In this document: piece after piece, positions 1 through 64,000 of the stretch
How positions within the stretch are numbered: position 1 is the first letter of the stretch
Layout of the letters: every line of letters starts with the position of its first letter
DNA from: Sulfuricurvum sp.
Lineage (GTDB): Bacteria > Campylobacterota > Campylobacteria > Campylobacterales > Sulfurimonadaceae
NCBI RefSeq assembly: GCF_030691015.1
Contig: NZ_JAUYFF010000002.1
Location: 1 to 64,000, forward strand
Length of the DNA stretch: 64,000 nt
Direction of reading: 5' to 3'
The notes under the pieces: model-generated
Databases searched by the model: none
What the model was told of the DNA's origin: nothing
Seen by the model: only the letters and a program-made list of their open reading frames with translations
Translations under genes and position numbers: made by a program

Positions 1-14
1 TTCCTTTCTGAGTG

Positions 15-133
15 TTCAGGTGGCTATAGAGAGGGGGAAACGCCCGGTCCCATTCCGAACCCGGAAGCTAAGACCCTCATCGCTCATAATACTGCATCTT
101 TCAGGTGTGGAAACGTAGGTCGCCGCCTGGCCT
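15..133 (+). rRNA. rrf: 5S ribosomal RNA (ends approximate)
   Basis: Contains the characteristic GGTGGCTATAGAGAGGGGGAAACGCCCGGTCCCATTCCGAACCCGGAAGCTAAG block; CAGGTGGC near the 5' end pairs with GCCGCCTG near the 3' end (terminal helix). Confidence 0.93.
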
Positions 134-234
134 CAGATTTAACCTTCTAACTCTATCTTTCATAACAAAAATCACAAATTTTTTACTCATTGTCAAAATC
201 AACCTCTTAGTATTGCTACTGTATACTTTCATTT

Positions 235-789
235 ATGAAACCAACACTCTATTTCCTCAGATCCTCTGAACAAAAAATTCTTACCGATATGCTCCATTAT
301 GCGATGCGCTTAGACGATGTCAATAAATCACTCTCCGATATTCCTAAACTGGCTATTTATAACGAGTTCTACGGCTTTACCAGTAAAGACTTAGGTCTTT
401 ATGCCCTTGTAGATAATAAACTTGCAGGAGCCGTATGGATACGGCGTTTAAATGCCGATCACGGCTCAAACGGCTACATTGATGACAATACCCCTGTTTT
501 GACTATAGCGGTACTTCCTGAGTTTCGAGGGAAGGAGATAGGATCACAGATGATTGAGCAGCTGTTTATCGAAGCGGGAGCTTTGTATGAGCACATAAGT
601 ACCAGTATTGTCCATAACTCTCAGGCAATGAGTTTTTATGAGCGCCATGGCTTTGTTCTAGATGATAGTAATTCAGGTAAGAAAAGTCCTGTAGATGGAG
701 CTGATGTTGTTACGATGATAAAAAGATTACAGAAAGCGGAAGTAATACGTCCAACAGACGGATATGATCCAAGACGATGGATGGATTAA
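235..789 (+). CDS. GNAT-family N-acetyltransferase
   Basis: 184-aa ORF with GNAT-like motif VLPEFRGKEIGSQMIEQLF and SMSFYERHGF-type C-terminus (QAMSFYERHGFVL). Confidence 0.8.
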   Translation: MKPTLYFLRSSEQKILTDMLHYAMRLDDVNKSLSDIPKLAIYNEFYGFTSKDLGLYALVDNKLAGAVWIRRLNADHGSNGYIDDNTPVLTIAVLPEFRGKEIGSQMIEQLFIEAGALYEHISTSIVHNSQAMSFYERHGFVLDDSNSGKKSPVDGADVVTMIKRLQKAEVIRPTDGYDPRRWMD

Positions 790-866
790 TAAAGAAGTAA
801 TTTGGGTATTTAGAAGAGGTAAAAAAGGGAATAAAGTATGCCGGCAGAGTGCCGACACGCTAGGGC

Positions 867-1130
867 TTAACGAATATCTTCGAAAGGAGCGCCAGCGATC
901 ACTTTACGTGATACTGTGTATGGGATCAACGCAGCAGCGCGTGATTGTTTGATTGCGATTGTAACCATATCTTGGTGACGTTTACAGTTACCTGTAAGAC
1001 GACGAGGCATGATTTTGAAACGCTCAGAGAGTGAATATTTCAATGACTGTACATCTTTGTAGTCAATGAAATCAACTTTTTGCTCGCAGTATTTGCAATA
1101 ACGTTTTTTGTATTTTCTTTTTTCTGACAT
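867..1130 (-). CDS. rpsR: 30S ribosomal protein S18
   Basis: [19 protein letters not shown]...[20 protein letters not shown] is typical S18; gene order rpsF-ssb-rpsR. Confidence 0.97.
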
Positions 1131-1151
1131 GGTTCTATCCTTGTGCTTATT

Positions 1152-1664
1152 CTAAAACGGAATTTCGTCTTCGTTTATATCAATCTCTGGGAGATTGTTT
1201 TCCGGCATTCTGGCCGGTGCGGGTTTAGAATACGACGGTGGCGGTGTATAAGCTTTTTGAGCCGGAGCATCATAGCCCCCGCCGTAATTACTTCCGCCAT
1301 CGCTCTCTTCGTTATAACCGCCCTGAGAACCACCCTCGCCGCGTGAATCGAGCATTTGCATCGTTTCGACGATAACGGAGTGTTTAGAGCGCTTTTGGCC
1401 ACTGGTTTGGTCAACCCATTGTTCAAAACTAAGTCTCCCCTCAACAAGGATTTTAGAACCCTTGCGAAGGTATTGGTTGGCTACCTCACCCGAGCGGCCG
1501 AAAAAAGTGATGTCGACAAAACATGTCTCCTCTTTTTTCTCACCGTTTACCGTAAATTTACGGCTGGTTGCAATAGCGGTTTTGGCAATTGCCGAACCGT
1601 TTTGTGAATATCGAAGTTCGATATCTCGAGTAAGATTTCCAACCAAAATGACTTTGTTATACAT
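1152..1664 (-). CDS. ssb: single-stranded DNA-binding protein
   Basis: MYNKVILVGNLTRDIELRYSQNGSAIAKTAIATSRKF, Gly-rich linker and acidic tail DINEDEIPF. Confidence 0.97.
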   Translation of the reverse strand: MYNKVILVGNLTRDIELRYSQNGSAIAKTAIATSRKFTVNGEKKEETCFVDITFFGRSGEVANQYLRKGSKILVEGRLSFEQWVDQTSGQKRSKHSVIVETMQMLDSRGEGGSQGGYNEESDGGSNYGGGYDAPAQKAYTPPPSYSKPAPARMPENNLPEIDINEDEIPF

Positions 1665-1683
1665 AGGTTTTCCTTGTAATGAC

Positions 1684-2067
1684 TTAAGAAGCTACTTCTT
1701 CTTTTTTCTCAGCAACAGCAGCAGTCGGAGCAGGTTTTTTGGTTTTTTCAACCATACCGTTCCAAGCTGCAATTTCACGTTTACTATCGTATTTCATTGT
1801 TACGAAACGCAAAATTTCTTCGTTGATACGAAAACGACGTTCAATTTCAGCAATCGCAGCAGGTGCAGATTTGTAATACATAACGTAGAAATAACCGCGA
1901 GCGTTTTTCTCGATCGGGTAAGCTAATTTTTTCATTCCCATTGCGTCGCGAGCAACGATCTCACCGCCGTTTGCAGTGATCACTTCTTCAACGAGAGCGA
2001 TGGTGTTTTTAATCTCTTCTTCTGTAAGAGTAGGTTTTACGATTACTAGGTTTTCGTAATGTCTCAT
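1684..2067 (-). CDS. rpsF: 30S ribosomal protein S6 (start at MRHYENL rather than the longer ORF start at 2139)
   Basis: MRHYENLVIVKPTLTEEE...RGYFYVMYYKSAPAAIAEIERRFRINEEILRFVTMKYD. Confidence 0.95.
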   Translation of the reverse strand: MRHYENLVIVKPTLTEEEIKNTIALVEEVITANGGEIVARDAMGMKKLAYPIEKNARGYFYVMYYKSAPAAIAEIERRFRINEEILRFVTMKYDSKREIAAWNGMVEKTKKPAPTAAVAEKKEEVAS

Positions 2068-2184
2068 AGCGTATGTCTCCTTATGGTGTTCGCCCCTTAT
2101 GGTTGTTATACAGCACGACAGTCGTGTTGCAAAGAGCAAGGAACGCGCGGATTATACTGAAAAATAGCTTAATATTAGTTTTGG

Positions 2185-3150
2185 TTAAAGGATTGCTTGC
2201 AGTTTCAGCAATGCCGAAAGAAGCAGTGATTCTTGATCCGGCGAGCCTGTCGATTTCATTTTTAGTTCGGTATCGAGGAGGAGATTAATCCCCCGTTTAT
2301 ACCCCTCAGGCGAGATTTTGATCGAGAGGGCAGCACGCTCTTTTTCGACAAATCCCGGAAGTTTGTATCCTAATACGAGGGCCGAATCGGCGACCCCGTG
2401 AATTTTGATGGCACTGTTAAAGAGATAAAGCTGTGTCAAAAATCCGCTGATGGCGGTGAGGAGCTGGATCTCGTTTTCTCCCGATTCGAGGAGGTGGCGA
2501 AGGGAGGGGAGGAACTCTTTTTTCTCGATGACACGGGCGATGAAGTGATCGAGTTTGATTTCGCTCAGACCGAAGACGTGCTCGTCGATCTCTTTCATCC
2601 CGATCGGCTTGCCTAAAATGGAGAGTTTGGAGAGTTCGTTGCAGGCGAGGGCGAGATCGTTGTTGTGGATGTCGAGGAGGTGAAATGCCGCTTGATTATC
2701 GAGTTGAACCCCTGAGTTTTGCGCTTCTTGCATCACGATGGCGCGTGCTTCGGCGGCAAAGGGGTGGAAGAAACGAACCGAACCCGTATGAGCACCTTTG
2801 AACGCGGTGTCGGCTCCTTTGACATCGTCACCGTAGTAACAGTAGATAAAGGTGTTGTCACTGTTTTTTCCGACGAGTTCCACGAGGGTATCGAGTTCGG
2901 CTTTGGGGAGCTTTTTTTCGTGTTTGACAATAAGGAGATTTTGGTCGCCGAAGAGAGAACCTTGGGAAAGGTGGGCTTTGGCGGTGTTGAAATCGTATTC
3001 GTCATGATAGAGGCTCAGAACGGATGCCCCTTCGATTTGGGCAAGTCTATGGGCATAGCGGTCGATGAGAAAGTGGCTCTCGCCGAAGAGTGCCATCGCT
3101 CGTGGTGCTGAATGATTTTGGAGATGGCGATCAAGCTCTTGTCTATTCAT
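2185..3150 (-). CDS. holA: DNA polymerase III subunit delta
   Basis: 321 aa; HolA-like architecture (LFGDQNLLIVKHEKKLPKAELDTLVELV, ACNELSKLSILG); lies downstream of rnr and overlaps its end. Confidence 0.8.
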   Translation of the reverse strand: MNRQELDRHLQNHSAPRAMALFGESHFLIDRYAHRLAQIEGASVLSLYHDEYDFNTAKAHLSQGSLFGDQNLLIVKHEKKLPKAELDTLVELVGKNSDNTFIYCYYGDDVKGADTAFKGAHTGSVRFFHPFAAEARAIVMQEAQNSGVQLDNQAAFHLLDIHNNDLALACNELSKLSILGKPIGMKEIDEHVFGLSEIKLDHFIARVIEKKEFLPSLRHLLESGENEIQLLTAISGFLTQLYLFNSAIKIHGVADSALVLGYKLPGFVEKERAALSIKISPEGYKRGINLLLDTELKMKSTGSPDQESLLLSALLKLQAIL

Positions 3151-5092
3151 CCGTTTCCTTCTCTATCCGACTCACAAACGAAGCGGTGATTTTCGCGGTG
3201 GCGAGGTTGGCGGTTTCGATTTTAACGATAATGTCATCGAAGAGCATCAGACCAAATTGTGAGGAAATCTGTACTTTTGCCCCAGTGATAGTGTCGTGAA
3301 TCTCGGCGATGAACGGCTCTTCAGCGCGCATGATACGGGCTTTGAACTCCTGACCGATGACGGTGGCTGCCCAACGGGCGAATTTGCGCTCTTGGAAGCG
3401 GATCTCGATGTCGCTCGCTTCACGCTCTTTTTCACTGATGGAGGTACAAAGAGACTCGATGTTTCGTAATACATACGATCCCTCTTCGGTATCTCCTGCG
3501 GCAATCGCTTTGAGGAGGCGGTGGACGATCAGATCGCTGTAACGGCGGATCGGAGAGGTGAAGTGGGTATAGCGATCAAATCCCAACCCGAAATGTCCCA
3601 TATTGTAGGGGGCGTAACGTGCTTGCATTTGGGCGCGGATGATGAGGGTATCGACTTCGCTGATGAGATCGCGTCGCTCCGCCTCGGCTTGGATCGCCAT
3701 GATCGTCTCTTTGATAGAGCCTTGGGACTCGACAAAAATACCGATGCTCGCCAACTCGGTGTAGAGGCTTTGTAGTTTCATCGGGCTAGGGGATTCGTGG
3801 ATACGAAACACTCCCCGCTCGTACAGTGATGCCGCCGCTTTGTTGGCGAGGAGCATACAATCTTCGATGAGGGCATGCGACGGTGTCTCGACGGCAAACT
3901 CGGTGGAGACGATGTTTTGCTCTTCGTCGATACGCATCTCCAACTCGCTGGAGCGGAAGTTGTACCCTTTTTTCATCCGTTCTTCACGGAGTTTATAGGT
4001 GAGATCATTGAGCAGAGGGATATAGGCTAATACCTTCGCCTCTTTTTCGGTTTTGGCTTCGAGATTTCCTTCAAAAAAGGCATCGATCTCTTCGTAGCTG
4101 AAGCGTCGGTGAGAGTGGATGATCGACTCATACAGGGTATGGGAATCCATCTCATAGGTTACGGGGTCGATGTGCATCTCAAAGGTATAGGCGAGACGAT
4201 CGACGAGAGGCTGGAGCGAGCAGAGAGTTTCGCTGAGTTCTCGAGGGAGCATCGGGATGGAACGGTGGGGGAGATAGATCGAGAAACTGCGGTAAATCGC
4301 CTCGGCATCGATCGCACCGAAGGGGTGGACGTATTCGCTGACATCGGCAATGGCGACGTAGAGGGTGGACGTTTCGGGGATATAACAGATGGCGTCATCG
4401 AAGTCTTTGGCGGTGACGGGGTCGATGGTGCAAAACGGCAAGTGGCGCAGATCACGGCGGTGGGGATACAGCGAGGCATCGACCTCTTTTGGAAATTCGC
4501 GTGCCATGGCTAACACGTCATCTTCGAACGCATCGTGTTTGTTGTAAAGGGCGAGGACGATTTTCTCATCCACTTTAGGATCACTCAGGTTGCCTAAATA
4601 GGCGGCTATCGTTCCGCTTTGGTTGTTGATTTGATAGAGTGAGCCTTCGGCGGTTTCGGGTAAATCGTTCAGAGCAAAACCTGCGGGGTGATCGGTTCGG
4701 ATGTCTTGGAGGCTCAAATAGCCGTTTTTCATCGTGACGACGGCGACGCTGAAGGTTTCACTCCGTCCAGCGATGACGACGACTTTGGCTTGCGGACCAC
4801 CCCGTTTTCCTAATAGCCGTTGGGCGATGACTAAATCGCCGCTTTTTGCCCCCATAAGGTTATTGGTTTCGATAAAGTGGTCGCGGATACTCTCTCCGAG
4901 TGTTTGCAGATAGGCTCCGCTCTCGGAAGCCAAAGAGATGATACCGGCGCGGTATTGAGACGCGAGTTGATATTTGTTCTCTTCATGCGTTAAAAGTTTC
5001 CGTGTAAGCCATTCATTAATAGACTCACGTTCTTCGGGTGCGATATCTTGGTCATAAAGACCGTGGGTAAGACGGATTAGGAGTGATTTCAT
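3143..5092 (-). CDS. rnr: ribonuclease R / RNB-domain exoribonuclease
   Basis: RNB catalytic signature CTIDPVTAKDFDDAICYI; MGHFGLGFDRYTHFTSPIRRYSDLIVHRLL. Confidence 0.93.
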   Translation of the reverse strand: MKSLLIRLTHGLYDQDIAPEERESINEWLTRKLLTHEENKYQLASQYRAGIISLASESGAYLQTLGESIRDHFIETNNLMGAKSGDLVIAQRLLGKRGGPQAKVVVIAGRSETFSVAVVTMKNGYLSLQDIRTDHPAGFALNDLPETAEGSLYQINNQSGTIAAYLGNLSDPKVDEKIVLALYNKHDAFEDDVLAMAREFPKEVDASLYPHRRDLRHLPFCTIDPVTAKDFDDAICYIPETSTLYVAIADVSEYVHPFGAIDAEAIYRSFSIYLPHRSIPMLPRELSETLCSLQPLVDRLAYTFEMHIDPVTYEMDSHTLYESIIHSHRRFSYEEIDAFFEGNLEAKTEKEAKVLAYIPLLNDLTYKLREERMKKGYNFRSSELEMRIDEEQNIVSTEFAVETPSHALIEDCMLLANKAAASLYERGVFRIHESPSPMKLQSLYTELASIGIFVESQGSIKETIMAIQAEAERRDLISEVDTLIIRAQMQARYAPYNMGHFGLGFDRYTHFTSPIRRYSDLIVHRLLKAIAAGDTEEGSYVLRNIESLCTSISEKEREASDIEIRFQERKFARWAATVIGQEFKARIMRAEEPFIAEIHDTITGAKVQISSQFGLMLFDDIIVKIETANLATAKITASFVSRIEKETDE

Positions 5093-5161
5093 GCAGATAT
5101 TATAATCAATAAATACTTCTATGTTAGAATAACCTCTTTAATTTTACAAAGGAACACTCTA

Positions 5162-5488
5162 ATGACACACGAAGCGATTTTAAATCAACTTGGATACACC
5201 CCTAATGAGGCATTGAGCCTCCAACTTGCCCGCATCGAAGATAATACACAGGGGTATGAAAAAATTATCAAACATATTTTGGATTTGCACGAAGCGTTGA
5301 AAACGGATGAATCGTATGTAGCGATGTCCAACAGCAACGACTATTTTAAAATCAAGATCGATGCGACGGGGGAAATCAGTGCCAGTGACGCGATGGAAAA
5401 AATCAACCATTTCGCGGATAAGTACAAAGTGAATCTCCAAAAAGTGGAGGGGAAACCGACCTATTATATCCTCGGATTTGCGGCGTAG
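5162..5488 (+). CDS. conserved hypothetical protein
   Basis: 108-aa ORF with plausible RBS (AAAGGAACACTCTA) and coding-like composition; no family recognised. Confidence 0.7.
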   Translation: MTHEAILNQLGYTPNEALSLQLARIEDNTQGYEKIIKHILDLHEALKTDESYVAMSNSNDYFKIKIDATGEISASDAMEKINHFADKYKVNLQKVEGKPTYYILGFAA

Positions 5489-5493
5489 AGGTA

Positions 5494-6435
5494 TTAGTCA
5501 GAGATATCGGTTGAAGCGGATGAATGCATCGCTTCAATGGATTGCTCTAATATCTCTTCCGCATTCAAACATGAATCTATTTGCACTATTCCCATCAAAA
5601 TATTTTGATGTTTCTGGGTTGACTCTGGCTCAAATAAAATAGATTTTGATATCAGACGATAAAAACGTTCCGCTGCAATTTCCGCATGTTCATCACTCGT
5701 ATGGCGTAATAAAATTGAAAAAACCCCATCCCCGTAATAAGCTATCGAATCACTTCGACGCAAGGCATTTGAAAGGGTTTTTGCTAGCTCGCGTATCAGG
5801 TTTGCATGAGCTTTTTTATTTTCAACTTCTATCGTTTCGATGACTAATGAGACAGCCATTAAAGCGCTTTCGTACGAAGAGTTAATGCATGATTCACGTT
5901 CTTTCTCAAGAAGGGTAATAAAATATTTTTTATTGAAAACCCCTAAACTTGCATTGTATAAGCTTGTCCGTTTTGCATTTTTGATGGAACTGGCTGCGGT
6001 TCCGTATAATTCTTTAATAATCGTTGATTGTTTTTCCAACGATACTAAAAACCTATCCAATACACTCTCTACCGAAGCGGTAACCTCCAATAAAGTTTCT
6101 TGATTCTTATTCGCAATCACAGAATCTTTTTTATTTTGTATGATTTTCTTTAAAAGAGTTGTGTTCTTATAGACACTTGAACCTTGTTTTAAAATCAACT
6201 TAACGGCTTTTGTACCTTGGTTTAGTGACCGCTCATACTCAAATTCATTATGGAGTTTTTCATCAAAACGGGGGCTAATGGAAGTGATTTTATGACGTAA
6301 AGCATCATTTTTAGTCTCTAAGAGCTTATCAAAATAAAACCTGAAATTTTCAGGTATGGGCGGTAAGTTATTGTGTTTTAGCTCTTGGATGATTTCATCG
6401 ACAAGAGCATAAAGGTCTTTATTAATATTTTCCAT
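5494..6435 (-). CDS. degenerate GGDEF-domain protein
   Basis: C-terminal region resembles a diguanylate cyclase fold (SLYNASLGVFNKKYFITLLEKE) but the signature reads YYGDGVFSILLRH. Confidence 0.65.
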   Translation of the reverse strand: MENINKDLYALVDEIIQELKHNNLPPIPENFRFYFDKLLETKNDALRHKITSISPRFDEKLHNEFEYERSLNQGTKAVKLILKQGSSVYKNTTLLKKIIQNKKDSVIANKNQETLLEVTASVESVLDRFLVSLEKQSTIIKELYGTAASSIKNAKRTSLYNASLGVFNKKYFITLLEKERESCINSSYESALMAVSLVIETIEVENKKAHANLIRELAKTLSNALRRSDSIAYYGDGVFSILLRHTSDEHAEIAAERFYRLISKSILFEPESTQKHQNILMGIVQIDSCLNAEEILEQSIEAMHSSASTDISD

Positions 6436-6570
6436 TTTAGAATTATTTCATTTTAGAGTTGCAAATTCGTTGCGTTTTGGAGAGGGACTTGGAGTTAAAC
6501 GAGATAATAGCGATTATTTATGCTCCAAAGCAAGTTGATATACGATATATTTTCTAGAATAAAAGAATGA

Positions 6571-7140
6571 ATGATCATTAAAAATAGATGTATGGAAGAG
6601 AATGAATTAATGAGTCAAAATGAACCGATGACACCTAGAGGGTATGATGAACTCCTGCGAGAGTTCAAATATCTCAAAGATGTCGAAAAACCCCGTGTCA
6701 ATGTCGAAAAACAGCGTGCGGCGGAACTGGGAGATCGAAGTGAAAATGCGGAGTATCATGCGGCTAAAGAGAAATTGCGTCATATCGATAAGCGCCTCTT
6801 TTATCTTAATTCGATGATTCAAAAAGCCCAAATGATTGACCCATCACACCTCGATCACTCCCGCGCTCATTTCGGTGCAACGATCACGATTATGGATGTG
6901 AACACGGAAGAGGAATTTTCCTATAGTATTTGCGGGACGTTGGAGAGTGAGCCAGAAAACGGACTTATTTCAGTTCACTCACCACTGGCGCGTGCAATGC
7001 TCGGAAAAGAGGAAGGGGATGAGTTTAGCGTCCACCTCCCTCATGGAAAAAAGAGCTACGAAGTGAGTGCGATCACCTATATCGATATTTTTTCTCTCAA
7101 AAAAAATATCCGTACCGAGAAAGAATATAGTTTTCACTGA
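6571..7140 (+). CDS. greA: GreA/GreB-family transcription elongation factor (start may be 6592 or 6610)
   Basis: MTPRGYDELLREFKYLKDVEKPRV...AAELGDRSENAEYHAAKEKLRHIDKRLFYL; C-terminal PLARAMLGKEEGDEFSVHLP. Confidence 0.88.
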   Translation: MIIKNRCMEENELMSQNEPMTPRGYDELLREFKYLKDVEKPRVNVEKQRAAELGDRSENAEYHAAKEKLRHIDKRLFYLNSMIQKAQMIDPSHLDHSRAHFGATITIMDVNTEEEFSYSICGTLESEPENGLISVHSPLARAMLGKEEGDEFSVHLPHGKKSYEVSAITYIDIFSLKKNIRTEKEYSFH

Positions 7141-7142
7141 CC

Positions 7143-7652
7143 TTATTTAATCTCAATTTTTTTAGATACCTTTTTCCCTGTTTTAGGAACGGTGATCTTT
7201 AGTACGCCGTTAGTGGATGTGGCACTGATCGCTTCGAGGTTGGCATCATCAGGGAGTGAAAAACTCTGATTGAATCGCCGATACGATTTTTTCGACCCCT
7301 CTTTACTCTCTGATTCTTCTTTCCGTTCTCCCGAAATCATTAATCTATTTCCTGATGTTTCGATCGAAATATCTTTTTTATCCATCCCCGGCAGATCGAT
7401 ACTGATGAGGTAGGCTTTGTTACTCTCTTTCATCCTTGCAGCACTGTACATACTGCTCATGCGCGGAATCGGGCGGTTAAAAAAGTTTTCCATCTCTTCT
7501 ATCTCCCAAAACGGACAGCCGAACTCACACTTTTGAGGTGTTGAAGCCGAAGCGTTTGAGGCAAACAATGAAGCGGCAGAAAATCCGACTGCCAGTAATG
7601 ATGAGATAAAAATTTTCATCCCATTCATCATAATCTCCTTATTTGATTTCAA
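7143..7652 (-). CDS. Hsp20/alpha-crystallin family protein with predicted N-terminal signal peptide
   Basis: MKIFISSLLAVGFSAASLFASNASA hydrophobic leader followed by alpha-crystallin domain (YLISIDLPGMDKKDISIETSGNRLMISGERKEE ... GVLKITVPKTG). Confidence 0.88.
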   Translation of the reverse strand: MKSNKEIMMNGMKIFISSLLAVGFSAASLFASNASASTPQKCEFGCPFWEIEEMENFFNRPIPRMSSMYSAARMKESNKAYLISIDLPGMDKKDISIETSGNRLMISGERKEESESKEGSKKSYRRFNQSFSLPDDANLEAISATSTNGVLKITVPKTGKKVSKKIEIK

Positions 7653-8055
7653 TTTTTTTAGATTCTTTGGGGGCTGATTTGGGAATCATAATATTGAGAA
7701 CACCATTTTCTGTCGTTGCATCAATGTGATCCATATCCGCATCGTCAGGGACGGTGAAACTGCGTTGAAATTTTCCGTAGAAACTTTCCAATTTATAAAA
7801 GTCTTTTTCATTCACCTCTTTTTTGTGTTTACGTTCTCCCGATAAAGTCAGAACATTGTCTTTGAGATCAATATGTATATCTTCTTTTGCTACTCCCGGT
7901 AAATCGGCATGGATATGATATCCCTGCTCATCTTCGCGTGTATTGACAGCCGGACTGAAACTGGTAACATTTGCCGCTTCTTTTGTATCGGCAGGTAAAT
8001 AACCGTTAAAGCGTCTTTCAAACTCTCTAAACGGATCAAAACGTGTTAGCAACAT
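7639..8055 (-). CDS. Hsp20/alpha-crystallin small heat-shock protein (cytoplasmic)
   Basis: YHIHADLPGVAKEDIHIDLKDNVLTLSGERKHKKEV...GVLNIMIPKSAPKESKKIEIK. Confidence 0.93.
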   Translation of the reverse strand: MLLTRFDPFREFERRFNGYLPADTKEAANVTSFSPAVNTREDEQGYHIHADLPGVAKEDIHIDLKDNVLTLSGERKHKKEVNEKDFYKLESFYGKFQRSFTVPDDADMDHIDATTENGVLNIMIPKSAPKESKKIEIK

Positions 8056-8118
8056 GGGATGCTCCTTAAGGATAATTTGATTCCATTTTAAAATTTAAAA
8101 TGGTAGAAAAATTATATA

Positions 8119-8141
8119 ACTTGAGCCTTTATATGTCAAGT
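8119..8141. promoter_or_regulatory. HAIR-like inverted repeat (candidate HspR operator)
   Basis: ACTTGA-N11-TCAAGT, same arm sequence and spacing as outer arms of the HspR HAIR consensus CTTGAGT-N7-ACTCAAG; 64 bp upstream of the first Hsp20 gene. Confidence 0.55.
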
Positions 8142-8269
8142 ATGTTTAGTTAATAAACGGTAACAATGGTAATATTGAAGGAAGTATTTGAAATTATAGT
8201 AGCTTTAAGATGGATGAATATTCCCCTTTGATATAATCGCGTTACTATTACTATTTTAAGGAATTTGCC

Positions 8270-10483
8270 GTGAGCACTCCCCTTCCAGATATCGAAAAAG
8301 TTCTAAAACAGCATAAACTTTCACTTGGAGATTATGATCACATCAAAAAAATCCTCGGACGTGAACCAAATCTCGTTGAGATCGGAATTTTTTCGGCAAT
8401 GTGGAGTGAACACTGCAGTTATAAATCGTCTAAAAAACATTTGAGCGGTTTTCCGACTAAAGCACCGTGGGTTATCCAAGGGCCGGGTGAAAATGCGGGA
8501 GTTATCGATATCGGCGGCGGGTATGCGGCGGTTTTTAAAATGGAGAGCCATAACCACCCGAGTTTTATTGAACCGTATCAAGGGGCAGCGACGGGAGTCG
8601 GCGGAATTATGCGTGACGTATTTACGATGGGCGCACGCCCTATCGCCAATCTTAATGCGCTACGCTTCGGTAATGTATTGAACAAAGACGATATCAGTGC
8701 TCATCAACGCTATTTAGTACGCGGTGTCGTCTCGGGTATCGGCGGATACGGTAACTGTATGGGAGTTCCGACTATCGGTGGGGAGACGAGTTTCGATGAG
8801 TGTTACAACGGTAATATCCTTGTTAATGCGTTTACTCTCGGGTTAGCGAAAAGCGATGAGATTTTTTACGGAAAAGCAGAGGGGATCGGCAATCCGGTTA
8901 TCTATGTCGGGTCTAAAACAGGACGTGATGGTCTCGGCGGTGCGGTTATGAGCTCGGACAGCTTTACCGAAGCATCCAAAGGGCTTCGTCCGACAGTTCA
9001 AGTGGGTGATCCGTTTACCGAAAAACTTCTCCTCGAAGCGTGTTTGGAACTCTTCAAAACCGATTACGTTGTCGGTATCCAAGATATGGGTGCGGCGGGA
9101 CTAACGTCGAGTTCATTTGAGATGGCGGGACGCTCAGGTAGCGGTATGATTATGCATCTTGATAAGGTTCCTGCTCGTGAAGAGGGGATGATGCCGTATG
9201 AGTTTATGCTCTCTGAATCTCAAGAGCGTATGTTGATTTGTGCGCGTAAAGGGACTGAGCAGGCGATCATCGATATTTTCGAAAAATGGGATCTCGACTG
9301 CGCGGTTATCGGTGAAGTAACGGCGACGGGGAACATGGAGCTTTTCTGGCACGGTGAAAAATGTGCGGAAGTACCTGTTGATCCGGTGAGCGAAGAGGCT
9401 CCGATCTTGGATCGTCCTATGTCTCGTCCGGCTTATCTTGATGAGATCGCAAAGGTTAAACTTTCTGATTTCGAGGCGGTAGATAATCAGAGCGCATTTG
9501 AAAAACTGATCAGTTCAATGGAAGTGGTCGATAAACATTGGATTTATCAGCAGTACGATTCAATGGTACAAACCAATACGGTCAAAAAGGGTGGCGAACT
9601 CGATGCTTCCGTTATTCGGATCAAAGAGAACGGTGTAGCGTTGGCGATGAGTGCCGACTGTAACGTCCGTTACTGCTACATCGACCCGAAAGCAGGAGCG
9701 GCGGCAGCGGTTATCGAGAGCGGTCGTAACGTCGCGATGAGCGGTGCAACTCCCAAAGCGATCACCGATTGTCTCAACTACGGAAACCCTGAGAACCCTG
9801 AAGTAATGTGGCAGTTCGGCCAAGGGTGTTTGGGAATTAAAGAGGCGTGTGCTGAACTTAATACCCCTGTTATCGGCGGGAACGTATCGCTTTATAATGA
9901 AACCAACGGCAAGTCGGTATTCCCAACCCCATCGATCGCGATGGTCGGAGTGAATGAAGATCAAAACAAAGTATTGATGTCTGCGTTCCAAAAAGAGGGA
10001 AATACATTGTATCTTGTCGGTGAAAGCCGTTCGGAATTCGGCGGATCACTTTACATGAAAGAGCTTTACAACGTCGTAGCGGGAACCATCCCGGCCATCG
10101 ATTACGATAAAGAGCGGGCATTATGGAACCTCGTTATCGAAGCGAATAAAAAAGGGCTTCTTTCAGCGGCAAAAGATTGTAGTTCGGGCGGTGTCGCGAT
10201 TGCACTCGCCAAAATGGCATGTGTGAGTGATAAAGGGGTAGAAGCGACAATCTCTGTAACCGATTCTCGTGATATTTTTGCTGAGAGTATGTCTCGCGCC
10301 ATTATCGAAGTTGCACCTGAAAACTGTGCTGCGTTCGAAGCGATGGTAGGTACGCTAGCGTGTGCGAAAATCGGTAGCGTAGGTGGAAAAGTATTTGCGG
10401 TGAATGATGTGAAAATGGATCTTGCCGAGATGCAAAATGTCTATTACGGTACGTTCCAAAAAGTGATCGAGGGGGATCTTTAA
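8270..10483 (+). CDS. purL: phosphoribosylformylglycinamidine synthase II
   Basis: [57 protein letters not shown]. Confidence 0.98.
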
Positions 10484-10489
10484 GATCCC
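10473..10489. terminator. putative hairpin terminator between convergent purL and murA
   Basis: GGGATCTT-T-AAGATCCC perfect inverted repeat overlapping the purL stop codon, followed by ATTTCATTTTT. Confidence 0.5.
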
Positions 10490-10498
10490 ATTTCATTT

Positions 10499-11761
10499 TT
10501 ACTCTTTTAATCTCTCAATTTTTGCGCCCAATGCGCGTAATTTTCCTTCTAAGTCTTCATATCCGCGATCAAGGTGATAGATACGGTGGACATTTGTTGT
10601 CCCCTCTGCTGCCATAGCGGCAAGTACGAGTGCGCTCGAAGCGCGCAAGTCGGTTGCCATGACATCGGCACCTGCAAGTTCACACGGCCCGATAACGGTG
10701 GCAGTATGACCGCTGAGTTTGATCTCGGCTCCAAGACGTTGCAATTCACTGACATGCATAAAGCGGTTTTCGAATAATCGCTCTTCGATGGTGCTGGCTC
10801 CCTTGGCAATCGTAGCAAGAGCTAAAAATTGTGCTTGCATATCGGTCGGGAATGCCGGATACTCTTGGGTGATAATATCGACGTGCTTGAGTTCGGTTGC
10901 GGGATGAATCGTCATCGTATTTTCTCCGCACTCGACGCGGCATCCCATTTGCTCTAACTTTGCCGTGACGGCATCGAGGTGATCGGGGCGTACACGCTCT
11001 AGCGTAATCGTAGAATTGGTGATAGCACCTGCACAGAGATAGGTTCCTGCTTCGATACGATCAGGGATAACTTCAAAATCAACCATCTCGATGGTTTTGC
11101 CCCCTGTACCGATGATGGTAAGTTCAGGTGTCCCGATTCCGTTGATGTCGATACCGCTATCACGGAGAATTTCGCACAGTTGAACCACTTCAGGCTCTTT
11201 AGCACAGTTGACAAGGACGGTTTTACCGTGAGCTAGTGCCGCCGCCATAACGATGTTGGCCGTTCCGGTAACGGTGATTTTATCGAAGATGATATGGGCA
11301 CCTTTGAGACCTTCAGGGGCTACGGCATGGACGTATCCTGCATGGATCGTGATCTGTGCTCCCATTTGCTCTAGTGCTTTAAGATGAAGGTCGATCGGGC
11401 GTTGACCGATGGCGCAGCCACCCGGAAGAGAGACTTCACAATGTCCAAAACGGGCAAGGAGCGGTCCAAGGACGAGAATAGAGGCGCGCATCGTTTTAAC
11501 GATATCGTAGTTTGCCATCGTGTGGCTAACGGTGGAGGTGTCTACATTGAGGACATGGTTCTCTAATGAACAGCTGGCACCGAGGTTTTGGAGAAGTTTT
11601 AGCAGGGTTTTAATATCGGCTACTTCGGGCATATTGGTGACTTTTAGCGGATTATGGGCTAAAAGTGCCAAGGTAATAAGTGGTAATGCGGCATTTTTTG
11701 CGCCGGAGATGGTAACGGTACCGCTAAGTTTAGTCGGCCCTTGAATTCGTAAATAGTCCAT
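10499..11761 (-). CDS. murA: UDP-N-acetylglucosamine 1-carboxyvinyltransferase
   Basis: [29 protein letters not shown]...[24 protein letters not shown]. Confidence 0.98.
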
Positions 11762-11847
11762 TAAATTCCCACAAGTATAAAAGTTTGATATTATAAGTCA
11801 ACATAGGTTAAAATTATCAAAATATAGCGATACTCGAAGGAGAAAAT

Positions 11848-12282
11848 GTGAGTTCGGCACTCGATCGTCTGAAAAACCTGACGGCACAGATCTCCAGCTA
11901 TGAGTTAGAACGCAAAAGCAACCTCAAATCACTCGAAGAGCTGTACCTAAAACTGGGGATTCATACCAAAGTCGGAGAGTTTGATGCGTTGTTTGAGTTT
12001 AAAGCGATTAACCTCTCGGGATTATCGCTAGGCGATGATGATTTAGGGGGCATTAAAGAGGGTAAATACGCGCAAATCATTGCGATTATCTACGATAAAG
12101 AGGCTAAAGTCAAAAATAAAAATATTTCACTGGCCTATTACGGACGTGCCGAAAAACTGAGTGCACCCTTGAAGAGAGATATTATCGCGTTTGTATTGGG
12201 GTGGCGTTTTGAAAAAAGCTTCCGTACGTTAGAGCACTATCATAATCTAATGGCGACACTTAAATCTTTTCCGACCGAGTAG
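11848..12282 (+). CDS. conserved hypothetical protein (GTG start)
   Basis: 144-aa ORF preceded by GAAGGAGAAAAT; 3 bp upstream of the following exonuclease-like gene; no family recognised. Confidence 0.7.
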   Translation: MSSALDRLKNLTAQISSYELERKSNLKSLEELYLKLGIHTKVGEFDALFEFKAINLSGLSLGDDDLGGIKEGKYAQIIAIIYDKEAKVKNKNISLAYYGRAEKLSAPLKRDIIAFVLGWRFEKSFRTLEHYHNLMATLKSFPTE

Positions 12283-12285
12283 AAC

Positions 12286-12984
12286 GTGATTTTTCTCGAT
12301 ACGGAAACAACAGGGTTAGAGGTCAAAGACAGAATCTGCGCTCTGGGGATTATTGAGGGGAAATCCACCCATTTTGAGTTGATCAATCCCGGAAAAAAAA
12401 TCCCTCCCGCCGCTTCGGCGATCCATCAAATCACGAATGAGATGGTGAGTGATGCTCCCTCATTTTCCCAATCCTTTAGTGCCGAACAACTCAAAAGCTT
12501 CAATACTCCTGAGAATATTTTAGTGTCGCATAATGCCCCGTTTGAACTTTCGATGCTCCAAAAAGAGGGAGTGACATGGCAGGGGAGCGTTATCGATACC
12601 CTTAAATGTTCCAAATCGCTGATGGATGATTTGGAGGGGTATAGTCTTCAATTTTTACGGTATGAGCTGAGACTCTATCGTGAGGAGGGGAGGGTGTTTC
12701 AAGAGCATGGGGTATCGCTCGTTCCTCATCATGCTCTAAGTGACGCGCTCCATACGAAAATGGTCTTGGAGTATCTTCTCGATTTGGCGGATATTGAGAA
12801 GCTGATCGAGATATCCAAAAGCCATGTTCTTCTGAGCCGTTTGCCGTTTGGGAAATACGCCAAAAAGAGGATCGAAGAGATCGCCCTCAAAGACCCCGCC
12901 TATCTGAAGTGGATGCTGGAGAGTGTGATGGATATGGACGAAGATCTTCGCTACAGTATCGAGCACTATTTATTGCAGTCGTAA
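12286..12984 (+). CDS. DnaQ-like 3'-5' exonuclease (GTG start)
   Basis: FLDTETTGLEVKDRICALGIIE ExoI motif; VSHNAPFELSML ExoII; HHALSDALHTKMV ExoIII. Confidence 0.88.
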   Translation: MIFLDTETTGLEVKDRICALGIIEGKSTHFELINPGKKIPPAASAIHQITNEMVSDAPSFSQSFSAEQLKSFNTPENILVSHNAPFELSMLQKEGVTWQGSVIDTLKCSKSLMDDLEGYSLQFLRYELRLYREEGRVFQEHGVSLVPHHALSDALHTKMVLEYLLDLADIEKLIEISKSHVLLSRLPFGKYAKKRIEEIALKDPAYLKWMLESVMDMDEDLRYSIEHYLLQS

Positions 12985-13392
12985 TTATTTAAACGCAACA
13001 CCGCTATAGCGATCATGCACCCATTCCGCAACGGCTTGGCGCTCCTCTTCGCTGAGTTTCCCTTTTAACGAGGGCATAATCCCGAATTTTTCAATTGCCA
13101 TCGGATGGCACATGCTGTATTGGACGCTCGGGTTTTCGATGTAGTCTTTTATAAATGCGATAATAACACGCCGTTTGACATCGTCATCATCGTCGCTGAT
13201 AACGATATTTTCTTTGAGGCGATTGGAGACTTCGACCATCGGGGGAGCTTTGAGGGTGTGAAGCACTCTCATCACCTCTTTTTTCTCCATTATTTCGACA
13301 TGGCATTGCATACAGTGTTTCTGGTAGACGCTGTATCCCTCGGCTCCGTATACCCCAAGTGCCGTGAAAAGTATGATCAACAGTTTATTCAT
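12985..13392 (-). CDS. monohaem cytochrome c-type protein (start at MNKLLII rather than ORF start 13482)
   Basis: Signal peptide MNKLLIILFTALGVYGAEG followed by CMQCH haem motif; ATGA overlap with the upstream gene. Confidence 0.8.
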   Translation of the reverse strand: MNKLLIILFTALGVYGAEGYSVYQKHCMQCHVEIMEKKEVMRVLHTLKAPPMVEVSNRLKENIVISDDDDDVKRRVIIAFIKDYIENPSVQYSMCHPMAIEKFGIMPSLKGKLSEEERQAVAEWVHDRYSGVAFK

Positions 13393-14021
13393 TCGGCTTC
13401 TCTTTGATCGCTTATACGTGTTTGTATAAGGCGGGGATCTTCTGCAAAATCGATCAGAATCGTTTTTACCCGCTCTTGCCATGCGGATCGAAACAATTCG
13501 GATATCTGCTCATCTGCTTGATTTGAGAGTGTCATTTGGAGCCAAGATGCCATTTGCGGATCAATGGGGACAATGGTCGGATTGTAGGTTAATACAACAC
13601 GTTTACCGCTGTCAAGACGCTCTAATACCATATCTTCTATCATCTCTGGTCCAAAAAAGAGGAGGTTGCGACGATCGAATTTTCCGCCCAATCCGTGAAA
13701 TCCTCCCGTATCTGTTGCACCCGTAATCATGGAAGCTACATTGGCGATGACCCCTACGACACCCTCTCCGAGATTCCCTTTGATCGTGACACGAATCTCA
13801 CCTCGAACGGGAGTTTTATCACCGTATAAAAGAGTTAGTCCTTTGAGAAGCATGAGATATGCTCCCGCAACTGTTGGGCAGGAGTGTCCGGCTAATTTGA
13901 CAACATCGCCATATTCGTAGTGCACTATCCCTTTTTGTGCAGCTCCGAGCATCTCGGAGAGCGGGTCATAAAGAGTTATTTTGGGGACAGATTGAAAAAA
14001 TAACGGACTTGAATGCATCAT
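13389..14021 (-). CDS. FmdE-like (formylmethanofuran dehydrogenase subunit E-type) domain protein
   Basis: KLAGHSCPTVAGAYLMLLKGL resembles the GHxCP motif of FmdE domains. Confidence 0.55.
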   Translation of the reverse strand: MMHSSPLFFQSVPKITLYDPLSEMLGAAQKGIVHYEYGDVVKLAGHSCPTVAGAYLMLLKGLTLLYGDKTPVRGEIRVTIKGNLGEGVVGVIANVASMITGATDTGGFHGLGGKFDRRNLLFFGPEMIEDMVLERLDSGKRVVLTYNPTIVPIDPQMASWLQMTLSNQADEQISELFRSAWQERVKTILIDFAEDPRLIQTRISDQREAE

Positions 14022-14085
14022 GTATCCTTTAAAATGGATCGAAAATATAATTTTTATATTATAGAAATTTTAGGGAGCAATTCTC

Positions 14086-14099
14086 TTGACATAAATCAA
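14086..14099. promoter_or_regulatory. Crp/Fnr-type box TTGACATAAATCAA
   Basis: Near-perfect match to TTGAY-N4-RTCAA; lies between divergent genes at 14021(-) and 14205(+). Confidence 0.65.
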
Positions 14100-14204
14100 T
14101 GATTTGAAAACGGTGTATGCGTTATACTCTGATAATTTTAAGATGCCTGCAGAATCACAAATTTTGACAAGTTATTTACACTTTTTTTAGACAAAAGGAT
14201 AGAC

Positions 14205-15950
14205 GTGAGTGAAAAAAGATTAAATAAACGTGAGCGGCATAAAGCTTCCCTTTCCCCCTTTGAGTATTATCCACAAATAGAAGCACTCGATTTTAACGCT
14301 ATCAGCGAGGGAGACAGCTTTTATCTGCAGGACTTCGGTATCTTTAATAATCCGTTGGCGGATGAAGAATATACCCTTCGACTACGTATTACTGCCGGTC
14401 GGATTAGTACGGCGCAATTGATAGCTATCGCCGAGATCGTTAAAAGTCATGCGCTTGAGATCATTCTGACGGCACGCTCCGGGATACAGTTGCATGGGTT
14501 GAGCAGTGAAAATGTCCTTAGCGTTTATAAACAGATTAATGCACTGGGGATCTCTACGTGGCAAACGTTTGGGGATAATGTTCGCAATATCGTTACCGAT
14601 GTTTATGACGGACAAGGCCGCTTTAGTGTGATTGAGACATATCCTCTGATTATGCAAATGGAGAAGTATTTTTTAAAAACGCCTCATCTTGTGGGAATGT
14701 TGCCGCGCAGATTGTCTACCGGTATCTCGGGAACTTCAGCAAATGTTAGCTCGTTTTTTGCCAACGATCTCTATTTTGCATTAGCAAAGAAAGAGGATCG
14801 ATTCGGTTTTAATGTCTACATGGGGGGAAAAAATACCGAGGTTGCCCGCAGTGCTGATATTTTTTTGCCCCCTGAAGCGGTTGTCTCTTTTTTTAGTGCA
14901 TTTGTTGAAACATTTAACAAACACGGATCACGGTTCACCCGCTCCCGTACCCGTCTTTTTTATCTTCTTGGAGATATCGGATTGGATACGTTTAAAGAGC
15001 ATATCGCGCAGGTGTATCAAACATCGTGGGAATCTGAAGGAACTTTGGTACTCCAAAAGAGGGAATTTAGTCAGTATGAGAGGCTCAACAACGGAAGCTA
15101 TGCGTTTTGTTACGAAACCGATTTTGGACGTATCACTCCTGAAGAGCTCTTGAATATTGCAGCGTTTGTCGACGCATGCGGGGGAGAAGTGCGTTTGAGT
15201 ACGGATCATAACCTCTACCTAATAGGTCTTCCTGAACCTACGGTGCCTTTTGGCTCTCTCAAAGAGAGTGAAACGGTTGTTGCGTGTGCCGGAAGTCATT
15301 ATTGTCCTTATTCCTTTTGGAATATCAAAGACGAAGCCGCGCTGCTTCCTCTGAAAGCCATTAAAAAACATCGTATTCAAGTCGGTATATCAGGGTGTGC
15401 AAAAGGGTGCAGCCGGCATCAGCATTGCGATATCGGGCTGATCGGATTGCGTACCGGAAATTTTGGTGAGGCAGATAAAGGGGTTCGTATCTATATCGGA
15501 GCCGAACATACCCATGGCACAGGCGTCGGGCGAGAACTTTTTGAAATGGTTCCGTTGGAACATCTTTCAGCAGTGCTGGAACTTATCATACGAGAATATG
15601 AGATGAGCGGATATGAGAATTTTGAATTATTTTCAATGCACAGGCTAAATCGTTATACCATAGAGTTTTTGTCGTTATGGTTTTTGGCACAATTGGATAC
15701 AGGTTCGACCCTTTCTCTTTCTGATGTGACTCTTCCACAATGCAGCGTGGAAGAAGAGGTGTTTAACGGAGAAAAAGAGCTGTTTGAAGAGTGTTTTATG
15801 CATGAGCCGTTTTTGTCTCTTATCGAGGATGACTTTAAGGATGCCATCCGTTATATGAGTAAAAAAGTATGGGTAGTCAGTACAACGGAGAGTGCAATCG
15901 CTCCTCAAATCAAGAGGTTGCTAACCGCTACAAAATACTGGGAACGTTAG
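14205..15950 (+). CDS. siroheme/4Fe-4S nitrite/sulfite reductase-family protein (NirA/CobG-like)
   Basis: CX5C + CX3C ligand pattern (CAGSHYCPYSFW ... ISGCAKGCSRHQHCDIGLIG) and ferredoxin-like half-domain repeats (LTARSGIQLHGL). Confidence 0.82.
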   Translation: MSEKRLNKRERHKASLSPFEYYPQIEALDFNAISEGDSFYLQDFGIFNNPLADEEYTLRLRITAGRISTAQLIAIAEIVKSHALEIILTARSGIQLHGLSSENVLSVYKQINALGISTWQTFGDNVRNIVTDVYDGQGRFSVIETYPLIMQMEKYFLKTPHLVGMLPRRLSTGISGTSANVSSFFANDLYFALAKKEDRFGFNVYMGGKNTEVARSADIFLPPEAVVSFFSAFVETFNKHGSRFTRSRTRLFYLLGDIGLDTFKEHIAQVYQTSWESEGTLVLQKREFSQYERLNNGSYAFCYETDFGRITPEELLNIAAFVDACGGEVRLSTDHNLYLIGLPEPTVPFGSLKESETVVACAGSHYCPYSFWNIKDEAALLPLKAIKKHRIQVGISGCAKGCSRHQHCDIGLIGLRTGNFGEADKGVRIYIGAEHTHGTGVGRELFEMVPLEHLSAVLELIIREYEMSGYENFELFSMHRLNRYTIEFLSLWFLAQLDTGSTLSLSDVTLPQCSVEEEVFNGEKELFEECFMHEPFLSLIEDDFKDAIRYMSKKVWVVSTTESAIAPQIKRLLTATKYWER

Positions 15951-15962
15951 CGGATCATATTG

Positions 15963-16046
15963 AGGAGTTGGGTCAAACAGTACAGTGCTTTGAATCGAAG
16001 CTAGATGAAGGAGGTCATTTTTGCTGTACTGTTTGAACCAACCCCT
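15963..16046. repeat. long imperfect inverted repeat with ~38-nt spacer
   Basis: TTGGGTCAAACAGTACAG (15968-15985) pairs with CTGTACTGTTTGAACCAA (16024-16041) with a single mismatch; pairing extends outward (AGGAG/CCCCT, one mismatch). Confidence 0.85.
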
Positions 16047-16114
16047 GATGGGGGAAGGTTTTTTTATGGTACGACAATTATAGATGTTTGTGAGGGTAAT
16101 GTCTTTGATATAGG

Positions 16115-18805
16115 TCAAAGATCTGAATGATTATTCAAGAGCATAGCGTGCATATCATCTTTGGATAAAGGTTTTGAAAATAAATACCCTTGATAATGAA
16201 TACCGCCGATAGATTGGAGGATCGTATGTTGTTCCGATAGTTCAACCCCTTCGGCTACAATCTCCAATCCAAGGACTTCCGCCATGGTAATGATGGCACG
16301 GACGAGCGCAGAAGCATGCGAATCATTGTTCATATTTCGGATAAACGACTGATCGATCTTTAATTCATCAAAAGGAAAACTGTTCAGATAGGATAAGGAT
16401 GAATAGCCTGTTCCGAAATCATCAAGAGAAAATGTAAATCCATGTGATTTAAGACGATGCATAATGTTCTGAATTTTTTCAATATCATTGATCAGCAATG
16501 ACTCTGTCACTTCCAAACGAAGGCGCGAAGGAGAGACTGAGTAGGTAGTTACATTCTCTAATAATACGGTCGTAAACGATTCGTCCAAAAATTGTTTCGG
16601 GCTGATATTGATCGACAAAGTCCAATTTTTTTGGTGAGAATCATGACTCCACTCTTGGAGCGTTCTGCATGCTTCGGCTATAATCCACTTTCCTATTTCC
16701 GTTATAAAACCGTTTTCTTCGGCAATCGGGATAAATTCGGTGGGGGAGATGATCCCTCTCTCCGGATGAAACCATCGAATGAGCGCTTCTGCTCCGCTTA
16801 CTTCGTTTTGATGGTTGTATTGAAGCTGATAAAAGAGTTGAAACTGGTTCTCTTCCAGTGCATTAAAGAGTACTTTTTCGCACTCTAATTTTTTCAACAT
16901 TTTTTGCTGAAGTGCGGAATCGAAGAAACGAAACGTATTTTTCCCCGACTCTTTGGCACTATACATGGCCGTATCCGCCTGCGCTAAAATCTCATTTACG
17001 GTCTGTTTGTAATCATGTAAAATTGCAATCCCGATGCTTCCAGTGATGAAAAATAGCTCTTCGTGTATTTCGAACGGTTTTTGAAGTGAGAGAGATATTT
17101 TGCTCCCGATATCGGATGCGATTTTGAAAGCATGATCGCGAGAAGAGCCTAAATCTTCAATCAAAATAACAAACTCATCCCCCCCTAAACGGGCTACGGT
17201 ATCCTCACCACGTGTCGCTTCGAGGAGACGGTTTCCCGCTTCTTTTAATAAGTCATCGCCTACGAGATGTCCTTTGGTATCGTTAACAATTTTAAAATTG
17301 TCCAAATCGATAAACGCCACCATACTGTAGGTTTGATTTCTTTCATTTTTTAGGAGAGCATGTTCCAAACGTTCCAGAAGCAATCGGCGGTTGGGGAGCT
17401 GTGTCAGGGGATCGTAAAAGGCCAATCGATAGATTCGCTCTTCATTCTCTTTTTTAGCCGTTATATCGGAAAAAATGCCTACATAATGGGTGATTTTTCG
17501 ATATTCGTCTCGTACGGCGGAGATGCTTAAATATTCCGGATAAATTTCTCCGTTCTTACGACGATTGTAGATTTCCCCGTTCCAAAATCCTTTGTTAATG
17601 AGCGAATTCCACATATCTTTATAAAACTGGTTATTGTTAAGCCCTGATTTTAAGAGTGCCGGAGTGAGGCCCAAAACTTCCGATTCGCTGTAGCCGCTGA
17701 TTGCCTCAAATGCCGGATTGACCCGAATGATTTTTCCGTTTATATCGGCAACCAATACCCCTTCATTGGAGTCAAAAACGACCGAAGATATTCGCAAGGT
17801 ATTGATCATGGCAAACATTTGCTGAACTAAATAAATTGCCCCTAAAAGCATAAAAAATCCGTACGTAAAAGAGCCGACTAAAAAAATTTCATGTTTCAAA
17901 AGCGTTTTTTTCTCTAATTGGGATAAATCCTCTTCGAGCAGCTGATCAAATTTTTCATGCAGTGTTTTTAAGTGATCGATATTAACCGTCATATGGTTAA
18001 ACCATTTTGTGGCTCCCATCGAAAAATTACCGCTGAGGGCTTGTTCATAAATGCGATGAGAATCTTGGAATAATTTATGGGAAAAAAAAGCATTGTATAA
18101 CGTCCGTTCGTTATTGGATGCTTTGTCAAAGAACGATTGCTTACAACTTTGATGGATGGCATGCACCGAAATCGCTTTTTCGTACATACCGGGATCAAAT
18201 CGTTTGGCTGCAAAAACATTGGCGAGAGTACCTCGCTCGATGGCTGCTTTTTCTGTACATTCTACGAGCAAGGTGTTGTCGTATAAGCGCAGTGCAATCT
18301 CACGGGTCGGTGCTGATTTGGCCGATAATGGGAGTAATCCTAGAAAATTTGCATTCAATTCGGTATAGAAATCGATCTCCTCGGAGGCAGTGATCTCAAG
18401 ATTGATGACCTGTTCACGGATATCACCGAGTTGCCTTTGTTTGTCGATAGATGTTTTAATGGATTGATGGAACTTCTCCGGTAAAGAGTAGCGGCTTAAG
18501 GTTCTTATTCTCTGAAGGAGTGCTAAAAACTTTTTATCACTGATAAGCCGCTGTTTCATCAAACTCGATTTAAACTGCATATCTCCATTTGATCCAAGGT
18601 ATGCGGCACTTAACCCCCGCTCTTTTTGAGATTCATGGACGAAATCACCTACACTTTGTGAAAACTGAATCAATGCGCGTGTTTGAGAGTAAGAGCGTTT
18701 TGTCTCATGATAGGCTACCCATTCGATCCCTAAAATGTAAAAATTCCATATACCGATGACAACACCCAATAAAATCAAACCTATTCTGATATGAAATTTA
18801 TTCAT
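16115..18805 (-). CDS. NIT-like (nitrate/nitrite-sensing) domain - PAS - GGDEF - EAL protein
   Basis: N-terminal TM then FVHESQKERGLSAAYLGSNG (NIT-like), second TM, PAS (VFDSNEGVLVADINGKIIRVNPAFEAISGYSESEV), intact RLGGDEFVILIED and GAEALIRW. Confidence 0.88.
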   Translation of the reverse strand: MNKFHIRIGLILLGVVIGIWNFYILGIEWVAYHETKRSYSQTRALIQFSQSVGDFVHESQKERGLSAAYLGSNGDMQFKSSLMKQRLISDKKFLALLQRIRTLSRYSLPEKFHQSIKTSIDKQRQLGDIREQVINLEITASEEIDFYTELNANFLGLLPLSAKSAPTREIALRLYDNTLLVECTEKAAIERGTLANVFAAKRFDPGMYEKAISVHAIHQSCKQSFFDKASNNERTLYNAFFSHKLFQDSHRIYEQALSGNFSMGATKWFNHMTVNIDHLKTLHEKFDQLLEEDLSQLEKKTLLKHEIFLVGSFTYGFFMLLGAIYLVQQMFAMINTLRISSVVFDSNEGVLVADINGKIIRVNPAFEAISGYSESEVLGLTPALLKSGLNNNQFYKDMWNSLINKGFWNGEIYNRRKNGEIYPEYLSISAVRDEYRKITHYVGIFSDITAKKENEERIYRLAFYDPLTQLPNRRLLLERLEHALLKNERNQTYSMVAFIDLDNFKIVNDTKGHLVGDDLLKEAGNRLLEATRGEDTVARLGGDEFVILIEDLGSSRDHAFKIASDIGSKISLSLQKPFEIHEELFFITGSIGIAILHDYKQTVNEILAQADTAMYSAKESGKNTFRFFDSALQQKMLKKLECEKVLFNALEENQFQLFYQLQYNHQNEVSGAEALIRWFHPERGIISPTEFIPIAEENGFITEIGKWIIAEACRTLQEWSHDSHQKNWTLSINISPKQFLDESFTTVLLENVTTYSVSPSRLRLEVTESLLINDIEKIQNIMHRLKSHGFTFSLDDFGTGYSSLSYLNSFPFDELKIDQSFIRNMNNDSHASALVRAIITMAEVLGLEIVAEGVELSEQHTILQSIGGIHYQGYLFSKPLSKDDMHAMLLNNHSDL

Positions 18806-18811
18806 ACTATT

Positions 18812-19777
18812 TTATCCTCCGGTACGGTAAAAAGCACGGGAAGAAACCTCATTTGTATCAACTCCCCAGAGATTTTTTTCAGGCTTGTTATCGACGACTG
18901 CCGCCAAAATTTTGGCTGCTTCTCGGGTGTCTCCGCACCGAATAGCCTCTTTAATATTTTTGGCTCCCTCGAAATAGAGGCATCCGATCAGATCGCCTTC
19001 CGCACTTAGGCGAAGACGATCACATGTCGCACAAAAGTCGTGACGATGCGGCTCAATCGTTCCGAAACGGTAGCCGTCCGATGTTTCATAAAGATTGGCC
19101 GGCCCTGACTTTATACTTGAGACGGAGGTAAAGGGTGTATGGCGCGAAAGAGTTTCGAGAATTTTATCACTGCGCAGTCCCGAAATGGTATTGGAGGCAT
19201 AGCTGTTTTCCATATATTCAATGTAGCGTATTTGTGCGCCGATCTCTTTGGCATAATCAAACAACGTTGTGATTTCATGCTCATTAATGCCCCGTAAAAT
19301 GACACTGTTGATTTTCACGGAGAGTCCTGCTGAAACGGCCGCTTCAATCCCTTTTAGTACCTGAGATAGAACATCTTTTTGGGCAATATAATGAAGGGTT
19401 TCCGTTTCCAGTGAATCGAGGGAGATATTTATCCTCTTTAATCCCGCACGTTTGAGTTTATGGGCAATCGCGGGGAGGAGATAGCCGTTGCTCGTGAGAC
19501 CGATATCGACTTCGGGAGCATACGTGTGAATCATCGAAATCAATTCATCGAGATTTTCTCTCGTTGTCGGTTCTCCGCCGGTTATACGGATTTTGCGGAT
19601 ACCGCTGTCGATACCGATCTTAATGAAGGCAAAGAGCTCCTCATAGCTGAGAAGATTCTCTTTGGGAACCCAGCTAAAGGGTTTCTCAGCCATACAATAG
19701 CGACAACGGAAGTTGCACCGCTCGGTAACGGATACTCGCAAATAGGTCACTTCTCTACCGAAGGGGTCTCGTAACAT
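18812..19777 (-). CDS. moaA: GTP 3',8-cyclase (molybdenum cofactor biosynthesis)
   Basis: Radical SAM CNFRCRYCMAEKPF; GGEPTTRENL; C-terminal CATCDRLRLSAEGDLIGCLY. Confidence 0.97.
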   Translation of the reverse strand: MLRDPFGREVTYLRVSVTERCNFRCRYCMAEKPFSWVPKENLLSYEELFAFIKIGIDSGIRKIRITGGEPTTRENLDELISMIHTYAPEVDIGLTSNGYLLPAIAHKLKRAGLKRINISLDSLETETLHYIAQKDVLSQVLKGIEAAVSAGLSVKINSVILRGINEHEITTLFDYAKEIGAQIRYIEYMENSYASNTISGLRSDKILETLSRHTPFTSVSSIKSGPANLYETSDGYRFGTIEPHRHDFCATCDRLRLSAEGDLIGCLYFEGAKNIKEAIRCGDTREAAKILAAVVDNKPEKNLWGVDTNEVSSRAFYRTGG

Positions 19778-19839
19778 AATTTGAACCTTTTTAGAGAACT
19801 TTAGAATTCAATAGTAACGTATCGTACTGCCCAAAGCAC

Positions 19840-19853
19840 TTGATATAAATCAA
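19840..19853. promoter_or_regulatory. perfect FNR-type box TTGATATAAATCAA
   Basis: Exact TTGAT-N4-ATCAA in the divergent moaA / Crp-family regulator intergenic region. Confidence 0.72.
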
Positions 19854-19911
19854 GCCGATAGGGGTAGCCTTGTGCTACTATAATTTAAAATAATAAAAAG
19901 GGGAATGCGGT

Positions 19912-20565
19912 ATGCTGTTAACAGAGCGGCTCCATTTTTTTGATCACAGTGACCCCGCCTCATTGATCCTATTAAATAATACGGCTAAGTATAAATTATA
20001 CGGGGCATCCGAAATTTTGGTGTATGAAGAAGATGATCTTAATCGAGTCTATTTTTTAATACACGGTGAGGCTAAGTTTTACAAAGTAGACCGATTCGAG
20101 AGTGAAATTTTTCTCTATTCTTTATCCGATCAAACGTTATTAACTAATATAGGTTCGCTAAAATGCGATAGTATCAGCTGTTTTAGTAATATAGAATTTA
20201 TGGTTCAGAGTGAAGTGATCTCTTTTGATTTAAAACTTTTTAAAGAAGTGGTTCAAAAAGAGAATCAATTGCTCATCAATTTGGTGAATCTTTTAGCCGA
20301 TCAAAAGCAGATGGTAGATTGTATGATCAGTATGGGGATGGTGTATGACGTTACCGCCAAAGTAGCTAAAATGCTCCATGATCATTTGCCCCTCTATAAC
20401 AGTCTTAAAAAACAGGAGATATCCTACCGCCTGAATATTCAGCCCGCCACACTTTCACGTGTTTTGGCAAAATTTATCCGTTTAGGGTTGATTTCTGAAG
20501 AAAACCAGAAAACAATCGTATTAAAAAAAGAGGATTTATCCCACTACTTCAAGGAGGCTATATAA
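19912..20565 (+). CDS. Crp/Fnr-family transcriptional regulator
   Basis: 217 aa; N-terminal cNMP-fold-like region (LVYEEDDLNRVYFLIHGEAKFYKV) and C-terminal HTH (EISYRLNIQPATLSRVLAKFIRLGLI). Confidence 0.85.
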   Translation: MLLTERLHFFDHSDPASLILLNNTAKYKLYGASEILVYEEDDLNRVYFLIHGEAKFYKVDRFESEIFLYSLSDQTLLTNIGSLKCDSISCFSNIEFMVQSEVISFDLKLFKEVVQKENQLLINLVNLLADQKQMVDCMISMGMVYDVTAKVAKMLHDHLPLYNSLKKQEISYRLNIQPATLSRVLAKFIRLGLISEENQKTIVLKKEDLSHYFKEAI

Positions 20566-21461
20566 TGCAATCGATATCCACTAAAATTCGATGGATGGTC
20601 GCTATTTTATCTATCAATCTTATCACTATTATATTAGTCGATATTTGGCTTAACTCCAGCCAAAAACTGGATGCGAAAGTGATCAATACCGCCGGAAAAC
20701 AAAGAATGCTCTCGCAGCGTACCGTACTGGAGCTTCATCGTCTGCTGGTAGATGAAGAGGGGGCGTATGAGCGTCTTGAAAGTGCCCGTGCCGAGTTTGA
20801 TAATAATTTCAAGCAACTCAATATGGCAGCATCGGATTATCGCGGATTTTCAAATGATGAGATTGATAAAACGATGATGGAAGTGCATGCCCATTGGAAC
20901 CGAATGGGGGGATTGATCGACCGCTATTTACAGGGAGATCACAACCTGTTTGATTTAAAAACCATCTATGATAATGGAGATCAAACCTTGTCATTAATGG
21001 ATAAGGCCGTGAGCCAATACGAAGATGCTATGATGGGAAAACGTCTGTTGGCGCATCGTATTCAGATTTTCTTAGCGTTTATATCGTTTGGTATTATCCT
21101 TTATATGGCTCGTACGACATTGGAAATCCAACGAAATTTTGACAAATTCTTGGATCATTCACAAATGATAAGCGGTGTAAAAAATTTAGAGTGTCGGGGA
21201 AATGAACTCGATGTCGCGTGTTCCCATATTGAGTATTTTTTACGGAATGTTGAAGAAGCACTCCAAAGCGCTGCCGATGCCGTAGAAAAAAGTGAAGCCG
21301 CTACGTTGGTTTTAGTGGGCTCCACTCCCGAAGCCGAAGCGATATTGGAGCAAAATGAAGATGTGATGATCCAAGTAAGCGAAGAGTTGCATCAAACCTC
21401 CATGCGTCTTAAAAAACTGAAAAACAACCTCGAAAAAGCTAATTCTATTCGAAATGCCTAA
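20565..21461 (+). CDS. PilJ/NarX-like sensor-domain membrane protein without kinase domain
   Basis: Two TM segments; VINTAGKQRMLSQRTVLELHRLL resembles the NarX/NarQ P-box; C-terminal half lacks H, N, G boxes. Confidence 0.75.
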   Translation: MQSISTKIRWMVAILSINLITIILVDIWLNSSQKLDAKVINTAGKQRMLSQRTVLELHRLLVDEEGAYERLESARAEFDNNFKQLNMAASDYRGFSNDEIDKTMMEVHAHWNRMGGLIDRYLQGDHNLFDLKTIYDNGDQTLSLMDKAVSQYEDAMMGKRLLAHRIQIFLAFISFGIILYMARTTLEIQRNFDKFLDHSQMISGVKNLECRGNELDVACSHIEYFLRNVEEALQSAADAVEKSEAATLVLVGSTPEAEAILEQNEDVMIQVSEELHQTSMRLKKLKNNLEKANSIRNA

Positions 21462-21471
21462 TCGGCATTTC
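21451..21471. other. perfect 8-bp stem hairpin at 3' end of sensor gene
   Basis: GAAATGCC-TAATC-GGCATTTC; no following T tract. Confidence 0.45.
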
Positions 21472-21485
21472 ACCGCTCACTTTTC

Positions 21486-21499
21486 TTGACCTAAGTCAA
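21486..21499. promoter_or_regulatory. Crp/Fnr-type box TTGACCTAAGTCAA upstream of napA
   Basis: Palindromic TTGAC-N4-GTCAA ~120 bp upstream of napA start. Confidence 0.65.
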
Positions 21500-21620
21500 T
21501 ATCTTTCCTTTTAAATATCTTTATAATGGTTGAAGTGCATGAGTTATATCATAGCATCAAGGTAACGTTAGTTGTTCATAAATAACTATGGATAACAGTG
21601 ATTCCACTAAGGAGGCTTTT

Positions 21621-24410
21621 ATGTCATTGGATAGAAGAGAATTTTTAAAAAGTGCCGCTGCGGCATCCGCCGCAACAGCAATAGGAATGGCAGTTCCTGC
21701 CAAGGTAGAAGCGGCAGCGCTCCAAGGGCAAGCCGGATGGCGTTGGGATAAAGCAGCATGCCGCTTTTGCGGAACGGGATGCGGAATTATGATGGCAACC
21801 AAAGATGACCGCATCGTCGCGGTCAAAGGGGACCCGTTGGCTCCGGTCAATCGCGGGCTTAACTGTATCAAAGGGTACTTTAACGCCAAGATCATGTACG
21901 GTGCCGATCGTCTCACGCAGCCGTTGTTGCGTATGAATGATAAAGGTGAGTTTGATAAGAAGGGTAAATTTAAACCGATCAGCTGGCAGCGTGCGTTTGA
22001 TGAGATGGAAATACACATCAAATCAGCTCTCAAAGAGAAAGGGCCGACCGGTATCGCGATGTTCAGCTCCGGTCAGCAAACGGCGATGGAAGGGCATGCC
22101 GCACTCAAATTGATGAAAGCGGGTTTCCGTACTAATAACATCGATCCGAATGCCCGCCTTTGTATGGCTTCTGCCGTTACGGGATTCATGAACGTATTTG
22201 GAGCGGATGAGCCATCAGGCTGTTATGAGGATATTGAACTCGCCGAAACAATCGTCGCATTCGGCTCAAACATGGCGGAGATGCATCCTATTCTTTGGTC
22301 ACGTGTCAGTGATCGTAAACTCAGCAATCCCGATAAAGTACAGGTAGTCGTTCTTTCAACCTACAAACACCGCACAATGGACCTTGCCGATGTTGAAATC
22401 ATTTTTAAGCCGAATACCGACTTGGCAATCTGGAATTACATCGCACGTGAAATTGTCTACAATCATCCCGAAGCGATGGACAAAGAATTTTTGGATAAAA
22501 ATATCGTCTTTGCAACGGGTCCTGTAGATATCGGATACGGTCTTCGAGAAGATATCAATCATCCGAAATACGGTAAAAAAGAGCTCGATACGGCAGCGAA
22601 ACAAAAATCCAAAGTACTCACCGCCGATGAGGGGGTTAGTTTAGGGTATTTGGGTTACAAAGAGGGCGATACGCTGGAGATGAAAAACACCGGTGATGCG
22701 AACAAACATTGGAAAATCACCTTTGAAGAGTTTAAAAAAGGGCTTGCACCGTACACTCTCGATTACGTCGCCAAAGTTTCGAAAGGGGATGCGGATGAAA
22801 GTCTTGCCGATTACAAAGCAAAACTTCAAAAAATGGCCGATCTCTATATCGAGAAAAAACGTAAATGTTTGACGTTCTGGACGATGGGATTCAATCAGCA
22901 TACGCGCGGAACATGGGTTAATGAACAAGCCTATATGGTTCACTTCCTCCTTGGAAAACAAGCAAAACCGGGCAATGGAGCATTCTCCCTTACAGGTCAG
23001 CCATCTGCGTGCGGAACGGCGCGTGAAGTAGGAACTTTTGCTCACCGTCTTCCTGCGGATATGGTCGTTATGAACCCGGCACACCGAAAAATGGCAGAGG
23101 GTATTTGGACGATTCCCGATGGCACCATTAATCCAAAAGCGGGATCGCACTTTACACAAATCCACCGTGATCTCGAAGACGGTAAAGTAAAATTTGCATG
23201 GGTCAGCGTCTGTAATCCGTATCAGGATACGGGAAATGCGGATCACTGGATTAAAGCGGCGCGCACGATGGACAATTTCATTGTTACTTCCGACGGCTAT
23301 CCGGGAATTTCGGCAAAAGTATCCGATTTGATTTTACCGAGTGCCATGATGTATGAGAAGTGGGGAGCCTACGGTAATGCGGAACGCCGCACGCAGCATT
23401 GGAGACAACAAGTCACTCCAATGGGGGATGCGATGTCCGATACCTGGCAGTTTGTTGAACTCTCCAAACGCTTTACGATCAAAGAGGTATGGGGAGCACA
23501 AAAAATTCCGGGTCTTGATGGCGGCTTGCCTGACGTGATGGATAAAGCCAAAGCGATGGGATACAAAGAGAGCACAACACTGTATGAAGTGCTCTTCGCC
23601 AATAATCGTGCAAAAGCGTTCAAATGGCCTGATCCGGTAGGAAAAGGGTATCAAAACTCTGAAGTTGAGGGCGATAAACGTAATGTCGTCGGGAGTGACG
23701 GTAAAGTGTTCAAAGGGTATGGATTCTTTATTCAAAAATATCTGTGGGAAGAGTATCGTAAATTCGGTGACGGGCATGGGCACGATTATGCCGATTTCGA
23801 TACGTACCACCGTGTCCGCGGTCTGAAATGGCCGGTAGTGGATGGTAAAGAGACCTTCTGGCGTTACAACGCGAAATACGATCCGTATGCGAAAAAAGCC
23901 GCTAACGGTGCCTTTGCGTTTTACGGTCATGCGTTCAAGGATATTCCAACCGGAAATCTGCAAGGGGTTACAAACAGTGCGAAAGTGAATTTGGATAACA
24001 AAGCCAAAATCTTCTTCCGTCCGTATATGGAGCCGACCGAAGTACCGGATAAAAACTATGACATCTGGTTATGTACGGGTCGTGTACTTGAGCATTGGCA
24101 CAGCGGAACGATGACGATGCGTGTTCCTGAACTTTATCGCGCTGTTCCTGAGGCGTTGTGTTATATGCACCCTTCCGATGCTGAAAAGCGCGGTGTCAAA
24201 CGGGGTGAAATGGTGTGGGTAGAATCGCGTCGAGGCAAAGTAAAAGCGCATGTTGAAACACGCGGCCGTAACCGACCTCCTCGTGGACTCGTATTTGTCC
24301 CGTGGTTTGATGAAAAAGTATTTATCAATAAAGTGTGTTTGGATCATACGTGCCCGATTTCCAAACAGATCGACCATAAAAAATGTGCAGTCAAAATTTA
24401 TAAAGCGTAA
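21621..24410 (+). CDS. napA: periplasmic nitrate reductase catalytic subunit
   Basis: Tat leader [47 protein letters not shown]; NapA-type molybdoprotein. Start at 21621 follows AAGGAGG. Confidence 0.97.
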
Positions 24411-24415
24411 CGACG

Positions 24416-25213
24416 ATGAAAACTGAAACTCCTAATGAACGTCGCCGTTTTCTCCTCTCTATCGCTAGAGGGATTGGGCTTAGTGCGATGGGGGCTTTGG
24501 TCTGGAGCGCTTATGTGGGTGAAGTGAAAGCGGCGCCTCTCGTTTTGCGTCCTCCTGGGGCATTGGATGAAGCGGAATTTATTAAAAACTGTATCAAATG
24601 CGGTTTGTGCGTGGAAGCGTGTCCTTACGATACTCTTATTTTGGCACGCCCGGGAGACAATCTTCCGATGGGGACTCCTTATTTTACGCCAAGAAGTGTT
24701 CCGTGTTACATGTGTACCGATATTCCCTGTGTTCCTGTATGTCCGAGCGGTGCGCTCAATGAGCTCTCCGTTACCAGCTATGTAAAAAACAAAGCCGTTT
24801 TGGACATCAACAAAGCACATATGGGTTTGGCGGTTGTCGATGAGAACTCATGTATCGCAACATGGGGGATTCAGTGTGATGCGTGCTATCGTGCCTGTCC
24901 GCTTTTAGGAGAGGCGATTACGATCGAACACTCCAAGAACGACCGTACCGGGAAGCATGCCTTTTTAAAACCCGTTGTTCATCCGGATCAGTGTACGGGA
25001 TGCGGGCTGTGCGAACATGCTTGTGTTACCCAGATTGCCGCGATTCATATTCTCCCTAGAGCGTTGGCCATGGGGAAAGTGGGAGACCACTACATCAAAG
25101 GATGGGATAAAGAGGATGAAAAACGGTTAGAGGGTGCCTCTATCGAGGTGACCAAAACAAAAATAAGTGAAAAGAGCGCGCTCGATTCACTGAATGATGA
25201 AGGGGGCTTGTAA
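24416..25213 (+). CDS. napG: ferredoxin-type protein NapG
   Basis: Multiple 4Fe-4S motifs (CIKCGLCVEACPYDT, CTGCGLCEHAC) and leader sequence; position after napA. Confidence 0.94.
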   Translation: MKTETPNERRRFLLSIARGIGLSAMGALVWSAYVGEVKAAPLVLRPPGALDEAEFIKNCIKCGLCVEACPYDTLILARPGDNLPMGTPYFTPRSVPCYMCTDIPCVPVCPSGALNELSVTSYVKNKAVLDINKAHMGLAVVDENSCIATWGIQCDACYRACPLLGEAITIEHSKNDRTGKHAFLKPVVHPDQCTGCGLCEHACVTQIAAIHILPRALAMGKVGDHYIKGWDKEDEKRLEGASIEVTKTKISEKSALDSLNDEGGL

Positions 25214-26028
25214 TGAAAAACTATCGCTACTTACTCCTTCGTCGATTAACGCAAATATCCCTTTTGGTTCTTTATGTAGGAGCCAATATATGGGGATGGA
25301 AAGTGCTTCAAGGTAACTTAAGCAGCTCATCGGTGCTGGGTGTTGTTCCCCTGAGTGATCCTTATGCCGTGATGCAAATAGCCGTTACGGGTGCAAGTCT
25401 GGGGATAGATATATTACTGGGTGCGTTAATTGTGACTCTGTTTTACGGGGTTATCGGGGGGCGTGCTTTTTGCAGCTGGGTTTGTCCTATCAATATGATT
25501 ACCGACACTGCGGCATGGTTACGTCGAGTTTTGAAATTTTCCGAAGTGCAAAAGCGATTTTATATGAATCGTTCTTTGCGCTATTGGATTCTGGGTCTGA
25601 GTTTAATCCTCTCCGCCCTTATGGGTGTGGCGGTATTCGAACTTATTAGCCCTATTTCGATGGCGCATCGAGGTCTTATCTTCGGTATGGGTATGGGTGG
25701 CGGCGCACTGGCCGTAATCTTTTTATTTGATTTGCTGGTGCATGAAAACGGATGGTGCGGGTATGTGTGTCCCCTTGGGGCTACCCATTCGCTTATCGGG
25801 AAATTTTCTTTAATTCGTGTTTGGCACGATGCAGCAAAATGTACTGATTGCCGCAGTTGTATTACGGTGTGCCCTGAAAAAGAGGTGCTTCATATGATCA
25901 ACCGCAGCAGTGAGAGTGTACTTATGGGCGAGTGTACCAATTGCGGCAGATGTGTAGATGTCTGCCAAGAAGATGCTCTGCGATTTTCTATTCGAAGTTT
26001 TACAAAACAACCAAAGGATGAGGAATGA
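25213..26028 (+). CDS. napH: quinol dehydrogenase ferredoxin subunit NapH
   Basis: Polytopic protein with FCSWVCPINMITD, CGYVCPLGATHSLIG and two C-terminal 4Fe-4S clusters. Confidence 0.94.
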   Translation: MKNYRYLLLRRLTQISLLVLYVGANIWGWKVLQGNLSSSSVLGVVPLSDPYAVMQIAVTGASLGIDILLGALIVTLFYGVIGGRAFCSWVCPINMITDTAAWLRRVLKFSEVQKRFYMNRSLRYWILGLSLILSALMGVAVFELISPISMAHRGLIFGMGMGGGALAVIFLFDLLVHENGWCGYVCPLGATHSLIGKFSLIRVWHDAAKCTDCRSCITVCPEKEVLHMINRSSESVLMGECTNCGRCVDVCQEDALRFSIRSFTKQPKDEE

Positions 26029-26633
26029 AAGCTAAACTACTAATCGGCAGCTTAGTCGCTGCGTCACTGATCATTAGCAGTCTCTATGCTGTTAATACAG
26101 AGGTGGATGAAACACAATTGGGATTACGTAAAGTCGATATTTATACCGAAGATACGGCACTCCCTAACGGTACCAACTACAATAAAGAGGCTCCGGGGAC
26201 ATCGAAACTGTTTGACCGTGCGTATACCAATGCACCCCCTATGATCCCCCACGATATCGATGATTTGGGGGAAATCGACAAAAACAATAACTCATGTCTC
26301 GGGTGTCATATGCCTGAGATCGCCAAAGATATGGGGGCGACTCCGATCCCTAAGAGTCACTTTACCAGTTTTAGACCGGCGGTATCGGTCGATGATGATG
26401 ATAACCTCAAAGCAGAAAGCGATGAGCAAATCATTAAGAAAGATTTGAAAGGGCAGCTGTGGCAAGGTCGTTATAACTGTTCAGCATGTCACGCTCCGCA
26501 GACAAAAGGGGATTTAAAAGTGGCGAATACCTTTAAACCTGCCTATACCGATAAAAAAGGGCAAAAGCATAAAAACAAATCGTATCTTCTTGATGAACTC
26601 GACATCGGTGTCAAAGTCGGAAACGGTTTGTAA
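26025..26633 (+). CDS. napB: nitrate reductase cytochrome c-type subunit NapB
   Basis: Signal peptide; two CXXCH motifs (CLGCH, CSACH). Confidence 0.94.
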   Translation: MKAKLLIGSLVAASLIISSLYAVNTEVDETQLGLRKVDIYTEDTALPNGTNYNKEAPGTSKLFDRAYTNAPPMIPHDIDDLGEIDKNNNSCLGCHMPEIAKDMGATPIPKSHFTSFRPAVSVDDDDNLKAESDEQIIKKDLKGQLWQGRYNCSACHAPQTKGDLKVANTFKPAYTDKKGQKHKNKSYLLDELDIGVKVGNGL

Positions 26634-26635
26634 AG

Positions 26636-27115
26636 ATGGAACACGAAGCACGTCGGGGTTTTTTCGGTGCCATTGCCTCTCTCTTTAAAGAGGAAGCGCA
26701 GTATATCGTCCGTCCCCCTTACGTGATGGAGGGTACGACATTTAATGAATGTCTTGCCTGTAATGGCATGTGTGTAAGCGCATGCGAAGAGAAGATTATT
26801 GATCGTGATACGCAAGGGATCCCTTTTTTGAATTTCAAAATCTCGGGATGCAGTGATTGCCATAAATGTTTGGAGGCCTGTATCCCTACAGTACTCAGCG
26901 ATCCGACGAAATTTATCCAAGGACATGCAAAAATTACGATGATGAACTGCATGTCACATCACGGGACGATTTGTTTTTCGTGCAAAGAACCCTGTCTGGA
27001 AAATGCGATTGTGTTTAAAGGGATGTTGAATCCTATAATTCTTCCCGAAAGATGTACCGGTTGCGGCTATTGTATCGGTGTATGCCCCAGTGGAGCAATA
27101 GAGGTGGTAGCGTGA
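26636..27115 (+). CDS. napF: ferredoxin-type protein NapF
   Basis: CLACNGMCVSAC, CSDCHKCLEAC and CTGCGYCIGVCPSGAIEV motifs. Confidence 0.88.
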   Translation: MEHEARRGFFGAIASLFKEEAQYIVRPPYVMEGTTFNECLACNGMCVSACEEKIIDRDTQGIPFLNFKISGCSDCHKCLEACIPTVLSDPTKFIQGHAKITMMNCMSHHGTICFSCKEPCLENAIVFKGMLNPIILPERCTGCGYCIGVCPSGAIEVVA

Positions 27116-28053
27116 AATTTTTATCTCTCTTTTTCCTTTTTATAGTTCAAGCGGTTGCAACGGTAACACCTCCTGCAGCAATTCTAAAAACCGACGGATT
27201 GATTAGTGACATGGTGGTTCGGGAGGGGAAAATCTATGCCTCTACCGATACCGGTGTCGTCAATGTGTTTGATCTCTCTTCACGGCGTAAACTCTCCTCA
27301 ATATCTCTTCCGAGCGTCCATAGCAGTTCCGGAAAAATATTTGTACCGAAAATCTATTCGGTGGATCATTTTGCGGGGTCAACCGTAATGGTCTCTGAGA
27401 GCGGCGAATCGTTTCGTAACGTCTATCTGTGGCGTGAGAATAGACTGGTGAAGGTAATCGGCAACGCGAGCGGATTGTTGATCAAAAAAGTCCGATTTGT
27501 GGACGCCAATCATCTTCTATTCGGACTCTCCGGCGATGCCGTCGTTTTGATGGATGTGAAGACGAGAAAACGACTTTATGAAGTTCAAGCAGGCGGCGGA
27601 GTATTCGGAGATATGGCACTGAGTCCCAATCGTTCTCTTGTTGCCGTAGGGGATGAGAGCGGTGAAATCGTTCAGATAGAGGCACGAAGCGGCAAAGTAC
27701 TTAAGACGCTCAGCGGAATCAATCTCGATGCGATTAATCGACTTGCATACCAAAACAATACGATTATCAGCGGCGGACATGACCGAAGGGTCGGGGTGTA
27801 TAAGGCGCATGGGAGTTATTTCATCGAAACAAATTTCTTCGTCTACGCCGTAGGGCTGAGTCCCTCATCCTCAATCGGGGTGTATACGGACGGAGATGAA
27901 AATGAGTTGCAAGTCTTTGAGCTGGAAACCCAAAACAAAATCGGGCGGCTCAAAGGGGGAGAGAGCTTGTATGATACGCTGATCTTTTTGGATGAGCATA
28001 CCCTTATAGGTTCCGGAGAAGAAAATAAAATTTACTATTGGAGAATACCGTGA
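27112..28053 (+). CDS. napL: NapL-like beta-propeller/WD40-like periplasmic protein (GTG start)
   Basis: Signal peptide VKFLSLFFLFIVQAVATV; repeated propeller-like segments (ISGGHDRRVGVYKAHG); between napF and napD as in epsilonproteobacterial nap loci. Confidence 0.82.
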   Translation: MKFLSLFFLFIVQAVATVTPPAAILKTDGLISDMVVREGKIYASTDTGVVNVFDLSSRRKLSSISLPSVHSSSGKIFVPKIYSVDHFAGSTVMVSESGESFRNVYLWRENRLVKVIGNASGLLIKKVRFVDANHLLFGLSGDAVVLMDVKTRKRLYEVQAGGGVFGDMALSPNRSLVAVGDESGEIVQIEARSGKVLKTLSGINLDAINRLAYQNNTIISGGHDRRVGVYKAHGSYFIETNFFVYAVGLSPSSSIGVYTDGDENELQVFELETQNKIGRLKGGESLYDTLIFLDEHTLIGSGEENKIYYWRIP

Positions 28054-28400
28054 ATATTTCAAGCATAGTGGTGCAAACCAATCCAAAGTTTACCGATGAG
28101 GTGGTCGAAATTTTCAAATCGTCCGATTTCTGCGATTACCATTTTCACGATGAAAAAGGGCGCATTATTGTCACTATCGAGGGGAGCGGTGTCGAAGAAG
28201 AGATTGTAAAGCTGGTAAAGATACAAGAGATGGAACACGTGATTTCAGCCGATATGTCATTTGCCTACAGTGAAGATGAACTCAATGCGGAACGCGATAA
28301 ACTTGAAGCGGTCGGTAATGATTTACCGCAATGGCTGAATGATGAAAACGCGACAAAACGGGATATTAAATACAACGGCGATCTGAAAGACCGTTTTTAA
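28050..28400 (+). CDS. napD: NapD-like chaperone (GTG start)
   Basis: VNISSIVVQTNPKFTDEVVEIFKSSDFCDYHFHDEKGRIIVTIEG typical NapD; ATG/GTG-stop overlap with napL. Confidence 0.9.
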   Translation: MNISSIVVQTNPKFTDEVVEIFKSSDFCDYHFHDEKGRIIVTIEGSGVEEEIVKLVKIQEMEHVISADMSFAYSEDELNAERDKLEAVGNDLPQWLNDENATKRDIKYNGDLKDRF

Positions 28401-28431
28401 AAGATGGATCACCCCTTGCGGGGGGAGAGTA

Positions 28432-28731
28432 TTATTTGGAGATGTGTGCGGCGATAGCCGTAATCTGAGCATCGTTTAAAGATGCAACTTGACCTTTCAT
28501 AAGCCCTTTCGAAACTCCGCCGTAACTGCCGTCTTTGTATCCTTTGAGGGCAGTGATGATTTCTGCCGAACTCATATCTTTAATTATTTTGCTTTTACCC
28601 AATGCCGCTTTTTCACCCTGCATTCCATGACAAACAGAACATTTTTTGTAAAGCGCCGCACCGTCTTCCGCCGCAAAAGCTGTTGACCCTAATCCAACCA
28701 ATACTGCCAATACCATTACACTTTTTTTCAT
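28432..28731 (-). CDS. class I cytochrome c (c553-like)
   Basis: Signal peptide, LYKKCSVCHGMQGEKAALGKSKII, C-terminal IAAHISK. Confidence 0.93.
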   Translation of the reverse strand: MKKSVMVLAVLVGLGSTAFAAEDGAALYKKCSVCHGMQGEKAALGKSKIIKDMSSAEIITALKGYKDGSYGGVSKGLMKGQVASLNDAQITAIAAHISK

Positions 28732-28787
28732 CGTAAACTCCTAGTATAAAGAATACATTATTATAAAATATTATGGTATCCATCCCT

Positions 28788-28801
28788 TTGACCTGAGTCA
28801 A
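28788..28801. promoter_or_regulatory. Crp/Fnr-type box TTGACCTGAGTCAA upstream of cytochrome c gene
   Basis: Palindromic box 57 bp upstream of the cytochrome c start. Confidence 0.62.
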
Positions 28802-29481
28802 TTTCTCATGCAAATGGTATCAATCAGCAGCGATAAATCGCTCAGTTGGTGCATGGGGGCCAACGCTCCTATGGTTTCGACTCCGTTTCGAAAAGGTTGC
28901 ACATAGTAGGGGGCGTCATAGCCGGAAGCTTTGAGCTTTTGTGCCATCTCTATCAGCTCTTTTGCTTCCAGTAAATCGCTATGCCATGTTGTGCGTACTT
29001 CATACGCGAGTGAGCTTTGGCGGAGGATATCAAAGCTCTCCCAAAACCGTTTTTCACTTCCGCCGCCGCAGATATCGGTCATTTTGGATGCGGGTGCTTT
29101 GTAATCCAATGCGGCGTAATCGATCAGATTCTCACGAATTAGCGCACGAATCACATCGGGACGCATGGCGTTGGTATCGAGTTTTATTTTAAATCCAAGC
29201 GCTTTGATCGAGCGGCAAAAAGGGATCAGGTTAGGGTAGAGAGTACACTCTCCGCCGCTTAGAACTACCCCCTCGAGCAATCCGCACCGTGAGGATAAAA
29301 ACGCCAGGGCTTCCTCTTCGCTCAGTTTTCCTTGGCCGAAAACAATATCGGGGTTATAACAGTAGGTGCATCGCAGGTTGCATCCCGCAAACCAAAAAAT
29401 GGCGGCAGGGATATCGGGGTAGTCTAGAAGGGTAAAGCGGGTGATATCATAAAGCGGCAACATGACGTTTAGAGGATTCAT
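28798..29481 (-). CDS. nrdG: anaerobic ribonucleoside-triphosphate reductase activating protein (radical SAM); start may be 29463
   Basis: FAGCNLRCTYCYNPDIVFGQGKLSEEEALAFLSSR; VVLSGGECTLYPNL; next to nrdD. Confidence 0.92.
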   Translation of the reverse strand: MNPLNVMLPLYDITRFTLLDYPDIPAAIFWFAGCNLRCTYCYNPDIVFGQGKLSEEEALAFLSSRCGLLEGVVLSGGECTLYPNLIPFCRSIKALGFKIKLDTNAMRPDVIRALIRENLIDYAALDYKAPASKMTDICGGGSEKRFWESFDILRQSSLAYEVRTTWHSDLLEAKELIEMAQKLKASGYDAPYYVQPFRNGVETIGALAPMHQLSDLSLLIDTICMRN

Positions 29482-29623
29482 GAAAGCAGGTTCGCTCTTT
29501 ATGCTCCCCTTTTTTACCGAGATTAAAACTCTCTACCGGGCGGTGGTATCCCATCACACGGGTATAGACCATGCAACGTGTACGCAAGCTCTTGCTTACT
29601 TCTAAAATATCATGGGACTTCAT
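29447..29623 (-). CDS. small separate ORF encoding the NrdD C-terminal glycyl-radical segment (58 aa, not in ORF track)
   Basis: My translation: MKSHDILEVSKSLRTRCMVYTRVMGYHRPVESFNLGKKGEHKERTCFHESSKRHVAAL*. RVMGY plus N-x-GK..E..R resembles the NrdD glycyl-radical C-terminus; ATGA overlap with the nrdD stop codon. Confidence 0.85.
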   Translation of the reverse strand: MKSHDILEVSKSLRTRCMVYTRVMGYHRPVESFNLGKKGEHKERTCFHESSKRHVAAL

Positions 29624-31734
29624 ACGTTTTCCTTGTGTTGGTGTTGACTCACTATTTGCTCATCGCATTTCGGACAAAATTCATATTCTCCGCTCAAATA
29701 GCCATGGTGCGGACAAATTGAAAATGTCGGGGTTACGGTGATGTAGGGGAGACGGAAATTGGTGATGACATTTTTCACCATAGCCCGGCACGCTTCGCCT
29801 GAACTCAGCCGCTCATTCATATACAAATGGAGCACGGTTCCCCCCGTATAACGGCATTGAAGCTCATCTTGGAGCGTCAGTGCTTCGAAAGGGTCATCGG
29901 TATAATCGACGGGGAGTTGAGAACTGTTTGTGTAATAAATATTTTCCCCCTCACCCGCTTGCAATATATCGGGGTAGCGTTTTTTGTCTTCTTTGGCGAA
30001 GCGATACGTCGTCCCCTCTGCCGGCGTTGCTTCAAGGTTGTAGAGATTGCCGCTTAATTCTTGAAATTCGCGCATCCGTTCCCGTAAATGATCAAGGATA
30101 TTTTGTGCCATCTCTATCCCGTACGGCAATGAAATATCTTGATCATTTTCGCTAAAGTTGCGAATCATTTCATTGAGTCCGTTCACTCCGATGGTCGAAA
30201 AATGGTTTCGAAATCCTTTGAGGTAACGGGCGGTATAAGGGTAAAGCCCCCGATCAAACATATCTTGTACAAAAAGACGCTTTTTCTCCAAGGTCGAATA
30301 CGCAATATCGAGCAATGTGTCCAAGGCGCTCATCAACCCCTTATAATCATTTTTATAAAGGTATCCCAATCGGGCCATATTGATCGTCACGACACCGATA
30401 CTTCCCGTCATCTCCGCGCTTCCGAAAAGTCCGTTCCCCCGTTTGAGCAATTCGCGTAAATCGAGTTGAAGTCTGCAACACATGCTTCGTACCGCACCGG
30501 GTTTGTACGCATGGGGATTTTCTATCAGATCGCCTGATTCATTGCGGATATATTGGCTGCCGATAAAATTTTGAAAATAGCTGGAACCGATTTTAGCCGT
30601 ATTTTCAAACAGAACATCGGTGTTCTCTCCATACCAGTCGAAATCCTCGGTGATATTGACGGTAGGGATCGGAAAGGTAAAGGGCTGTCCGCCGCTGTCT
30701 CCTTCGGTCATTACCTCATAAAATGCGCGATTGATGATATTCATTTCCGTTTGAAAGTCACCGTAGGTGAGCTCTTTAAGTACCCGTTTGCCCCGCTCAT
30801 AAAGTTTGCGTTGATGATGTGCCGTTTCACTAATCTCTTCAAAAAGATGGTGGTCACGGTAGGTTGGAAACTGCTCTTTTAAATCTTCGGGAACCACCCA
30901 GTCAATCGTCACATTTGTAAACGGCGATTGCCCCCAGCGTGCGGGGACGTTGAGATTATAGACAAATCCCCGTATCGCTTTTTTCACCTCTTTATAGGGG
31001 AGGGCATCGATAAATACATAAGGGGCGAGATAGGTATCAAACGAACTGAATGCTTGCGCACCTGCCCATTCCGATTGCAATATTCCTAAAAAATTGGCCA
31101 TTTGTCCCAGTGCTTCGCGTAAATGGCGAGGCGGAGCGCTCTCTACCCGTCCGCGTACTCCGTTAAACCCTTCATTCAAGAGGGCTCTTAGACTCCATCC
31201 TGCGCAGTAGCCCGTGAGGCAATCGAGATCGTGGATGTGGATATCGCCGTTTCGGTGGGCGGCACCCTCATGAGGAGAATAGACTTTGTCAAGCCAGAAA
31301 TTGGCGATCACTTTTCCCGCGAGGTTGTTCACCAGTCCTGCATTGGAATAGCCGGTATTGGCATTGGCATTGACCCGCCAATCGGACTTGTGAATATACT
31401 CTTCGACGCTTTGGGTGCTGTTGATATACGTCGTGTCTTCTCCCAGCCCCAAAATATGTTCGCGCTGCATTTTGTGTAGAAAGCGGTAGGTTACAAACGA
31501 TTTCATCACCTCAAAATAGTGCGCATCGAATAAAGAGCGTTCGATAAGGTCTTGAATTGCTTCGACTTCAAAAATATGTTCGAGCAGGACGCGATTTAAA
31601 ATGGTTTCAATAACACTCTCATCCGGGGATGCATGGACACTTTGAAAGGCTTTGCGAATAGCATCTTCGATCTTAAAAGGGTAAAAAGGCTCTGCAGAGC
31701 CGTCTCGTTTGATAACGCGTTGAATCGTCTGCAT
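29620..31734 (-). CDS. nrdD: anaerobic ribonucleoside-triphosphate reductase large chain, lacking the C-terminal glycyl-radical loop
   Basis: ATP-cone N-terminus (IKRDGSAEPFYPFKIEDAIRKAF); GNGLFGSAEMTGSIGVVTINMARLGY; Zn-site CPHHGYLSGEYEFCPKCD followed by stop after QHQHKENV. Confidence 0.94.
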   Translation of the reverse strand: MQTIQRVIKRDGSAEPFYPFKIEDAIRKAFQSVHASPDESVIETILNRVLLEHIFEVEAIQDLIERSLFDAHYFEVMKSFVTYRFLHKMQREHILGLGEDTTYINSTQSVEEYIHKSDWRVNANANTGYSNAGLVNNLAGKVIANFWLDKVYSPHEGAAHRNGDIHIHDLDCLTGYCAGWSLRALLNEGFNGVRGRVESAPPRHLREALGQMANFLGILQSEWAGAQAFSSFDTYLAPYVFIDALPYKEVKKAIRGFVYNLNVPARWGQSPFTNVTIDWVVPEDLKEQFPTYRDHHLFEEISETAHHQRKLYERGKRVLKELTYGDFQTEMNIINRAFYEVMTEGDSGGQPFTFPIPTVNITEDFDWYGENTDVLFENTAKIGSSYFQNFIGSQYIRNESGDLIENPHAYKPGAVRSMCCRLQLDLRELLKRGNGLFGSAEMTGSIGVVTINMARLGYLYKNDYKGLMSALDTLLDIAYSTLEKKRLFVQDMFDRGLYPYTARYLKGFRNHFSTIGVNGLNEMIRNFSENDQDISLPYGIEMAQNILDHLRERMREFQELSGNLYNLEATPAEGTTYRFAKEDKKRYPDILQAGEGENIYYTNSSQLPVDYTDDPFEALTLQDELQCRYTGGTVLHLYMNERLSSGEACRAMVKNVITNFRLPYITVTPTFSICPHHGYLSGEYEFCPKCDEQIVSQHQHKENV

Positions 31735-31809
31735 TAGTGTATCTCCGGATGATGGTAGGGGGATCTTTATTTATAAAAGTGATTGTAATGCATTACGCAA
31801 GAGAAGTCT

Positions 31810-31823
31810 TTGACCTGAATCAA
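31810..31823. promoter_or_regulatory. Crp/Fnr-type box TTGACCTGAATCAA upstream of nrdD
   Basis: TTGAC-N4-ATCAA 76 bp upstream of the nrdD start. Confidence 0.62.
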
Positions 31824-31884
31824 TTTATCGAAGAAGAGAGGGATCCGAGAGTGACGAATTCTCGGAAAAAGCTTAGTATTGTAG

Positions 31885-32994
31885 TTATTGCAATCGATCC
31901 ATCGATTGAAGAAGCTCTTCCATTTTGTCATCGACACTCCCGACATAGGTTGTCAGATCCATCATCTCATCCATATTTTTGTTGAGAGAGTCGCTGTTGT
32001 CGTTGATCGCTTGGATCAGGATGTTAATCGTAGCGGCCGTTTCAGCGAGACTTTTTTGGGTACGTTCGGCGAGTTTGCGCACTTCATCGGCAACTACGGC
32101 AAAACCGCGTCCGTGTTCACCTGCACGTGCCGCTTCGATTGCCGCATTGAGTGCAAGAAGATTGGTCTGATCGGCGATATCCCCGATGGTGGTCAAAATC
32201 TGTTTGGTCTCTTGGGCATTGCCGGCAAGGGTTTGGAGATTGTCGGAGAGTTCATGCTCTTTATTTGCTACTCTTTGAATCCGCTCTACGGTGGTGTTGA
32301 TCATCCCGTTGAGTTCGACAAACTCTTTTGAACGGAGGCTTTCAATCGTATTTTTAAGCTGTTGGGTATTGTTGTTGAGTACCGCTTTAGCGTCGTTGTT
32401 TTCCTGCTCCATCGATTGCAGTGCCACACCCAAAGCATTGATTTTCTCAAGCATTTGCGCCATTTTTCCCTCGACGGTGACATTGGCACGGGTAGAAAAC
32501 TTTCCTTCACTCAACGACTCTAGAACTTTGATCGCTTGATCGAGATTTTTTTCGGTCGAATCGAGCATCGCATTCATCGTTTTACGAAGCAGATGGATGT
32601 GTGGGGATTTGGAATCACTGGCGACACGGCACATAAAGTGTCCGCGACTTACTTTATCGGCGAGGAGAACCATCTCTCCGGCTACTTTGATATCCTGTTC
32701 CAAAATACCCTCATGCGTTTGTGCAAGACGGTTTAGTTTTTCTTCGATACTGTTCGCTTCCGCAGGGATATCTTTTAGCTGATTGCGTTTAAACTGGATC
32801 AGCTCTTGGAAATCGATTAAGTGCTGAGTGAATGTATCAGACCCCGAACTCGAAGCAGTGCTGAGGGCTATCGCCGTTCCCATAAGGAGGACGATCACTC
32901 CCGATGTCATCCAAACCGAGCTGATCGTGATGGTCAGAACCAAACCTAAAATCCCTAATACCGATAAAATAATTATTTTTGTCGTGTTGTTCAT
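31885..32994 (-). CDS. methyl-accepting chemotaxis protein (CetA-like)
   Basis: Two N-terminal TM helices; [36 protein letters not shown] hairpin-tip signature; no sizeable periplasmic domain. Confidence 0.92.
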
Positions 32995-33012
32995 GGTTGC
33001 TTTGCCCTTTGG

Positions 33013-33393
33013 TTATCGCATTGTTTTATAGAGTTCTTCTGCCGCTTTGATCTCAGCAGGTGAAGCTTTTCGTCGACATGACATATAGCCCCCTTGTCCT
33101 TCTCCGCATTCGATATTCGGATAGACAGTGGCAAATACCCAGTAAAAACCGCCGTTTTTGGTGGCATTTTTGACATACCCTTTCCATACTTTGCCCGCTT
33201 TCACGGTGTCCCATAAATCTTTAAAGGCAGCATGGGGCATATCACGGTGGCGGACGATATTATGAGGCTGGCCGATAAGCTCCTCAAGGGTATATCCCGC
33301 TATCTTGCAAAAATCCTCATTGGCAAAAATAATTTTCCCTTTTGAATCGGTTTGTGATACCAAAAAATCGGTATCGTTGAGTGTGTATTCCAC
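33013..33393 (-). CDS. single PAS-domain protein (Aer/CetB-like)
   Basis: TDSKGKIIFANEDFCKIAGYTLEELIGQPHNIVRHRDMPHAAFKDLWDTVKAGKVWKGYVKN; 18 bp upstream of the MCP. Confidence 0.88.
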   Translation of the reverse strand: MEYTLNDTDFLVSQTDSKGKIIFANEDFCKIAGYTLEELIGQPHNIVRHRDMPHAAFKDLWDTVKAGKVWKGYVKNATKNGGFYWVFATVYPNIECGEGQGGYMSCRRKASPAEIKAAEELYKTMR

Positions 33394-33508
33394 TTTTGCC
33401 CCTTATTACAGTGTTGAATCATCTAATTTCAGATATTCGCATAACTAATTGCTTGTATAGTAGCTTGGCAGGGTTATTTTTTGGTTATTTTATGCTCAGA
33501 AGATAGAC

Positions 33509-34216
33509 TTAGCTTAGAAGGGAGATTTTATACCCCAAATTTTTAACGGTTTCTATGGCGTCTTCACCGATTTTAGAACGCAATTTTTTGACAAGAGTTT
33601 TAACACTGCTCTCGGAAATAACCTCCCCACTCCATAATAGGTACTCGATCTGGGTCTTACTTAGAACCGAGTGTCTATTTTTAATCAGCAAAGAGAGCAA
33701 TTCAAACTCTTTTTTCGTCAATAACAGCATTGTACCCTCATGGCTGACTACCTTATGGGTTAAATCAACGTGAACACCGTTGTTGAGTTGATAGAGATGT
33801 TTTGCCGTATGCTGTTCCTCGGAGAGGGCCGCTTTTTTCTTGAGCAGTACATGGCATAGACTTAGAACTTTTTCGATTTGGATCGGTTTGACCAAATAAT
33901 CGGTAATGTTTAACGGAATAACTCTAAGAAGGGTTTTTGAATCCGTATGTGCTGACATAAATATGACCGGTACATTAAGATCAAATTCTCTCAGTTGTTC
34001 GATAAAATCAGCACCGTCTTGATAGGGCATACGCATATCGGTGAGGATGATATCGACTTTTTGAGATAATGCGTTGTCATACGCTTCATAGCCGTTCGTT
34101 GCGGTAATGACATTTTTAAAATAGCGTTTTAAAATATTGACGAGAGAATTTAATGCGATGGGATCGTCTTCGGCGATTAAAATAGAATATTTTTTAAAAA
34201 GATCATACGTTTCCAC
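33509..34216 (-). CDS. response regulator, OmpR/PhoB type
   Basis: Receiver (ILIAEDDPIALNSL, DIILTDMRMPYQDG, VKPIQ) plus winged-helix output domain. Confidence 0.92.
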   Translation of the reverse strand: METYDLFKKYSILIAEDDPIALNSLVNILKRYFKNVITATNGYEAYDNALSQKVDIILTDMRMPYQDGADFIEQLREFDLNVPVIFMSAHTDSKTLLRVIPLNITDYLVKPIQIEKVLSLCHVLLKKKAALSEEQHTAKHLYQLNNGVHVDLTHKVVSHEGTMLLLTKKEFELLSLLIKNRHSVLSKTQIEYLLWSGEVISESSVKTLVKKLRSKIGEDAIETVKNLGYKISLLS

Positions 34217-34281
34217 TCTATTGTTTCCCTTTTACAGCTGATGTCTCATCTATTATAACCATTTGTTTTCTGATAGAAACA

Positions 34282-36063
34282 TTAAAAACGGGGAAGTGTA
34301 AGGGTAAAAGTGGATATCCCTTTTTTTGTGTGGGGCTGGAGAATAAGATCCCCTTTTAAATGTCGTTTTGCAAGGGTATGGGCAATGGTAAGTCCCAACC
34401 CCGTCCCCATCTCTTTTGTAGTGTAATAGGGTTCAAATATCCGTTTGGCGGTAAGGGCATTGATCCCTCCTGCACTGTCGCTGACATCGATACGAAGCGT
34501 GTCATCGTAGGCAAAAAGGGTGAGGGTGATAGTGCAATCCGCGGAGCGACGTTTGAGCGAGTGATCCAGTGCCTCTTTGGCATTGGTAATAAGATTGAGG
34601 AGAATTTGTTTAATGAGGGCAGGATGACTGCTCAGATTAAATCGCTCCGGCACTGATTCGTCTTGGCATGGATGCAATAGTTCATTTCCCTTCGCGCATA
34701 CCGTTTCCAGCGTAATTCCATGTGTCGTAAGCTGCGTTAGGTAAAGTGTTCGAATCTCAGTGACGATTTCGACTAAATTACACAGCTCTTCTTTTTTTTC
34801 ATCGACAAAAAAGTTCCGAAAGGCATCGATCGTCTGAGACATGAATTGCAGCTGCTCCATGACCCCTTTCTCAGAAGTTTTTAAATACTCTTTATTGAGT
34901 TCGCTGTGGTTGAATGCACTCACTAAATCTTGCATAATCAGCCCTATCGAGTTAAGCGGCTGTCGCCATTGATGGGCGATCGCTCCGAGCATATCTCCCA
35001 TCGCTTCAAGTTTAGACTGATGGGTAAGCATAATCTTGTTTTTTGTCCTCTCTTCTTCGAAACGATGAAGATTGAACCGAATCATACCTACGAGCGGAAC
35101 AACTATGAGGAGCAGTGATAAAAGGATAATCAATCCGAATTGGACAAGTCTGCGGATCAAAATATCATTGGGAGATACTTTCGGCTGATAAAGGGCTAAA
35201 AGTTTTTGACCGTTCAGATCGAGGGAGAAGGCAACGGTATCAGCGTTGATCCACCGATACTCACTTTCGTTAAGGAGAGAAAAATGCGATTCTGAGAGCT
35301 GGAAATACTCAACGGCGCTTTTAGCGGGAGATCGGTATTTTGACCATGACCAAGTCGGTTCGGGATGAATTAAAAAATAGCCGTCTTGATCAATGAGAAA
35401 AAAAGTCGAGTCGTTGTTGCTTTTGAGGTGTTGTATCCACTCTTGCATATAGTAGTTGATAACGATGATTCCAATTTTTACGCCGTTTTCATATACGGCT
35501 ATTCCAGCACGCAGAGTAGGGTTAAACGGCGTATCAAGCTTGCCGTGTTCCATGTTAAGATCCAACTCGGAAAAGTCAACGACGTTTTCTGAGAGTACGG
35601 CAAATTGTTTAAAATAGTAGCGATCCGCTTTGTTTTGGAGTTTATCAGCCGAGGTTTGACGGATACTCCCATCACGAAGACGATCGAATCGTATCTTCTC
35701 ATCCCCCTTTAAATCGATAAACCGTATTTGCATAATGTGCGTGTCGGCTTTGAGAAAATGATAGAATAAAGAGGGGTCAATATGTTCAGAAAGGGATCTA
35801 AGAATTTGAGATTGCGTTTGCTGAAATTCATTTATACGGGACTGATTTATCGTATGCTGCTGTTTTAGCCTCTCCAGTGCTCGAGATTGAATATCGCTGT
35901 GAATAACCCATATTCCTGATCCTAATACCAATATTGAGAGCGCTATTCCGACCCATAGATTAGTCCAAACAAAATTTAATCGGCTCTTTTTGTAAAAAAG
36001 GTTCATTGTGTATAACTTTATAGTAGTATAAGTTTTATTCGGCACCATTTTAACGCAATTCAA
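34282..36063 (-). CDS. sensor histidine kinase with periplasmic Cache-like domain (start may be 36006)
   Basis: Two TM helices; H-box GAIAHQWRQPLNSIGLIMQD; NLITNAKEALDHSL; G-box TKEMGTGLGLTIAHTL. Confidence 0.93.
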   Translation of the reverse strand: MNCVKMVPNKTYTTIKLYTMNLFYKKSRLNFVWTNLWVGIALSILVLGSGIWVIHSDIQSRALERLKQQHTINQSRINEFQQTQSQILRSLSEHIDPSLFYHFLKADTHIMQIRFIDLKGDEKIRFDRLRDGSIRQTSADKLQNKADRYYFKQFAVLSENVVDFSELDLNMEHGKLDTPFNPTLRAGIAVYENGVKIGIIVINYYMQEWIQHLKSNNDSTFFLIDQDGYFLIHPEPTWSWSKYRSPAKSAVEYFQLSESHFSLLNESEYRWINADTVAFSLDLNGQKLLALYQPKVSPNDILIRRLVQFGLIILLSLLLIVVPLVGMIRFNLHRFEEERTKNKIMLTHQSKLEAMGDMLGAIAHQWRQPLNSIGLIMQDLVSAFNHSELNKEYLKTSEKGVMEQLQFMSQTIDAFRNFFVDEKKEELCNLVEIVTEIRTLYLTQLTTHGITLETVCAKGNELLHPCQDESVPERFNLSSHPALIKQILLNLITNAKEALDHSLKRRSADCTITLTLFAYDDTLRIDVSDSAGGINALTAKRIFEPYYTTKEMGTGLGLTIAHTLAKRHLKGDLILQPHTKKGISTFTLTLPRF

Positions 36064-36124
36064 GAGAGGAGTGTGCTAAAATACCTTTATATAATAATCG
36101 AATATTTTGTACAAGGCAAACGGC

Positions 36125-36505
36125 GTGAAAGTAGCTATTCAGTGTGATTCTCCATTACTGCAACGTTCCTTGGAACTTTTTTTAGAAGGGCATCTGAGCT
36201 CACTTCGCCAGTGCGATATTCTGATCCGTGACAAAAATATCCATGATGATCAGTATCCCACCTTCGTTGTCGGGGTAGGGGAATCTTCCGATCTGATTAA
36301 ACCGTTTTCAAAAGCACAATTGCTCCATGCATTGAATCAAAAATTCGAATCTGAAAAATATGCCCCCGTCGCGATTGAAGAGGAGACATTCCCCTCCAGT
36401 GAAGAGGGGGTGAGCTTTGATATTCTGGAGCGTCATATTGATAAACTGACGCGGGAGTACAAAGAGAACATTTTAAAAGCGATACGGGCATTTTATGAAA
36501 AATAA
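36125..36505 (+). CDS. hypothetical protein (GTG start likely; ORF track start 36107)
   Basis: Overlaps rsmD start; no family recognised. Confidence 0.6.
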   Translation: MKVAIQCDSPLLQRSLELFLEGHLSSLRQCDILIRDKNIHDDQYPTFVVGVGESSDLIKPFSKAQLLHALNQKFESEKYAPVAIEEETFPSSEEGVSFDILERHIDKLTREYKENILKAIRAFYEK

Positions 36506-37082
36506 TCCAACTATTACCAAAAAAATTATTGCCGGAAAATACAAAGGCAAAACGCTCAAACTCCCCTCCAAAGAGACGACACGCAGCTCGAAGGGGATTG
36601 TCTTGGAGTCGTTTTTCAATACGTTACAGTTTGATATTATCGATGCTGTTTTAGTAGAAGTGTTCAGCGGAAGCGGTTCCATCGGGCTTGAAGCACTCAG
36701 TCGCGGAGCCAAAAAAATTATTTTTATGGAAAAAGACCGTGATGCGATACGAACGCTCCGTGAGAATATCGCCCAAACCGATCCATCGGCTTGCGAAATT
36801 GTCGAAGGGGATAGTTTTAGTAACATGGCTCACGTAAAAAAGCGTCTTGCCTCGTTGGGCGAGAGTGCTTTTATCTACGTTGATCCCCCTTTTTCAATCC
36901 GCGAGGGGATGGAAGAGATTTACGATAAAACGATTGATATGATCGCCTCTCTTCCTCTTGAAATGGCGACTTTGATTATTATCGAGCACATGAGTACCCT
37001 CGAATTGCCCGATGCCATCGGTCATTTTAACCGCCTCAAATCCAAACGTTTCGGGAAAACTTCACTCACGTATTACGCCTAA
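36495..37082 (+). CDS. rsmD: 16S rRNA (guanine966-N2)-methyltransferase
   Basis: IIAGKYKGKTLKLPSKETTRSSKGIVLESFFNTL; EVFSGSGSIGLEALSRGA; FIYVDPPFS. Confidence 0.92.
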   Translation: MKNNPTITKKIIAGKYKGKTLKLPSKETTRSSKGIVLESFFNTLQFDIIDAVLVEVFSGSGSIGLEALSRGAKKIIFMEKDRDAIRTLRENIAQTDPSACEIVEGDSFSNMAHVKKRLASLGESAFIYVDPPFSIREGMEEIYDKTIDMIASLPLEMATLIIIEHMSTLELPDAIGHFNRLKSKRFGKTSLTYYA

Positions 37083-37089
37083 GCCATTT

Positions 37090-37106
37090 TTGGAATAGCC
37101 TTTGCT
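37090..37106 (+). promoter_or_regulatory. sigma54-like -24/-12 promoter upstream of flgI
   Basis: TTGGAATAGCCTTTGCT: GG-N10-GC with correct flanks, ending ~20 nt before flgI. Confidence 0.45.
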
Positions 37107-37126
37107 TTATCCTTTGGAATAAAAGG

Positions 37127-38179
37127 ATGGGCATGAGAATTTTCGTATTACTTTTTTGTTTGTTAACCCTCTCCGAAGCGGCACGTATCAGCGAAGTCGC
37201 TAACATCGTCGGCGTTCGTGATAACCAAATTATCGGTTACTCTCTCGTTGTCGGTTTGAAGAAGACGGGTGACGGTACGACCTCAAAATTTACCCTCCAA
37301 TCGATCGCGAACATGCTTAAAGCGATGAATATCGATATGAATCCGGTTGATATCAAATCCAAAAACGTTGCCGCTGTCGTTGTTACGGCAAAATTTGCCC
37401 CCTTCGCACGCCAAGGGGATGCGTTTGACGTTACCGTCTCTTCCATCGGAGATGCGAAATCGCTTGAGGGGGGGACATTGTTAATGACTCCTCTCAAAGG
37501 GGTTGACGGCAAAATCTATGCGCTTGCGCAAGGTTCGATCAGTATCGGCGGTAAAAATGAAAAAGGTGCCGGTGCCGAGTCTCACCCGACGGTCGGAATG
37601 GTTTACGGCGGTGGTTTGGTAGAGCGTGAAATTAACCAAGACCTCTCTCATCAGCAAAATGCGACCCTTTCACTAAAAGCATCTAATTTTGCCAACTCCG
37701 TCGCGATCCAAAAGGCTATTAATGCAAAGTATCGCGATAACATCGCTTCCGCAGTTGATTCAAGAACGATTATGCTACAGCTTCCTAAAAACAGATCAAT
37801 GGTGGAGTTTTTAGCCGAGGTGCAAAGTCTCGATATCGATTACGCACAAGAACAAAAGATCATTATCAATGAACGGACGGGGACGATCGTTGCCGGTATC
37901 GATGTCGAGGTCAAACCGGTGGTCATAACACAAGGGGACATCACCGTCAAAATTCTTTCTCAAAACAATGTCTCCAAACCTGCAGGTAGTGTAGCTATGG
38001 ACAAAAGTCTTGTAATCGGATTGAATGAAAATGAAGTCTACACCGAAAAAGGGACGACGACGGTTGCCAACATAGCACGATCTCTCCAAAAGCTGGGTGC
38101 AAGTCCCAAAGAGATGATTTCGATTCTGCAAGCGATGAAAAGTGCCGGAGCTATCTCGGTTGATTTGGAGATCATCTAA
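37127..38179 (+). CDS. flgI: flagellar basal body P-ring protein FlgI
   Basis: ARISEVANIVGVRDNQIIGYSLVVGLKKTGDGT...VGLNENEVYTEKGTTTVANIARSLQKLGASPKEMISILQAMK. Confidence 0.97.
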   Translation: MGMRIFVLLFCLLTLSEAARISEVANIVGVRDNQIIGYSLVVGLKKTGDGTTSKFTLQSIANMLKAMNIDMNPVDIKSKNVAAVVVTAKFAPFARQGDAFDVTVSSIGDAKSLEGGTLLMTPLKGVDGKIYALAQGSISIGGKNEKGAGAESHPTVGMVYGGGLVEREINQDLSHQQNATLSLKASNFANSVAIQKAINAKYRDNIASAVDSRTIMLQLPKNRSMVEFLAEVQSLDIDYAQEQKIIINERTGTIVAGIDVEVKPVVITQGDITVKILSQNNVSKPAGSVAMDKSLVIGLNENEVYTEKGTTTVANIARSLQKLGASPKEMISILQAMKSAGAISVDLEII

Positions 38180-38472
38180 TGGATATCACGAGCGTACAGC
38201 ACCAAAGAGCGATTCCTACCATCGGAACCAAAGAGGGTGATAAAGTGCTTCGGGAGAAAACCGATCAGTTTGAAGCGATTATTGTGAAAATGATGCTCGA
38301 TGAAGCGATGAAAGACGAAAAAAATGTTTTTACCAGCTCCAACGATCCGGGAGACAAGATTTTTAAATCAATGTATCGTGAAGAGTTATCCAACGCGAGT
38401 GCAGGGGGATTCGGGTTTTCTCAAATGCTTTTTGAACACCTTAGTCAAAAGGGTGAAAAAACAGAGAAATAG
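38179..38472 (+). CDS. flgJ: FlgJ-like rod-binding protein (no muramidase domain)
   Basis: QFEAIIVKMMLDEAMKD...MYREELSNASAGGFGFSQMLFEHL. Confidence 0.85.
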   Translation: MDITSVQHQRAIPTIGTKEGDKVLREKTDQFEAIIVKMMLDEAMKDEKNVFTSSNDPGDKIFKSMYREELSNASAGGFGFSQMLFEHLSQKGEKTEK

Positions 38473-38474
38473 AC

Positions 38475-38501
38475 TAAATTAATAATGGTTTTTGCCGATA
38501 T
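38475..38501 (+). promoter_or_regulatory. sigma28 (FliA) promoter upstream of flgM
   Basis: TAAA-N15-GCCGATAT versus FliA consensus TAAA-N15-GCCGATAA; 38 nt before flgM start. Confidence 0.72.
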
Positions 38502-38539
38502 GGTAAGTACATATCATAAACGGATAACAAGGATTCACC

Positions 38540-38746
38540 ATGATCTCAAGTGTGAACGGGTCGTTGCTTAAAGCGACATATCAAGAACCGGCATTAAAAA
38601 CCAAAGAGCAGGAGAAATCCATGCAATCTATTACCAAACAAGGTGACACAAGCCGAATCGAAGAGCTAAAAGCTTCTATCGAAAAAGGGGAATACCGTGT
38701 CGATATCGAAGCGTTAGCCAAGCGAATTGCGCAAGAGCTGACCTAA
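38540..38746 (+). CDS. flgM: anti-sigma28 factor FlgM
   Basis: 68 aa; SRIEELKASIEKGEYRVDIEALAKRIAQEL matches FlgM C-terminal pattern. Confidence 0.9.
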   Translation: MISSVNGSLLKATYQEPALKTKEQEKSMQSITKQGDTSRIEELKASIEKGEYRVDIEALAKRIAQELT

Positions 38747-38760
38747 CCGTATAGGAGTTT

Positions 38761-39192
38761 ATGATGTTGTCTTATCAGTTACAGAGTGCTATCAAAGATC
38801 TTGAGACGCTCATATCTTTATCGCGAGATGATATCAATGATATCAAAGAGGCAAAGCACAATCCTCAGTTTGACCGTTTGTCAATCAAAGAGGAAAAGAT
38901 AAAAAGCTTTGAACAGAAAAAAGCGATGATCGATCGTGAAATCTCAAAACTGATGACGCAACATCCAGCACGTCCTCTCTCTGAACTTTTAGATAATGAA
39001 CAACATCAACAACTCGATTCCCTTAAAGAACACCTCTCTCTTTTACGTGAAGTCAACCAGCAATACGCAAAAATGGTTTTGAGTGTAGGATCATTTTACA
39101 ATACTCTGTTAGAGCGTTTGGTTCCGACGCAAATGCAGGGATATCAAAAAGTGGCGACCTCGGAAGCCTCATTTTTGGAAATACGAGCATAA
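38761..39192 (+). CDS. FlgN-like flagellar export chaperone
   Basis: Coiled-coil 143-aa protein between flgM and flgK. Confidence 0.65.
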   Translation: MMLSYQLQSAIKDLETLISLSRDDINDIKEAKHNPQFDRLSIKEEKIKSFEQKKAMIDREISKLMTQHPARPLSELLDNEQHQQLDSLKEHLSLLREVNQQYAKMVLSVGSFYNTLLERLVPTQMQGYQKVATSEASFLEIRA

Positions 39193-39193
39193 T

Positions 39194-41041
39194 ATGGCAT
39201 CAATTTTTAACGCTTTGCACATCGGTTACAGCGGTTTAAACGCAGCACAAATCGGTATCGATACGACCGGTCATAACATTGCTAATGCCGAAACCGAAGG
39301 GTATTCTCGTCAGCGTGTTGTTACCGCTGCGGCAAAACCGCTGAGTGTGGACCCGGGACAACGGGGCGGCGGAACTCAGATTACCGAAATAGTGCGCGTA
39401 TTTGATGAATTTGTCTTTGGACGGTTATCCAATGCAACTCAAAACAAAGAAAATTCCGATATTCTGAAAAAAAATCTTGAAGAGCTTTCAACCTATTTTC
39501 CCGAAATCGATGATGTCGGTATAAAAAATGATTTGCAAAACTATTTTGATATGTGGCAATCTCTTGCCAACAACCCTAGTAATACGGCACTTAAAGTAGC
39601 ATTGGCACAGCAAGCGCAAACGATGGCTCAGCATGTTCAAGAGACACGTGCGCAAGTATCGGGTTTGCAAAGTTCTTTGAATGATCAGGTTAAAGTCAAC
39701 GTTGATGAAGTCAACCGAATTGCCAAAGAGATTTCAAAAATAAATATAGAGATTAATAAAGCTGAAGCCGGCGGAGCTAATAATGCCAACGATTTGCGAG
39801 ATCAGCGTAATCAACTTGAAATAACGTTGACAAAGCTTGTTAATGCGAAAGTGTTGGTAGGTCAAGTAGAAACGAATAACGTTATTGACAGTAATATTGC
39901 ACTTAAACAAGGAAGCTACACGATACAAATCGGCGGTTTCAATATCGTTGACGGTGGTTCATTTCACCCGATTGGAATGGATAGCGAATCGAATCCGAAC
40001 GGCTATAATGATCTGTATTATGAGCGTCAAGACGGAGTTAAAATTCCCTATGCCGATCGTATCACCGGAGGAAAAATCGGCGCTCTCTTGGAATTAAGAG
40101 GCTCAACCATCGGGACAAACGGAGAATTCGAAGACGGATTTTTACAAGAGACCATAAACAACCTCGATGCCTTTGCAAAAGGGTTGATAGAAGCTACGAA
40201 TAACGTCTATGCGCAGAGTGCGACGACGTCAATGGTCTCTAATCCTCTCAGTTTTTCAAATAATCAATCTTTGATGAGTACCGACGAAAATTTTGCATCG
40301 GGTACATTTGACATCGTAGTGTATGATATAGACGGAAATGCGGTCGGCCGACGTACTATAAATATCGATGAGGGGACACTTATCGATGATTCCCCTATGA
40401 CGTTGAACAGTATTACCGGGCAGATCAACAATTCACAAGATGATAATCAAGACGGCAATGCGCTGAATGACATTGATGATATGTTACTGGCGACGTTTAA
40501 CACAAATCAAAAAGTATTTCAGATCGATTTAAAAGCATCATTACTTGAGCAAGGGTATACCTTTGCGATTGAAGATAAAGGAACCAACTTCGCCGGAGTA
40601 ACGGGCCTTAATCGCTTTTTAGACGGATCGGATGCGAAAAGTATTGCCCTAAACCGTGAGTTAAAAGAGGATACGAGTAAAATAAAAGGGTTTAAATCTC
40701 CTGCAAACGGGGATAATCAAACTGCATTGGCTATGGTCGAATTGCAGTTCTCGTCCGTTACCTTCGGGAATGGATTCGCTAAAACAACAGACACGATATA
40801 CGGCTATTTTGATACCTTAGTCACCAAAGTCGGAACAAGAACGAATTCAGCCATATTAGCGAATGATTCACTTACGGCGCAATACAATTCTATTAAGCAG
40901 GAATACGATTCGGTCAGTAAAGTGAGTATTGATGAAGAGTTGGCCAATCTGATCCGCTATCAAACATCCTACGGTGCCGCCGCCAAAGTTATCACGACGA
41001 TCGATCAAATGATGACGACCCTTTTAGGTATCAAGGCATAA
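39194..41041 (+). CDS. flgK: flagellar hook-associated protein 1
   Basis: FNALHIGYSGLNAAQIGIDTTGHNIANAETEGYSRQRV; C-terminal NLIRYQTSYGAAAKVITTIDQMMTTLLGI. Confidence 0.96.
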   Translation: MASIFNALHIGYSGLNAAQIGIDTTGHNIANAETEGYSRQRVVTAAAKPLSVDPGQRGGGTQITEIVRVFDEFVFGRLSNATQNKENSDILKKNLEELSTYFPEIDDVGIKNDLQNYFDMWQSLANNPSNTALKVALAQQAQTMAQHVQETRAQVSGLQSSLNDQVKVNVDEVNRIAKEISKINIEINKAEAGGANNANDLRDQRNQLEITLTKLVNAKVLVGQVETNNVIDSNIALKQGSYTIQIGGFNIVDGGSFHPIGMDSESNPNGYNDLYYERQDGVKIPYADRITGGKIGALLELRGSTIGTNGEFEDGFLQETINNLDAFAKGLIEATNNVYAQSATTSMVSNPLSFSNNQSLMSTDENFASGTFDIVVYDIDGNAVGRRTINIDEGTLIDDSPMTLNSITGQINNSQDDNQDGNALNDIDDMLLATFNTNQKVFQIDLKASLLEQGYTFAIEDKGTNFAGVTGLNRFLDGSDAKSIALNRELKEDTSKIKGFKSPANGDNQTALAMVELQFSSVTFGNGFAKTTDTIYGYFDTLVTKVGTRTNSAILANDSLTAQYNSIKQEYDSVSKVSIDEELANLIRYQTSYGAAAKVITTIDQMMTTLLGIKA

Positions 41042-41835
41042 TGCCTTTTTTTAGTATTGCCGCGCTGGTCGGGGTGATTTTCTTCTCTTTTTTCGGACCG
41101 TTTTTTTATACTCTCGATCCGCTCCTTTTAGATTCTAAAGCTATTTTAGCTGAGCCTTCTCTCAGTCATTGGTTCGGCACAGACCGTTTAGGGCGTGATT
41201 TGTTGGTGCGGTTGATGGAGGGGGGACAGGTATCGCTGTTGATCGGCTTTGCAAGTGCTCTTATTTCTACTCTCGTCGGATTGCTTTATGGGGTAAGTGC
41301 CGCATTATTGCGTGGCGGATATGACAAACTTTTTATTGTAGTAGTCGATCTCTTTTTGACCTTTCCAACCCTCTTTTTGCTTTTAACACTGGTCAGTTAC
41401 GTCAATGCATCGATTTGGGTATTAGTGCTGATTATCTCTATTACGGGATGGATGGGGACGGCACGGCTGATCCGTTCCGAGAGTTTTGCGATCGCTTCGA
41501 AGCCTTATATCCGTATATTACATATCGCAAAGGTGCATCCACTGAAGATTATTTTTAAATATTATGCACCGCTTTTAGCTCCGATTGTGCTGGTTAGTTT
41601 TACGTTTGGAGTTGGTGGGGCGATTTTGGCAGAATCAGGACTCTCGTTTTTGGGTCTTGGAATTGTAGCGCCGCAAATGAGCTGGGGAAGTATTCTCAGC
41701 GGCGGTAAAGAGGTGATTGACATAGCGTGGTGGGTGAGTTTTTTCCCGGGGCTTTTAATCTTTATCGTCACTTTTTCTCTGATGAATATATCGAATGCTT
41801 TGCAAGGACGACTGAATCAAAAAGAGATGCGATAG
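41041..41835 (+). CDS. ABC transporter permease (DppC/OppC-like)
   Basis: HWFGTDRLGRDLLVRLMEGG...GGAILAESGLSFLGLGIVAPQMSWGSILSGG. Confidence 0.92.
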   Translation: MPFFSIAALVGVIFFSFFGPFFYTLDPLLLDSKAILAEPSLSHWFGTDRLGRDLLVRLMEGGQVSLLIGFASALISTLVGLLYGVSAALLRGGYDKLFIVVVDLFLTFPTLFLLLTLVSYVNASIWVLVLIISITGWMGTARLIRSESFAIASKPYIRILHIAKVHPLKIIFKYYAPLLAPIVLVSFTFGVGGAILAESGLSFLGLGIVAPQMSWGSILSGGKEVIDIAWWVSFFPGLLIFIVTFSLMNISNALQGRLNQKEMR

Positions 41836-41845
41836 GGGAAAAGCG

Positions 41846-42382
41846 TTATTGCACCATTCTCGCAATTTCCAGAAGGCTGTCAGGGAATGAAAAACGGTTG
41901 TTTCGAAGTGCTTTTGCATTGATTAGAATAATAGGAGTTCTCTCCATCCGAATCGAAAGTAACAAACCGTCGTCGGCTAGTTTATCCGCATCGTAGAGAG
42001 CGGTTATTGCACCTGTTGAGCCGACGGCATTATGGACTTTACTGAGCTGTGACAAGCTCGCTTTGAGAGCATAGATAAAGTGATACGACGTTGTTCCGTC
42101 AAGTTTATCAAACGGAAGTGCCGTTGCATTGATCGGACGACCGTTAAGACGGCCGTTAAATTTAGACATCAATATTTTGATACATGAGGCGGCGGTATCA
42201 TCATCTCCTCTGTCGTAGGCGATCAAAATTTTGATAGGTGTTTTGACGTTAGAGGAGAGGATATTTTTTTCCAATACGGCGATTTTAGGTAGCAAAGAGA
42301 GCTGAGTTTCCAACAAAAATGGATCATAGGTGGCACTCCACCCTGTGGTCGCAATAAAAAGACTTATTAGGAGACGTTTCAA
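41846..42382 (-). CDS. YfiR-like (DUF4154-type) secreted protein
   Basis: Signal peptide; C-terminal LLLSIRMERTPIILINAKALRNNRFSFPDSLLEIARMV resembles YfiR-family endings; ATGA overlap with TonB receptor gene. Confidence 0.55.
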   Translation of the reverse strand: MKRLLISLFIATTGWSATYDPFLLETQLSLLPKIAVLEKNILSSNVKTPIKILIAYDRGDDDTAASCIKILMSKFNGRLNGRPINATALPFDKLDGTTSYHFIYALKASLSQLSKVHNAVGSTGAITALYDADKLADDGLLLSIRMERTPIILINAKALRNNRFSFPDSLLEIARMVQ

Positions 42383-44442
42383 AATGTCCCCCTAAAAGTA
42401 AGTAGGAAGGTACGACCTGTTGAAGGGTAGTCCCCATCATAGGTGTTTGTTGGGCTAGGGTAAAACTCATTTTTATCGAAAAGATTTTTAGCCGTTAGCT
42501 GAACTTCACTCTGGAATTGTGGAATTTTATATCCAATAGAGGTATCGACGATACCGATGGCTTTCATATCGCTACGCTGATCAGTGGTTGCTCTAGGTGT
42601 TGCACTTTGCCACCGTCCGGCAAGAGAGGCGTACCAGTTGGTATCGAGGGTATGCGTCATAAATCCTCGTGCTGTGTTGCTTGGAGCATTGGGCAATGTA
42701 GCACCTTGAGCGTCTTCAGCCCAGATATGGGTAAATGCTCCGTAAAAAGAGGTCTCATCATAACGTTTGCGCCATTCGGCTTCAAATCCACGAATTTTGC
42801 TTTTTGAACCGTTAATATACTCGTATCGTAAGAATGTACTATTGTATTGAGGATAAATTTGATCTTCATTGTTGAGTTGGAAAAAGTTTACCGATAAAGT
42901 GTGATCCGTTTCAAATCGATGAATCAACTGGGTTTCGTAGGCTACTACGGTTTCGGGAATGAGGTTGGGGTTTCCCCATCGGGCTCTGTTATTGAGGGTA
43001 TACATCTCTTGCCAAGAGGGATTTCTATGGGCACGGGAGATTGAAAACTTGATCAGATTGTCGGGATTAAACGTATATAAGAGTGCGGCACGAGGATCTA
43101 CTTGGGCGGATAAATTGTTTCGTTTATCTATCGTCAAGGAAGCATAGCCGCTTAGTGAGGAGGATAAAACCCGCTCATACGTCAGGTAGGTTGTTAGATT
43201 GTTAATCGATCCATTCGGACTGAAAAAAGGGAGTATGGTTGAATAATCGGTCATTTCCGTTCCGCTGTCACGGTCGGTTGTTATCGTTTTTTCAGAGTTA
43301 ACACTGCTCCAAGATTTACCGATTCCAAATGTTGCTTCTCCTCCTAATACGGTGCCGCGGAGGGTGTTGTTAACTCGGTAGGTCCGTATAATCGCTTCGT
43401 GTTCACCGTAAAAACCGTCCAGATAGGTGACAATACTCGTAGGCGGAGTCAGCGAAGGGAGCCGTAAGCCTGCGGGTGCAAGAAGCTGATGGCTGATAAA
43501 ACTGTCTTGTACGATAGATGCTTGGAATGTTCCGGTAAAATCTTCCAGATTGTAGTGGGTACCGGCACGAAGCTGCCATTGATCGATATTGTAGTGATCC
43601 TCTCCAGAAGCAAGGGCATAGTTAATGCCTCCACCTGAACCGTGGCGGTAGGAGGAGATACGGCCGTCGGAAAAAAAGTCCCCTTTAGCGAGAGAAAATG
43701 AAAACATGGTGGCATCGGTAGAAGAGGGTGCGTTGCCGGATCGAGAGAGAGGTGCATTGGCTACACCTAAAAGATTATTTGAAAGGCCGTCTTGACCATA
43801 AGGGAGTGAAAGATTGTCGTGTACGGTGTAGAGATCTGCGGCAAAAGAAAAGTCATTGTCTCTCATCGCATACGAAGCACCTGCTTTGTAGGTATTGTGC
43901 GTACCGGCAGAGGTGAACCAGCGGCCATTTTTTTCTGTATCGGGTTCTTTTTTATAGGTTGTTACAATAATCGATCCGGCATACCCCCAGTGTCCGTCAC
44001 TGTAGCTTCCTGGGCCTCTTACAATTTCGATTCGCTTGATCATATCGATCGGCATACTCAGATACGCCGTATAACCGTCGAAGAATAGATCGTTAACCTC
44101 GACACCGTCAAGGATGAGCTTGCTTTGTCCGTAGGCGACAGGATTTGAACCTCGGATGACCGGATTAAACAAGGAAAGGTTATCGCTGGCCATATTGACG
44201 CCGGCAGCGAGGGAGAGAGCCTCTTTAAGTGAAGATGCACCGGCACGGGAAAGTTCTTCGCCCTCAAATACCGTCATTATGTAGGGGAGGTAGTCAATGT
44301 TTGAGCGTTGGGTTTTTGCTGTTTGAGCAATAGTGTTCATCTCATCGGCGAGAGTATTAAAAAGGTTTTGATCCGATTTTGTTTCGGTCGCTAAAAGCGA
44401 AAGCGGGAGCAGTAACAGAGCACAAGAGAAGCGGGTTTTCAT
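42379..44442 (-). CDS. TonB-dependent outer-membrane receptor
   Basis: Signal peptide; plug domain (SSLKEALSLAAGVN...NPVIRGSNPVAYGQSKLILDGVEVND...IKRIEIVRGPGS); C-terminal beta-barrel ending in F. Confidence 0.93.
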   Translation of the reverse strand: MKTRFSCALLLLPLSLLATETKSDQNLFNTLADEMNTIAQTAKTQRSNIDYLPYIMTVFEGEELSRAGASSLKEALSLAAGVNMASDNLSLFNPVIRGSNPVAYGQSKLILDGVEVNDLFFDGYTAYLSMPIDMIKRIEIVRGPGSYSDGHWGYAGSIIVTTYKKEPDTEKNGRWFTSAGTHNTYKAGASYAMRDNDFSFAADLYTVHDNLSLPYGQDGLSNNLLGVANAPLSRSGNAPSSTDATMFSFSLAKGDFFSDGRISSYRHGSGGGINYALASGEDHYNIDQWQLRAGTHYNLEDFTGTFQASIVQDSFISHQLLAPAGLRLPSLTPPTSIVTYLDGFYGEHEAIIRTYRVNNTLRGTVLGGEATFGIGKSWSSVNSEKTITTDRDSGTEMTDYSTILPFFSPNGSINNLTTYLTYERVLSSSLSGYASLTIDKRNNLSAQVDPRAALLYTFNPDNLIKFSISRAHRNPSWQEMYTLNNRARWGNPNLIPETVVAYETQLIHRFETDHTLSVNFFQLNNEDQIYPQYNSTFLRYEYINGSKSKIRGFEAEWRKRYDETSFYGAFTHIWAEDAQGATLPNAPSNTARGFMTHTLDTNWYASLAGRWQSATPRATTDQRSDMKAIGIVDTSIGYKIPQFQSEVQLTAKNLFDKNEFYPSPTNTYDGDYPSTGRTFLLTFRGTF

Positions 44443-45005
44443 CAGTATTCTTTCCTAGAGACGGCATAATCTCGTATTGTTAAAATGACGGGGTATCGAT
44501 CTGCGCCGATCATGTGTTGGAGCGGCCCGATTGGAACATACGGAAGCGCGGAGTGTTGTAGCAGACGGAGAAAGCTGGGTTCAACGGCACCGACCCATTG
44601 CATAATATTGTAATCGGAAGCGATTCGATAGAGCTCTTTTTGCATAATTTTCATAATCTTGATGGTATTTTTGAAAGTTCGGTGTGCAGCTGCAACCGTA
44701 ATACGTGAAATTTCAGCTGTTATCTGGTCACTTTGCAGTTTATTGGTATCAATGATCATACTGTTGAGTGTCGGTAATCCGAAGGTAGTATTGGGGAGAA
44801 CAAGGCGGCAGGAAGCTATTAAGTTCTCTTTCTCCCACACACCCAATAGAAGAGAATGCTCATCATATCGGTCATATTCAATCTTATCAGACTCATCATG
44901 AGGTTCAAAAAAATGGAATTCTTCAACGAAAATCGCATAACGCTGCTGCAAAATTGCATTTTTTTCAGCTACTGTCGATGCGACTTGGCATTTCACCGAT
45001 TTCAT
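44442..45005 (-). CDS. N-acyl amino acid synthase / LuxI-like fold acyltransferase family
   Basis: QQRYAIFVEEFHFFEPHDESDKIEYDRYDEHSLLLGVWEKENLIASCRLVLPN...LPTLNSM: R..vFveE..f....D..E.D.yD pattern of FeeM/exosortase-associated acyltransferases. Confidence 0.65.
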   Translation of the reverse strand: MKSVKCQVASTVAEKNAILQQRYAIFVEEFHFFEPHDESDKIEYDRYDEHSLLLGVWEKENLIASCRLVLPNTTFGLPTLNSMIIDTNKLQSDQITAEISRITVAAAHRTFKNTIKIMKIMQKELYRIASDYNIMQWVGAVEPSFLRLLQHSALPYVPIGPLQHMIGADRYPVILTIRDYAVSRKEY

Positions 45006-45182
45006 CCTTTGAGTTAATATTTAAATATAGTACTAAAACCGTTAATAACAGCTGAATAAAGATAGATTAAATAAAGTTGATTGTATATTATGCAGTTAAA
45101 ATTCTTATTTCACTTTAATATAGTTACAGTGCAAAGATTGCATGATTTTTAGAATAATCTTTTATCATTAGAAGGCTTAAAA

Positions 45183-47102
45183 ATGTATCGTTCACGAAGT
45201 CGTCTTTCTTATAAAGTTGTCGGTTCTTTAATACTTGTTTTTTTACTGATGTTTATTACGTTCGGTATTCTTATTAGTATTACTTTTGAAAATACGAAAT
45301 TGGCTTCGGAAAAACAAAAAGCTGATTTACTCTTGCAAACGATTGAAAAATCACTACAGATGGCCCTTTATCTGAAATTTAATGAGCAAATCGCTGAAAA
45401 GGTTTCTCCTGTTGTATCGGTTCCCGGTGTTATAGAACTTTCGGTTCGTGATAATAATGGCAAATTGTTGTATCTGTACACTACCGAGAAAGAGAAGCCG
45501 CTAAACATACACAATGCGATTTCAGCTACGCATAAAATACAAGAGCCGACATCAGGTCATTTTATGGGTTCCATTACGTTGTATTACAATGATTTGGCGT
45601 ATGATGAAACACGTCAGGCTATGTATAATGTTTTTTACGGGGTAGGGATAAGTATCGCACTGATTTTCTTTTTTGCCGTGTGGTGGGTGCGCTATCTTCT
45701 CTCCCCATTAAGTCAAATTGCGCAAAAAGTTCGTGACTATCGACCGGGTGACCAGATGGTACTAGAAGAAGAAGGTAGTGTAGAGATTGAACAAATTGTG
45801 ACTGCCTTTAATGCGATGCAGGGGACAACGTACCGTTATTTGAGACAAATGGAAGCGATGAATATGTCTCTTGAGGGGGCAGTGAAAGAAAAAACGCTTG
45901 AGCTGGAAAATCAATATTACAGTGATCGATTGACCGGTTTGCCGAATCGGTTTAGACTGCAGGAAAAATTGCTTCAAGGAGAGATAACGGCTCTGGCAAT
46001 TGTCAACGTGGATGATTTTAAAGAGATCAATGATTTTTTCGGAATTGAGATCGGGGATGAAATGCTGATACAAATCGGTGCCTGGCTCAATGTACTATCG
46101 GGCTCATGTTATCGTTTGGGGAGTGACGAATTTGTATTGACTTTTTCAGATACCCTTAGTTCGACTGAACTGGAACATCGATTGATAACTCTTATGAAAC
46201 TTTTAGATGAGAAGACGTTTACCATCAAAGATGAGAGTTTAAATATTAGAGTGACAATCGGTGTCGCTTTAGGTACCGAAAATGTATTAACGCGTGCCGA
46301 TATCGCATTACACTATGCCAAAGAGAATAAAAAGCAGATTGCATTTTACAATCAAGAAGAGAGAGTTGAAGAACAATACCGCTCTAATTTAACGATGGCT
46401 TCGGATGTTCGAAGAGCCCTTTTTGAACATCGTATTCTGTGCCATTATCAGCCGATTGTTGACTTCAAAACAGGTGAAATCCACAAATATGAAACATTGG
46501 TTCGGATGATTGACGACGCCGGTAATATGATACCGCCGATGGAGTTTTTACCTATCGCAAAACAAACCAAACTTTATCCGCAAATCACATTAGAGGTACT
46601 TTATCAAGCGTGCACCCTTTTCGCTACGCGCAGTGAGGAGTTCTCTATTAACCTCTCCGACAGTGATATACGTAATTCCCATACGGTGAGTGAGATTATC
46701 AGAACGATTACCGAAACCGGTACCGCACCTCGAATCGTCTTTGAGATTTTAGAATCGGAGGGGATCGAAAGTTATGAGGAAGTGACACAATTTATTACCA
46801 AAGTCAAAGCATTGGGGGCAAAAATTGCGATTGATGATTTCGGGACGGGTTATTCGAATTTTGAAAACATACTTAAATTGAGTGTCGATTACATCAAAAT
46901 AGACGGTTCGTTGATTCGGGAAATCAGCAGTAATCCGCGTCACCATATTATTGTCGAGACGATTATCGATTTTGCACGAAAAATCGGTGCAAAGACGATT
47001 GCGGAATTTGTTTCGGATGAAGAGATTTACAACACCCTCAAAAACTTGGATGTTGATTATTCACAAGGATATTTTACCGGTAAACCGATATCGTTATCGT
47101 AA
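45183..47102 (+). CDS. membrane GGDEF-EAL protein with HAMP-like linker; GGDEF and EAL signatures variant
   Basis: Two TM helices; SDRLTGLPNRF, CYRLGSDEFVLTF (GSDEF), KYETLVRM (ETL), IDDFGTGYSNF. Confidence 0.9.
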   Translation: MYRSRSRLSYKVVGSLILVFLLMFITFGILISITFENTKLASEKQKADLLLQTIEKSLQMALYLKFNEQIAEKVSPVVSVPGVIELSVRDNNGKLLYLYTTEKEKPLNIHNAISATHKIQEPTSGHFMGSITLYYNDLAYDETRQAMYNVFYGVGISIALIFFFAVWWVRYLLSPLSQIAQKVRDYRPGDQMVLEEEGSVEIEQIVTAFNAMQGTTYRYLRQMEAMNMSLEGAVKEKTLELENQYYSDRLTGLPNRFRLQEKLLQGEITALAIVNVDDFKEINDFFGIEIGDEMLIQIGAWLNVLSGSCYRLGSDEFVLTFSDTLSSTELEHRLITLMKLLDEKTFTIKDESLNIRVTIGVALGTENVLTRADIALHYAKENKKQIAFYNQEERVEEQYRSNLTMASDVRRALFEHRILCHYQPIVDFKTGEIHKYETLVRMIDDAGNMIPPMEFLPIAKQTKLYPQITLEVLYQACTLFATRSEEFSINLSDSDIRNSHTVSEIIRTITETGTAPRIVFEILESEGIESYEEVTQFITKVKALGAKIAIDDFGTGYSNFENILKLSVDYIKIDGSLIREISSNPRHHIIVETIIDFARKIGAKTIAEFVSDEEIYNTLKNLDVDYSQGYFTGKPISLS

Positions 47103-48278
47103 AACATGCCCCACAAATTTTGACATATTGCCTAGAATTTTTCCGCCGCGACGGAAACCTAAGCCACACGCTTCATACGCAAAAAAGACTCCTGCTTGAT
47201 AGCTGTTGCCGTTAGTGTCTTTCGGGAATTCAACGTACTCTTGGTAGATCGGTTTGAAGTTCCCGTACGGGCCGTCGTTTGCTTCGATCACAGAGCCTGA
47301 GGCGTCCATAATCCGTACATTCGCACCTTCACGACCAAACATCCGTTTCTCGACCTGCTGGAGCCCTTTAAGAGGCTCATATGAGGTTTTAAGAAGGTAT
47401 GGAGAATCAGGGAAGAGATCACAAAGAATTTTCATCATCCCTTTGGATTGAAAGAGTAACGTATAGGCAGGATTGAGGATAATCGCTTTTTGATTGTTCA
47501 TAATACTACTGAGCTGTGTCGCTAGTTCCGGCTCTTCGATGGCGATATCTTCCCAAGGGTAGAGCTTGAACCAATACTCATACGGCTCTTCTGCGCTGTC
47601 ATAGATCCCTTCATCGTCAAACTTCACACCCCCTAGAGGTTCGAATCCGCTCTCGAATCCGGCATCGATTGCCATTTGCTGTAGGAGACGGGTTGTTTGT
47701 TCCTCTTCGATATTGCCGCTGATCGAGCTGAAAAGAATTTTCCATCCGTCGTAATGTTTTTCAAATGTTTCGGGATCATCGAAAAGGGTAACAAGACGAC
47801 GGAAGTTATCGCGGATCGCCTCATAGACGTTGTTGAATTGTCGCTCTTCGTCCATTTTGTTATGTTTAAGTAATGCCCACTGCAAGATAGCCGTTTCGAA
47901 AAGAGAGGTCGGGGTGTCGGCATTGAATTCGATCAGTTTTATCGCAGAGCCGCCGATCCCCCCTGCGAGATCAAATCTGCCGTAGAGATGCCAATGGACA
48001 TCGTTTTCCCAGCTTTTTTTGATTGCGTCGATCAGGTTAAACGGAATGCCGAGATCAAAAAAGAGGTTATTGTCGATGACATGTTGTGCGGCAGTGGCGT
48101 ACATATCATACAACTCATTGACCGCTTCATAGTATGCTTCTGCTTCACGATCCGAGACCACAACCAACTCATCGGCTATGTATTTACTTGCGTCGCTGTC
48201 GGTGTGCCAGCCGAATCCGAATTGCTCTAATGTCTGATCATCAATCGGCGTGATTTTTTGGAGAGAGACCATACTCAT
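47094..48278 (-). CDS. glutathionylspermidine synthase-family (pre-ATP-grasp) protein
   Basis: WHLYGRFDLAGGIGGSAIKLIEFNADTPTSLFETAILQW; GREGANVRIMDASGSVIEANDGPYGN. Confidence 0.9.
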   Translation of the reverse strand: MSMVSLQKITPIDDQTLEQFGFGWHTDSDASKYIADELVVVSDREAEAYYEAVNELYDMYATAAQHVIDNNLFFDLGIPFNLIDAIKKSWENDVHWHLYGRFDLAGGIGGSAIKLIEFNADTPTSLFETAILQWALLKHNKMDEERQFNNVYEAIRDNFRRLVTLFDDPETFEKHYDGWKILFSSISGNIEEEQTTRLLQQMAIDAGFESGFEPLGGVKFDDEGIYDSAEEPYEYWFKLYPWEDIAIEEPELATQLSSIMNNQKAIILNPAYTLLFQSKGMMKILCDLFPDSPYLLKTSYEPLKGLQQVEKRMFGREGANVRIMDASGSVIEANDGPYGNFKPIYQEYVEFPKDTNGNSYQAGVFFAYEACGLGFRRGGKILGNMSKFVGHVLR

Positions 48279-48853
48279 CCTCCGAAACTGCTGCTGGAAG
48301 AGGTACTTCTGGACGCGGAATTGCCGAAGAAACTTTTCTTTTGGCTATTGGAAGCGGCTGAGTTACTGCCGCCTGCGGATGAGCGATGGTACGCCGAACG
48401 ATTCGATGCATCTTGATTTTTGCGGAAATTTGAGTTATTCATAAGGGCATTTCCGATCATATTTCCCAGTAATGCTCCCCCAGCAGCAGCGAGAATGGTT
48501 CCGGCAAGCCCCATCCCTTCTCCCTTAGGTTCAGCGTTGAGCTCTGATTTCCCCTCTTGCATTTTTTTGTACTCTTGATCCGCGAGCTCTTTCATCTCCG
48601 CTTCGCTCATAATCCGTTCAGTGACCGTACCGTTTTCATCGGTCTCTTTGATAATCGCACGGCTTGGGCCTGTGGTCGGCATCTCTTCAATTACAACGTA
48701 TTTACCGTTAGGCTGCTGTTCGACAACGATAAACTTGTTTTGTGCTTCAGCCGCTTGTTCTTCCGGTGCGCTTTGGCACCCGCTGAGGGCACTGAGTACG
48801 GCAAGGCCGATGGTGCCGGTCATAATAGTATTTGCAGTCGTAAAATGTTTCAT
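48275..48853 (-). CDS. UPF0323-type lipoprotein
   Basis: Lipobox LSALSGCQS; low-complexity Ser/Asn/Gly tail; coupled to glutathionylspermidine synthase-like gene (4-bp overlap). Confidence 0.75.
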   Translation of the reverse strand: MKHFTTANTIMTGTIGLAVLSALSGCQSAPEEQAAEAQNKFIVVEQQPNGKYVVIEEMPTTGPSRAIIKETDENGTVTERIMSEAEMKELADQEYKKMQEGKSELNAEPKGEGMGLAGTILAAAGGALLGNMIGNALMNNSNFRKNQDASNRSAYHRSSAGGSNSAASNSQKKSFFGNSASRSTSSSSSFGG

Positions 48854-48862
48854 GAGCGTTTC

Positions 48863-49294
48863 CTATCGTAATTGTTTTAAATGTGATGGTGTAAGGCGAA
48901 AAATCTTTGAGGCACTTTGTTCACTGAGGCCGCGATGATCTTCGATGATAATATCACTGACTGCGCGACAAAATGTTTCATCAAAGCTTTTCCCGCTTTC
49001 GTTGGCTGAGGTGGAATAGAGCCATCGGTATGGCTTAATAAGAGCCGCGTGTTCAGGGGTGCTGACATAGCGGAACGCTTGATTTTTGACGACAAAGGTT
49101 GTTTTTTTGCTATGACGAACACGGTGTTTATGGAGGGGTGGGATACGGATATCACGGCTGAGGTTTTTAAGCTCGGCATAGACTTTGAGAAAAGGTTTAT
49201 CTCCTGAGCGCATTTTTATCTCTTCTAAGCGCTTAGCATTTTGTGAGAGAAAACCGACGGTGGTGTCGGTTTGGGCGAGGAGAATTTTATTCAT
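48863..49294 (-). CDS. short Sua5/YciO/YrdC-like protein
   Basis: LAQTDTTVGFLSQNAKRLEEIKMRSGDKPFLKVYAEL...WLYSTSANESGKSFD. Confidence 0.72.
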   Translation of the reverse strand: MNKILLAQTDTTVGFLSQNAKRLEEIKMRSGDKPFLKVYAELKNLSRDIRIPPLHKHRVRHSKKTTFVVKNQAFRYVSTPEHAALIKPYRWLYSTSANESGKSFDETFCRAVSDIIIEDHRGLSEQSASKIFRLTPSHLKQLR

Positions 49295-49297
49295 AAA

Positions 49298-52200
49298 TTA
49301 AGGGATAAGATAATCTTGGAGGGCATGAGGTTCCATCCAACTGTCATCATTCATGTGCCCCATCGCTTCGATAGCAGCACGCGCCGCGCTGAGTGTTGTA
49401 AAATAAGGGGTTCCCATACGTAAAACGATTTGACGGATCAATTCTGCGTCTTTTTTCGATGTTTTATTATCGGAGGTGTTGATGGCGAGAGAGATCTCTC
49501 CGTTTTTCATGACATCTTCGATATTCGGACGTCCCTCAGAGATTTTAAGAACCGCTTCACACGGGATTCCCGCTTCTTCGATCACTTTTTGGGTGCCGCG
49601 AGTCGCTACGAGCTTGAACCCTTGGTTGTGTAGTCCGCGTGCGATTTCAGGAGCGTGCATTTTATCCATTTCGATGAACGAGAGGAAACACGTTCCAGAG
49701 GTCGGGATTTTGTTTCCGGCTGCGAGTTGGCTTTTGGCGAAGCTGACTCCGAAGTTTTGGCTGATACCCATTACTTCTCCGGTCGATTTCATCTCTGGAG
49801 AGAGAACCAAATCGGCACCGTAGAGTTTGTTGAACGGGAATACTGCCTCTTTGATCGCAACGTGTCCTTTTAGACGCGGTTTGAGAAGACCATCGGCTTC
49901 CATAACAACATTGTAGTTATCGTAGAATTTGAGAGCATTACGGAGGGTATCACCCACCATGACACGGGTTGCGACTTTTGCGAGTGGCATTCCGGTTGCT
50001 TTTGAGACAAACGGGACGGTACGAGATGCACGAGGGTTGACCTCGATCAAATAAACTTCGTTTTGGTAGATCGCGTATTGGATATTAAGTAGACCGATAA
50101 CACCGAGACCTAATGCGATTTTTTTGGTTTGTTGTTCAACCTGTGCTTGGAGTTCAGCACTGAGGCTTACCGGAGGGAGTGAACATGCACTGTCTCCGGA
50201 GTGAATCCCTGCCTCTTCGATGTGCTGCATAACGGAGCCGATATAGACATCAGTGCCATCACTGATCGCATCGACATCCAGCTCAACCGCTTGGTCGAGG
50301 AATTTATCAACCAAAACAGGAGAATCGTTGCTCACGGATACCGCAACATCCATATAGGTACGGAGTTCATCTTCGTTGTAGACGATACGCATAGCACGCC
50401 CGCCCAAAACATACGAAGGGCGAACGAGTACAGGGTAACCGAGTTCTTCAGCCACTTTAAATGCCTGCTCTTTCGTCATAGCGATACCGTTTTCAGGCTG
50501 TTTGAGCCCTTGTTCAACAACGAAAGCGGAGAATTTTTCACGGTTTTCTGCCAAGTCGATTACTTCCGCAGAGGTTCCTGCGATTTTGGCACCGATAGCA
50601 TGAAGTCCGTTTGCCAGTTTAAGAGGGGTTTGTCCTCCGAAATGGACGATGATCCCATCAGGCTGTTCCGCATCGACGATAGAGCGGACGTGTTCGAAAT
50701 CGATTGGTTCAAAATAGAGGACATCGGAGGTATCGTAGTCAGTTGAGACGGTTTCAGGGTTACAGTTGACCATGATCGTCTCGATTCCCATCTCTTTGAG
50801 GGCGAATGAGGCGTGAACACAACAATAGTCAAATTCAATCCCCTGACCGATACGGTTAGGTCCTCCACCGAGAATCATCACTTTTTTCTTATCGCTTACG
50901 CGCGGTGCTTGAAGTCCGAGGCGTGTGATGTTGGTGGTTGAGTACAGATATGGGGTCAATGAACCGAACTCTGCCGCGCAGGTATCGACTTCGTTGTATT
51001 CAAACATGATCTTAAGAGCTTTGCGCGCTTCGTAGACATCATTCTCTTTTGCACTTCCGCCGTTTAGAGTGATAAGACGTGCAATGTTTTTATCGGAGAA
51101 CCCTTCCGTTTTAAGACGGCGAAGTTGAGGCTCATCTGTGAGGGTTGCCGTTGTGATCAGTTTTTCTTGGGCAATGATCTCTTCGATTTGGGTTAGGAAC
51201 CACGGATCGATTTTAGAGAGTTCAAATACTTCGGCTTTGGATAATCCCATACGGAACCCTTGTCCTACGTAGAGGATACGCTCTGCATTCGGGCGGCGGA
51301 TTTCGTGTTTGACGAATTCGAGATCACCGTCGATTGGATCGAAACCGCTAAGTCCTGTTTCCAGTGAGCAGAGGGCTTTTTGAACCGATTCTTTGAAAGT
51401 ACGACCGATTGCCATTGCTTCACCGACCGATTTCATACTGGTGGTGAGGGTCGATTCCGCTTCGGGGAATTTCTCGAACGTAAAGCGCGGAACTTTGGTC
51501 ACGATATAGTCGATAACCGGCTCAAACGCCGCAGGAGTTCCCGTAATGTCGTTGGTGATCTCATCGAGGGTAAAGCCGACTGCGAGGAGGGTTGCCACTT
51601 TAGCAATCGGGTATCCGGTCGCTTTGGAAGCGAGTGCAGATGAACGCGATACACGAGGGTTCATCTCGATAACGATCATACGTCCTGTTTCTGGATTGAC
51701 AGAGAATTGTACGTTTGATCCCCCTGTGTCAACGCCGATTTCACGTAAAATCGCGAACGATGCGTCACGCATACGTTGGTACTCTTTATCGGTCAATGTC
51801 AGGGCAGGGGCAATCGTGATAGAGTCACCCGTATGGACACCCATCGGGTCGAAGTTTTCGATAGAACAGACGATGATACAGTTATCGTTACGATCCCGGA
51901 TAACTTCCATCTCATACTCTTTCCATCCAAGAAGAGATTCTTCGATCAGGATTTCAGTAATCGGAGACTCATCGAGTCCGCGTTGAGCGAGCATTTTAAA
52001 TTCATCGATGTTATACGCAACACCGCTTCCGCCACCGGCGAGAGTGTACGATGCACGGATGATGATCGGAAAACCGATTGCTTCAGCTGCCGCCATCGCT
52101 TCTTCCATATTGTAAGCGTAACGGGAAATCGGCAAGTCCATTCCGATTTTTACCATACACTCTTTGAACGCTTGTCGGTCTTCCCCTTTTTTGATAGCAC

Positions 52201-52555
52201 TTGGGTTGGCACCGAGAAATTCAATCCCCTCTAACATTCCCAATTCATGCATTTTCATCGCGGCGTTAAGAGCAGTTTGACCCCCCATAGTAGGAAGAAT
52301 AGCGTCAACTTTCTCTTTTTTGATGATTTCAGCAATGATTTCAGGTTTGATAGGTTCGATGTAGGTGCGATCGGCAAATTCAGGGTCGGTCATAATGGTT
52401 GCCGGATTCGAGTTAATCAAAACTACGCGGTAGCCAAGCTCTTTGAGCGTCTTGACCGCTTGTGTTCCTGAATAGTCAAATTCACAGGCTTGACCGATGA
52501 CGATCGGGCCTGATCCGATGAGTAATATCGTTTTGATGTCGTCGCGTTTTGGCAT
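49298..52555 (-). CDS. carB: carbamoyl-phosphate synthase large subunit
   Basis: [59 protein letters not shown]; 1085 aa. Confidence 0.98.
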
Positions 52556-52621
52556 TGAGACCCCTCGTCATAAAAATTTTATTATTATAGACGAGAAGCA
52601 CTTAAAATCCGATTACAACCT

Positions 52622-53383
52622 TCATCTTACCTTGGTAATAACGTGAAAATAGGCAGGATTTTTACCGTAAAAGTAAGGTTCGATGACGGCACTTTGATAA
52701 CCGCTGGCTTTAGTGATTGAGATCACTTTTCCCACTTTCAGCCCTGCCATAAAGATACGGTCGAGCCCTGAAGTGAGTACTTCATCTCCAACCTTTATAG
52801 GAATCCATGTCGGGATAAATTCGACTATCAAACGGCGTGAATTATTTCCCCTTACAATCCCCGGTGCCATAGAAACTCCTACATTAACGGCATAGGAGCT
52901 TTTGACGTCACCGTTTAAGAGGGCAATAGGACGTTTATTTTTAGAGACAACTATCCCTGCCGCATAACCGCGATAGAGGAGTCCGTAAACCCGTTTCGGA
53001 TCAAATTTTTCCATCTCAATCCATACTCGGTGAGGATCTCCGAAACGGACATAGGAGAGGGTTCGAACCAAACTGGTATCAGGGGTGATACGGAAACTGC
53101 TGTTGTGTTCTTGAAGAAGTTTTTGATATTCATCGGCGACTTGATGAAGATTCAGTAACTCTTGTTCGTAAAAACGATTTTTTTGACGCAGATCGATAAT
53201 GGTTCTTTGCTGGTTAAAATGCTCATCAACGGCGCGTTGAATACTCTCAACACCATCCAAATACGATGATTTAATTGCAAGGTTTAATCGCAGTATAGGG
53301 GATTGTAAAAAATTAGTAAAATAGAGTACTCCCCCTACCAAAACACTAAGGAGTACAGCGATTGTTAACGCTTGTTTATTCAT
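52622..53383 (-). CDS. mreC: rod shape-determining protein MreC
   Basis: TM, coiled-coil, GDEVLTSGLDRIFMAGLKVGKV; directly after mreB. Confidence 0.88.
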   Translation of the reverse strand: MNKQALTIAVLLSVLVGGVLYFTNFLQSPILRLNLAIKSSYLDGVESIQRAVDEHFNQQRTIIDLRQKNRFYEQELLNLHQVADEYQKLLQEHNSSFRITPDTSLVRTLSYVRFGDPHRVWIEMEKFDPKRVYGLLYRGYAAGIVVSKNKRPIALLNGDVKSSYAVNVGVSMAPGIVRGNNSRRLIVEFIPTWIPIKVGDEVLTSGLDRIFMAGLKVGKVISITKASGYQSAVIEPYFYGKNPAYFHVITKVR

Positions 53384-54413
53384 TATCGAAGAGTTCGTGG
53401 AGTTGGTCGATCTCTTCTAATGCGCGTCCGGTTCCGCGTGCAACACACAAGAGCGGCTCATCGGCTACGTACACCGGAATTTTGATAATTTCAGAGAGGT
53501 ATTTATCGAGTTGGCGGATAAGCGCCCCACCACCTGTGAGGATAACACCGTTGTTGACGATATCCCCTGCCAAATCCGGCGGCATATTTTCAAGTACGTC
53601 ACGTAGCGCTTCGAGAATCTCTTTGAGCGGCTCACGCATCGCTTCGCGGGCATCTTCGCTGGAGAGTTCGATCGACGTAAGAAGACCCTCAACTTGGTCA
53701 CGCCCGTTGATGATCATTTTCAGCTCTTGAGCAAGAGGCATTGCGGTACCGATATTGATTTTAATATCTTCCGCGATACGCTCGCCGATGAGGAGATTGT
53801 ATTTACGTTTAATATAGTCCATGATAGCACGGTCGATTTTATCCCCTGCAACACGGATAGATCGGCAAAGAACGAGTCCTCCGAGTGAGATAACACCGAT
53901 TTCAGTGGTACCCCCTCCGATATCGACGATTATATTTCCTTTAGGTTCACGGATATCGATTCCCGCACCGATCGCTGCCGCCATTGGCTCATCGATTAGG
54001 TACACTTCACGTGCTCCCGCACTCATTGCCGATTCACGAACCGCTTTACGCTCTACCTGAGTCAGGCCGTAAGGGATACAGATAATGATACGAGGGCTGA
54101 TGAGGGTAGTACGACCGTGCGCTTTTTCGATAAATTTACGGATCATTTTCTCAGTCATATCGAAATCGGCGATAACACCGTCTCTCATCGGGCGGATAGC
54201 TTTGATATTCCCCGGAGTTTTTCCTACCATCTCTTTGGCTTCGCGCCCTACGGCGAGGACACGTTGTTGACCGTATTTTTCAGTTTTTACTGCAACGACA
54301 GAAGGCTCATTGATGATTATCCCTCTCCCTTTTGAAATAACGAGGGTATTTGCTGTCCCTAAATCGATAGAGAGATCGTTTGAGAACATTCCGATAAGTT
54401 TATTAAATAGCAT
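53376..54413 (-). CDS. mreB: rod shape-determining protein MreB
   Basis: SIDLGTANTLVISKGRGIIINEPSVVAV...MRDGVIADFDMTEKMIRKFI. Confidence 0.98.
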   Translation of the reverse strand: MLFNKLIGMFSNDLSIDLGTANTLVISKGRGIIINEPSVVAVKTEKYGQQRVLAVGREAKEMVGKTPGNIKAIRPMRDGVIADFDMTEKMIRKFIEKAHGRTTLISPRIIICIPYGLTQVERKAVRESAMSAGAREVYLIDEPMAAAIGAGIDIREPKGNIIVDIGGGTTEIGVISLGGLVLCRSIRVAGDKIDRAIMDYIKRKYNLLIGERIAEDIKINIGTAMPLAQELKMIINGRDQVEGLLTSIELSSEDAREAMREPLKEILEALRDVLENMPPDLAGDIVNNGVILTGGGALIRQLDKYLSEIIKIPVYVADEPLLCVARGTGRALEEIDQLHELFDNE

Positions 54414-54421
54414 TGACTCTC

Positions 54422-55654
54422 CTATGCACTTTTTTGCGTTGATTTTTTGATATATACAGGGGAAACTTTTTCCTCGACTACCTCTTTGGTAATGAGCACT
54501 TCATAACCGCTGTACTCCGGGAGTTCATACATTGTATCTCCCATAGTCTCTTCCATAATGGCACGAAGTCCGCGTGCTCCCGTTTTTCGAGCCAATGCTT
54601 TGGCTGCGATCGCATTTAACGCCTCATTATCAAATGTCAGCTCGACATCATCGATGGCAAAAAGTTTGGTGTATTGTTTTACCAGAGAGTTTTTCGGTTC
54701 GGTCAAGATACGAACCATCTCCTCTTCGGTGATTTTATTGAGTGACGCAATAATCGGTAAACGTCCGATCAGCTCAGGAATAAGGCCGTAGCTGACCAAA
54801 TCATCCGGTTCGACATTTTCGAAACTGTCATCGATATCGGTAGTACTTCGTTTGTCGTGACCGAAGCCCATGACATTGGCTCCCTTTTTCCGCTCTAAAA
54901 TCTGTCCGAGACCGTCAAATGCACCGCCGCAGATGAAAAGGATACCGGAAGTATCGATTTGGATGAAGTCTTGATTCGGGTGTTTACGACCCCCCTTAGG
55001 AGGGATGTTGACCACGGCACCTTCGATAATTTTAAGGAGTGCCTGTTGTACTCCCTCACCCGAAACGTCACGGGTGATAGAGCGATTTTCACTCATTCTG
55101 GAAATTTTATCGATCTCGTCAATAAAGACAATCCCCTGCTGCGCCCGCTCAACATCACCATCAGCCGCTTGGAGGAGCTTAGTCAGGATGTTTTCGACAT
55201 CTTCTCCGACGTATCCCGCTTCGGTGAGGCTGGTGGCATCGGCAATAGCGATCGGGACGTTGAGGACGCGGGCAATCGTTTGTGCCATTAATGTTTTACC
55301 GCTTCCGGTCGGTCCGATAAGGAGGACATTCGATTTGGCAATTTCGGTTTCATCTTCGACAAGGGTATGTTTGAAAATACGCTTGTAGTGATTATAAACC
55401 GCGACAGAGAGGAGCTTACGCGCCCGCTGTTGTCCGATAATGTATTGCCCCAAAAAGGTATTAAGCTCTTTCGGAGTTAGAAGCTCGGTACTTTTGTGCT
55501 CATGGGTAGTTGTATTTTCTCCCTCCGTATCACCAAACATGATCTTATAGGCTGAAAAGACACAGTTTTTACAAATATAGACATTTGTTCCGGCAATAAG
55601 CGGGTTGTGATCGCTCTCTGCCGCGTCACAGAAACTGCAATGGCGATGAATCAT
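54422..55654 (-). CDS. clpX: ATP-dependent Clp protease ATP-binding subunit ClpX
   Basis: Zn-finger [56 protein letters not shown]. Confidence 0.98.
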
Positions 55655-56436
55655 GATTGATTCCTTTCATAGGGGATACCCCGTTTGGTATTGACAATAA
55701 AAGTACAAAGATTTTTAACGAGTTCACTCGTTGCCTCTTGGAGCAAAGCGCTTGCTTGTTCTTGAAGAGGTTTGCCCGATTCAAATAATTCACGATAGGC
55801 TGAACGAAGGGCATCAATATCGGCACGTTCGACATGACGGCGTAATCCGTTGAGATTAAGACCGCGAAGAACCGCGCGATTTCCCTCCGCCAAACAATAC
55901 GGAGGTACGTCTTGAGAGAGCGCGGATGCCCCTGCGATCATAGCGTAATCACCGATTTTGACGAACTGATGTACAGGTGTCATTCCGCCGATAACGGCGT
56001 AGTTCCCCATCTCAACATGTCCGGCCAGAGTTGCGGCATTGGCAAGGATGCAGTGGTCTCCAATAATGACGTCATGCCCTAAATGGACATATCCCATAAA
56101 GAGATTGTCGTTTCCGACAACAGTTTTGCCGCCGCCGCCTGCTGTTCCCGGATTGAAAAGGGTAAACTCGCGGATTTTGTTGCGATCACCGATGATGAGT
56201 TCAACTTCTTCTCCGGCATATTTCAAATCTTGTGGGATTGAACCCAATACGGCATGGGAAAAAATATCGTTGTATTCACCGATGGTGGTGTTGCCGTAGA
56301 TGCAGGCACTTGCGGCGATTTTTGTTCCCCGTCCGATTTTGGCTTTACCCGAGATAAAGCAAAACGGACCGATTTCGACATCCTCGCCGATAACTGCACC
56401 CTCTTCGATAATGGCGTGTGGTGAAATCAAGCTCAT
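55651..56436 (-). CDS. lpxA: UDP-N-acetylglucosamine acyltransferase
   Basis: Hexapeptide repeats; [38 protein letters not shown]. Confidence 0.97.
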
Positions 56437-56441
56437 ACGAC

Positions 56442-56918
56442 CTACTTATCTACGATCATTGCTTTGAGTTCAGCCTCACTGACAAGTGCATCGTCAACGT
56501 AAGCTTTCCCCTCAAGCACCCAAATCGATCCTTTGTGTTTAACGACGCTCATTCGGTATTCCAAACGATCTCCCGGACGGACTGGGGCGCGAAATTTTGC
56601 ACCGTCGATACTCATAAAGTAGACCACTTTGTGCGCCGCTTCTTCTTCGGTCATATCCATGCTCTGGAAAGCGAGGATTCCGCCGGCTTGTGCCATACCT
56701 TCTAAGATCATAACACCCGGATAGATCGGGTGACCCGGAAAATGTCCTTCGAAAATTTGCTCGCCGATCGTAACATTTTTGAATCCGATAAGGGATTCAT
56801 TCGGAGTAAGAGAAGTAACACGGTCAACCAGTAAAAAAGGGAATCTGTGGGGTAAAATTTTTTGAATTTGAACAACATCTATCATATTTTGGGACACCTT
56901 GGGTAAAAAATCTCCCAA
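56442..56918 (-). CDS. fabZ: 3-hydroxyacyl-ACP dehydratase (start may be 56885)
   Basis: [39 protein letters not shown]. Confidence 0.97.
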
Positions 56919-56971
56919 TTTTACCGAAAAAATGGTTAATCAGTGATAATAAGTTTTCAAACCTTTAGCAT

Positions 56972-58588
56972 CTACTTTTTAAAGGCTCGTTGTACCAGTA
57001 AATCCGCTACTTCAAAGCTGGCATCCACAAACTCCAATTCCGGCAGATCCCGCATACTTTTTCGCTCTTCGACACTGTCGATTTTGACGATAATATTGGC
57101 CTCTTTGTCATAGCCTAGTACCGCTTCACTGATAAGACGACGGTTTTGTTCGCTGCTCATCGTGATGATAATCGCCTGAGCTTCTTTCACCCTCAACGAT
57201 TCCAAAACGGGGAGTTTGTTTAAGTGGCCGAAGTAGGCCATATATCCCAGCTTTCTAGCGTGTAAAACGTGTTTGAGGTTATCAGAGATGATAATGAAAT
57301 TGGCTCCCTTGGATTGCAGTGATGCGGCGACAATCTTCCCCAGCATTGCAAACCCTGCAACGATAATATGCTCTTTGCGCTCGATGGGGGTAATGACGTC
57401 CGATTCGTAAAACTCTTTTTCAAAATAAGAGGAGAGTTTATAGATGTTTCCGATAATAAACGGGGTGAGAATCATCGAGATAACACTCACAAGTATCAGA
57501 AAACTTGCCATCTCTTCGCTGATCAGTTTTTCTGCCCCCGCCAAAGCAAAAATAGCAAAAGAGAATTCTCCGATCTGTGCGAGGGAGAGGGCTGTTTTTG
57601 CTGAGGTATTTTTATCGGAGTTGCGTCTTATAATCGCGTAGATGACGAGTGCTTTAAAGAGCATGGCAAAGGCAAAAATAAAAATGATAATATGGATATT
57701 TTCGGCAAAATAGAGCATATCGATTTTCGTCCCCACCCCGAAGAAAAAGGCACCTAAGAGGAGGTCTTTATAGCTGGCAATATCCGATTCGACTTTAACG
57801 TTGTAACGGGTATCGGCGATAATCATCCCTGCGATAAATGCCCCAAGCGAATAGGTAAAACCCATACTGTGAGCGAGAAGTGCCGCACCGATGAGGATAG
57901 AAAAAACCGAACCTAAAAAAAGCTCTTCAAGCTCGGTTTTAGCGGAAAATTGCAAGAGGGAATTAACGATTTTATCCCCTATCGTAAACATAAAGACGAC
58001 GACGAAGAGGGCAGAAAGAATCGTTTTTATCAGTACTTCACCTAGTGAGAGAGTGTCGTTGGACAAAAAGGTAATAAGCAATAAAATAGGGATAACGGCG
58101 AGGTCTTGAAAGATCAAAATCCCCATCGATTTTTGCCCGTAGGGTGTGTGGATGTCCTTGGACTCTTTGAGATAGGTTAGGACAATGGCGGTGGAGGAGA
58201 GGGAAAACGCCAGTGAGATGATGAGTGAGGTGTTGAAATTTAGATGAAATAGATAGTGGGAAAGTAAAAAGATCACGACGACACTCAGGAGCACTTGCAA
58301 TGCTCCGTTGGTAAGAAGGATCTCTTTCATCTTTTTGATTTTATCCAGACTCAGCTCCAGTCCGATAGTAAACATCAAAAAGACAATCCCGAATTCCCCG
58401 ATAAAATCGAGTGAATCGTTTGCGGAACCGTTGAACCCGAAAAGGGTACTGATAATCGTCCCCGTCGCAATGTAGCCGATGATATGCGAGATGCCGAACC
58501 GTTTTAGGATGATGTTGAGGACGGTTGCGATGGCAACAGTCAAAAAGATTGATAAGAGTAACTTTTCCATATGGATATTATAGTGCAA
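56972..58588 (-). CDS. KefB-type monovalent cation/proton antiporter with C-terminal TrkA-N domain (start may be 58570)
   Basis: Polytopic N-terminus (FIGEFGIVFLMFTIGLELSLDKI, LAFSLSSTAIVLTYLKES) plus Rossmann-like HIIVAGFAMLGKIVAASL. Confidence 0.92.
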   Translation of the reverse strand: MHYNIHMEKLLLSIFLTVAIATVLNIILKRFGISHIIGYIATGTIISTLFGFNGSANDSLDFIGEFGIVFLMFTIGLELSLDKIKKMKEILLTNGALQVLLSVVVIFLLSHYLFHLNFNTSLIISLAFSLSSTAIVLTYLKESKDIHTPYGQKSMGILIFQDLAVIPILLLITFLSNDTLSLGEVLIKTILSALFVVVFMFTIGDKIVNSLLQFSAKTELEELFLGSVFSILIGAALLAHSMGFTYSLGAFIAGMIIADTRYNVKVESDIASYKDLLLGAFFFGVGTKIDMLYFAENIHIIIFIFAFAMLFKALVIYAIIRRNSDKNTSAKTALSLAQIGEFSFAIFALAGAEKLISEEMASFLILVSVISMILTPFIIGNIYKLSSYFEKEFYESDVITPIERKEHIIVAGFAMLGKIVAASLQSKGANFIIISDNLKHVLHARKLGYMAYFGHLNKLPVLESLRVKEAQAIIITMSSEQNRRLISEAVLGYDKEANIIVKIDSVEERKSMRDLPELEFVDASFEVADLLVQRAFKK

Positions 58589-58632
58589 GGTTCGTGCTAA
58601 GGGTGGTTAAAAAGTGGGCGGTTGTCTAATTG

Positions 58633-59715
58633 TCACTCAGTAATAATGAGACGCTCCCTCGTATCATCATACGTTTTTGTCTCTAAAACGAGAGTGATTT
58701 TAGCGGTCGGGATCTCATCCAAGACGATAATTGCTGAGGTATTGTAAGGGTTTTTTGTTAGTTGACTACGTAAAGCTATTTCAGTCTCAATAGAGGGTGC
58801 ATTAAACATTAACTCTTTTGTATTTTTATACGACGATGAGGTAAGGGTATTGAATGTATCCAGCGTGATAAAGCGTACCTCTTCGCGGGTGAGGAAAAAT
58901 TGCCCGTCAATTTCAAAATCAATTTTTCCCTCGGTGGAGGTGCGGTTGATGGTGGAGTAGAAGAGGGGGTAAGAGGGGACGATTTCGGTGCCGACCTTTA
59001 CCGAAGATCGAATCAGGCGGTAGTTTAAAAACCGTTCTTTGAGTATGCGATACGGTGTCCCTGTATTTTCCAACTCATTGCGGCGGGTATAGAGTTCCAA
59101 ACGCTCTTCAATCGATGCAGGGAGAATCTGTTTTGAAATAGGGGAGAACATTTCGTCCATCAATCTATGCTGTTGATCGCGTTGCATAGAGAGTCCATAG
59201 AGACAGCCGCAATAGTCTTGACGGTAGAGCTGTTGTTCACGGCTGACACGTCCCTGGTCGGCGGTTCCGTTATTTTTACGGTAATCAAACGGGATAAATT
59301 TGACGCCGTGAGACGCTTCAAATGCTTCGCCGCTGCGGATCAGCTGTTCTTGGGATTTTTTGGGGCTGACGAGAAGGGTGGTGGTCATTGTCTGCTCACC
59401 CAATTCGATCGCTTTGTGAGCGCTTACTTCGAAACGGCGATCAAAGCATACTTCACAACGTGATCCCTTCTCAGGTTCGCTCTCCAAGCCGCGGACGGCG
59501 TCCATCCAGTTCTCATAATCGTATTCACCTTCTATCAGCTCAATACCCAGTTTTTGACAGCTTCGTTCAACATCGAGGAGACGGAGGCGGTATTCGCTGT
59601 AAGGATGGATATTGGGATCATAGAAGAACCCGATGAGTTTTTCATCGGGGAATTCCTGCTGTAGCTTCTCGATAAAAAAGTGAGAATCGACACTACAGCA
59701 GATATGGACTAACAT
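58633..59715 (-). CDS. queH: epoxyqueuosine reductase QueH with C-terminal extension
   Basis: MLVHICCSVDSHFFIEKLQ...GFFYDPNIHPYSEYRLR...RCEVCFDRRFE...QDYCGCLYGL. Confidence 0.85.
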   Translation of the reverse strand: MLVHICCSVDSHFFIEKLQQEFPDEKLIGFFYDPNIHPYSEYRLRLLDVERSCQKLGIELIEGEYDYENWMDAVRGLESEPEKGSRCEVCFDRRFEVSAHKAIELGEQTMTTTLLVSPKKSQEQLIRSGEAFEASHGVKFIPFDYRKNNGTADQGRVSREQQLYRQDYCGCLYGLSMQRDQQHRLMDEMFSPISKQILPASIEERLELYTRRNELENTGTPYRILKERFLNYRLIRSSVKVGTEIVPSYPLFYSTINRTSTEGKIDFEIDGQFFLTREEVRFITLDTFNTLTSSSYKNTKELMFNAPSIETEIALRSQLTKNPYNTSAIIVLDEIPTAKITLVLETKTYDDTRERLIITE

Positions 59716-59717
59716 AA

Positions 59718-60224
59718 TTAGTCGCGTGCCGCCAAAATTTCTACTTTTTCGATGGCGTCGCGCATAGCGATAGAATCAAGAACCGCCATAGACTCTTTAT
59801 CATCCGCTTCGATACCGCCGAAAACGGTATGAACACCGTCAAGGTGAGGGGTGCTGACGAAACAGATGAAGAATTGGCTTCCTCCTGTGTTCGGTCCAGC
59901 ATGCGCCATAGAGAGAGAGCCTTTGACGTGCTTGTGTTTGTTAAGAGCTGTTTCACACGGAATAGCCCAACCCGGTCCGCCTGTACCTGTGCCGTGAGGA
60001 CAACCGCCCTGAGCCATAAAGCCTGGGATTACGCGGTGGAAGTTAAGTCCGTTGTAGTAGCCGTCATTCACGAGTGCCGCGAAGTTAGCAACGGTGTTAG
60101 GAGTCTCGTCGTTATAGAGTTTGATCCACATAACCCCTTTAGCGGTGGTCATTTTAGCCCATTGATAGCTTGCCATCTCTTCGGGAGTAACGGTATAGGT
60201 TTTGAGTTCTTTGCGTCCGAACAT
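59718..60224 (-). CDS. cyclophilin-type peptidyl-prolyl cis-trans isomerase
   Basis: GLNFHRVIPGFMAQGGCPHGTGTGGPGW...GSLSMAHAGPNTGGSQFFICFVSTPHLDGVHTVFG. Confidence 0.97.
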   Translation of the reverse strand: MFGRKELKTYTVTPEEMASYQWAKMTTAKGVMWIKLYNDETPNTVANFAALVNDGYYNGLNFHRVIPGFMAQGGCPHGTGTGGPGWAIPCETALNKHKHVKGSLSMAHAGPNTGGSQFFICFVSTPHLDGVHTVFGGIEADDKESMAVLDSIAMRDAIEKVEILAARD

Positions 60225-60329
60225 GTGTCATGATCCTTGAGGGAATTTTTGAAATTATAGTAGAACAATCTTAACTATCAAAAGGGAATCGGTTATAATG
60301 AACGAAATTAATTTGGGTGATGGTGAGCA

Positions 60330-61547
60330 GTGGAATCTTGGTTGCAACGTCGGTTGAACAGTATCTCATTACGGGATCTTAATTTCTATACTATTGTATT
60401 TATCCTTTTTTTCACCGTTATTTTTTCATCATTGGTCATTTATGATGAGTATCGCGAATTTGCCAAAATTTCGAATGATTCGAGTTTTAATATGCATATT
60501 GCCGAGGGGCAGCTCCACGGTCTAAAAGGGCGGCTCATCAAAGTGATGGTGGAGATCGCTACTCTTGCTTTGATCTTATTCGGTTTTATTATCGGTATCT
60601 CCAAAATCCTTAACAGCATGATCGCACGGGATATGGAGCGGTTTATGAAGTTTTTTGAATCAGCGCATGAGAAAACGGAATTGATTCAACCCGATGAGCT
60701 TTATTTCAATGAGTTTAAACGTATGTCGGGATATGCCAACGAAATGGCGCAGACGATTCAAGAGCAAAAAGAATCTTTGCAAACCCTCAATGCCGGATTG
60801 GAAGAGAGGGTGCGATTTAAAACACAGGCGCTGCAAATCAAAAACGATGCCCTTGAAGAGGAGCAAAAATTTTCGAGAGGATTGCTGGAATCGCACAAGC
60901 AGTTTATCCGCTATGCCATCCATGAAACCCACACACCGTTGTCGGTGATTATGGCCAATATAGAGCTGTTTTCTATGAATGAAGGGCGTAATCGATATCT
61001 GGCAAAGATTGAAGCGGCAGTCAAAAATATTTTTAGTATTTATGATGATTTGAGCTATTTAGTTAAAAAAGATCAGATTGAGTATCCCAAAAAAGCGATT
61101 GACTTGGATGAATATGTTGAAAAACGGCTGGAGTTTTTCGATGAGGTTGCCCATTTCTCGAATCTTTCTTTTAATTATTTAAGACCTGAATTTCCTGCGT
61201 GGATACAGTTTAATGAAACGAAACTGCAGCGTGTGATCGATAATAATCTTACCAATGCGATCAAATATACCAAAAACGGTGAAGAGATTCGAGTCGGTGT
61301 GGAGTGTGATACGCAGGGGTGCAGGTTTTGGGTAGAGAGCCGCTCTCAAAAGATTCATGACCCGCAAAAGATTTTTGAGGCATACTATCGGGAACGGAAA
61401 AAAACAGATGGATTTGGGCTGGGGCTTAGTCTCGTCAAATCGATTTGCGATGAAGACGGTGTTGAAATCACAACCCTATCGGATAGTGAATTGACCCGTT
61501 TTGAATATCACTTTAAAAAGGGTAATCTTGAAAATACTCCTTCTTGA
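60330..61547 (+). CDS. sensor histidine kinase
   Basis: Two TM helices; IHETHTPLSVIMANIELFS H-box; NLTNAIKYTKNGEEI; GFGLGLSLVKSI. Confidence 0.92.
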   Translation: MESWLQRRLNSISLRDLNFYTIVFILFFTVIFSSLVIYDEYREFAKISNDSSFNMHIAEGQLHGLKGRLIKVMVEIATLALILFGFIIGISKILNSMIARDMERFMKFFESAHEKTELIQPDELYFNEFKRMSGYANEMAQTIQEQKESLQTLNAGLEERVRFKTQALQIKNDALEEEQKFSRGLLESHKQFIRYAIHETHTPLSVIMANIELFSMNEGRNRYLAKIEAAVKNIFSIYDDLSYLVKKDQIEYPKKAIDLDEYVEKRLEFFDEVAHFSNLSFNYLRPEFPAWIQFNETKLQRVIDNNLTNAIKYTKNGEEIRVGVECDTQGCRFWVESRSQKIHDPQKIFEAYYRERKKTDGFGLGLSLVKSICDEDGVEITTLSDSELTRFEYHFKKGNLENTPS

Positions 61548-62193
61548 AGATGAACAGATGCTCAGTGAAGCGATCACGGAGTATTTGGTTTCATCGGGAC
61601 ATCAGGTTACCTTTTATTATGACGGTTCAGATGCTCTTGATGCACTGCAAAAAGAGACATTTGATCTGCTGATACTCGATATTAACGTTCCGGGGATCGA
61701 CGGACTGGAACTTCTCGAAGAGCTTCACAAACAAAAAATCCGCCCACCCGCTATTTACATCAGCGCCCTTGTCGATATCGAGGGGATCAGCCGTGCGTAT
61801 GATCTGGGATGTTACGATTATCTCAAAAAGCCGTTTCATCTCAAAGAGCTTGCCCTTCGTATCGATAAAGTGATGCAAAGCTGTGCGATTCCCCAAAGTC
61901 ATTTGCGTCTTTCGAAGAGTTATGCGTACGATGCGTCAACCTCGACATTGCTGTGTGATAACGTAACACAGCCCCTCAGCAAGCGACAGCTTCAGATTAT
62001 CGATCTTTTAGCGCGCAATAGAGGGCGTGTGGTCGATTTTGACCAGTTTCGTAACTATGTTTGGGATGAAGAATACGTGGATAACGCGACTATACGGGCT
62101 GAAGTGAGCCGTTTAAAAAAGTCACTTAAAGAAGATTTCATCCAAAATATACGGGCATTAGGTTACATGATCGATATTCCCCGTTCCCATTAG
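61528..62193 (+). CDS. OmpR-type response regulator (TTG start likely; ORF track start 61501)
   Basis: KILLLEDEQMLSEAI, LLILDINVPGIDGLELL, KKPF; winged-helix C-terminus. Overlaps the kinase gene. Confidence 0.92.
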   Translation: MKILLLEDEQMLSEAITEYLVSSGHQVTFYYDGSDALDALQKETFDLLILDINVPGIDGLELLEELHKQKIRPPAIYISALVDIEGISRAYDLGCYDYLKKPFHLKELALRIDKVMQSCAIPQSHLRLSKSYAYDASTSTLLCDNVTQPLSKRQLQIIDLLARNRGRVVDFDQFRNYVWDEEYVDNATIRAEVSRLKKSLKEDFIQNIRALGYMIDIPRSH

Positions 62194-62324
62194 TGCTACT
62201 TTTTTACACATCTATTCTTACTATCGAGTATTTTTAACGATAATTTTTTCTAATTTAACGATTGCTACGTTCATGCTACGTTTCGTTTTCATAATGACAC
62301 TGATAAAAACTTGAAGGAGTGAGA

Positions 62325-63671
62325 ATGAGACATACAGTACGTCTTTCGCTTTTGGCCTCAATGATGGTCTTAAGCGCTTCAGCAGCCGATGATTTGGCTG
62401 GAATGTTTAATGAAGGAAAAGTAAGCGGACAATTCCGTGAATTTTCGATCAGCAGAGAGGTTGATGATACCCGTCCTGCGGCAAACAATGATTATACCCG
62501 CAGAGCAAACGCAGTCGGTGGGTATATCAAATACGAAACCAGTGCTTGGAGCGGGGTGAGCTTAGGTGCTGCGGCATACGGAACATTCGGTCTTTTTTTG
62601 GGTGATCGTACCAATGTCAATGATGTAGATCCTACTTTGTTAGGCAGAGATAATAAAAATGATGTTTATCTTGGAGAAGGGTATCTTCAATATAAGAATG
62701 GAAATACAGCCTTTAAAGCAGGGCGTCAAAAACTTGATACTCCGATGGCTGGAAGTGATGATGCTAGGATGCTTCCGAATCTTTTTGAAGCATACGTTCT
62801 TAGCAATACGGATGTAAAAGATACGACATTGATCGCGGCGCATGTAACACGATTTGCTCAAGGGACATTTGGCCGTGCATATACGAATGGAGTATTAAGT
62901 GTTACTTCTGGATATTCGTTGGTCGATTCTCGTAATCAAACGGGTGATTTCACCGATATGGGTAAATATGCGATCGGTCAAAATACAGATGGCGTTAGTG
63001 CTGTAGCAGCAATTTATTCAGGAATACCTGGCTTGAAACTTCAAGTGTGGGATTATTATGCTCATGATATCCTCAATGCAATCTATGCAGAGGCAAACTA
63101 CGGTTGGTCATACGCAAGCGGTGTAGCACCGTATGTGTCGGCACAATGGATCAATGAACGCGATGTCGGATCAAACTCTGTTGCTGCTGTTCAAAAAGTT
63201 GAAAGTGACTTTATCGCGGCAAAACTTGGTGTGAAAGTAGCGAGTTTTGATGTTTCGGTTGCAGCTTCTCACAACACTAAAGATTCTGATGCGGATAACG
63301 GAACACACGGAGGAACTATTTCTCCATGGGGCGGTATGCCGGCATATACGCAGGGGATGGTAACACGTCACCAATTTATGGCAGGAACGGATGCCCTAAA
63401 AGTCGCAGCAAGCTATGACTGGAAAACTTTCGGAATCAATTTAAATACGGGTGTTTACTATACTGAGTTTGACATGGATAAACTAAATGGTTACTCTGCT
63501 AACTATGCATGGACAGCTAAAGAATCAGGATTTGATATTATTTTCAATCCTCAGACATTTAAAAATCTTCAGCTTCGCCTTCGTGCCAACTATGCGGATG
63601 ATTTTTATCAGTCGTCAACCGGCTCAGTTAGCTGGGACGAATATCGCTTTATCGCAAACTATAACTTTTAA
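62325..63671 (+). CDS. outer-membrane porin, OprD-like family
   Basis: Signal peptide MRHTVRLSLLASMMVLSASA; KVSGQFREFSISREVDDTRPAANNDYTRRANAVGGYIKYET...; GRQKLDTPMAGSDDARMLPNLFEAYVL. Confidence 0.85.
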   Translation: MRHTVRLSLLASMMVLSASAADDLAGMFNEGKVSGQFREFSISREVDDTRPAANNDYTRRANAVGGYIKYETSAWSGVSLGAAAYGTFGLFLGDRTNVNDVDPTLLGRDNKNDVYLGEGYLQYKNGNTAFKAGRQKLDTPMAGSDDARMLPNLFEAYVLSNTDVKDTTLIAAHVTRFAQGTFGRAYTNGVLSVTSGYSLVDSRNQTGDFTDMGKYAIGQNTDGVSAVAAIYSGIPGLKLQVWDYYAHDILNAIYAEANYGWSYASGVAPYVSAQWINERDVGSNSVAAVQKVESDFIAAKLGVKVASFDVSVAASHNTKDSDADNGTHGGTISPWGGMPAYTQGMVTRHQFMAGTDALKVAASYDWKTFGINLNTGVYYTEFDMDKLNGYSANYAWTAKESGFDIIFNPQTFKNLQLRLRANYADDFYQSSTGSVSWDEYRFIANYNF

Positions 63672-63684
63672 AGGAGGTTAAATT

Positions 63685-63999
63685 ATGAAACAAGAGATGG
63701 TTGATCGTATTAAAAACGATCCAGATTTTTTACAGCTTACACGTGTACGCAGCAAGTTTGCATGGACATTGACGATCGTTATGTTGGTGATTTATTTCGG
63801 ATTTGTATTGGTTATCGCTTTTGATCCGTCACTTCTGGGGACTCCGTTATCGGAAGGTTCAGTAACAACGGTCGGGATTCCGGTCGGTGTCGGTGTTATC
63901 ATCAGTGCATTTATTTTGACGGGGATTTATGTCCGTCGTGCAAACGGTGAATTCGATGAACTTACCGCTAAAATCAAAGCTAAAGCAAAGGGAGAGTGA
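63685..63999 (+). CDS. DUF485-family inner membrane protein (typically upstream of actP-type acetate permease)
   Basis: IKNDPDFLQLTRVRSKFAWTLTIVMLVIYFGFVLVIAFDPSLLGTPL...GVGVIISAFILTGIYVRRANGEFDELT. Confidence 0.9.
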   Translation: MKQEMVDRIKNDPDFLQLTRVRSKFAWTLTIVMLVIYFGFVLVIAFDPSLLGTPLSEGSVTTVGIPVGVGVIISAFILTGIYVRRANGEFDELTAKIKAKAKGE

Positions 64000-64000
64000 T

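Follow-up and report, generated by a model that had tools for sequence, protein, structure and literature searches.

Organization of the locus

The window, i.e., the whole analysed stretch of 64,000 nucleotides from a Sulfuricurvum genome, contains four genes whose open reading frames and strands are exactly those listed in a preliminary description of this DNA. Three of them are encoded on the minus strand: ACYL (44442..45005), the first gene of the operon, codes for a predicted FeeM/LuxI-fold acyltransferase of 187 amino acids, TBDR (42379..44442) for a TonB-dependent receptor of 687 amino acids and YFIR (41846..42382, start codon TTG) for a protein of 178 amino acids with a predicted YfiR fold. 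Adjacent reading frames overlap by 1 bp (TBDR/ACYL) and 4 bp (YFIR/TBDR). The fourth gene, GGEAL (45183..47102), is located on the plus strand and encodes a protein of 639 amino acids with the architecture TM-periplasmic sensor-TM-HAMP-GGDEF(GSDEF)-EAL. The intergenic region from which ACYL and GGEAL diverge (45006..45182) is presumed from its position to contain the promoters, and an Rfam search revealed no RNA regulatory element nearby. The four-gene unit has no exporter, no LuxR-type receptor and no known ligand.

Domain composition and predicted folds

ACYL does not carry a signal peptide. It matches the profile Acetyltransf_5 above the cut-off (1e-10) and remains below the cut-offs of Pfam FeeM (6e-4, 20.2 bits, cut-off 27), Autoind_synth (2e-3, 18.4 bits, cut-off 24) and TIGR03694, the model of the PEP-CTERM/exosortase-associated acyltransferases (1e-19, 71 bits, cut-off 112). 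Matches to FeeM were obtained for 13 of 19 orthologues (best 1.5e-6) and matches to TIGR03694 for all 19 (best 6e-24). The top PDB match of the predicted ACYL fold (pLDDT 91) is FeeM (2g0b, E 3e-9, TM 0.69-0.71), followed by BjaI and LasI; ACYL is thus predicted to have the FeeM/AHL-synthase fold, and this fold comparison speaks for the acyltransferase proposed earlier. The residues R22, E43-x-D45-x-Y47-D48 and E98-x-S100-R101 are invariant across the 19 orthologues. A function as exosortase-linked lipid enzyme was rejected, since the Sulfuricurvum genome of the window lacks an exosortase; among 16 genomes tested, 15 have none. Three ACYL homologues outside the relay stand after an LCM-type carboxyl methyltransferase, and no plasmid relatives of ACYL were found.

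The assignment of TBDR as a TonB-dependent receptor is confirmed by a Plug domain (5e-14, 53.1 bits, cut-off 23.9) and a barrel domain (8e-25, 89.1 bits, cut-off 27), both of which score above their cut-offs. The domain profile search gave no match to the STN signalling domain, and the nearest NCBIfam models are siderophore and B12 receptors, every one of them below its cut-off.

YFIR has a signal-peptide-like N-terminus, as read by eye from the translation, and is probably periplasmic. Its match to Pfam DUF4154 (0.005, 17.3 bits) lies below the cut-off of 24.9; matches with E<=0.1 were found for 10 of 19 orthologues, the best at 6e-6. A PDB sequence search with a YFIR profile yielded nothing useful. 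For the predicted fold (pLDDT 87), the nine top Foldseek PDB matches are all YfiR of P. aeruginosa, including 4zhu, 4yn9 and 4xjy (E 1.5e-6 to 3e-5, TMt 0.65-0.70). The YfiR-like call therefore stands on the solved YfiR structures that the predicted fold matches best, although the DUF4154 score is below the cut-off.

GGEAL contains EAL (5e-62), GGDEF (2e-19) and HAMP (3e-4) domains. The EAL domain retains ExLxR, N490, E521, DDFGTGYS, K572, E608 and Q628, which we take to be residues with catalytic roles, and judged by these residues it is intact. The cyclase signature reads GSDEF in the window protein, GGDEF in several orthologues and SGDEF in distant ones. The YfiN-like periplasmic sensor region (residues ~31-155, approx. 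45273..45647, plus strand) matches CHASE8 only at an E-value of 0.1. In hhalign comparisons, it aligns with the sensors of YfiR-paired kinases (6e-13 for locus L053, 1.4e-7 for L105/L108) and is homologous to those of the kinases that stand in for ACYL at other loci. Domain order and sensor homology agree with the membrane GGDEF-EAL protein of YfiN-like layout that had been described.

Conservation of the gene set

Co-occurrence was counted on six-frame segments in orthologous loci that were anchored on the receptor and had full flanks, 45 in total. All four genes are present in 35 of these loci, YFIR in 44 and GGEAL in 41, and the order ACYL-TBDR-YFIR-GGEAL is found in 29. The complete module occurs in 16 distinct gene contexts, mostly as a single operon, and the four genes are conserved together across the Sulfuricurvum, Sulfurimonas, Hydrogenimonas, Nitratiruptor and Arcobacter lineages, so that the co-conservation which the proposed module requires was found, well in excess of chance. 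The three-gene operon divergent from GGEAL, as first described, holds for the window but not beyond the genus: divergent placing of GGEAL is specific to Sulfuricurvum, and elsewhere the four genes form one co-directional operon. Loci lacking ACYL are found at dispersed places in the tree, with at least 11 changes, whereas TBDR, YFIR and the output gene are mostly retained; outgroup relays lack ACYL.

The genome of the window has three DUF4154 proteins, and each of them is encoded together with a TonB receptor and with a sensor enzyme of the membrane. The output is a CHASE8-HAMP histidine kinase at locus L052 and a histidine kinase at L053; one histidine kinase of this genome matches CHASE8 at 1.5e-5, below the cut-off. 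The co-conservation of the four genes, together with the finding that a TonB receptor and histidine kinase accompany the DUF4154 gene at both other loci, points to a recurrent receptor-YfiR-YfiN-like relay. Three such loci with different outputs in one genome strongly support this relay, in which, as suggested earlier, a TonB receptor would be the outer-membrane partner.

Divergence between the components

The divergence of ACYL correlates with that of TBDR in two sets of loci (Sulfuricurvum, r 0.68, p 0.04; Sulfurimonas-like, r 0.49, p 0.004), in partial correlations calculated from 9 and 21 loci with Mantel-type tests, which are liberal for related sequences. After removal of the TBDR N-terminus, the values are 0.66 (p 0.056) and 0.43 (p 0.006), respectively. 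In both sets, ACYL divergence is linked to neither GGEAL nor YFIR, and YFIR-GGEAL and TBDR-GGEAL divergence are linked; these links do not mirror gene adjacency. In a third set of loci, ACYL follows GGEAL more than TBDR. The raised divergence in the periplasmic half of GGEAL consists mainly of amino-acid replacements, and recombination is not clear as its cause.

ACYL has apparently been swapped between diverged alleles. Comparison of the window with UBA12443 shows a replaced ACYL allele (63% amino acid identity) next to a TBDR barrel that is still ~91-92% identical, so no matching receptor swap is apparent. Strict co-swapping of ligand and receptor in the manner of 'pherotypes' is not borne out, as ACYL alleles differ where receptor barrels do not. 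In one case, a histidine kinase has replaced ACYL in a locus with 90-95% identity: at L108, the kinase occupies the place of ACYL beside a TBDR-YFIR segment that is 95% identical at the DNA level to that of L036.

A proposed signalling pathway and its alternatives

The unit looks like a self-contained system that makes and senses an extracellular chemical. In the pathway that seems most likely, cytoplasmic ACYL would use acyl-ACP or acyl-CoA to acylate an amino compound; the product, a molecule resembling an N-acyl amino acid or an AHL, would leave the cell and then bind to the TonB receptor. The loaded receptor might alter periplasmic YFIR, taking the role of the Pseudomonas lipoprotein YfiB, as the recurrent TBDR-YfiR pairing suggests, and YFIR would in turn act on the YfiN-like sensor of GGEAL, which is supported by its fold, the sensor homology and the co-divergence. 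Perception of the acylated molecule would thereby relieve the YfiR control of GGEAL and result in a change of c-di-GMP, probably via the intact EAL domain. The receptor-YfiR-sensor relay is seemingly the older core, which accepts other outputs such as histidine kinases, and ACYL may be an attached ligand source that was repeatedly lost, leaving 'solo' receptors. We consider the relay of TBDR, YFIR and sensor by itself to be highly probable, and we give even chances to the full chain, in which ACYL supplies the ligand and the four genes form one trans-envelope signalling unit. Cell-surface quorum- or self-sensing, in which an N-acyl signal acts through TBDR and the YfiR-like protein on c-di-GMP, with exchangeable synthase alleles and 'solo' receptors, is possible but falls somewhat short of an even chance.

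That ACYL makes the ligand of the receptor is favoured by the distance correlations; the allele swaps and the gene replacement allow other readings. The kinase in the place of ACYL at L108 means that ACYL could be an output instead of a ligand source, and since ACYL can be replaced by a kinase or by a diverged allele beside a little-changed barrel, the receptor seems independent of any given ACYL. The relay might then sense an external compound that ACYL does not make, e.g., a metal chelate, a vitamin or a foreign signal, and ACYL would belong to the response. Its product could be a surface-active N-acyl amide or a membrane aminolipid made upon receptor engagement. The outgroup relays without ACYL fit this explanation, as do related enzymes that yield surfactants or lipids (e.g., PMC4897644, PMC11631085). 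However, in two sets the divergence of ACYL follows that of TBDR rather than that of the output enzyme, and ACYL heads the receptor operon and nearly always accompanies the receptor; we regard a response function as rather unlikely. The covariation of ACYL and TBDR would suit a ligand-receptor pair of any kind, including an amphiphilic metallophore or scavenger which is imported with its cargo by TBDR, while YFIR and GGEAL report nutrient status and not cell density. The nearest receptor models, siderophore and B12 receptors below cut-off, point in the same direction; yet genes for making siderophores or for uptake across the inner membrane were not found in the unit in any of the 16 contexts, as judged by homology to the window, and one acyltransferase would be a slender metallophore pathway. 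We consider this explanation improbable. Chance neighbourhood or general genome order without a common function has nothing in its favour except that GGEAL is placed divergently in Sulfuricurvum. It was rejected because of the 16 gene contexts, and the conserved order, the gene overlaps and the recurring TBDR-YFIR-sensor sets further reduce its probability to almost nil.

AHL-type signalling is mostly understood through cytoplasmic LuxR receptors, and the outer-membrane input of YfiNR systems is a lipoprotein, or none is known. If true, a TonB receptor that signals to YfiR would provide the input that many YfiNR systems without YfiB are missing, the linked synthase would make the receptor ligand directly findable, and chemical signalling in Campylobacterota from sulfidic and vent habitats would be opened to study.

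Comparison with known systems

No paper linking YfiR with a TonB receptor was found, in line with the earlier statement that the combination is not known as a described pathway, and a search of open-licence papers yielded no acyl-signal circuit of this kind for Campylobacterota of sulfidic and vent habitats; the four-gene unit of these sulfur-oxidising bacteria is apparently as yet undescribed. With LuxI-type AHL synthases, ACYL shares the fold and the R / D-x-Y-D / E-x-S-R pattern. In contrast to them, it scores below the Autoind_synth cut-off, has no LuxR partner in the unit and lacks the Trp which LuxI proteins usually carry, and sensing would take place at the outer membrane. FeeM, other N-acyl amino acid synthases and the TIGR03694 enzymes likewise share the fold of ACYL, which differs in scoring below both cut-offs, in the missing exosortase and in its tie to a receptor relay. 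In systems of the FecA/FecR type, an outer-membrane TonB receptor also signals inward; however, TBDR has no STN match, the unit has no anti-sigma/sigma pair and the carrier of the signal would be a soluble YfiR-like protein.

In layout, the unit resembles YfiBNR of P. aeruginosa (DgcN-YfiR-YfiB), which also combines a periplasmic YfiR-fold protein, an inner-membrane TM-sensor-TM-HAMP-GGDEF protein and an outer-membrane partner encoded alongside. There, the partner is the Pal-like lipoprotein YfiB, whereas the window unit has a TonB receptor and no yfiB gene; moreover, its output enzyme carries GSDEF together with an intact EAL domain, the unit includes an acyltransferase, and the window proteins do not reach the cut-offs of the sequence models for DUF4154 and YfiN. 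Malone et al. (2012, PMC3375315) showed that the cores of YfiR and YfiN are modular and in many cases come without YfiB, with GGDEF-EAL proteins or kinases as outputs. These systems share YfiR, the YfiN-type sensor, the exchanged output and the absence of YfiB with the unit described here; TonB is not mentioned in the main text of that paper, nor is an acyltransferase named where it summarises the modular systems. The receptor-YfiR-YfiN-like relay is thus an extension of the modular YfiNR type that Malone et al. described.

Gene organization and protein families

The four open reading frames of the module lie exactly where the preliminary description had placed them. On the minus strand, the genes for the acyltransferase (44442..45005), the TonB receptor (42379..44442) and a small, YfiR-like secreted protein (41846..42382) overlap by 1 and 4 bp, and the plus-strand GGDEF-EAL gene (45183..47102) diverges from them across a gap of 177 bp. 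The window's genome is assigned to Sulfuricurvum, a genus of the Sulfurimonadaceae (Campylobacterota); the closest named locus is that of S. kujiense UBA12443, whose receptor is 91% identical. In most close pairs, the latter half of the periplasmic domain of the GGDEF-EAL protein (window 45393-45602) ranks among the regions of that protein that change fastest.

Family-model searches identified the receptor and the GGDEF-EAL protein unambiguously. The acyltransferase matches GNAT models of the Acetyltransf_5/TIGR03694 kind; the curated cut-offs do not certify it as belonging to the FeeM, AHL-synthase or exosortase-acyltransferase family. The YfiR assignment is weak by sequence alone, and scanning the orthologues gave DUF4154 matches in 10 of 19 members. 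Both weak calls, made earlier on the sequence, are settled in their favour by structure prediction: the small secreted protein is predicted to resemble Pseudomonas aeruginosa YfiR, and the predicted acyltransferase resembles FeeM first, followed by BjaI and LasI. R22, the E-x-D-x-Y-D block and E-x-S-R of the acyltransferase are kept in all 19 orthologues.

Co-conservation of the four genes

Whole-genome searches found the acyltransferase in 36/151 genomes of the family and 33/397 of the phylum, and in other genera acyltransferase, receptor, YfiR and GGDEF-EAL genes are arranged as a single operon. Public genomes were scanned with the receptor as anchor, so that loci were not chosen by the acyltransferase. 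Full flanks were available for 45 orthologous loci: all four genes are present in 35, YfiR in 44, a GGDEF-EAL gene in 41 and a histidine kinase in four. The ten outgroup receptors are accompanied by YfiR (10/10) and by a GGDEF-EAL protein (8/10) or a kinase (2/10), and none by the acyltransferase. Sorting the 59 loci with complete modules, of which L097 qualifies via a decayed acyltransferase, by shared neighbours (two or more of the six genes in the flanks) gave 16 gene contexts. The idea of one module is supported. Orthologous receptors belong to Campylobacterota or unplaced bacterial MAGs; the exceptions, contigs labelled Gammaproteobacteria and Archaeoglobaceae (L125, L127), carry receptors that group within Campylobacterota on the tree, and these contigs are probably misbinned.

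Absence and exchange of the acyltransferase

The acyltransferase is repeatedly absent or exchanged. Its presence requires 12 changes on the receptor tree, at least 11 of them forced by well-supported branches, which, together with the outgroup lacking it, suggests a single association with the proposed relay of receptor, YfiR and sensor enzyme followed by many losses, although the root of the tree was not inferred. Decayed copies lie upstream of intact receptor-YfiR-GGDEF-EAL genes in two genomes (G075:C2:158721-159064, locus L097; G053:C1:372163-372279, locus L098). In two Sulfuricurvum-type loci with flanks of 90-95% DNA identity, the exact position of the acyltransferase of L036 (8616-9236) is held in L108 (4948-6933) by a 486-aa histidine kinase.

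Between the window and UBA12443, silent divergence is saturated in the acyltransferase (pS 0.74) and the first 45 receptor codons (pS 0.70), compared with 0.34 in the receptor barrel and 0.36 in a flanking gene, and the drop in identity is sharp-edged. The pair L122/L050 shows the same pattern, and in both pairs the acyltransferase region looks to have been swapped for diverged alleles; replacement is slight or absent in two further informative pairs, L131/L130 and L160/L119.

In two separate sets of loci, partial correlations of pairwise divergence linked the acyltransferase with the receptor but with neither GGDEF-EAL nor YfiR; YfiR and the receptor were each linked with GGDEF-EAL. Linkage alone would give the opposite, since in Sulfuricurvum the acyltransferase adjoins GGDEF-EAL and YfiR is distant from it. 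Removal of the receptor N-terminus slightly weakened the acyltransferase-receptor correlation (p 0.056 and 0.006); among the other loci, which are more distant, acyltransferase divergence correlated more with GGDEF-EAL than with the receptor. Permutation tests of this type are liberal for related sequences; the correlations lend moderate support to an acyltransferase-receptor tie.

Outside the relay, three acyltransferase homologues directly follow a leucine-carboxyl-methyltransferase-type gene (L100:8755-10283; L090:7957-9424, locus L090/L184; L185:1501-3331), the only such genes met in the order-level search and the query locus. This hints that some family members make a free-carboxylate molecule, e.g., an N-acyl amino acid, without indicating the product of the window's enzyme; an N-acyl amino acid methyl ester pathway is possible at these three loci. 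Longer homologues of about 252 aa (L091:6792-7550; L096:8554-9315) lie in a different gene cluster, which looks alike in both genomes as judged by gene sizes.

A recurrent receptor-YfiR-sensor set as a proposed relay

The window's genome holds three DUF4154 loci, including the module. On contig C4, one (L052:6299-12098) encodes a receiver-GGDEF-EAL protein, YfiR, a CHASE8-HAMP-histidine kinase and a TonB receptor, and the other (L053:4994-9120) a TonB receptor, a histidine kinase and YfiR. The sensor region of the GGDEF-EAL protein is homologous to that of the L053 kinase (hhalign, 6e-13) and to those of the kinases that L105 and L108 carry at the acyltransferase position (1.4e-7). Thus, the combination of TonB receptor, YfiR-fold protein and YfiN-like sensor recurs, with an output that can be exchanged. 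In the proposed mechanism, the acyltransferase would make the ligand of the receptor, which would signal to YfiR; YfiR would in turn control the GGDEF-EAL protein, with c-di-GMP turnover as the output.

No paper describing a link of YfiR or DUF4154 with a TonB receptor was found in the open-licence literature. The YfiR-YfiN core has been described as modular, often lacking YfiB, with GGDEF-EAL or kinase outputs (Malone et al. 2012, PMC3375315). TonB is unmentioned in that work.
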